A program made the translations under genes and the position numbers. Under the pieces are notes generated by a model. It was not told the DNA's origin, searched no databases, and worked only from the letters and a program-made list of their open reading frames with translations. From positions 1 to 27,710 of IMG/VR virus record IMGVR_UViG_3300044911_000723: 27,710 nucleotides of DNA. One strand, given 5' to 3'. Of the stretch, positions 1-27,710 are shown piece after piece. Every line of letters begins with the position of its first letter. Position 1 is the stretch's first letter. Source of the stretch: a virus.

Positions 1-190
1 GCTTAACCTTCTTTGCCTCACTCGCCGCAAGCTCACGCTCTGCGATCTCAGCCTTTACACGCGCCTCTACCTCAGGAGAAGCCTTCGGCAACCCCGCCAG
101 AAGCTCGTCCAGATTGCCAGCAGGCTTGGCGGCTTTGGCCTCCTGCCGCATAGCGCGTAACAATCGGGATATTTGGGTAAGGTTTGGCAT
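1..190 (-). CDS. N-terminal part of an unidentified phage protein, cut by the window edge
   Basis: An open frame starts at an ATG two bases after the large-terminase stop (TGA-CC-ATG) and runs out of the window, giving 63 residues that begin MPNLTQISRLLRAMRQ. The visible part is Ala/Glu/Lys-rich and predicted helical, with no recognisable domain. It is transcribed with the packaging module and follows the large terminase, where portal or head-assembly genes often lie, but the visible sequence does not identify it as a portal. Tight spacing to the upstream gene and continuous coding character support it as real; function is unknown. Confidence 0.7.
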   Translation of the reverse strand, partial: MPNLTQISRLLRAMRQEAKAAKPAGNLDELLAGLPKASPEVEARVKAEIAERELAASEAKKVK

Positions 191-192
191 GG

Positions 193-1626
193 TCAGATCG
201 CGTAAGGATTACCCTTCTTGCGCCCGTAGTATTCAACTTCCCGATCTTCCTCAAGGCGTGGGTCAATGTCAAGGAAACCCGCATCCCTCAAGTACCGTAG
301 TGCCTGCGTGCAACTGTCTACAAAGTCATCATGCGTAGACTCAGGGAAGCTGCAGATCTGGCTTACAAAGCCTTCAGCCCAGTCCCGCACGTAACCCTTC
401 CTCGTGCTGCTCTCGGGTATCCACACCCGCTTGTGCGAGATGATGTTCGCCACAATCGACAGCCGCTGTATCTTGTCCGCCCGTCCGGGGTTGTACGCCC
501 TCACCGGAAGATGCGCCCTCTGTAAGTCTTGGATCAGGGATATGCCAGCAGCCTTGTCTTCAATAAGTACAAGGTCAACCTTCTTGCCGCCGGAATAGTT
601 TCCTCGCTCTTCATCCTCGGGGTCAGCCCCAAACGATACTTTGAACTCCTCAATAACCTTCGGACGGAGATCCGGGTACTGCAGGCGGTCTTGCCACGCA
701 TCGATGAGCATGACAGACATCGGGCCGTCCTGAGGCTTAAAGACGCCCCAAGTGGTGGCGGCGGTTGGATCATTGACAGTCTTTTCCGTGTACGCGCAGT
801 CATAGCTCTGGATGATGTATTCGAACTTGGGGAACGGCTTGTTGACAGGCCACAGGCGGAAATGCTCCCGCTTGACCATGCCGCCCTCTTCGGGGTCGAT
901 CAGCTCAGCGTAGATCTCCTGCCGCCCGAGCTTGGTGCCTTCGTACTGCAGGATCTGCTTGCGGAAGTTGTCAGCGAGGTTGTCGAGGTTCTCGTAGGTC
1001 GAGGCGGTCACCAGCGCCACATCGTCGCCCTGCCGGTCTACCAGATCGAGGATCAGGTCTTTGGGCTTCGGGGTCGTCGTGCAGATCAGCCTGACCTTCT
1101 TACCCAGACGCAGGCCGAACTGCATCATGTCCCAAGCATCTTGCAGGTATTCCCAAGCCGCCAGCTCGTCGCACCAACCACCGTGGAACTGCGGGCCTCG
1201 GAAGCGCTCAGGCTCGGATGCAGGGATGCCCTTGATCAGACTGCCGTTGACCAGCGTCAGCTCGTGCAGGGCTTTGTTGTAGTCCTTGACCAGCACACTG
1301 GGGATCACAGACAGCAGGCCAGAGTCGCCCTCGAAGCAGGTCGAGCGGACATCGGAGCTAGTAGGGGCAGCGACCACCCAGCGGGTATTCGGGTTCTGCC
1401 ACGCCCACCAGCCTAACTGCTCAGCTGCGGTTCGGGTCTTGCCAGCGCCACGGCCTGCCAGCAGCAGCCAGATGTCCCACCAGTCGCCAGAAGGGGTGAT
1501 CTGATAGGTGTGAGCTTTTAACAGCCATCGAGTGCGCCATTCGAACGCCGCCCGATATTCAGGGGACAGCTTGGCATACTGCGCTCGGGTCGCAGGGTCT
1601 TTGAGGATCTCAACGACATCGTTCAT
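193..1626 (-). CDS. terL: Phage terminase large subunit (DNA-packaging ATPase/nuclease)
   Basis: This 477-residue protein is the motor that translocates DNA into the prohead and cuts it. The N-terminal ATPase domain has Walker A GRGAGKT at residues 58-64, a Walker B-type segment WCDELA at 151-156 and a coupling motif CTTTP near 182-186. The C-terminal RNase H-like nuclease domain shows acidic residues in SYDCAYT (D276), LIEDKAAG (about 354-361) and HDD (432-434). Length and motif order fit the Terminase_6N/6C families. The frame is open 42 bases further upstream, but I chose the ATG at 1626 because it overlaps the stop of the preceding gene (ATGA), which suggests translational coupling. The small terminase lies four genes upstream. 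Confidence 0.96.
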   Translation of the reverse strand: MNDVVEILKDPATRAQYAKLSPEYRAAFEWRTRWLLKAHTYQITPSGDWWDIWLLLAGRGAGKTRTAAEQLGWWAWQNPNTRWVVAAPTSSDVRSTCFEGDSGLLSVIPSVLVKDYNKALHELTLVNGSLIKGIPASEPERFRGPQFHGGWCDELAAWEYLQDAWDMMQFGLRLGKKVRLICTTTPKPKDLILDLVDRQGDDVALVTASTYENLDNLADNFRKQILQYEGTKLGRQEIYAELIDPEEGGMVKREHFRLWPVNKPFPKFEYIIQSYDCAYTEKTVNDPTAATTWGVFKPQDGPMSVMLIDAWQDRLQYPDLRPKVIEEFKVSFGADPEDEERGNYSGGKKVDLVLIEDKAAGISLIQDLQRAHLPVRAYNPGRADKIQRLSIVANIISHKRVWIPESSTRKGYVRDWAEGFVSQICSFPESTHDDFVDSCTQALRYLRDAGFLDIDPRLEEDREVEYYGRKKGNPYAI

Positions 1627-1850
1627 CGTCTCAGCTTCAGGTAGATCGCCAGCAGCAGGCCAACGCACGCAGCCTCAGGCTTACCAGCCACCGCGAACAG
1701 CAGGGCCACAAACACGCTCAGGAACTCGGCGCACAGCAGGGCGATGTCTACCCCATCCCACAGGGCTTTCTCGTGCTGGCGCTGCGCTAAGGCGGCTTTG
1801 CGCTCGGCTATCCTGAGTTCGAGTTCGCTGATCACCACTGCCGCCTGCAC
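1623..1850 (-). CDS. Small membrane protein, holin candidate
   Basis: This 75-residue protein has a charged helical N-terminus (about residues 8-32, rich in Glu, Arg, Lys and Gln). Two hydrophobic segments follow (about 36-55 and 58-72), separated by a short GKPEA turn, and the tail is basic (KLRR). A helical hairpin with a basic tail is compatible with a small holin, but there is no family-specific motif. The start is the GTG at 1850, because the frame has no ATG; GTG codons also occur at residues 5 and 6. It overlaps the upstream 57-aa gene by 19 bases and ends in an ATGA overlap with the large terminase. Lysis genes next to terminase genes are common in phages, so the holin call is inference. 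Confidence 0.6.
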   Translation of the reverse strand: MQAAVVISELELRIAERKAALAQRQHEKALWDGVDIALLCAEFLSVFVALLFAVAGKPEAACVGLLLAIYLKLRR

Positions 1851-2005
1851 CAGACTCGCTCGGCACCGCTGTAGTCCGGTCTGAATTCAGATGCCAAACA
1901 CATCCGCTTTGGATGCGGCTCAAGCGTGATGACCGCAGCAGCCACAGAGATCATAGCCACCACGATCAGGTAGATAAGCCCAATGAACCACAGCGCCTTA
2001 ATCAT
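1832..2005 (-). CDS. 57-residue single-pass membrane protein
   Basis: This short ORF starts MIKALWFIGLIYLIVVAM, giving one strong transmembrane helix at about residues 5-28. A polar tail follows that contains two cysteines and ends RRQW. The ATG overlaps the stop of the upstream gene by one base (TGATG), and the 3' end overlaps the next membrane-protein gene in another frame. A pair of overlapping small membrane-protein genes is the arrangement seen for spanin or holin/antiholin pairs, but no lipobox is present, so it is not an Rz1-type lipoprotein. The evidence is the transmembrane segment and the exact coupling of start and stop codons. Function is unknown; a lysis accessory is the first guess. 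Confidence 0.6.
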   Translation of the reverse strand: MIKALWFIGLIYLIVVAMISVAAAVITLEPHPKRMCLASEFRPDYSGAERVWCRRQW

Positions 2006-2211
2006 CACTGCCCCCGGATAACGTCAGCCACCGCCTGCTGGCCCAACTTCTCAGCGATCAAGGCACAAGCCTCGCGCTCAGCCATCACCGCTATGTCTTC
2101 AGCGAGGATTTGGGCGCCCTCTTGGTTAGCCTGCTTCCAAACAGGGAACCACCAGCGCCGGAAGGCCTCGTCTAGCACCTCGTTCAGCTCAGCCTTGTCT
2201 TTGTCGTTCAT
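2005..2211 (-). CDS. Conserved phage hypothetical protein with EREACA motif
   Basis: This 68-residue, probably all-helical protein contains EREACALIAEKLG at residues 46-58. The E-R-E-x-C-A-x-x-x-E pattern recurs in small proteins of many tailed phages and, in variant form, in other genes of this window (8530-8808, 12641-12895 and, weakly, 15088-15309). The ATG is preceded by GGGAG at a normal distance and overlaps the stop of the zinc-ribbon gene (ATGA). No catalytic motif is visible. The single conserved cysteine in a helix suggests a structural or metal/thiol role, but nothing firmer can be said. Confidence 0.75.
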   Translation of the reverse strand: MNDKDKAELNEVLDEAFRRWWFPVWKQANQEGAQILAEDIAVMAEREACALIAEKLGQQAVADVIRGQ

Positions 2212-2372
2212 CTCAGCTCCCGCACCTTTTCAGGCTCGTCTTGCTTCTGATACTTGCTCTCGCTTTGGCGTAGCAGGCAGGCTTTGCAGATCCACCGCAT
2301 CGTAGTCCCGCGCTTCTGTTTCTCACCGCCCTCTTCAGCTCTGGTGAACTGGCAGGATGTGCAGAATCTCAT
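2208..2372 (-). CDS. Zinc-ribbon-like microprotein (CxxC...CxxC)
   Basis: This 54-residue ORF starts MRFCTSCQFTRAEEGG and has two CxxC pairs, C4-C7 and C29-C32 (WICKACL), about 21 residues apart. That is the layout of a small treble-clef or zinc-ribbon metal site. The tail is highly charged. It is coupled at both ends: its ATG overlaps the small-terminase stop (AAATGA) and its TGA overlaps the next ATG. Such microproteins can bind nucleic acid or protein partners; placed between small and large terminase, a packaging-associated role is possible but is inference. Confidence 0.75.
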   Translation of the reverse strand: MRFCTSCQFTRAEEGGEKQKRGTTMRWICKACLLRQSESKYQKQDEPEKVRELR

Positions 2373-2878
2373 TTCTTCAGTTGCTTGGTCAGCTCGAAGT
2401 TAGCTAACAGGGTGTCGAATATCTCGGTATTGGTCTTCACCTCAAGCGGGCTATCAGCGTCACCAGCTAGTATCTGGCGGTCGCCATACACCTTCGGCAG
2501 GTACTTGGCAGCCAACCACTTGCGACCATCCATCCTCAAGCGCTTATGGGCAATACTGCCACTGTCGTATCGCTTGTTCCCCTGATCGTCGAACACTGGC
2601 AATGGCTCTTCATCGATGATCTCTGCTATCTCTGAAGCATAGGTATGGGCACCATCTGCCCTTGCTGTCTCGTAAAGCTGGCGAAACTCCTCGTCAACTC
2701 TTAACCATCTGTAAACATTTGTGAGCTCAGGCATATGCGCGTCTTTGGCTATCCTGCTCATTGGCTCACCCTTAGCTAAGCGGGCGCATATCTCTTCGAC
2801 CAGCTCTGGTGTCTTCTTGCTGGGTCTGCCCATCTTACGTTTGGGCTTGTCTTCGCTATTGTGGACTTCTGTTGCCAT
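2369..2878 (-). CDS. terS: Terminase small subunit (Sf6 gp1-like)
   Basis: This 169-residue protein would recognise packaging-site DNA and present it to the large terminase. The basic N-terminus KRKMGRPSKK (residues 13-22) is followed by a helix-turn-helix-like segment (about 23-60: EEICARLAKGEPMSRIAKD...YRWLR). The C-terminal part has the family signature RMDGRKWLAAKYLPKVYGDR (114-133), typical of Sf6-like small terminases. Length fits the family. The ATG overlaps the upstream TAA (TAATG). The large terminase is encoded four small genes downstream in the same operon, which supports the call. Confidence 0.93.
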   Translation of the reverse strand: MATEVHNSEDKPKRKMGRPSKKTPELVEEICARLAKGEPMSRIAKDAHMPELTNVYRWLRVDEEFRQLYETARADGAHTYASEIAEIIDEEPLPVFDDQGNKRYDSGSIAHKRLRMDGRKWLAAKYLPKVYGDRQILAGDADSPLEVKTNTEIFDTLLANFELTKQLKK

Positions 2879-3072
2879 TATCCAAACAGTCTCTTTAGGA
2901 ATTCGGCTGCGGCTCCCGGGCCTAGCAGCACCATGATCATTACCATGTACAGCAGGTACTCGATCCTTTGCATACGGTCTGAACCCTTGTCGAGCTGCGT
3001 CGCTATATGCTTCGCACGCTCTTCGCAGACCGCCTCATGTACCGCAAATCGAGTCTCCAAGTCGTGATCCAT
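2878..3072 (-). CDS. 64-residue tail-anchored membrane protein (XhlA-like layout)
   Basis: The N-terminal 40 residues are charged and helical (MDHDLETRFAVHEAVCEERA...). They are followed by one hydrophobic segment (about 40-58: YLLYMVMIMVLLGPGAAA) and a basic tail, KRLFG. A soluble helix followed by a C-terminal transmembrane segment is the layout of XhlA-type or class III holin-like phage proteins, but no diagnostic residue proves it. Its stop overlaps the small-terminase ATG. It may be a lysis protein or a membrane anchor; the membrane call is firmer than the function. Confidence 0.7.
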   Translation of the reverse strand: MDHDLETRFAVHEAVCEERAKHIATQLDKGSDRMQRIEYLLYMVMIMVLLGPGAAAEFLKRLFG

Positions 3073-3087
3073 GTTTCAACTCAGCAA

Positions 3088-3264
3088 TTAATCGATGCCT
3101 TTTTGTTGCTCTGTGACAATAGGCAATTGTGGTAGCGCCTGATCCCTGATACTAGCAATCATCTGGGCTGACTGATTGAAGGGTAGGCTACTTAGCAAGG
3201 TTAATAGTACGTTAACCTCGTCAAGGTTGTAAAGCAGGCTGATCTTGATGTCCTTGTTGTCCAT
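3088..3264 (-). CDS. 58-residue conserved phage hypothetical protein
   Basis: This short ORF reads MDNKDIKISLLYNLDEVNVL and continues with LSSLPFNQSAQMIASIRDQA before a TAA. It is predicted helical with a polar C-terminus and has no cysteine or membrane segment. An AGAGG ribosome site lies seven bases before the ATG. It is the first gene after the structured noncoding stretch 3287-3515, so it probably opens the packaging operon. The amino-acid composition is ordinary, unlike the antisense frames nearby. Function is unknown. Confidence 0.7.
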   Translation of the reverse strand: MDNKDIKISLLYNLDEVNVLLTLLSSLPFNQSAQMIASIRDQALPQLPIVTEQQKGID

Positions 3265-3286
3265 TATGCCCTCTTAGATGGGTGTC

Positions 3287-3515
3287 GGTACTCGCTGCGT
3301 CTGCCTGCAGTACCCACTGCGTCGTCGCACCAAGTCGCACGGCAGCATCCGCTTTCCCGACTGGTGTGGAGACCGGCCTGCTTCACAGGTTCCAGTCTGC
3401 GGGTCGGGGGTAATGACCAACCGATCTCCACGCCACTCAGGGCTCTACGCAAACGGCTGAGCTGCCGATCCTTGACGTCTCACTGTTTTGGGATTGCGCT
3501 TCCCCAATGAGACGC
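3287..3515. ncRNA. Noncoding stretch with five consecutive inverted repeats
   Basis: No convincing gene lies between 3265 and 3524; the open frames there are Arg/Cys/Trp-rich and lack ribosome sites. Five inverted repeats follow one another: GGTACT/AGTACC (3287-3292/3309-3314); GCACCA-a-GTCG with CGAC-TGGTGT (3327-3337/3358-3367); GTGGAGACCGG with CCGATCTCCAC (3366-3376/3421-3431, one mismatch); CTCAG/CTGAG (3436-3440/3457-3461); and GACGTCTCA...TTTTGGGA with TCCCCAA-TGAGACGCC (3474-3515). The last could act as a terminator stem downstream of the 3525 gene, although no T-tract follows. A structured leader or small RNA controlling the packaging operon is possible; which strand is used is not decided. 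Confidence 0.45.
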
Positions 3516-3524
3516 CAGTCTAAA

Positions 3525-3908
3525 TCAGAAACTAAAGTCGTGATACTTCTCGCGGTCACCCAGATACAGGTTGCCGCTCGGCGCATTGTTCAGGCGACCA
3601 GTCTCAGGGTTACGAACCTGCTGAACCCACACGCCCTTTTTGTTCTTGCGGTAGATGCGCTTGTAGTTCTCAGGGTTCTGGGTGTATTCGTACACTTGGC
3701 TCTCGCTCATGCCGTTGCCGTCTACGCGCTTATAGTCGTCGTCCTGAACTACGATGTACCGGCCCTTCATGTTGACCTCAACCACGGTCGCTGGGCTGCG
3801 GTCAGTCCAGTAGCAGATCGTCGCTGGCATACCAACGTAAGGCTCCGCAGAGCGGCTGTTGGTCATGATGTGGTTAACTAAGCTGCCTGTTTGGGTTCCG
3901 AGTCTCAT
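3525..3908 (-). CDS. Conserved phage hypothetical protein, 127 aa
   Basis: The protein begins MRLGTQTGSLVNHIM and ends SGNLYLGDREKYHDFSF. I recognise this pattern (a GTQTGS start, a KRVDGNGMSE-like middle and a YHDFSF end) as a widespread family of uncharacterised tailed-phage proteins. The centre (residues 25-65) has a beta-rich, SH3-like character (PATICYWTDRSPATVVEV). It has its own promoter and leader cassette (3930-3983), with CAGGAG six bases before the ATG. Independent promoter control suggests it is needed in quantity or at a separate time. No catalytic motif is seen. Confidence 0.85.
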   Translation of the reverse strand: MRLGTQTGSLVNHIMTNSRSAEPYVGMPATICYWTDRSPATVVEVNMKGRYIVVQDDDYKRVDGNGMSESQVYEYTQNPENYKRIYRKNKKGVWVQQVRNPETGRLNNAPSGNLYLGDREKYHDFSF

Positions 3909-3929
3909 GATTTTCTCCTGTTTCGCATC

Positions 3930-3983
3930 CTGACCAATGTGTCAGTGGTGTAATTGTACATTAAACTTGAAGGGGGCGGTCAA
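3930..3983 (-). promoter_or_regulatory. Promoter, operator and leader-hairpin cassette 1
   Basis: On the minus strand a -35-like TTGACC (3978-3983) and a -10-like TACAAT (3953-3958) are 19 bases apart, slightly long. They overlap the operator element at 3949-3966, read on plus as TGTAATTGTACATTAAAC. Downstream, CTGAC-acattg-GTCAG (3930-3945) forms a hairpin followed by GATGCGAAACAGGAG and the ATG at 3908. The same order of elements occurs at 4615-4665 and 7079-7131. Confidence 0.65.
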
Positions 3984-3997
3984 ACCCCTCTTGCAAA

Positions 3998-4594
3998 TTA
4001 TTTTGAATTGATTTTTGGGCGCTGAATAATTGTCTGTTTGACACCATCGCGTACACCGTGTACTTTGATGGTCGCGGTAAAGCGGTAGGTGCTGCCCTCG
4101 TCCACAGTGCTGAAAGCGGCGCTGTTGCCCTTATAGATGACGACGTTCTTGTCGGCGTCTTCCATGATGTAGATGTAAGTAAAGCCGTGGTAACCACCGA
4201 ACTGCAAACCCTCAAGTTCGATGATCTTTTTGATAGTCAGCTCCAAATCCAATTTTTGACCGACCCGACCAATATGCTGGCGCGAGGCGTTAAGCTCCGC
4301 CTGCTTGTCAGCCCACTCTGCGCGACGGGCCGCACGGGCGTCGACGCCCTTTAAAACGGCTGCGGACTGGTTTGGGGTCAACTTCCCATAGGTGTCGAAA
4401 GCCTCGGCTAAGCTACCAATAAAATCATCAGAGTAACCAATGGCACCGCCGTAATCGTTGAAGCGGCGACCAGCCTCAAGCGCAGTCTCAATTTCATTGG
4501 CGCGATCCGTGTTCAAGCGCCAAGTCTTTTGCGCATTAGTGATAATGTTTCTCTTGATAGCGGCGCTGTAGGCGGCTTCGTTTTCGATAATCAT
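3998..4594 (-). CDS. Phage hypothetical protein with beta-rich C-terminal domain (possibly OB-like)
   Basis: This 198-residue protein has two parts. The N-terminal half is helical and includes AFDTYGKLTPNQSAAVLKG, typical of a phage family in which this helical region precedes a beta-rich domain. The C-terminal half (about 108-198) runs KLDLELTIKKI...TATIKVHGVRDG-VKQTIIQRPK. The ATIKxH...G.KQT.I.R end is shared with uncharacterised phage and actinobacterial proteins and could be a nucleic-acid-binding beta fold. The frame continues upstream to a GTG, but I chose the ATG at 4594 because CAGGAG lies six bases before it. It has its own promoter cassette. Function is not established. Confidence 0.8.
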   Translation of the reverse strand: MIIENEAAYSAAIKRNIITNAQKTWRLNTDRANEIETALEAGRRFNDYGGAIGYSDDFIGSLAEAFDTYGKLTPNQSAAVLKGVDARAARRAEWADKQAELNASRQHIGRVGQKLDLELTIKKIIELEGLQFGGYHGFTYIYIMEDADKNVVIYKGNSAAFSTVDEGSTYRFTATIKVHGVRDGVKQTIIQRPKINSK

Positions 4595-4614
4595 GATTCG
4601 CTCCTGTTCGCATC

Positions 4615-4665
4615 CGGTCACTGCGACCGTGATTGAATTATCAGTTAAACGATTTCAGCGGTCAA
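4615..4665 (-). promoter_or_regulatory. Promoter, operator and leader-hairpin cassette 2
   Basis: On the minus strand TTGACC (4660-4665) and GATAAT (4637-4642) are 17 bases apart, a good sigma70-type promoter. The operator element at 4633-4650 reads on plus as TTGAATTATCAGTTAAAC. A hairpin CGGTC-gcagt-GACCG (4615-4629) follows, then GATGCGAACAGGAG before the ATG at 4594. It shares TCAATCACGGTC-type leader sequence with cassette 3. Confidence 0.75.
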
Positions 4666-4674
4666 CAACTTTTT

Positions 4675-4833
4675 TCAAAGTTTTTGCTGTTTCACCTTTG
4701 CCAACACATTGTTGACTAGCTGGGCTAGATGGACAGCCTCGCCCACCCGCCCCTCAGAGCCTCTAAACGAGCCTAGAAACGCTTGAACGTCTTCAAGCAC
4801 CCGAACCACATCTTCTTTTGGAAAATCGCTCAT
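4675..4833 (-). CDS. 52-residue helical phage protein
   Basis: The protein reads MSDFPKEDVVRVLEDVQAF and ends LVNNVLAKVKQQKL. It is predicted to be a helical hairpin with a charged first helix. The longer open frame from 4869 starts inside the NNRCC array and gives a low-quality N-terminus, so I chose the ATG at 4833. A weak GAGACG ribosome site precedes it. Its stop lies just upstream of promoter cassette 2, and its 5' side abuts the array 4846-4920. Function is unknown; adjacency to the array may or may not be meaningful. Confidence 0.65.
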   Translation of the reverse strand: MSDFPKEDVVRVLEDVQAFLGSFRGSEGRVGEAVHLAQLVNNVLAKVKQQKL

Positions 4834-4845
4834 AGCGTCTCTATG

Positions 4846-4920
4846 CCCCCTTACCGTGCCTGTCCTCACCCTGCCCTACCTTGCCACGCCTGTCCGAACC
4901 GAGCCAGACCCCGCCAGACC
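4846..4920. repeat. NNRCC pentanucleotide array 1 (15 units)
   Basis: Fifteen consecutive 5-base units all end in CC, in perfect phase, and the third base is a purine in most (TTACC, GTGCC, TCACC, CTGCC, CTACC ...; exceptions CCCCC and two TGTCC). The first two bases vary freely. The array ends one base before the stop codon of the gene at 4922. On the transcribed minus strand it reads as GGYNN repeats. It is the smaller, detached member of the composite at 5553-6237. Confidence 0.9.
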
Positions 4921-4921
4921 T

Positions 4922-5536
4922 TTATTCTTGCGAAACGTCAAACTTAACAACATTGAATCGTCCGTAGGTCGGCCTGAAGTCGCCTATCCCAATCAGCCTG
5001 CCTGCCATGCTGAGGGTGTCCTGTAACCAGAACTCATCGATGTACTCAGGAGTCAGCACCATCAAGTCAAAGTCCAGCCTGTAGCCTGCCTTCATCGCCG
5101 GTCTAACGCGATTCACCCCTGCCCGTTGGATTACAACCCGGCGCTTGTCTTCGTAATCCCACTTCTCTTTGCCAAAACTCGCCAGATTCGTTAGGCTGAC
5201 TACGCCTGCCTTCGTCAGATCCATCGCTGACTTTCGTGGGCTTCTTGGGTCTTGTTTGAACTTTGCCGCCCAGATCACAGCCTGCCTCAGATACTCGCCG
5301 GGGCAGCACAACTCACCCTCATCGTTACGCCAGACGTAAGACTCAATGTCATCTGTCTTCTTTGCTGCTGAATTTTTTGCTGCCTTTGCTTTTGTCTCTA
5401 CTGCCTCACAATTCCATCGGTGAAACAGAAAGTCCGAACTACCTTGGATTGTTACATGCGCTGTGTACGGAAGACCGTACTCAATTGTGTCTCCACCACC
5501 ATTTGATACTTCTGCTACGTTTTTTACCTTAGCCAT
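4922..5536 (-). CDS. Conserved phage protein with RAMP/Cas7-like Gly-rich loop, embedded in NNRCC arrays
   Basis: This 204-residue protein belongs to a well-conserved but unnamed tailed-phage family; recognisable blocks are FLFHRWNCEAVE (37-48), ESYVWRNDEGELCCPGEYLR (65-84) and KQDPRSPRKSAMDL (94-107). Near the C-terminus, GRLIGIGDFRPTYGRF (179-194) resembles the glycine-rich G-G-x-R-x-x-G-x-G-R loop of RAMP-fold RNA-binding proteins such as Cas7/Csm3. That likeness is my pattern reading, not a proven homology. I chose the ATG at 5536 for its GGGAG ribosome site; the frame extends to 5569 but there runs into the repeat. NNRCC arrays flank it on both sides: one ends one base after its stop and one begins 17 bases upstream of its start. 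Confidence 0.85.
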   Translation of the reverse strand: MAKVKNVAEVSNGGGDTIEYGLPYTAHVTIQGSSDFLFHRWNCEAVETKAKAAKNSAAKKTDDIESYVWRNDEGELCCPGEYLRQAVIWAAKFKQDPRSPRKSAMDLTKAGVVSLTNLASFGKEKWDYEDKRRVVIQRAGVNRVRPAMKAGYRLDFDLMVLTPEYIDEFWLQDTLSMAGRLIGIGDFRPTYGRFNVVKFDVSQE

Positions 5537-5612
5537 TTTTTTCTCCCAAAAAGAGCCGTACCTCACCACGCCCCGCCTCGCCCCGCCATATCATGCCAGA
5601 CCGTGCCGAGCC

Positions 5613-5676
5613 CATTTGATGCTTACGCATCGCTCAACAGACTGATTCAATCCGTTGAACGCTGCATAGCAGCTCC
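5613..5676. ncRNA. Hairpin unit A of the composite repeat
   Basis: Three consecutive hairpins, given on plus. H1 is GATGC-ttac-GCATC (5618-5631). H2 is TCAAC (5634-5638) with GTTGA (5654-5658), plus an inner GA/TC and a nine-base loop CTGATTCAA (5642-5650). H3 is GCTGC-ata-GCAGC (5661-5673). H1 and H3 are near-identical to unit B, while the H2 stem differs but stays paired at the same positions. Confidence 0.7.
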
Positions 5677-5741
5677 ATACCTGACCTGACCGCGCCAGAG
5701 CATACCTGACCTCACCATAGCGAACCTTGGCTTACCGCACC

Positions 5742-5804
5742 AAACGATGCTTACGCATCGCATAGAGGGCTCTGTGAACCATCTATACGCTGCATAGCAG
5801 CTCC
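5742..5804. ncRNA. Hairpin unit B of the composite repeat
   Basis: H1 is CGATGC-ttac-GCATCG (5745-5760). H2 is ATAGA (5762-5766) with TCTAT (5782-5786), plus inner GG/CC and a nine-base loop CTCTGTGAA (5770-5778). H3 is GCTGC-ata-GCAGC (5789-5801). Relative to unit A, five H2 base pairs are changed with pairing kept, and both units have the same 1x1 mismatch. CTCC follows, then the next array. Confidence 0.7.
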
Positions 5805-5919
5805 TCACCAAACCCCACCGTGCCATACCAGACCGCACCCTGCCAAACCACGCCCCAGCGAACCTTGCCCTACCAAGCCGCGCCGAACCACGCCTCACCC
5901 AGTCCAACCAGACCGCACC

Positions 5920-5963
5920 TACTGGAAGACCAACTGTTGCCAACCGGCCTCCCGCTAGATGCC
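5920..5963. ncRNA. Hairpin unit C of the composite repeat (degenerate)
   Basis: It carries the loop sequence CTGTTGCCAA (5934-5943) found exactly in unit E and with one change in unit D. The flanking stem is imperfect (GG-A-G-CC against GG-C-T-CC with mismatches), and the closing H3-type hairpin is not clear. It looks like a decayed copy of the D/E type. Confidence 0.4.
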
Positions 5964-6020
5964 CCATACCTGACCTTGCCCCACCAGACCTTGCCGTGCC
6001 GTGCCGGAACATGCCCGACC

Positions 6021-6070
6021 CCATCGGATAAACGACTGCTGCCAATCGTTTAGCCGCTGTTGCCAGCTCC
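6021..6070. ncRNA. Hairpin unit D of the composite repeat
   Basis: TAAACGA (6029-6035) pairs with TCGTTTA (6046-6052) around the ten-base loop CTGCTGCCAA. The stem is extended past one A/G mismatch by CGG/CCG (6025-6027/6054-6056). An H3-type hairpin GCTG-ttgc-CAGC (6056-6067) and CTCC follow, then the next NNRCC array. Confidence 0.65.
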
Positions 6071-6120
6071 TCACCAAACCGCACCGCTGCTTGCCTATCC
6101 ACACCCGACCTAACCGCACC

Positions 6121-6177
6121 TGCAAACTAGATCGGAAGGATGACTGTTGCCAATCACCTATCCGCTGTAGTCAGCCC
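6121..6177. ncRNA. Hairpin unit E of the composite repeat
   Basis: An 11-position stem (6133-6143 with 6154-6164; two mismatches and one G-T) encloses the loop CTGTTGCCAA (6144-6153). H3 is GCTG-tagt-CAGC (6164-6175). Stem length, loop size and H3 position match unit D although much of the stem sequence differs. Confidence 0.6.
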
Positions 6178-6236
6178 TCACCGCGCCGTACCGCGCCTCA
6201 CCTAACCATGCCTCACCTAACACCGCCCCGCCAAAC

Positions 6237-6339
6237 CTCGACTTGCAATTCTTGCTCGATATGCAGACGGGTCGAGCACTCCGTCCATATTCCGACAGCT
6301 CCGCGTATGAAAGAGACTGTCGCACTACTGCACTTAGTG
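6237..6339. ncRNA. Hairpin unit F, closing the composite next to gene 6347
   Basis: Three consecutive inverted repeats lie between the last NNRCC array and the stop of the 6347 gene: CTCGAC/GTCGAG (6237-6242/6271-6276), CGACAG/CTGTCG (6293-6298/6317-6322) and CACTA/TAGTG (6323-6327/6335-6339). The primary sequence is unlike units A-E, but the three-hairpin layout is similar. No gene is seen here. Confidence 0.45.
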
Positions 6340-6346
6340 AAGGAGC

Positions 6347-6502
6347 CTATTCACCCAACATGTCCAACAACAAAGCCAGTGCCTCCTCGGGCGTAGAACC
6401 GTACTGCGCATAATCCTCAATAGCTTTACCTTCGGGATACGCCATCCAGCGATAGGGAGGCGCGTCATAAGGGTTCTGGATGTTTGGGGTCACGATGTAC
6501 AT
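6347..6502 (-). CDS. 51-residue conserved phage-type hypothetical protein
   Basis: This short ORF starts MYIVTPNIQNPYDAPPYRWM and ends with a helical STPEEALALLLDMLGE tail. The N-terminus is aromatic and proline-rich; no membrane segment or metal site is visible. A perfect GGAGG lies five bases before the ATG, and the ATG overlaps the TAA of the upstream gene (TAATG). It is the last gene before the transcription unit enters the hairpin/NNRCC region. The single-domain helix and strand pattern suggests a small adaptor or modulator, but this is open. Confidence 0.75.
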   Translation of the reverse strand: MYIVTPNIQNPYDAPPYRWMAYPEGKAIEDYAQYGSTPEEALALLLDMLGE

Positions 6503-6756
6503 TATTCCTCCGCGTAACGGTCGTCGAACATAGCGTCCAGCCGAGCGGTCTCTTTAGCCTCGTAAGCCATCACGTTCTGCTTGAGCTGCCCAATGGACTG
6601 GCGCACTGCCTTGATGAGCTGCTCAGCACCATCTGCTGACAGGTTGATGTAGGAACTGCCGTTAGCGTGCATGACGCTCAGCCAAACCCGGTCTTCAACA
6701 GCCGACACATAGACCGACTGGAAACGCTGAGTGCCTTCGATTTTGATGGATTGCAT
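6502..6756 (-). CDS. 84-residue phage hypothetical protein
   Basis: The protein begins MQSIKIEGTQRFQSVYVSAV and has a beta-rich first half (residues 1-45), then a long amphipathic helix (about 46-84: AEQLIKAVRQSIGQLKQ...). The frame is open 61 codons upstream, but that extension overlaps the previous gene antiphase and is Ser-rich nonsense. The ATG at 6756 has AGGGGG at a good distance and follows the stop of the 6770 gene by 13 bases. It belongs to the transcription unit that starts at cassette 3. Function is unknown. Confidence 0.8.
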   Translation of the reverse strand: MQSIKIEGTQRFQSVYVSAVEDRVWLSVMHANGSSYINLSADGAEQLIKAVRQSIGQLKQNVMAYEAKETARLDAMFDDRYAEE

Positions 6757-6769
6757 GATTACCCCCTGA

Positions 6770-7057
6770 TTAACGTGAAGTGACTTTGACGCTGAACACG
6801 GCGCTGGTCTTGGTGTAGCCAGCGAGCTGCTCTTCGGTGATACCAAGGTCAGCAGCCAGACGCTTCCAGTCGATGACGCTGCGGTTAGACTCGACCACCG
6901 TGGCTTTGAACAAAGAGCCCTCGAATACTTTGGAACCACCCGGCGCTGTAGCCGAGTCTTTGAGGTCGTCTTTGATTGCGGTAGCCTGCGCTTCCAGATC
7001 AGCGATCTGTGCCAGCAAGCCAGCTAGTGTGTCGATGGTGTTGATGTCGTTTTTCAT
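6770..7057 (-). CDS. 95-residue phage hypothetical protein with coiled coil
   Basis: The start MKNDINTIDTLAGLLAQIAD leads into a helical, probably coiled-coil segment (about 8-37). A short beta segment follows (VFEGSLFKATVVESNRSVID), then a C-terminal helix and strand ending SAVFSVKVTSR. This layout, with its ...D-W-K-R-L-A... element, recurs in uncharacterised phage proteins. The longer frame to 7135 starts upstream of the promoter; the ATG at 7057 is preceded by CAGGAGCGAATACC and by promoter cassette 3. It is the first gene of a unit that continues through 6756 and 6502 into the NNRCC composite. Confidence 0.8.
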   Translation of the reverse strand: MKNDINTIDTLAGLLAQIADLEAQATAIKDDLKDSATAPGGSKVFEGSLFKATVVESNRSVIDWKRLAADLGITEEQLAGYTKTSAVFSVKVTSR

Positions 7058-7078
7058 GGTATTCGCTCCTGTCGCATC

Positions 7079-7131
7079 CGATCTCGTTTGACCGTGACTG
7101 AAGTATAATTCCCAATTAAACGACTTGGCAA
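7079..7131 (-). promoter_or_regulatory. Promoter, operator and leader-hairpin cassette 3
   Basis: On the minus strand TTGCCA (7126-7131) and TATACT (7102-7107) are 18 bases apart. The operator element at 7104-7121 reads on plus as TATAATTCCCAATTAAAC and lies in the spacer. A hairpin CGGTC-aaacga-GATCG (7079-7094, one G-T pair) leads into GATGCGACAGGAG and the ATG at 7057. Confidence 0.7.
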
Positions 7132-7150
7132 GCACTTGTTTAATTTTTTC

Positions 7151-7447
7151 TTAAAAATCTTTTGTATTGGAATCCTCAAGGCTATAGCCATCCTCTATTA
7201 GCCTGCGGATTGTTTCATTTAAGGCATCAAGCTCGTCCATCTTCCTGATAGCCCAAGCCCTCTTCTGCCCGTGCCAGCCCATGAGAGAGCCTTGGTGGCA
7301 GTCGTAACACAAACTTATCGTGGTGTACTGCTGGCCCTGATTGATGTGGTGTGCTGAGCTGGGCGGTGGCGCGTTACAGACGCTACAGGGCAGGCTCTTC
7401 ACCCGTGCTAGGTGCTTGCGCTCAGCCGCCGTCAGCTTGTTGTTCAT
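7151..7447 (-). CDS. HNH/Ref-like zinc-binding nuclease candidate
   Basis: This 98-residue protein carries CSVC (21-24), AHH (32-34), CYDCH (47-51) and GWHG (58-61). This Cys/His pattern is typical of small phage HNH-type nucleases related to the P1 Ref (recombination enhancement) and lambda Nin-region proteins. Two CxxC pairs would hold a structural zinc, and the His-His and later His residues would form the beta-beta-alpha metal site. The C-terminal third is a charged helix. Its ATG overlaps the stop of the upstream gene (ATGA), so it is coupled. A role in DNA recombination or nicking is likely by family; the specific activity is not known. Confidence 0.8.
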   Translation of the reverse strand: MNNKLTAAERKHLARVKSLPCSVCNAPPPSSAHHINQGQQYTTISLCYDCHQGSLMGWHGQKRAWAIRKMDELDALNETIRRLIEDGYSLEDSNTKDF

Positions 7448-7776
7448 AGTGTGACTTTGTACTCAATTCGGTTACTAGCCTCTTGGCTACGCCAAACTTC
7501 AACCCTAGCTTGAGCTGCGACCATCTCCCACCGCAGGCGCTCTTCCTGCTCCACGGCTTCCTTTAACCCGTTCAGCAGATCGACATACTCAGGATGACTG
7601 TACGCCTCGCGCTCCTGCGCGTTGACCGCGGTCTCCATCGACCGCTTCATCAAGATAGCCTTCAAACTTTTGCGGTACTCTTCCATATACACTCGGTCAG
7701 CCTTTGCCTTTGCGTAAAACTTTCCGTTGTCCCTGATGAAGTCCACCGCCTTATTCGGATCAATCTTCTTTTCCAT
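7444..7776 (-). CDS. Conserved helical phage protein, 110 aa
   Basis: Residues 48-100 contain ETAVNAQEREAYSHPEYVDL and RLRWEMVAAQARVEVWRSQE. I recognise this block as highly conserved in uncharacterised tailed-phage proteins. The whole chain is predicted alpha-helical, charged and without a membrane segment. The ATG is preceded by CGGGAGAGCGAAC, similar to the RBS half of the cassettes, but no promoter copy is present. It overlaps the upstream HTH microprotein gene by 17 bases and the downstream HNH gene by 4. In related phages it often sits with recombination genes, suggesting a helper role; this is inference. Confidence 0.85.
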   Translation of the reverse strand: MEKKIDPNKAVDFIRDNGKFYAKAKADRVYMEEYRKSLKAILMKRSMETAVNAQEREAYSHPEYVDLLNGLKEAVEQEERLRWEMVAAQARVEVWRSQEASNRIEYKVTL

Positions 7777-7912
7777 GTTCGCTCTCCCGTTTCGCTACTT
7801 TGTTCAAAAGGTTCCTGATCTGCTGCTTCTCTACTTTATATTTTTTAGCCAGCGATCCTATCGACTCGCCAGCCATCCACGCCTTGTAGATTTCAGTGTC
7901 TGGTAGATGCAT
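7760..7912 (-). CDS. 50-residue helix-turn-helix microprotein
   Basis: The short ORF starts MHLPDTEIYKAWMAG and continues ESIGSLAKKYKVEKQQIRNL, a textbook resolvase/terminase-type helix-turn-helix (helix 2 ESIGSLAKKY, turn, recognition helix VEKQQIRNLLNKV). It then ends with a charged tail. GGGGTCAGGA precedes the ATG. It overlaps both neighbours (20 bases with the upstream gene, 17 with the downstream gene). It is too small for a full regulator and may be a DNA-binding accessory or anti-repressor-like factor. Confidence 0.75.
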   Translation of the reverse strand: MHLPDTEIYKAWMAGESIGSLAKKYKVEKQQIRNLLNKVAKRESEHGKED

Positions 7913-8078
7913 TCCTGACCCCTATCATCATGTCCGCCATATCAAAACACGCTTCAGCAATAAACTTCCGATGATGCTCACTCTCCAAATACTCTGGATC
8001 AATACCGCTCATGATCCCCTGCAAAGCAAACGCTGCAAACGCACAGCGTAGCTGGTCTTCGGTATCAAATAACTTCAT
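7893..8078 (-). CDS. 61-residue phage hypothetical protein
   Basis: The protein starts MKLFDTEDQLRCAFAAFALQ and is predicted to have three helices, with FIAEACFDMADMMIGVRNAS near the end. Phage proteins with an F-A-A-x-A-L-Q-G-x-x motif followed by A-x-x-x-A-D-x-M are common and uncharacterised. Its ATG overlaps the stop of the RuvC-like gene (GGATGA), indicating coupling. No metal site or membrane helix is visible. Confidence 0.75.
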   Translation of the reverse strand: MKLFDTEDQLRCAFAAFALQGIMSGIDPEYLESEHHRKFIAEACFDMADMMIGVRNASTRH

Positions 8079-8533
8079 CCCAATGTCCTCCGAGCATATT
8101 CAGCAATCAATAACGCTTCCGCTTTGCCGTGATCTTTTTTCAGCTTCAGTATCGCCTGCGGAAACATCAACCTTGCGGTTACCAGCGACTGCTCTTTATC
8201 TGATGTCAATTTCATTTCTTTCTTCCAAACCTGCGGGATAACGTAGACAACCCGATCACACAGTAATTCACACACAGCACCGATAGCACCATAGGCACGC
8301 ATAAAGCGGCCCGTACTAGCGATCCCCTGTCGTGGCATCGTCCAAACCTGTTCCAAACAGATGGCATAGTCATCCCCCGGCACTGTCATGTCTAAGATCA
8401 ATTGCTTCAACGCTCTGGCATCTATTCGGTCACCGTCGGCAGCAATATCATGGACAGCGACAAACCGTCCATTGTGATCAACGGCACCAATGGCACCTGA
8501 TCGTAAGCCGGGGTCTACACCGATGTAGATCAC
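8075..8533 (-). CDS. RuvC-like Holliday-junction resolvase
   Basis: The 152-residue protein has the RNase H-fold resolvase pattern. The first acidic residue lies in YIGVDPGLRSGAIGAV (D7), the second in CLEQV (E61), and the C-terminal acidic pair in KKDHGKAEALLIAEYAR (D134 and E139). Length and motif spacing match phage and bacterial RuvC. The family cuts four-way junctions arising during phage replication and recombination and so prepares branched concatemers for packaging. It is coupled by four-base overlaps to its neighbours in the leftward early operon. Confidence 0.88.
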   Translation of the reverse strand: MIYIGVDPGLRSGAIGAVDHNGRFVAVHDIAADGDRIDARALKQLILDMTVPGDDYAICLEQVWTMPRQGIASTGRFMRAYGAIGAVCELLCDRVVYVIPQVWKKEMKLTSDKEQSLVTARLMFPQAILKLKKDHGKAEALLIAEYARRTLG

Positions 8534-8808
8534 TGACGCTGCGCCGGTATGCGACTCTTGATTGCCGCCACCGCATTCTTCAACGCAGTGCAGACCTCAC
8601 CCTCTTCTTCTTCGTCCGCCAGTCGCTCGACTAGCTCAGCGCAGGCTTCACGCTCGATCAGGATAGCGGTCTTCGTGGTCTCAATCGCCACAGCCATGAT
8701 CTCAGCTTTAGCTACCGCTAACGCCTCATCGAACTCTGCCTGCGTCCAGACTTGTACATGTCCAGAGTTAGCCAGAAAGTTTTTTTGAAAGTTACTTAGT
8801 TCAGTCAT
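8530..8808 (-). CDS. Phage hypothetical protein with EREACA motif, 92 aa
   Basis: The protein is mostly helical and contains IEREACAELVERLADEEEEG at about residues 51-70. The motif is the same E-R-E-A-C-A found at 2005-2211. An acidic stretch and a second cysteine follow. Two in-frame ATGs are possible (8814 and 8808). I chose 8808 because it overlaps the upstream stop (ATGA) and is the better spaced from GGAG. Function is unknown; the recurrence of the motif in unrelated operons of the same phage suggests a common small fold. Confidence 0.75.
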   Translation of the reverse strand: MTELSNFQKNFLANSGHVQVWTQAEFDEALAVAKAEIMAVAIETTKTAILIEREACAELVERLADEEEEGEVCTALKNAVAAIKSRIPAQRQ

Positions 8809-8996
8809 TTCCATTCTCCGTATTGACCTCTGTTGCCTTTATCCCACTGACTTTTAACCAAAGCCCTGAGCTGGTTATCATCATGGTTCTTTTCCCACAT
8901 TCGCAAAAACTCATGAGCTTTATTCCTGTCTTCGATCCGCATTCGGATAACTTCACGGACGAGAGACTGATGCTGAAATTCTGATACATACTTCAA
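8805..8996 (-). CDS. 63-residue phage hypothetical protein, TTG start
   Basis: The frame reads (TTG)KYVSEFQHQSLVREVIRMR and ends GNRGQYGEWK; it is basic and helical. No ATG is available in frame near the 5' end. The TTG at 8996 follows the upstream stop by three bases and is preceded by GAAGGGTGAC, a good ribosome site. An overlapping frame of similar length with an ATG gives a Ser/Lys-rich sequence and is rejected. The downstream ATGA overlap supports this frame. It has an R-x-x-x-x-L-V-K pattern but no known domain. Confidence 0.65.
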   Translation of the reverse strand: MKYVSEFQHQSLVREVIRMRIEDRNKAHEFLRMWEKNHDDNQLRALVKSQWDKGNRGQYGEWK

Positions 8997-8999
8997 AAG

Positions 9000-9482
9000 T
9001 CACCCTTCAAAATGTTTACGCTTAATTGCAAACACAATACTGTGTACAGATTTTGTCATGTATTCATGCACCCGCTTCGCAAGTTCGTCTTCATCTAACT
9101 CAAGTTCTTTTAGCTCAGCAGGACACAACAGCACCCGATTGCAAACTTTACCCGGCACCCGATAGATAGTCCAACCATCTTCTCTGAGCTTGCGGTCACG
9201 CTTTGCGTCCTTCACAGGGTCATGCCACTTGGCACCGTCACACTCAATTGCCACCTTCAGGAACGGATTAGCAAAGTCCAGAAAATAGTTAAAGACCGGA
9301 ACCTGCGGAAACATCGGTAGACCAACAGCACGAATCTCTGCCCACATCGATTCTTCAATCGGCGTAAAGATCGAAGCCCAGTCATAGATGTATGGGTCAA
9401 CCTTGCTCGGATCTTCTTCCCACTGCTTCTGCAGGTCTGGCATGTGATCAGCGTAGGCTTTTCTGATTTCATTAAATTTCAT
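9000..9482 (-). CDS. DUF559/Vsr-like PD-(D/E)XK endonuclease
   Basis: The 160-residue protein has a restriction-endonuclease core: PIEESMW (E44), NYFLDFANPFLKVAIECDG (D69, E80, D82) and KRDRKLREDGWTIYRVPG (94-111). This is the arrangement of the DUF559/very-short-patch-repair-like nuclease family, in which an E-x-D-G element and the K-R-D...G-W element complete the site. It probably cuts or nicks DNA, perhaps host DNA or replication intermediates. GAGGTG precedes the ATG, and it starts eight bases after the helicase stop in the replication operon. The substrate is unknown. Confidence 0.85.
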   Translation of the reverse strand: MKFNEIRKAYADHMPDLQKQWEEDPSKVDPYIYDWASIFTPIEESMWAEIRAVGLPMFPQVPVFNYFLDFANPFLKVAIECDGAKWHDPVKDAKRDRKLREDGWTIYRVPGKVCNRVLLCPAELKELELDEDELAKRVHEYMTKSVHSIVFAIKRKHFEG

Positions 9483-9490
9483 GATGCACC

Positions 9491-10834
9491 TCAGTCAAAG
9501 CCACGAGAACGAACTGCTTCCCGTAATGCAGGTGGTTGCCATTTAAACGCTACATTCTCAAACCTAGTTTGATTTCCAATGTAAGTCAACGGCGTGACCC
9601 CCGGCTCACCTTGACGCTGCTTGACCGTGATGACTTCGCAGATACCTTTGTCTGGTGTATCAGGGTTATAAATCTCGTCGCGGTACAGCATCATGACCGT
9701 GGAGGCATCCTGCTCAATCGAGCCAGAAGATGACAGGTCGGACAGAATCGGGCGTTTGTTGTTGCGCTTCTCGCACTCACGATTGAGCTGAGCCAACAGC
9801 AAGACCACGCAGTCCAGCTCCTTCGCTAAAGCCAACAGGCCGCGGGTGTAGTCACCAATCTCATAGGCTTTGTTTTCTGCGGTGCTACCCGTGATGAACG
9901 AGAGCTGGTCGATCACCAACAGGTCAAGCCCAGACCGACGCTTGATGTATCTGGCCTTCGAACGAATGGCGGACAGGTTTAGCCCGGTGTCGTCATCGAC
10001 CCACAGTTTCATCTGATCGGCTTTTGCGAATGCAGAAGTCAACCGTGTCCAGTTCTCTTCGTCGGCATCGTTAGGCTTACGTAGCCAAGAGATCGGCACC
10101 CTTGCCATCGCCGCCACGTTCCGGTCATTGATCTGCGAGACAGGCATTTCCATCGACAGGAACCCAACGCTGCCCCACTCAGCGACATTCCGGGCCAGCG
10201 CTAACCCGAAAGCTGTCTTGCCCATCGAAGGCCGCGCAGCCAGTACGTTCAACGTGCCACGCTCAAAGCCACCGTCCAGTCTTAGGTCAAGGTCAAGAAA
10301 CCCAGTGCTTATCGGCTTGATCGACCCATCGACCCTCGCCTGCAGCAGCTCGACGTAGTTGGTCAGCGAGTCTGAGAGTATCTTCGGGTCTTTGCCGGTA
10401 GCACCCTGAGATAGCCGCTCCAGCTCTGTCTCCACCCAGTCCGAAATCTCAGGCACCGGCTTCACCGGAGTCTCGTCTATTGCCTCGCGGCAAATCGCGG
10501 TAAATTTTCGCTTTCTTGAGTATTCGATAACGATATTGGCGTGGGCGCGAATAGAGGCCGCTGAAGGCGTCGAAACAGCGAGTAGGTTCAGATACACCAA
10601 CCCATCGTCAATCGCGTCTCCAAGGCCGTCGTAGGCCGTTATAACGTCACAAACTTTGCCAGCAGTCACCTGCTTGACGATCTCATCAAAGATTTTGCGG
10701 TGATCGGCGTGATAAAAGTCGTCAGTTGTCAGATCGGTAATTCTGTCCAGCGCTGAGTTTGAATTCAGCAGGCAACCAAGAATCGACTGCTCAGCCTGCA
10801 TCGAAAACATCAAAGGCATGTCAACGGGTCTCAT
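9491..10834 (-). CDS. dnaB: DnaB-like replicative helicase
   Basis: The 447-residue protein has the two-domain DnaB architecture. The N-terminal helical domain (about 10-110) opens with the typical AEQSILGCLL. The RecA-like C-terminal domain has Walker A ARPSMGKT (200-207), Walker B LLVIDQL (305-311) and the LLAQLNRECEKRNNKRP and DLSSSGSIEQDA elements that carry the arginine finger and DNA-binding loop in the family. It unwinds DNA at the phage fork as a hexamer. Its ATG overlaps the stop of the DUF1376/DnaT-like gene, which probably supplies the loader. Length is standard and no intein is seen. Confidence 0.96.
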   Translation of the reverse strand: MRPVDMPLMFSMQAEQSILGCLLNSNSALDRITDLTTDDFYHADHRKIFDEIVKQVTAGKVCDVITAYDGLGDAIDDGLVYLNLLAVSTPSAASIRAHANIVIEYSRKRKFTAICREAIDETPVKPVPEISDWVETELERLSQGATGKDPKILSDSLTNYVELLQARVDGSIKPISTGFLDLDLRLDGGFERGTLNVLAARPSMGKTAFGLALARNVAEWGSVGFLSMEMPVSQINDRNVAAMARVPISWLRKPNDADEENWTRLTSAFAKADQMKLWVDDDTGLNLSAIRSKARYIKRRSGLDLLVIDQLSFITGSTAENKAYEIGDYTRGLLALAKELDCVVLLLAQLNRECEKRNNKRPILSDLSSSGSIEQDASTVMMLYRDEIYNPDTPDKGICEVITVKQRQGEPGVTPLTYIGNQTRFENVAFKWQPPALREAVRSRGFD

Positions 10835-11649
10835 GCTGCCACCTTATGCAATTTTTTGGCCTGAATGCCTGTCGTCGATAAGGAATAACCCGTGTCGTCA
10901 GCAAACCAAAGTTTGTACCAATTGCCACGGACTGAGTTTCCAAAAGCTTTAGGCCAGTCAATGTACTTTTTAGAACCCGGCTCTAAATGGCGGTGTTTAA
11001 ATTCAAGCCAATGCAATTTTAGAAACTCGTTTGGCAAGCCAATATTTTTTGCATACTCAAAAACAGGGTGGGCTTCAGCTATTGGCAACTTGTTTTCTTC
11101 TTTGCAACGACGAAGGTATTCTGCAAACGATATTGAGGAGCTACCCCCCTTGGGGGGTTTGGGGGGTTTTATATCTTGGGTTAATGGGTTAATGGGTAAA
11201 TGGGTAGCATCGTTTTTAGGTTCTATGGCATTGCTGTGGTTATGCTGCGGCATTGCTGTAGCACTGCTCTGGCTATCCAGCAGCTCTCCAAAGGCATTGT
11301 GTAGATCAACATGCTCTTGATGCTGCTGTAGCATTGCTGCGGCTTTGCCCCAGCGTTTATTTGCCTTATCTCTTGCCTTTTGAGAGGCAGCATAAACCCT
11401 TGCTAACTCTTCATCGCAACGCTTATGTCGCCACGCATTGTTGTCAAGGTAAAAATAGTTTTGCAGGATCATGGCGACCCGATCTGACGCCGCACCAATC
11501 TTGAATGCCAGCTTTTCTGGCTCGTTTGGCAACGGAAATTCGGTGTCGTAATACATCCAGATGAGCCGGAGATACGCTAGGGTATCGGCATCTGACAAAG
11601 ACGCAGTGTCGCGCTGAAAATCACCGATATGGTGGCTGTAATAATGCAT
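10831..11649 (-). CDS. DUF1376 replication initiator with DnaT-like C-terminal domain
   Basis: The 272-residue protein starts MHYYSHHIGDFQRDT, the hallmark of DUF1376 (residues 1-90; a YdaU-like winged-helix domain). A low-complexity linker rich in Gln, His, Ser, Pro and Lys follows (about 100-172, including IKPPKPPKGGSSS). The C-terminal domain (about 185-258) contains LKLHWLEFKHRH and WPKAFGNSVRGNW, the DnaT-type helicase-loading pattern. The frame has earlier ATGs at 11664 and 11661, but GAGG lies best before the ATG at 11649. By family it binds the phage origin and loads DnaB, encoded next. Its linker DNA carries direct repeats and G-runs, listed separately. Confidence 0.9.
   Translation of the reverse strand: MHYYSHHIGDFQRDTASLSDADTLAYLRLIWMYYDTEFPLPNEPEKLAFKIGAASDRVAMILQNYFYLDNNAWRHKRCDEELARVYAASQKARDKANKRWGKAAAMLQQHQEHVDLHNAFGELLDSQSSATAMPQHNHSNAIEPKNDATHLPINPLTQDIKPPKPPKGGSSSISFAEYLRRCKEENKLPIAEAHPVFEYAKNIGLPNEFLKLHWLEFKHRHLEPGSKKYIDWPKAFGNSVRGNWYKLWFADDTGYSLSTTGIQAKKLHKVAA
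11144..11339. repeat. Direct repeats, palindrome and G-runs inside the initiator gene (replication-origin candidate)
   Basis: Within the linker-coding part of the DUF1376 gene the plus strand holds a perfect CCCCCCTTGGGGGG palindrome (11144-11157) and a second G6 run (11161-11166). Four GGG runs follow at an exact 8-base period (11178, 11186, 11194, 11202; loops TTAAT, TTAAT, TAAAT). The 9-mer GCATTGCTG occurs three times (11228, 11250, 11331), with related GCACTGCTC at 11261. Lambda-type origins lie in the equivalent linker part of an initiator gene and use iterons. Origin function here is inference. Confidence 0.45.
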
Positions 11650-11664
11650 AGTAACCCTCATCAA

Positions 11665-11752
11665 AGGTCGTCATCACTGTAATAGGTGGGTTCAGCAGGC
11701 CGGTGATGAATCGGCTTTTCAGGAGCTACCCTAGCTGTTCCCGATGATCATA
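11665..11752. other. Short gap with an open frame lacking a start codon
   Basis: Between the repressor and initiator genes the minus strand has an open frame reading RVAPEKPIHHRPAEPTYYSD followed by DDL and a stop. It has gene-like composition but no ATG, GTG or TTG, and a TGA closes it on the 5' side. It may be a decayed microgene or chance. No hairpin or promoter is evident. Confidence 0.25.
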
Positions 11753-11953
11753 CTACCCAAAAATGTCTGGGCGCAAATTCTTTTTGGTGACCGCGCCCTT
11801 GGTATATTTGCTGATAGCCACCGCTAAAGCTGGGCTAGGACGCTTCTCACCTGTTAGCAATTGGCTAATCCAGTTCTTTGTAATGCCTAAAGCGCGTGCC
11901 ATCTTAGACTTAGCACCGCGCGGCTGATCATAAAAATATTCTTGCAGGGTCAT
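11753..11953 (-). CDS. Cro/YdaS-like helix-turn-helix repressor
   Basis: The 66-residue protein has the YdaS/Cro layout. A lead-in MTLQEYFYDQPRGAKSK is followed by the helix-turn-helix MARALGITKNWISQLLTGEK (residues 18-37), then RPSPALAVAISKYT and the typical end VTKKNLRPDIF. It is the first gene of the leftward early operon and lies divergent from the rightward operon, the normal position of a Cro-type regulator. Its own promoter carries the operator element, so autoregulation is likely. Because the same element stands before three other genes, this protein is the best candidate to bind it. No CI-type peptidase regulator is present in the window. Confidence 0.85.
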   Translation of the reverse strand: MTLQEYFYDQPRGAKSKMARALGITKNWISQLLTGEKRPSPALAVAISKYTKGAVTKKNLRPDIFG

Positions 11954-11962
11954 ACGTCCTCC

Positions 11963-12002
11963 ATTAATTCCAGATTAAACCACATCAACTTTTTTTATTC
12001 AA
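11963..12002 (-). promoter_or_regulatory. Leftward early promoter with operator overlapping the -10
   Basis: On the minus strand TTGAAT (11997-12002) and TTTAAT (11974-11979) are 17 bases apart. The operator element at 11963-11980 reads on plus as ATTAATTCCAGATTAAAC; it contains the perfect inverted repeat TTAAT-N5-ATTAA and covers the -10. GGAGGA precedes the repressor ATG, so the leader is very short and lacks the hairpin of the other three cassettes. Confidence 0.75.
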
Positions 12003-12006
12003 GTAG

Positions 12007-12035
12007 TTGTAACGAGGAATTAAATCATGTAGGAT
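12007..12035 (+). promoter_or_regulatory. Rightward early promoter
   Basis: TTGTAA (12007-12012) and TAGGAT (12030-12035) are 17 bases apart. Between them AGGAATTAAATC carries only a half-match (GGAATTA) to the operator element. AGGAGGT lies just before the first gene at 12063, giving a short leader. The two -35 elements of the divergent promoters are only four bases apart. Confidence 0.6.
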
Positions 12036-12062
12036 GCCTTTAGTTGACAGGAGGTTACACAA

Positions 12063-12281
12063 ATGGAAAAACCTAAAGTTACACCTTACCGCACCAAGAC
12101 TGGTATCGAGATCGGCAAGTTCTACACGCCACCATCAAACATGCAGTACAGCTATGACATGGAGCTGCTGCAAGAGTCTCTGCTGACGGATGACGTATCT
12201 CTGCGCCGCCGGAAGTTCCAGAACCTTGTATACGCTTGGGCGCTGGGTACGCTGGTTTTATTTTTAATCGTAGTCAAATGA
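12063..12281 (+). CDS. 72-residue membrane-anchored phage protein
   Basis: A soluble N-terminal part (MEKPKVTPYRTKTGIEIGKF, continuing with YTPPSNMQYSYDMELLQ) is followed by a C-terminal transmembrane helix (about 53-71: NLVYAWALGTLVLFLIVV). The N-terminus would lie in the cytoplasm, with LRRRK just before the helix (positive-inside rule). A perfect AGGAGGT lies nine bases before the ATG. It is the first gene of the rightward operon and overlaps the next start (ATGA). Early tail-anchored phage proteins may modify the host membrane or anchor replication; function is unknown. Confidence 0.8.
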   Translation: MEKPKVTPYRTKTGIEIGKFYTPPSNMQYSYDMELLQESLLTDDVSLRRRKFQNLVYAWALGTLVLFLIVVK

Positions 12282-12379
12282 CAACGATGGTCGTCGGGCT
12301 GTTGTTTATAGGCGCAGGGGTTGGCGTCTTAGGACTAGCTTTGGCGATCATCATAGGAATACTTCTGGGGGATGAATGA
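12278..12379 (+). CDS. 33-residue hydrophobic peptide
   Basis: This very short ORF, MTTMVVGLLFIGAGVGVLGL followed by ALAIIIGILLGDE, is one transmembrane helix with Gly spacing and almost no soluble part. It is bounded by ATGA overlaps on both sides (stop of the previous gene, start of the next), which is the main reason to accept it. Glycine-rich helices of this type often form oligomers in membranes. Function is unknown. Confidence 0.6.
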   Translation: MTTMVVGLLFIGAGVGVLGLALAIIIGILLGDE

Positions 12380-12654
12380 TGCGATGGCTACTAGCTTTAT
12401 TGATCTGCACGAATGCTTACGCTGAAGAATGGTGGGAAACGCCAACAACGAAGGGCGGGAAGATCATCCTGACTACACAGAGCGCTGACTGGTGTCCCAA
12501 AGATACGCTTATTGCCTACATAGAAACCAGCAAGCAGGACTCAATCTATGGCTGCTGGACAGTCTCTAATGACCGGATTCACGTTAGATACAACGGTGGC
12601 TTTACGAAGGTCTATGACAAAGACGGCTGGGAGTATAAGAATGATAAGAGATGA
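12376..12654 (+). CDS. Exported phage protein with signal peptide
   Basis: The 92-residue precursor starts MMRWLLALLICTNAYA followed by EEWWETP, a clear signal peptide with an AYA-type cleavage site after residue 16. The mature part is small, beta-rich and has two cysteines (C40, C60) that could form a disulfide in the periplasm. It is encoded with two membrane proteins at the start of the early operon. A periplasmic early phage protein could act in superinfection exclusion or host-envelope change; this is inference from location only. Confidence 0.8.
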   Translation: MMRWLLALLICTNAYAEEWWETPTTKGGKIILTTQSADWCPKDTLIAYIETSKQDSIYGCWTVSNDRIHVRYNGGFTKVYDKDGWEYKNDKR

Positions 12655-12895
12655 CATTATTGAAATGGCTGAAGAAGCCTGTGGTGAACCTGCATGGTCT
12701 GGCGGTGTTGAGTGGACTTGGGAAGAAGTTGAACGCTTTGCCAACCTAGTCGCAGCAGCGGAGCGCGAGGAGTGTGCGAAGGTGTGCATGGATATGTGGA
12801 ATGATTGGATAAATGCGCCGCAGGGCAAGCAACGAGATATGCCAAACAATGCGCAAGATTGCGCCTTTGCTATCCGCGAGAGAGGTGCGCCATGA
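12641..12895 (+). CDS. Conserved phage hypothetical protein (MIRDDIIEMA family)
   Basis: The 84-residue protein starts MIRDDIIEMAEEACGEP and contains AEREECAKVCMDMW (about 41-54), then a C-terminal ...CAFAIRERG. All three blocks are typical of a very common, uncharacterised small phage family. I chose the ATG at 12641 because GGGAG precedes it and the upstream extension is antiphase sequence of the exported-protein gene, which it overlaps by 14 bases. It shares the E-R-E-x-C-A motif with genes on the minus strand. Function is unknown. Confidence 0.85.
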   Translation: MIRDDIIEMAEEACGEPAWSGGVEWTWEEVERFANLVAAAEREECAKVCMDMWNDWINAPQGKQRDMPNNAQDCAFAIRERGAP

Positions 12896-13074
12896 ATGAA
12901 GGCGAATATCAACAGATGATGGAAGAGCGCCAGCAGATACTAGAGGCTGCATTTGATCGCGCTTACACAGGTTTTGCCACCGAAGAAGACTGGGCAGTTC
13001 TTCGATACGAATGTGGCTTGTCTGCCCTGATGCGAAAGGAAAGTCATGTTAATAGCGAAAGCCGAGTCCAATAG
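12892..13074 (+). CDS. 60-residue phage hypothetical protein
   Basis: The protein starts MNEGEYQQMMEERQQILEAA and is an acidic helical hairpin with YECGLSALMRKE near the end. The ATG overlaps the stop of the previous gene (ATGA), and its own 3' end overlaps the SSB-like gene by 29 bases. The upstream extension of the frame reads through the previous gene antiphase and is rejected. No domain is recognised. Confidence 0.75.
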   Translation: MNEGEYQQMMEERQQILEAAFDRAYTGFATEEDWAVLRYECGLSALMRKESHVNSESRVQ

Positions 13075-13687
13075 CTCAAGCTCATTCACTCCAGTACCGG
13101 CGGGGATGCATCTTGCACGGTGCTTTAGGATTGTCGATCTGGGTACTCAAAAGACTAGCTACATGGGGAAAGACAAGCTCAACCGGAAGATTCTGATTCA
13201 GTTTGAGATCCACTCTGAAGATGCTGATGGGAACCCTTTGTTGACCGATAAAGGGGAACCGCTGTCTATATCGAAGCGCTACACCTTATCTCTGAACGAG
13301 AAGGCCACACTGTCGATTGATCTGGAGTCTTGGAGAGGAGCTGCCTTTACTCAGTCTGAACGTAATGGGTTCAACCTTGAGAAGCTACTAGGTGTCTGGG
13401 CGATGCTGAACGTCACGAAGAGCCAAGGCAACGATGGGAAGGAGTACACCAACATCGAGACGATTAACCCTGTGCCGGCCCAGATCAAGAAAGTAGGCCT
13501 ACCTGAAGCTCATAACGAGACGATGATCTTTAGTATTGAGAACAGCCCCCAACAGGTGTTTGAGAAGCTCTCTGAAGGTGTAAAGAAGACGATTCAAGGC
13601 AGTCCTGAGTGGCAGCAGAAGGGTAAGAAGGCTACTGCTCAAGGCTTCTATGATGACGATATTAGTGACATAAACGAACCGTTCTGA
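13046..13687 (+). CDS. Probable phage single-stranded-DNA-binding protein
   Basis: The 213-residue protein has a beta-rich body. The conserved phage pattern is FTPVPAGMHLARCFRIVDLG (14-33), ILIQFEIHSEDADG (49-62), ISKRYTLSL (74-82) and ESWRGAAFT (93-101). The tail is disordered and acidic, ending YDDDISDINEPF. An OB-like core with an acidic tail ending in Phe is the hallmark of functional SSB proteins such as T7 gp2.5, where the tail contacts replication partners. AGGAAAG precedes the ATG. It lies before two nucleases in the rightward early operon, consistent with replication and recombination. The SSB call is strong by layout but not by a named family motif. Confidence 0.75.
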   Translation: MLIAKAESNSSSSFTPVPAGMHLARCFRIVDLGTQKTSYMGKDKLNRKILIQFEIHSEDADGNPLLTDKGEPLSISKRYTLSLNEKATLSIDLESWRGAAFTQSERNGFNLEKLLGVWAMLNVTKSQGNDGKEYTNIETINPVPAQIKKVGLPEAHNETMIFSIENSPQQVFEKLSEGVKKTIQGSPEWQQKGKKATAQGFYDDDISDINEPF

Positions 13688-13694
13688 GGATGAC

Positions 13695-13943
13695 ATGGAC
13701 TCCCACGCGCTTTTAGACTTTTTGATTAAAGAGTACGGACTGAAGAATGACGCAACGCTATCTAAGGCGCTGGGCATAAAGCCTCCCGCACTCAGCAAGA
13801 TAAGGTCTCGGCGCATGGGAGTCAGCGGCGACATGAAGATCATCATCTACAAAAAGACAGGGATGTCGATTGAAGACATTGAAGAATTCTTAGAGAAAGA
13901 TTTGCGATGGCTAGAACCTTCTACGAATCATCAAAAGACTTAG
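13695..13943 (+). CDS. Cro/C1-type helix-turn-helix protein
   Basis: The 82-residue protein reads MDSHALLDFLIKEYGLKNDA, then TLSKALGIKPPALSKIRSRR (21-40), a clear helix-turn-helix. A dimerisation-type end follows, MKIIIYKKTGMSIEDIEEFL. It resembles the small phage regulators of the same size. It starts seven bases after the SSB-like gene with GAGG before the ATG, and overlaps the nuclease gene by 37 bases. It could be a second regulator, for example of the switch to late expression, and is the alternative candidate for binding the AATT-N5-TTAAAC operators. Confidence 0.8.
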   Translation: MDSHALLDFLIKEYGLKNDATLSKALGIKPPALSKIRSRRMGVSGDMKIIIYKKTGMSIEDIEEFLEKDLRWLEPSTNHQKT

Positions 13944-14329
13944 ACGAGGAAAAATCTGTTGCAACTTTTCTCTCAAGCAAATGGAACCTAACCTTTTACA
14001 AACTAAAGCCCAGCTACAAAATTGATTGGATCATCTTCAAAAATGGGCAGGTAAGCACAGTCGCTGAGATCAAAAGGCGTCACGTTAATAGACTCACCTA
14101 CGATACGCTGATGCTGTCCCTAGACAAGTGGATGACAGGCAAGGCGATGGCGGCTGAGATGAAAGTCCCATTCATGCTGCTGATTAAATGGGATGACGGG
14201 CTGTTTTGGTACAAGGCCGGGGTAAGCCCAGTGACTTATGGATTTGGCGGCAGGAAAGACCGTCAAGACCCGCAAGACATGGAACCCGTCGTGTTTATTC
14301 CCGTTAGACATTTCAAGGAAATTAAATGA
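13907..14329 (+). CDS. PD-(D/E)XK nuclease-like protein (VRR-NUC-like size)
   Basis: The 140-residue protein has the restriction-fold core KIDWIIFKNGQVSTVAEIKR, with D40 and E54-x-K56. An N-terminal helix (EEKSVATFLSSKW) and a later strand pair, FMLLIKWDDGLFWYKAG, complete it. Order and spacing fit a minimal PD-(D/E)XK nuclease of the Holliday-resolvase/VRR-NUC size class. It has 37 bases of overlap with the HTH gene and an ATGA overlap with the exonuclease. It probably acts on branched or recombining DNA together with the SSB-like protein. The precise substrate is unknown. Confidence 0.75.
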   Translation: MARTFYESSKDLDEEKSVATFLSSKWNLTFYKLKPSYKIDWIIFKNGQVSTVAEIKRRHVNRLTYDTLMLSLDKWMTGKAMAAEMKVPFMLLIKWDDGLFWYKAGVSPVTYGFGGRKDRQDPQDMEPVVFIPVRHFKEIK

Positions 14330-15084
14330 TTGCTACAGACGCAAGAGCTGCCGAAAGTACCCACTGGTACACCCGTACTGGTGACCCGATGTACACGGTT
14401 CCCTCGAAGAAGGATGGATCACAGCGACCCACGACTCTGAGAGACGCCCGAGAGCGCAACCTTGTTCCCTCGGTCACGACGATCCTAAACATCGCAGCCA
14501 AGCCGGGGCTGAACGTCTGGCTGCAGGAGCAGGCGATCTTAGCCGCCCTGACCCTACCGAGGTATGAGAACGAACTGGAGTCGGTCTGGTTGAAGCGGGT
14601 TGTACAGGATTCCAAGTCCCAAGCCAGAGAAGCAGCCGATCTGGGCACAGAGATACACACCGCCGTACAGGGCTTCTATGAGGGCAGGAAGGCGTCGGCG
14701 TTCCCGATCCATGTGCAGACCTGTACGAAGGCTATAGAAAGCCACTACGGGGCTAGAAACTGGGTTGCTGAGCGTGCATTCGCCCACGAAATGGGATTCG
14801 GAGGAAAGGTCGATCTTCACAGCGATGGAATAGTCATCGACATCAAGACGAAAGACTTCTCCGACCCTTCGAAAGTCGTGCCTTACGACGAGCATTTGAT
14901 GCAACTAGCCGCCTATAGGGTGGGTCTAGGGATGCCTGAGGCACGCTGCGCAAACGTCTTCATCTCTCGCACTAACCCAGATCTAGCGGTGGTCACAGAG
15001 TGGGCAGAAGAAGACTTACAAAGAGGGTGGAAGATGTTCACCGCCCTATTATCCTTCTGGCAATACAAAAACCAATATGAGTGA
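14326..15084 (+). CDS. RecB/Cas4-like PD-(D/E)XK exonuclease
   Basis: The 252-residue protein shows the family motif set: LGTEIH (H111), GFGGKVDL (D163), VIDIKTK (D172, K174) and MQLAAYR (192-198). This is the H...D...D-x-K...Q-x-x-x-Y pattern of RecB-type nuclease domains found in phage exonucleases and Cas4. An N-terminal region includes LVPSVTTILNIAAKPGLNVW, typical of the phage version. It probably resects DNA ends for recombination or degrades host DNA. AAGGA precedes the ATG, which overlaps the stop of the smaller nuclease gene. Confidence 0.87.
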   Translation: MIATDARAAESTHWYTRTGDPMYTVPSKKDGSQRPTTLRDARERNLVPSVTTILNIAAKPGLNVWLQEQAILAALTLPRYENELESVWLKRVVQDSKSQAREAADLGTEIHTAVQGFYEGRKASAFPIHVQTCTKAIESHYGARNWVAERAFAHEMGFGGKVDLHSDGIVIDIKTKDFSDPSKVVPYDEHLMQLAAYRVGLGMPEARCANVFISRTNPDLAVVTEWAEEDLQRGWKMFTALLSFWQYKNQYE

Positions 15085-15087
15085 ATT

Positions 15088-15309
15088 ATGCTAACTAGAG
15101 ACGACATCATCCAAACCTTCTTCTACTGCGACAACAAAGATCCTGACGGCATCTACCCGCCCGATGTAGACATCATTGAGTTCGCTCATAAGATCGCAGC
15201 CGTAGCAGCAGATCGTGCCGCTAAGATCGAACACACACGTTGTGTAGAGATCGTGTCCCACATGAACAAAGAAGTAGCGAAGGGTTTAGGAACTCAGGCC
15301 CCTAAATAA
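15088..15309 (+). CDS. Small conserved phage protein, 73 aa
   Basis: The protein starts MLTRDDIIQTFFYCDNKDPD and contains AAKIEHTRCVEIVSHMNKEV (about 44-63), so it has the same R-D-D-I-I start and helical cysteine position as the 12641 gene. The two are probably distant paralogs or members of one small phage family. GAGTG precedes the ATG, four bases after the exonuclease stop. It is the last gene of the rightward operon, and its stop runs into the terminator region. Function is unknown. Confidence 0.8.
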   Translation: MLTRDDIIQTFFYCDNKDPDGIYPPDVDIIEFAHKIAAVAADRAAKIEHTRCVEIVSHMNKEVAKGLGTQAPK

Positions 15310-15337
15310 AAAAACCCCCGGAGGGAGAATCCGGGGG
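15308..15337 (-). terminator. Rho-independent terminator of the leftward virion operon
   Basis: CCCCCGGA (15315-15322) pairs perfectly with TCCGGGGG (15330-15337) around a 7-base loop. On the minus strand the stem is followed by seven T residues (plus A7 at 15308-15314). It ends transcription coming from the transglycosylase gene at 15365. A second small hairpin GGTCG-cttgca-CGACC lies just before it (15341-15356). For the rightward operon the stem has no T-tract. Confidence 0.9.
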
Positions 15338-15364
15338 AAAGGTCGCTTGCACGACCGCAGCAAC

Positions 15365-16633
15365 TCACCTAAGAGGATTGCCTAAAGGATCATACTCAAT
15401 TTCTTCGGGGGTTGTTGTTATGGGTGGCAATCCTTTTTTCTTGCGCTTCTCGTTCTCGCGCATCATCTTGTAGATGTAGTCAGCAGGCATAGCCGCCGCA
15501 GTCGCTAAAGCGCCACCAAGTCTCGGAACTGGATGCGGAGCCAACATAGCCGCTTGTCCTAAAGCAGAAATGCCGGATATGCCAGCACCACCAAAGTCGC
15601 CTTCTTGATAACGCTGTGCAGCCTCTGCCGCGTCTAAACCGGCACCGAGACCAGCCAATGTGCTTCCAAAAGGAATTTTGCCAGCGATTTTTGCTGTGGC
15701 TTCAGCAGCCTGTCGTAATCGAGCTTTATCAGCCAATTCTCTCAGCATTTGCTGTTCACGCGCCCAGCCCTCTATGTTTAAAAGACCTTTTTTAACTGCT
15801 TCGCCGCCATATAATCTTTGCACCTTTTCAGATACTTTGCCCCTTGCCTGAGCCTTCTCTCTTGCCTGCTTAAACTCATCAGAAACTTCCCGAACAGTGT
15901 AGCCCTCACCACGACCAAAGCCGGTTTTGCTTGAATACTTTTGCCCCGGAGAGCGCGTGTCAGCCGCCTCAGCAAGACGTCGAGCTTCTTCAGCAAGACG
16001 CTGCCGCCTTCCAGTTAAATAATTTACGCCGGTTTCAGCACTACCCGCTATGAAACCAGCTCCAGTGCCAACCAAAGCACCGGTCTTGGGATCAATCGGT
16101 GGGGGCTCTGGAACCTCTTCAGTCAAAGATTGAGGTACCTCTGAAGACACTTCCGGCAGAGATACTTCGGGAGCGGCCTCCGCTTTGATCATCTCGCCTT
16201 CAAGGGGATATAACTTCTCTAACTTGTCTACATACAGCAAAGTCTCTGGAGGCAGGTCGCTGAAGTCACCAGACTTGTAGAACTTGTTTCTTGCCGGAAC
16301 GCTGGCGTTGTAACCCACCGCAGCCTTGATAGGATCGTTATGCTCATCCATCAACTGCTTTAATAACGTCACACCACCGCGGATGTTTTGATCTTCGTCT
16401 AGGGGATCAACATTCAAACCCTTGGCGGTCTCAGGCATTAGCTGCATCACCCCCAAAGCACCCGCGGGAGACTTGAGAATCTTTTTGCCGACAGCGTGCT
16501 GATACTTGCCGCCCGTCTCGATATTAGCGATAGCCAAAGCAAATTTAGGGTCTAAGCCCTGAGATGCCGCCTCTCGCTCAATCTTATCGACGATGCGTAG
16601 CTGGTCGTCATTCAGTTTCTCAATATCGATCAT
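15365..16633 (-). CDS. Virion-associated lytic transglycosylase
   Basis: The 422-residue protein has an SLT-type lysozyme domain at residues 12-140, with the catalytic glutamate in AIANIETGG (E39), then GALGVMQLMPETAKG (58-72) and AAVGYNA. It cleaves peptidoglycan so that the ejection apparatus can cross the cell wall. A Glu/Pro-rich linker and a Gly/Ala-rich hydrophobic region follow (near 190-205 and 310-370), plus a charged segment (QRLAEEARRLAEAADT). The size and location among virion genes fit a T7 gp16-like internal role rather than a lysis enzyme. It is the last gene of the virion operon, coupled by ATGA to the gene before it. Confidence 0.88.
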   Translation of the reverse strand: MIDIEKLNDDQLRIVDKIEREAASQGLDPKFALAIANIETGGKYQHAVGKKILKSPAGALGVMQLMPETAKGLNVDPLDEDQNIRGGVTLLKQLMDEHNDPIKAAVGYNASVPARNKFYKSGDFSDLPPETLLYVDKLEKLYPLEGEMIKAEAAPEVSLPEVSSEVPQSLTEEVPEPPPIDPKTGALVGTGAGFIAGSAETGVNYLTGRRQRLAEEARRLAEAADTRSPGQKYSSKTGFGRGEGYTVREVSDEFKQAREKAQARGKVSEKVQRLYGGEAVKKGLLNIEGWAREQQMLRELADKARLRQAAEATAKIAGKIPFGSTLAGLGAGLDAAEAAQRYQEGDFGGAGISGISALGQAAMLAPHPVPRLGGALATAAAMPADYIYKMMRENEKRKKKGLPPITTTPEEIEYDPLGNPLR

Positions 16634-18486
16634 TGCAGACCCCGCGCCTTTTTAGCCGCATCAATACGCTCTCTCAAGCTACCAGCAGGTGCTGCCGGTG
16701 TAGATGTTGAGGCAGCTTTTGGCTCCGCTTTAGGCTCAGCTTTAGGCTCTTTCTGCCCGCCAAAATACTTGTTGTAGATGGCGTCAGTATTGCGATCAAG
16801 ATTGTTGACAAGTTTTTTGTAGCCAGCGGACTCGGTAAACTCATCAATTGACTTGTTGGGGTTAGCCTTCTCCCACTGCAGAAGCTCGGTCTTAACCGCT
16901 TTATCAAACGCAGCACGTTGCAACAACGTCTCGGTCTGAGCCAGAGCAACCACCCTACGGTTAGCCACGCCACCAGAGACCTGACGAACGATTGCACGTT
17001 CACCCTCAGTAACAGCACCCTCACCCTTTAAATACAGACGGGTGAAGTTCAGCTCAATCTCTGAGTAGTTACGGCCTAACATCTGCAGAGCGTTAAGAAT
17101 TTGCTCACGCTCTTTGGGATCCCCAGTAACTTTAGCTACAGCCTCACGAATAGCAGGAATGCCAACATTAAAGGGGCCAACCCGAACGCCGTCCGCAGTA
17201 ACACCAGCAACCGCGCTAAACACATCAGGATTTTCTAAAAGGCCAAGCGCCTTGCTTTGAATTGGGTCAGAGGCAATCTTGAAGATCTGATTTGCAGGCT
17301 TCTCAATGACTGACGCAACCTTAGCGCTAGAAATGTAATCATCACGGGTCTTGACTTCCGACTTTGCCTGCTCTTGCGCTCTAATTTCACGACGCTTCTG
17401 CTCTGCGCCACGCTCTTCTTCAGTCTGGAATGGCTTTCCTTCACCCTTTTTAGGCTCACCACCAGCAGGTTTTCTGCGAAGGTTTGTATCAACCCACTCC
17501 TCACCTTTGCCTTCTGCAACAGCTTTGCGATAAGCCCTGAAGTCTTTTGGCAACATTCCAACAGTTCCGCCAACTTCAGGAATAAAGTATGGTTTTGTTT
17601 CAATCGCTTTAGCCAACTCAATATCTTCAGCCTCTTCACCCGGAGTCATTCGGCGCATTCCGCCGTCTTGTTTGACAAATGGGAAAAATAAGCCGTATTT
17701 GTTATAAATTCTTTTTGCTACATCGTATTGGTCTTGGTCAATGGCCTCAAGAACTCTATCGAAATCCTTAGGGCTCATCTCAGCTTCTACGCCGCCAACT
17801 TTTTGTGTTACGCGCTCTCTTCTTTCTACTTCTCTTTGTCTTAGCTTAAGCTCTTCTTGTTTGCGCTTGTCTTCAGCAAGCTCCCTTTTCATCTTTAAAA
17901 CATTTGGAGCAAAGATTGCAAGGTACGCATCATCTTCATCTTCGATCTGCTGCGCCGGAGCTTGAGCTGCTGCAGGCGCAGCGGGAGGCGCAGCGGGAGG
18001 CGCAGCAATAGGCGCTTGCATTGGCGCTTCGCTTTGATCCACCCCAATTACATCAGCGGGTTCTGCCGGAGCTTCTACCGGAGCTGCAGGTGCCGGAGCT
18101 GCAGGTGCTGCCGGAGGGCGCTTGCGATTGAAATACTGCATAGCGAAGTTTTGCTCATCTTGCGCTATTTTCTGCGCTTGTTGCTTCTGGCTTAGCTCAA
18201 ACTCCATCTTGGCAAACTCAGCGTTTTGCAGAGCCTGCTTCTGCATTTCATCTGCAGCAGCAGTCGCGGCATAGCCAAGAGACTCACCAGCCCCACCAGT
18301 CTTAGTAGGCGCGAACAAGGCACCCGCAACCCGCAGCCCTACAGGATCAAATGGCATGTTCCTGCGACTATCCAACGCCCTCATCAGCTTCTGCATCTGC
18401 GCTTCAGCTTCGAGCTTACGGTCTTGAACTGACTTGACGTATTGCTGAACCAGATTAGGCTGCTGTGGTGTCATTTCATCTGCCAT
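16630..18486 (-). CDS. Large internal/structural virion protein with Ala-Pro linker
   Basis: The 618-residue protein is helical at both ends. A disordered linker at about 123-180 is made of Ala/Pro repeats encoded by tandem short DNA repeats. A strongly charged single helix lies at about 198-229 (KRELAEDKRKQEELKLRQRE), and the tail has KAEP repeats. No enzyme motif is seen. Between the transglycosylase and other large virion genes, it is best read as an internal virion or DNA-ejection protein, analogous in position to T7 gp15. GTGGGG precedes the ATG, four bases after the upstream stop codon begins. Confidence 0.75.
   Translation of the reverse strand: MADEMTPQQPNLVQQYVKSVQDRKLEAEAQMQKLMRALDSRRNMPFDPVGLRVAGALFAPTKTGGAGESLGYAATAAADEMQKQALQNAEFAKMEFELSQKQQAQKIAQDEQNFAMQYFNRKRPPAAPAAPAPAAPVEAPAEPADVIGVDQSEAPMQAPIAAPPAAPPAAPAAAQAPAQQIEDEDDAYLAIFAPNVLKMKRELAEDKRKQEELKLRQREVERRERVTQKVGGVEAEMSPKDFDRVLEAIDQDQYDVAKRIYNKYGLFFPFVKQDGGMRRMTPGEEAEDIELAKAIETKPYFIPEVGGTVGMLPKDFRAYRKAVAEGKGEEWVDTNLRRKPAGGEPKKGEGKPFQTEEERGAEQKRREIRAQEQAKSEVKTRDDYISSAKVASVIEKPANQIFKIASDPIQSKALGLLENPDVFSAVAGVTADGVRVGPFNVGIPAIREAVAKVTGDPKEREQILNALQMLGRNYSEIELNFTRLYLKGEGAVTEGERAIVRQVSGGVANRRVVALAQTETLLQRAAFDKAVKTELLQWEKANPNKSIDEFTESAGYKKLVNNLDRNTDAIYNKYFGGQKEPKAEPKAEPKAASTSTPAAPAGSLRERIDAAKKARGLQ
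17975..18010. repeat. 12-bp tandem repeat coding for the Ala-Pro linker
   Basis: The unit GGCGCAGCGGGA occurs twice in exact tandem (17975-17986, 17987-17998), followed by a partly diverged third copy (17999-18010). On the coding minus strand it gives APPA blocks. Related GCCGGAGCTGCAGGT repeats occur at 18066-18117. Such repeats change length easily, so this linker may vary between related phages. Confidence 0.85.
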
Positions 18487-18489
18487 GAT

Positions 18490-19485
18490 TTACCCCACCA
18501 TTGTTCCGTTAGCGTCGTACATATTGCCATCAACGTCTGTGTATGCCACATCAGGCGAGACCATGCCGCCATCTGCGTAGCCAGCAAGTTTTTTGACTCC
18601 AGTTGCCACATTCACTCCCTGCCCAATCTTTGACAGGGTGCTTTGATCTTCTGTCGTCGTACCATCGCCTTGACCACGATACGATGTTAGCAGAGCCAAT
18701 AAGCCACCAATCTGCGACAGAGGGCTATTTGAGTAGCCTTGAGAGCCGACAGTCTGTTTAGTGGCAGTCGTTGGGATAGCGTAACCCTGCAGCAACTTGG
18801 CATACTGCTGAGCTTGCTGCATCGGCTGATCCAAAACTCGCTGACCCAGCGCCTGCTCTTGGGCTCCGAGAGTAGACAACGTCTGCAACCCTTGAGTGCC
18901 CATGCCCTGCTGGACTTGGCCTAACTGGCCTAAAGCCTGACCGGACTGCATCTGACGCTGTAGATCGGCTTGTGCAGCCCCTAGAGCGCCTCTGTAGCCT
19001 TCGGATAGGGCGGTGTACTGTCTACCTAATAGATCGGATTGCAGGTCTCTCAGGGTCTGTCCTGTGACCTGTGCAGCCCTCTGGCTTCCAAACTGACCTG
19101 TACCCGCAGCACCAGCACGGAGGTTAGGCAGGATGTTTTCCGTAATGCCCCGCTGCTGAAGACGCGCCATTTCATTGACGACGTTCTGCTGGTAGGGATT
19201 CATGTACTGGTTGACCAGAGCGGTCGCGGGAGTAGCACCTGCAGCCGTCAAATACTCTTGGCCTGTGCCTGCGCTACCAATCCCAGAAAACGCTACCTCG
19301 GGAGCCAGAGACAGCGCCTGAGCCTGTAGCGGGCTAAAGCCAGCCACGCCACCTTGCTGAATACCTGCCTGACCAAGGTTGGCAATATCCTGAAGGTAAT
19401 TGGTATAGAACTCTGGACTAGAAGTTACGTCCGTCGATGTGCTTACTAACGCCGGATTGGGCGCACCTTGAAAAATATCAGCCAC
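18490..19485 (-). CDS. Internal virion protein (podovirus type)
   Basis: The 331-residue protein starts at a GTG, with GGGAGC upstream, and overlaps the preceding gene by eight bases. Its centre (about 90-160) holds NQYMNPYQQNVVNEMARLQQ and LRAGAAGTGQFGSQRAAQVT, a pattern I know from freshwater and marine podovirus virion proteins. Gln/Gly/Leu-rich helices follow (160-235). The C-terminus has LAGYADGGMVSPDVAYTDVD, a G-G-M element shared with the next virion protein. An internal or ejection protein is likely by context; no enzyme motif is present. Confidence 0.75.
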   Translation of the reverse strand: MADIFQGAPNPALVSTSTDVTSSPEFYTNYLQDIANLGQAGIQQGGVAGFSPLQAQALSLAPEVAFSGIGSAGTGQEYLTAAGATPATALVNQYMNPYQQNVVNEMARLQQRGITENILPNLRAGAAGTGQFGSQRAAQVTGQTLRDLQSDLLGRQYTALSEGYRGALGAAQADLQRQMQSGQALGQLGQVQQGMGTQGLQTLSTLGAQEQALGQRVLDQPMQQAQQYAKLLQGYAIPTTATKQTVGSQGYSNSPLSQIGGLLALLTSYRGQGDGTTTEDQSTLSKIGQGVNVATGVKKLAGYADGGMVSPDVAYTDVDGNMYDANGTMVG

Positions 19486-22180
19486 GGCTTGCTCCCTTCA
19501 TCTTCTTCTGAGCTTCTGCTAAATATGCCAACGGACTCTTACTCGGTGGCGGTATTTTGTTTACAGGAGCCGACCGCTTGTGTTGTCTAATTTCCTCGCG
19601 GAACTTGTCTAGCATCTTAGAGCCTGCCTTAGTTGAACCGTTACCCAACTGAGCCACGGTATCTGCATCAAATACATATTCACCGTCTGCCAGCATCGCA
19701 GGGATGTCATCCGACTGACCATCTCCCGGCCCTGTAACAGCAGAGCCTGCGCGATAGTCCTTGCGTCCTTCAACGACAGGTGCGTTATCAGCATGGTGCG
19801 GCTCATGCAAACCACCATGCGCTAGACCGCCGTAAGCCATGCCGTTTTCCTTATTCAGGCTATTCAGGTAATCCATTGGATCAACATGCTGACCGTAAGT
19901 GTAGTACGCCGCACCGCCATCAGCCATAGGGGTAGGGGTAGGCCGAGCCAGAGGGTTCGTCATACCCTGAGTCGGCGTGAAGCTGGTCATCGGGGTCTGG
20001 CTTGACCGCAAAGCACCAATATTGATTGGGCTGCTGACCGACTGAGGAATCTCTGGGAGGGACGCATACTGACGATAAGGGGCGAACCTCGCTGGGCCTA
20101 CCTGAGTTGTCCTCGGAGGGATCACACCGACCTTAGACATATCAATGCCTCGGTAAGTATTAGCCGCTTGAGATTTAGCCTGAGCATTCATCAGGTGAGT
20201 CATCAAGGCACCAATCAGCGCACCTCTGGCTGATGGAGCGTTGTAAATTTGCTCTAGGCCCAAAGTTAATTGATTTGCGCCGCCGTTTGCAAAGTGGGGA
20301 ACCATACCGCCCTCTTTCATTAAAGGTGTTGCCATGCCACCGTCTCTGTAATAACTACTGCTGTCGTTGCCCACAGTAATGATGTTTCTAGTTGAGGGCG
20401 TGTAATAAGTTTCTGGAGTTTTTTGAACCGATGAACTTTGATTCCAGTCTATTGGCGTGCCTTTAATAATATTGCCAGCCGCATCAACTAGATTAGTAAT
20501 CCCTTGAATCGCCCCTCCACCAGCAGGCGTTGGCAGCAAAGAACCAACCACCGCCCCTAACAAAGTACCCGTCATTGGGTCTACTGTCATATTGCTTTTT
20601 GGAATTACAGGCTGAGGTTCTGTTGTCTTCTGCTGACCAGAACCCGGAGAAGTAATGTTGTAAGGAGAAAAGCCCAGCATCGCAGGAGTCTCACCTATTT
20701 CAGTCGGACGCGCTTGTGGGAAAGCTAATCCACGGAAGTCACCAGTCGTACCTACTACCGCAGGCGGGGCTGTAGGCGCTTCACCATCGGGAGTCAAACC
20801 ACCGGGCTTGGTAGGATCATAAGTTCCCAGACCCTCCTTATAAATATTTTTGATCGTTTTATCAGTCGGGATCTTTAAGAACGTAAACAGGTTGTTTTCC
20901 ACATCCTCTTTGGTCATAAAGGTGCGGATCGGCTTACCAGTTAGAGGATCTTTCGTAAGATTGTCTTGAGTAAATGGGTATGGGAACCTCGCCCCCATTT
21001 GTTTTGCAACAACTTCTTGGCTTAAAGTCGATGGATTAATATCTTGACCGGTTTGTTCTCTTGCACGATCAACAATCTGTTGACGCGCAGCGCTTTCTTC
21101 CATCGCTAAAGCCGCATCAGCATTTTCACCAATCTGAACACCCAACGCATCTAAAACAACATTCGCTTTTGGCTCGGCTAACAGCGCATACAGTCTGTTG
21201 GCGTTAGGGTCTTGATTACCAGTAATCTCTCTAAACTTCTCTGGCGTAGATATGGCATCTAAAATTCTTGATGCATCTGCTTGAGTCAATGATCCCGACT
21301 GAGTCGCTAGATTTACCGCCTGACGTACACGATCCGGCTGTAATACGTCATTCCCAGCAAAAACCCTGTACTGCCCATCGTTCGTATAGCCACTGAACAT
21401 AGGACGCTGAGTAATAGGGCTAACAAACTGAACATACTGACCTGCGGCAGTCTGGGAAACATTAGGCGTGTCTGCAGCCGCTCTAAGCCTTGGTTCAGAA
21501 AACAAATACGGATCGTCAACCGCATACATGCCACCAAACGTATCAGCCTCAAGGGCAGACATCGTGGCATTTAAAAATCCCTGTGGATTGTCTTGAAGGG
21601 TTTTTACATCAACGCCTTTAGCGCCAGCTTTAATGAAATCAGCCATTTGCACTGTGTTCATTAAATTCTTATCTTCCTGACCCATGTAAAATTGATAACC
21701 AGCCTGATCAGGTGGGCGACCAAAGGCTTTTACATATGCAGAAATGATGTTGTTAGTATCGTAATTAAAACCCTCTTTGGTGCGATCAACCTCTTCCGAA
21801 ATTCTTTGCGGCGTTTTACCTTTAGCAAGTTCACCAACGTAGTAATCTAACGCCCCTTGCTCTGGCGCACGACCTAATTGCTCAGCAAAAATCCGACGAA
21901 CCGTTTCTTCGCGGTTTGCTTGAGGATTTGCAGCGGCTTGAGTAACAGTAGCCGACTCTCTGGCAAGAGGCGAGGAAGCAGCGGGAGCTGCAGGCCCTGT
22001 GCTTGGACTAGAAGTTGCTACTGACAAAGCAGGCGTAGCCGATCTTGCCGACTCTAAAGCAGCAACTTCCCTTGCAATAGCCTGAGCTGCTGCCATTCTG
22101 TTGGCAGCGTCTGGCACACCAGCCCAATAATCGCTAGAGCCTCCACCGTTTGCAAAATGAGCTAAAGCACCGTATTTCAT
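19478..22180 (-). CDS. Very large virion protein with two DUF4214-like units and repeated GG motifs
   Basis: The 900-residue protein has two DUF4214-like elements, LGRAPEQGALDYYV (102-115) and FGRPPDQAGYQFYM (153-166). A long Pro/Gly/Ser-rich middle follows. Short A-x-GG or D-GG motifs are scattered through it (HFANGGG at 8-14, YYRDGGM, KEGGM, HFANGGANQ, MADGGAAYY, MAYGGLAHGG). The C-terminal domain has GQSDDIPAMLADGEYVFDAD followed by GSKMLDKFREEIRQ, common in phages of aquatic bacteria. It is likely an internal or tail-associated structural protein. The ATG overlaps the upstream TGA. Confidence 0.75.
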   Translation of the reverse strand: MKYGALAHFANGGGSSDYWAGVPDAANRMAAAQAIAREVAALESARSATPALSVATSSPSTGPAAPAASSPLARESATVTQAAANPQANREETVRRIFAEQLGRAPEQGALDYYVGELAKGKTPQRISEEVDRTKEGFNYDTNNIISAYVKAFGRPPDQAGYQFYMGQEDKNLMNTVQMADFIKAGAKGVDVKTLQDNPQGFLNATMSALEADTFGGMYAVDDPYLFSEPRLRAAADTPNVSQTAAGQYVQFVSPITQRPMFSGYTNDGQYRVFAGNDVLQPDRVRQAVNLATQSGSLTQADASRILDAISTPEKFREITGNQDPNANRLYALLAEPKANVVLDALGVQIGENADAALAMEESAARQQIVDRAREQTGQDINPSTLSQEVVAKQMGARFPYPFTQDNLTKDPLTGKPIRTFMTKEDVENNLFTFLKIPTDKTIKNIYKEGLGTYDPTKPGGLTPDGEAPTAPPAVVGTTGDFRGLAFPQARPTEIGETPAMLGFSPYNITSPGSGQQKTTEPQPVIPKSNMTVDPMTGTLLGAVVGSLLPTPAGGGAIQGITNLVDAAGNIIKGTPIDWNQSSSVQKTPETYYTPSTRNIITVGNDSSSYYRDGGMATPLMKEGGMVPHFANGGANQLTLGLEQIYNAPSARGALIGALMTHLMNAQAKSQAANTYRGIDMSKVGVIPPRTTQVGPARFAPYRQYASLPEIPQSVSSPINIGALRSSQTPMTSFTPTQGMTNPLARPTPTPMADGGAAYYTYGQHVDPMDYLNSLNKENGMAYGGLAHGGLHEPHHADNAPVVEGRKDYRAGSAVTGPGDGQSDDIPAMLADGEYVFDADTVAQLGNGSTKAGSKMLDKFREEIRQHKRSAPVNKIPPPSKSPLAYLAEAQKKMKGASRG

Positions 22181-24093
22181 GTCATATCCCTCATAGCGCT
22201 CAATCCACCGACGAATGTACGTCTTGGAGTGGTCATTTCAGCCCATTTTTCAGGCGAAATCATTATATTGGTTTGTGGGAATAGGTCGGCAAGACTTAAC
22301 TGTCTGCTTAACCCACCTTGAGGCTGTCGTTGTTGTTGAGGCTGCTGTCCATCAGACAAAATGTCAGACAGGCTGTCAGCTTTGTTTAAAACATCTTTGG
22401 CTTTATCAATAATAGAAGTGCCACCTGTAGGGGTGTTCGGTAGATACCAAGAAGGCGCTTGTAGGCCGACGGAGCCTTTGCCAATAGCATCTAATCCAGC
22501 ACCTACTTTAGAACCAACCTTTGGCGCTAGTCCTTGCGTGACAGGAACTTTGATGTTGCCAACCCCACTAGCGAAGGATTCCGTCGCGCCGGGAACTTTT
22601 GACGGCAACATAGAGCCGGGGAATTTGAGACCACCGCCTGCAACTCCGGTGCTGCTACCACCACCGACCGGCATACCGGGGAAAGTTGCCTTAGAGAAAA
22701 TGTCGGTAGGAACCGGAATGCCAGTGTATACAGGTGCTGCACCAACGCTACCGTAGCCACCACCAATAAAGCCACCACCAGTGCCTGTGGTTGTGGCTGC
22801 AGTGGCTCCCGCTCCCGCTCCAGCACCTCCCGCAGCTCCCGCAGTGCCTAAAACCTGACTCAGACCGTACGCACCTAACAGCAAACCACCGGTCGCCAGC
22901 AGGAACTTCATGAACGTATTCTCGTGCATGTCGTTGTAGTAGGTCTGGTAGTCACCAGCAACCTTGTCTACCTTCTGAGCCGTCGCCCTAGCGATGTCGT
23001 CAGGGTTAGCGCCCAGCTCAATCGCTCGGTTTGAGATGTCTTGGTACTTCTGACCGAGAGCCGCTAACTTATCTTTGTTGGCACCGGACGCCGTGACATC
23101 CGGATCGATGTTCTGTTCTAACCAGTTATTGACATAAACCCCAGTTGCAGCATCCTTTACGAACTCTCCGGGGTTTTGAGCATACGCATCGACCGCTGCT
23201 CTCGGCCCGTACCTCTCAACCATCTGCTGGGCTTTTTCTTCGTCCGTAAACGCAGCCGTTCCCGCCTTTGAGAACCACATGGCATAGGTCGGGAGGTCGT
23301 AAACGTCAGCCCCAGAGTGAACATCGTAATCAGCAACCGAGTCCGCAGGGTAATACTGACCCTCATTAAACGAAATCGGGTTCATTAGATTCAGACCCTC
23401 CATACCAGCACGATTGTCTTGGTATGGGTTTCTGAGCTGAGCTAACGAAGAGAAGTCATCAGGCAGCTCTATGCCCTTCTCAGCGGCATAGGCACGAGCC
23501 TCAGCCTCAAACTTCGAGTTGATGTACTCCTGAGCCTCGGGTGACCAGCCTACCTCTTCGATCCGCTTGGGATCCATCGCAAAGTCATAGTTGGTATCGA
23601 CTAGCTTCTGCTCTCGACGGGACTTCTGCCCCATTTGATCTGGCCCTTTAGGGGGCTCAGCTTCAAACTGCGTTAAGTAGTTTCGGTACGCCTCTTCGTC
23701 TGGGAGCCGACCTAGATAGTTTTTAAAGACTCGGACAAGGTTAGCCTCGGGCAACTTCATCAAGTCGTTACGCAGTACCGATGGTGTGAAATCAAGGCGC
23801 TGAGATGGCTCCCTTGAGCCCATCGTCGTTGACGAATAATTGAAATAGTCGTCCATGCCCATGACGCGCTGTAACTCATCGTCACTTGGGCCACGACCTA
23901 AGACGTTCTGGTACTGCCGAGTAATCTGATCTTGCGGAGTTAGGCTCCTGTACTCATCCGAGTTTAGGATCGTATCGGCAAGCTGAGCGCGGCTTATTTC
24001 CTGACCAACGAGGTCTTCAATAGCGCCTTCATCTGGGTCTCTGCCCAGATAGTTTTGGTAGACGTAGTTAACGTCGGATTTTTTTAGCGCCAT
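22177..24093 (-). CDS. Virion protein with three DUF4214-like units and a hydrophobic Gly-rich segment
   Basis: The 638-residue protein has three DUF4214-type elements near the N-terminus: YVYQNYLGRDPDEGAIEDLV (10-29), RQYQNVLGRGPSDDELQRV (59-77) and FKNYLGRLPDEEAYRNYL (near 122-139). A hydrophobic Gly/Ala segment (about 405-465: FLLATGGLLLGAYGLSQVLG) could insert into the host membrane during ejection. The C-terminus is Gln/Pro-rich. The same DUF4214 element opens the next gene, pointing to duplication between adjacent virion genes. It is coupled (TAATG) to the 85-aa gene upstream. A role in the ejection complex is inferred. Confidence 0.75.
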   Translation of the reverse strand: MALKKSDVNYVYQNYLGRDPDEGAIEDLVGQEISRAQLADTILNSDEYRSLTPQDQITRQYQNVLGRGPSDDELQRVMGMDDYFNYSSTTMGSREPSQRLDFTPSVLRNDLMKLPEANLVRVFKNYLGRLPDEEAYRNYLTQFEAEPPKGPDQMGQKSRREQKLVDTNYDFAMDPKRIEEVGWSPEAQEYINSKFEAEARAYAAEKGIELPDDFSSLAQLRNPYQDNRAGMEGLNLMNPISFNEGQYYPADSVADYDVHSGADVYDLPTYAMWFSKAGTAAFTDEEKAQQMVERYGPRAAVDAYAQNPGEFVKDAATGVYVNNWLEQNIDPDVTASGANKDKLAALGQKYQDISNRAIELGANPDDIARATAQKVDKVAGDYQTYYNDMHENTFMKFLLATGGLLLGAYGLSQVLGTAGAAGGAGAGAGATAATTTGTGGGFIGGGYGSVGAAPVYTGIPVPTDIFSKATFPGMPVGGGSSTGVAGGGLKFPGSMLPSKVPGATESFASGVGNIKVPVTQGLAPKVGSKVGAGLDAIGKGSVGLQAPSWYLPNTPTGGTSIIDKAKDVLNKADSLSDILSDGQQPQQQRQPQGGLSRQLSLADLFPQTNIMISPEKWAEMTTPRRTFVGGLSAMRDMT

Positions 24094-24350
24094 TATTTTG
24101 CCGGGAGATAAGGATCTACATTGATTGCGTTTACTAACGCAGCCGCCCAGTCTTGCCAGTTGTCATACACATAAGGGCCGGGGATCGCTTCGTTACTGAA
24201 TACGTCAATTGCCTTAAGGGATGCAGCCCAAGTCTTCCAATCGCCATCAGGAATAGCTAACTGCTGCGTGGAATAAGCCTCACACATCAGCGAAGCCCAC
24301 GACTCCCAAGTGTGGTAGCGAGGATCGTAGACGAGCGAAATGTCAGACAT
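24093..24350 (-). CDS. 85-residue virion-module protein
   Basis: The protein reads MSDISLVYDPRYHTWESWAS and later DGDWKTWAASLKAI and YDNWQDWAAALVNAI. Three W-x-x-W-A elements about 26-30 residues apart suggest three repeats of a short aromatic helix. Its ATG overlaps the stop of the large tail/head-completion gene (TAATG), and its stop overlaps the next start. A small structural or connector component is plausible. I do not recognise a named family. Confidence 0.75.
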   Translation of the reverse strand: MSDISLVYDPRYHTWESWASLMCEAYSTQQLAIPDGDWKTWAASLKAIDVFSNEAIPGPYVYDNWQDWAAALVNAINVDPYLPAK

Positions 24351-26440
24351 TAGAAGCCCCTAACGTCGCCGAAGTTAGCGCTGATCAAAACTCGTCCCAT
24401 CTGGTAGTTACCACCAGAGACGTTGCTGCCAAACTTCAAACGGCCTAACCGGCGCTGCTCACGCATATCAATCTTGTTGGTATTTGGGTCAAACAAGTAC
24501 GGGTCAGAGTAAACGTCTTGGCTCTGAGCATACGGTCTACCAACAACCTGAACATACATCCCGTTACTCTGAACGAAATCAGGCTCAATACGCTCAATGT
24601 GCAGCCACTTGTTCTCGCCTACACTACCGCTAGGGAACTGTGGAGACTGCGCAGGGCCACCAGCAACCCACCCTAAGTCTGAGGTCTCGAAGTAGCTCTC
24701 AATCGCTACAAAGCTCTCACCATCAACCGCATCCGTGCCAATCTCGTGCTGCCAAATGGTTGTCAGTCCGGGCATCGTTTGGAATTCAGCCGTCTCAGTC
24801 TGAGTCGCTGTAGCGTTAGCAGAGAGCGTCACCGTGATGTTTCCGGGCGTCATGCTGGGCGCTATAGCAATGACATACGCCCCAGAGGGAATGCTTGCCG
24901 AATCTACAACCTGATTCAGGGCGATCTGGTTAGTTGCAGCCATCTCTATGTCTGCGTTGCCATTCGTTGTGCTGATTGACGAAGAAAAGATCGGCTCTTC
25001 AGTCGTCAGATTAGTACCCGCATTAACAGGGAACTTAAAGACCTGAGAGAAGTAGCCAGCACTACGCGCAGCACCCGGAGAGAATCCACCGTCGTACCAA
25101 GTGTTCTCACGGACGTTGTAGATGATGCAGTTGTTGCACTCTTCTGAGTCCCCATGCGGGTAGAACCACCAGATCTCGCCAAACCGAGGAACTTTAGTCG
25201 CCCAGACTTTCTGTCTTTGAGCGTAGTTCAAGTTGTCAAAGAAATAGTTCTGATTCATTGAGTTGGGAATCTCTTTGACTACCCCGTTGTATAGGAGAAA
25301 GCGGTCAACCCCAGCCCAATAATAAATGCCGTCGTATTCAATAACAGACTGAGAAGAAAGGATAGAACTTTGATTTGAAATGGTGTCATAGCGCCAATAG
25401 GTAGAAGGAGCCCAGTTCTGAGTACCAGCCACACCTAAAGATTGCGGCGCATACGATACACGGATGAGCGAATCTAACGACCAAAACAAGCCGGATGGGG
25501 AGTTCGAACCACCTCGAACCGGCAACCCTTTCACAATCTTCGTAGAGGCCGCAGAAACCTCGTTAGACTCGGCGCTGTTCCAATCAAATGGATCACCCGC
25601 TGCAGAGTTCTTAATTAGCCCGTTATCGCCATATACAAACACATAGGGGTGCAGAACCACCACACCGCCTGAAACTTGAATCAGGTTACCCGTAGGCGCA
25701 GCACCATTAATGTCTTTGAGCGGAGTCACTACAGAACCAAGCACAGAGCCAGCAAAAACCGAAGTGTTAGCCGTGCTATCAATCTGAGCTAAGTTCAGAC
25801 CCGGATGCGCTAAAAGCAACGTATTCTGAGACCCCGCAGAGTCATACATAGCATCGAACTGCCAGAGGTTTAGGTTATTCGCAGTAAAGACCGACTGAAC
25901 GGTTGCCACAGGAACGGAGAAGCCAGAACCTGTACCGCCAATAGCCGAAGCTGGTGCGGTTAAAGAATCGCCAACCGAATAAGATGTGCCGCTTGTTGTA
26001 ATAGTGACAGTCGTGACTACGTTACCAGCGACAACTATCGTTGCTTTAGCGCCAGTGCCAGTACCGCCAGTAAGACTAACATTTGTATAAGTATTGTTAG
26101 TGTATGCAGATCCACCAATGACCGTCCCTAAAGTAAGTACCGAGCCGCCAAACGTAAATGGCGTAAGACCTGCGCCGATACCGTTGTTATCAACAACAAA
26201 GGTCTCTAAGCCTGCCGAGTAACCGTTGAAAATACGGTTGAAGCCGTCTTCGGAGTTTACATAAATACCACGAGACAGCCCATGCGTCTCATTAGTCATC
26301 GACCGATAACCAGCTATCTTACGAGGACGCCCACGTTGAAACCTTACCCAGCGACCATCAACGTAGGTGTTTTTGTCGAAAAACGTACCGTCGCGCTGAA
26401 TGCCGGGCTGAGTATCAAGTGTGAAAACCTTAGCGGTCAT
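24350..26440 (-). CDS. Large beta-rich virion protein (tail/head-completion, possibly gp10-like)
   Basis: The 696-residue protein starts with DTQPGIQRDGTFFDKNTYVD then GRWVRFQRGRPRKIAGYR, and has GDPFDWNSAESNEVSAAST in the middle; these features recall the P22 gp10-like packaged-DNA stabilisation/tail proteins of podoviruses. At about 101-182 a Gly/Thr-rich beta insert (SAYTNNTYTNVSLTGGTGTG...TTSGTSYSVGD) matches a repeat domain common in tail proteins of aquatic phages. A second Thr/Ala-rich insert lies in the last third. The mosaic build suggests an exposed surface. The ATG overlaps the upstream stop. The general class is fairly safe, the gp10 assignment less so. Confidence 0.7.
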   Translation of the reverse strand: MTAKVFTLDTQPGIQRDGTFFDKNTYVDGRWVRFQRGRPRKIAGYRSMTNETHGLSRGIYVNSEDGFNRIFNGYSAGLETFVVDNNGIGAGLTPFTFGGSVLTLGTVIGGSAYTNNTYTNVSLTGGTGTGAKATIVVAGNVVTTVTITTSGTSYSVGDSLTAPASAIGGTGSGFSVPVATVQSVFTANNLNLWQFDAMYDSAGSQNTLLLAHPGLNLAQIDSTANTSVFAGSVLGSVVTPLKDINGAAPTGNLIQVSGGVVVLHPYVFVYGDNGLIKNSAAGDPFDWNSAESNEVSAASTKIVKGLPVRGGSNSPSGLFWSLDSLIRVSYAPQSLGVAGTQNWAPSTYWRYDTISNQSSILSSQSVIEYDGIYYWAGVDRFLLYNGVVKEIPNSMNQNYFFDNLNYAQRQKVWATKVPRFGEIWWFYPHGDSEECNNCIIYNVRENTWYDGGFSPGAARSAGYFSQVFKFPVNAGTNLTTEEPIFSSSISTTNGNADIEMAATNQIALNQVVDSASIPSGAYVIAIAPSMTPGNITVTLSANATATQTETAEFQTMPGLTTIWQHEIGTDAVDGESFVAIESYFETSDLGWVAGGPAQSPQFPSGSVGENKWLHIERIEPDFVQSNGMYVQVVGRPYAQSQDVYSDPYLFDPNTNKIDMREQRRLGRLKFGSNVSGGNYQMGRVLISANFGDVRGF

Positions 26441-27663
26441 ACAAACGTCCCGCCTGAAATGCCGCTAGGGGCTGTGATTCCATTAGCACTTACCGTCAGC
26501 TCATTGACACCCAGAATTGCAATGTTGAACTCACCGGAGGTTGCTCGGTAGATACCTGTGCTGACTTCATTAGCAAAGTTCAGAGACGGAGCCGCTACTG
26601 TGCCATCGTTCAGAGAGACGTTGGTCAAACCTACCGATACTGTAATTGCCGAAATGATGTTTACAGAATCGCAAATAAGAATAGAACTCTCACCCTGCGC
26701 TAACGTGACGTTGTTTCCACTACCAGTAGTAAAGGTCACATCGTAGTTACTAACGCCACCTACGGCCTCGTTGACCATGTAGTAGACCTGAACCGTTGGC
26801 GGCAAGGTCACCGTAGCGTTACCAGCTAGAGTCCCTGTGTACTTCTGAATGACGTTAGACGCCTCAGTTGTAGTGAGGGTAAACGCACCGCCTGCGGATA
26901 CGTCTTTAGTCAACTGAGTGAAGTTGAACAGGGTGGACTTGCCTAAACCCACCGTGTAGAACGCAGAGCCAGAACAGACCACAATACAAGAGTCTGTAGG
27001 CTGCATGATGATCGACGACGATCCGTTGATCAGCGTGCCACCTTGAGCTGCTACCGTCAGAGCGCCAGTCCCAGAGTTTCTCAGCATCACAAACCAGTTG
27101 TTGCCAAGATTACTCACGGTATCCAGAGTCAGCGTACCAGCACCGCCAGTCCACACATACGTCTGTGCGCGGTAAACCGCAGTAGCCGTGGCGTCAGTGC
27201 TAAACGTCGTTACAGGGTGCGACTGATTTAGGGTCACACCAGTAGCTAATAGGCCATAACCAGCCAAAGTACCCGCATCTGCCGAAGAAGAGCCCACACC
27301 GAAGGCAATAACGCCCCATGTACCGGCTTCGTTAGCGTTTGTCGTGATGTAGATGTACTTCGTCTCACCCGCTGCCACAGAGATAATCGTGCCAGCGTTG
27401 TCGAACGTCTTGACCGTGAAGGTATTAGAACCGACGTTGCGAATCAGGGCATCGTTACCAACAGAAGTCTGGTTCGCAGGCGGCATGTACAGCGACAGAC
27501 CCGAAGTCGTCGCCGTCACATTCATGATCCGAGCTGCGTAGTCATCCGTTGCGTTGCCGTTAATAGGCCACTGAAGTTGCGTATTCGCAGACAGCGTTAC
27601 CGCACGGAAAGAAACATCCGTCGGCTGAATGACGGTTCCGGTAAAAGGACTGTTGTAGCTCAT
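26437..27663 (-). CDS. Tail-fibre-like virion protein
   Basis: The 408-residue protein is rich in Thr, Ser, Gly, Ala and Val and is predicted almost entirely beta. Repeating blocks are of the form ...TLTLDTVSNLGNNWFVMLRN and ...GNATVTLPPTVQVYYMVNEA, each about 90 residues. The C-terminus has APSLNFANEVSTGIYRATSG, the T-G-I-Y-R motif seen near the end of many phage tail-fibre and tailspike shafts. It probably forms an elongated trimeric structure that contacts the host. It lies at the start of the visible virion operon, and its stop overlaps the next ATG. Confidence 0.75.
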   Translation of the reverse strand: MSYNSPFTGTVIQPTDVSFRAVTLSANTQLQWPINGNATDDYAARIMNVTATTSGLSLYMPPANQTSVGNDALIRNVGSNTFTVKTFDNAGTIISVAAGETKYIYITTNANEAGTWGVIAFGVGSSSADAGTLAGYGLLATGVTLNQSHPVTTFSTDATATAVYRAQTYVWTGGAGTLTLDTVSNLGNNWFVMLRNSGTGALTVAAQGGTLINGSSSIIMQPTDSCIVVCSGSAFYTVGLGKSTLFNFTQLTKDVSAGGAFTLTTTEASNVIQKYTGTLAGNATVTLPPTVQVYYMVNEAVGGVSNYDVTFTTGSGNNVTLAQGESSILICDSVNIISAITVSVGLTNVSLNDGTVAAPSLNFANEVSTGIYRATSGEFNIAILGVNELTVSANGITAPSGISGGTFV

Positions 27664-27665
27664 GA

Positions 27666-27710
27666 TTAGCTATCCAATGCAACGGCTTGACGGTCACCCA
27701 TACGCTGGAT
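27666..27710 (-). CDS. C-terminal end of a gene cut by the right window edge
   Basis: Fourteen codons and a TAA are visible on the minus strand (...IQRMGDRQAVALDS, stop at 27666-27668), ending two bases before the tail-fibre ATG. It is on the same strand and tightly spaced, so it belongs to the virion operon. Too little is present to assign a function. Confidence 0.55.
   Translation of the reverse strand: MQRMGDRQAVALDS

Follow-up and report, generated by a model that had tools for sequence, protein, structure and literature searches.

A putative VIPR locus in an uncultivated phage: GGYNN guide-RNA arrays on both sides of a RAMP protein gene

The window analysed here is the whole 27,710-nucleotide stretch of a viral contig, IMG/VR record IMGVR_UViG_3300044911_000723. 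Its minus strand carries seven blocks of a phased five-base unit, GGYNN, arranged around a gene for a protein of 204 residues (vipr, 5536-4922). In minus-strand order, the blocks vr1 (6178-6237, 12 units), vr2 (6071-6120, 10 units), vr3 (5966-6020, 11 units), vr4 (5805-5919, 23 units) and vr5 (5677-5741, 13 units), each with a 3' tail, are followed by vr6 (5553-5612, 12 units), which ends 16 nt upstream of the vipr start codon. After vipr comes vr7 (4851-4920, 14 units), which starts beside the stop codon of that gene; the next small ORF opens with an ATG (4833) 17 nt beyond the end of this array. No Rfam family, tRNA or tmRNA was found in the window, and no repeat-spacer CRISPR array in 4800-6300.

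The seven blocks hold 95 in-phase units, those of 4851-4920 and of six blocks within 5553-6237. The first-pass annotation, reading the other strand, had described about 98 phased NNRCC units; the phasing stands, and the count is corrected to 95. Its first array, placed at 4846-4920, exists but begins at 4851, as 4846-4850 is CCCCC and has no purine; the purine is indeed present in each of the 23 units of 5805-5919, although two of them (CCAGC and CAGTC) lack the CC. Read as GGYNN, the first G is present in 94, the second G in 87 and the pyrimidine in 91 of the 95 units; on the opposite strand CC is kept in 86 units, the purine in 91 and strict RCC in 83. All 16 NN dinucleotides occur, with an entropy of 3.83 of 4 bits, bearing out the earlier description of a near-invariant CC and a purine at position 3 beside highly diverse NN. 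There are 36 distinct pentamers among the 95 units, and not the uniform units expected of a slippage repeat. Strict unbroken runs of at least four units comprise 63 units in total, the longest being of 10 units; a first-order Markov model of the window was used to generate 300 random sequences, in which such runs held 0.08 units on average and 4 at most, with never more than one run of four.

Behind vr1-vr5 (in 5553-6237, all blocks but vr6), the minus strand continues into tails of 46-64 nt that fold into hairpins and that had been overlooked before. The tails of vr1 (6121-6177), vr2 (6021-6070) and vr3 (5920-5965) form class B, for which the folds are of single sequences only, while those of vr4 (5742-5804, three hairpins) and vr5 (5613-5676) form class A, described by both fold and covariation. 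No tail was seen behind vr6, which runs into the vipr start region, or behind vr7, which runs into the next ORF; tail-less arrays abutting vipr are also found in two related loci, L193 and L194, and similar ones in L199, L201 and L203. For class A we aligned 14 full-length tails, two of them from the window, hand-picked from 27 distinct inter-array intervals of the clade. These tails form three hairpins with changes on both sides in 8 of 23 pairs, in the middle stem, and 98.1% of the cells are paired, compared with 28-52% in slid controls. Among 500 shuffles, the covariation score was reached by none, the number of covarying pairs by 2 and that of further pair types by 88, counts that are not probabilities because the rows are related. 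The class A tail covaries strongly.

The protein encoded between the arrays belongs to phrog_4652, a family of unknown function that also contains all 56 proteins of our alignment A1. The A1 profile matched the PDB chain 36pp_D, 'SUSP1 Vipr protein', with an E-value of 6.9e-41, the next matches being Csm5 at 0.5; the window protein alone matched SUSP1 Vipr at 1.9e-4. Its AlphaFold model has a mean pLDDT of 91.2, and both Foldseek and VIA-align ranked Cas7-like chains of type VII and Csm complexes at the top (best VIA-align score: Z 13.1, rmsd 4.4, 163 aligned). By profile and by model, the gene is predicted to encode a RAMP-fold (Cas7-like) protein that is a relative of the solved SUSP1 Vipr. 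The gene is part of the array system, a point missed in the first-pass annotation. Identities from Pfam were rejected, as four families each matched only one of the 56 A1 members, and so were those from PADLOC and NCBIfam, where the matches were weak, each family again covering one of 56 members and the best being Cmr6.

VIPR is described in a 2026 preprint (PMC13142463) as a phage system in which a Vipr RAMP acts with vrRNAs, each made up of 9-16 YNNGG repeats and a 3' tail. There, Vipr subunits sit on the GGY scaffold and work like a guide-coated RAMP filament, the NN bases pair with double-stranded DNA with one base skipped per unit, and competing phages are repressed. The preprint also distinguishes seven types, the SUSP1 and P. 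fulva systems being of type II, and names accessory vap genes; VIPR is reported to be a RAMP system that predates CRISPR and whose guide code is gapped. No other VIPR paper was found in the literature searched. Set against this description, the window shares the homologous RAMP protein, the GGY/NN repeats (10-14 units in six of the seven arrays), the guides in intergenic DNA on both sides of vipr, the 3' tail, predicted to be structured, on some arrays and the viral origin of the contig. It differs in that its Vipr, taken alone, is only distantly similar, two tail classes occur in one locus, tail-less arrays touch vipr, one array has 23 units and no vap gene was recognised. With Class 1 CRISPR-Cas systems (types III and VII) the window shares the RAMP fold predicted by AlphaFold; the guides there are single continuous spacers, unique between direct repeats, whereas here they are series of GGYNN units. 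TIGR-Tas, by the abstract of PMC12045711, likewise has phage-encoded tandem guide arrays, but its protein is Tas rather than a RAMP.

The association of arrays with vipr extends far beyond the window. Scanning IMG/VR with an 8-unit RCC pattern returned at least 120 stretches; among the matches listed, a relative of vipr is encoded in 88 of 120 loci, and in 87 of 89 (those 88 plus the window) the array closest to the gene has GGY on the sense strand of vipr. The two exceptions are L078 and L127 (arrays at 799-873 and 2723-2802). Since these loci were chosen by their arrays, a second set was fetched by protein, using a profile (A2) of nine Viprs, eight of which came from the window or the array-retrieved loci. 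This set consists of 108 loci, the best 80 of 267 viral relatives and 28 genome loci, among them Thermomonas flagellata and Alicyclobacillus fructus; the loci are not independent, falling into 73 groups at 95% Vipr identity (counting the window and L162), and a few are also in the array-retrieved set. GGYNN arrays of at least six units lie within 3 kb on the vipr sense strand in 104 of the 108 loci, RCC-sense arrays in none, and four Vipr loci have no array. The first-pass annotation had held that absence of the array at the same locus in relatives would point to neutral slippage, and the opposite was found; its reading of the RNA as (GGYNN)n is upheld. One locus, L029, has a single array of 142 phased units (6301-7010, 130 of them strict RCC) directly behind vipr, where the preprint gives a range of 9-16. 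In phage DSL-LC04 (L162, OR003939.1, 5712-5964), the relative of Vipr has 68% identity and bears the annotation of a helix-turn-helix regulator, and one 11-unit array is situated between complementary arms, as if in a hairpin loop.

None of the six neighbouring genes in the window was recognised as a vap gene, three belonging to PHROGs of unknown function and three being unmatched. In 22 of the 108 related loci, a helicase (family checked on three proteins) is encoded 298-814 nt downstream of vipr, as at 6130-7851 in L275 and alike in 21 others. This helicase is a candidate vap; none was seen at the corresponding place in the window.

Close relatives of the window differ in their guides. L192 is the same phage (99.77% identical over 10,536 nt) with identical arrays. 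L193 and L194 have one common set of arrays that is different from that of the window: none of 51 five-unit and one of 56 four-unit NN words are common to both, while 202 of 204 residues are the same in the L193 Vipr as in that of the window, with 556 of 612 bases unchanged, and the remaining aligned pieces are about 75-83% identical. Two of the three L193/L194 tails closely match window tails, whereas the middle stem of the third is different; the L193 vr6 retains five of the first six NN units of the window vr6. Guide content has been replaced between relatives while the tail types persist. Arrays may also be joined or split around a tail. The 23-unit array of L201 (and L202) corresponds to two successive arrays of L199, agreeing with the opening 13 units of one and the closing 7 units of its successor, with at most one mismatch per unit. 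By analogy with L201, the 23-unit vr4 is possibly two guides fused; either the joined or the split form may have come first.

If NN pairs with codon positions 1 and 2 and the wobble base is skipped, the NN dinucleotides should resemble the starts of codons. We compared 7504 units of 517 non-redundant guides from 188 loci with the six possible registers; four loci with low NN entropy (L044, L060, L062 and L065) were excluded from this comparison, from the motif test and from the later of the target searches in the local pool described below. Positions 1 and 2 of sense codons gave the best fit, by 239 nats over the next register, and won in 2000 of 2000 bootstraps by guide and in 2000 of 2000 by locus. 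Even for the seven guides of the window alone, this register won in 1993 of 2000 bootstraps. The fit is inexact, with r of 0.60 in an earlier set, likewise without the four low-entropy loci, where a mixture of both strands did slightly better. NN resembles codon positions 1 and 2, as predicted for a wobble-skipping code. The NN positions carry information, which the first-pass annotation had missed.

Taken together, we consider it highly probable (about 0.93) that the window holds a VIPR locus, in which GGYNN guide-RNA arrays act with a Vipr RAMP and NN specifies the DNA target. The relationship of its gene to SUSP1 Vipr places the locus in VIPR, as a new member at some distance from the type II systems that have been studied. 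The arrays, the family and fold of the protein, their linkage and shared strand, the class A covariation, the guide replacement and the codon-like NN come from the present analysis; transcription, formation of the complex, pairing with one skipped base and repression are modelled on PMC13142463. The minus strand would be transcribed into vrRNAs, in which structured tails would follow vr1-vr5. GGY would serve as a scaffold gripped by successive Vipr subunits; the proposal of a protein polymer bound every 5 nt, made in the first-pass annotation, comes closest of its suggestions to this mechanism, leaving aside the role of NN. Together, the NN pairs would spell out a DNA target of the form NNx NNx NNx, in which the skipped base is usually the wobble position of a codon. 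The complex of Vipr and vrRNA would then probably bind and repress genes with a matching sequence in rival phages, prophages or satellites.

Could the arrays be a neutral pentanucleotide microsatellite? Slippage would account for the tandem five-base period, for the varying lengths and for the joining or splitting of arrays in L199 and L201. It would not be expected to leave NN near maximal entropy with GG fixed, to place arrays at 104 of 108 protein-fetched loci always on one strand, or to make NN fit codon positions 1 and 2; we regard it as exceedingly improbable, in agreement with the earlier argument that three of the five positions are held. Hardly more credible is a structural nucleic-acid element, such as a G-quadruplex, an R-loop or a polymerase pause array: GG recurs every five bases on one strand as such an element would have it, but the link to one RAMP protein, the covarying tails and the codon-like NN are left unexplained.

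A further possibility is that the units are RNA-binding sites for which NN is irrelevant and which regulate the mRNAs of vipr or its neighbours as a feedback sponge. The tail-less vr6 and vr7 abut vipr on both sides, as arrays do in L193 and L194 and similarly in L199, L201 and L203, which would suit such regulation. NN is non-random, however, and fits the first two positions of sense codons, and among relatives the guides have been exchanged for others, the tail types staying the same. We consider this explanation quite unlikely for the arrays as a whole; vr6 and vr7 could have such regulation as a second function.

For the guides of the VIPR locus in the window, no target was found: exact 8-unit cores of six of the seven guides (all but vr2) occur in IMG/VR, with no convincing extension. 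The core stretches number 3 for vr1, 8 for vr3, 6 for vr4, 27 for vr5, 11 for vr6 and 7 for vr7, and outside the core the agreement reaches at best 5 of 10 bases (vr5) and 4 of 8 (vr1). For vr2, the small local pool, the sole place searched, gave no target. Among 250 genomes from the order to which L274 (a Burkholderiales MAG) belongs, the full pattern of vr5 was absent and that of vr6 matched once, with three mismatches, within a 58-residue frame. The vr5 core with up to three mismatches gave 146 matches in 9 records, against 23 for the reversed control. One vr6 match lies in a primase gene (L182, 2-922), where nine consecutive units agree in 18 of 18 bases in codon register with LMIGEGVET, the start of the Toprim_3 domain; another is in a CsrA gene. 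The primase match stays a lead, because by our estimate several one-unit extensions are expected by chance among the 62 core matches. Walker A (2 observed against 0.27 expected, p 0.043) and Toprim (1 against 0.02, p 0.02) motifs appeared enriched post hoc in two of ten tests, not significantly so once corrected.

Searches with the guides of related loci gave two target leads. In a first search of 378 guides against 1.10 Mb of the local pool with skips of 0-3 bases, in which the top matches came from low-entropy arrays, a one-base skip gave no excess at 90% match (5 against 5 for shuffled guides) and 22 against 11 at 85%, the other skips giving 14 against 10, 19 against 18 and 14 against 12. 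In the later search, the one-base skip gave 8 matches, six of them from one guide family, compared with 1 and 3 for skips of 0 and 2. Guides of L275, L277, L278 and L245 spell V-[IM]-[HQ]-T-G-G-G in codon register and match the Walker A region of the DEAD/ResIII helicase downstream of vipr, in 23 of 28 bases in L250 (L275 guide) and 22 of 28 in L077; against their own helicases they agree in fewer, 19-20 of 28. A guide of Thermomonas flagellata (L273) matched three places in 2 of 296 family genomes, with agreement at 21 of 24 bases and no mismatch in the leading 8 of its 12 units, and its reversed control matched none. At all three places (L300, L301 and L302) the opposite strand reads MALPIITADQ in wobble register, and the matched ORF in L302 (889-2292), hit at the start of the gene, is that of a Sak4-like phage protein. 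As about 0.4 matches of the Thermomonas type are expected by chance by our estimate, both leads are suggestive only. Two Alicyclobacillus guides (L295) each matched in none of 41 family genomes.

Arrays also occur in records that appear to have no vipr. Thirty-two array loci lacked a nearby Vipr; setting aside the four of low NN entropy, L125, where further search found a Vipr, and five whose arrays lie no more than 55 nt from an edge of the DNA (L052, L053, L057, L075 and L080), 22 records were searched whole, and 19 of them gave no phrog_4652 match, a number that may include fragments and Viprs too diverged to be detected. The Vipr-less records include contigs of 45, 51, 56 and 80 kb and two of 105 kb, and examples of their arrays are L033 5129-5198, L041 9846-9915, L019 8664-8813, L082 569-1318 and L094 3618-3677. 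We tentatively suggest, as a minority possibility, that these are stand-alone guide arrays, shared or parasitic, which work in trans with the Vipr of another phage in the same cell.

The GGYNN repeats of this phage are thus best read as guide-RNA genes of a known and very recently described kind, VIPR, and the locus would add a distant Vipr clade in uncultivated phages. The resemblance of NN to codons gives independent statistical support for the wobble-skipping code. The replacement of guides between close relatives, together with arrays joined or split around a tail, bears on how new guides originate.
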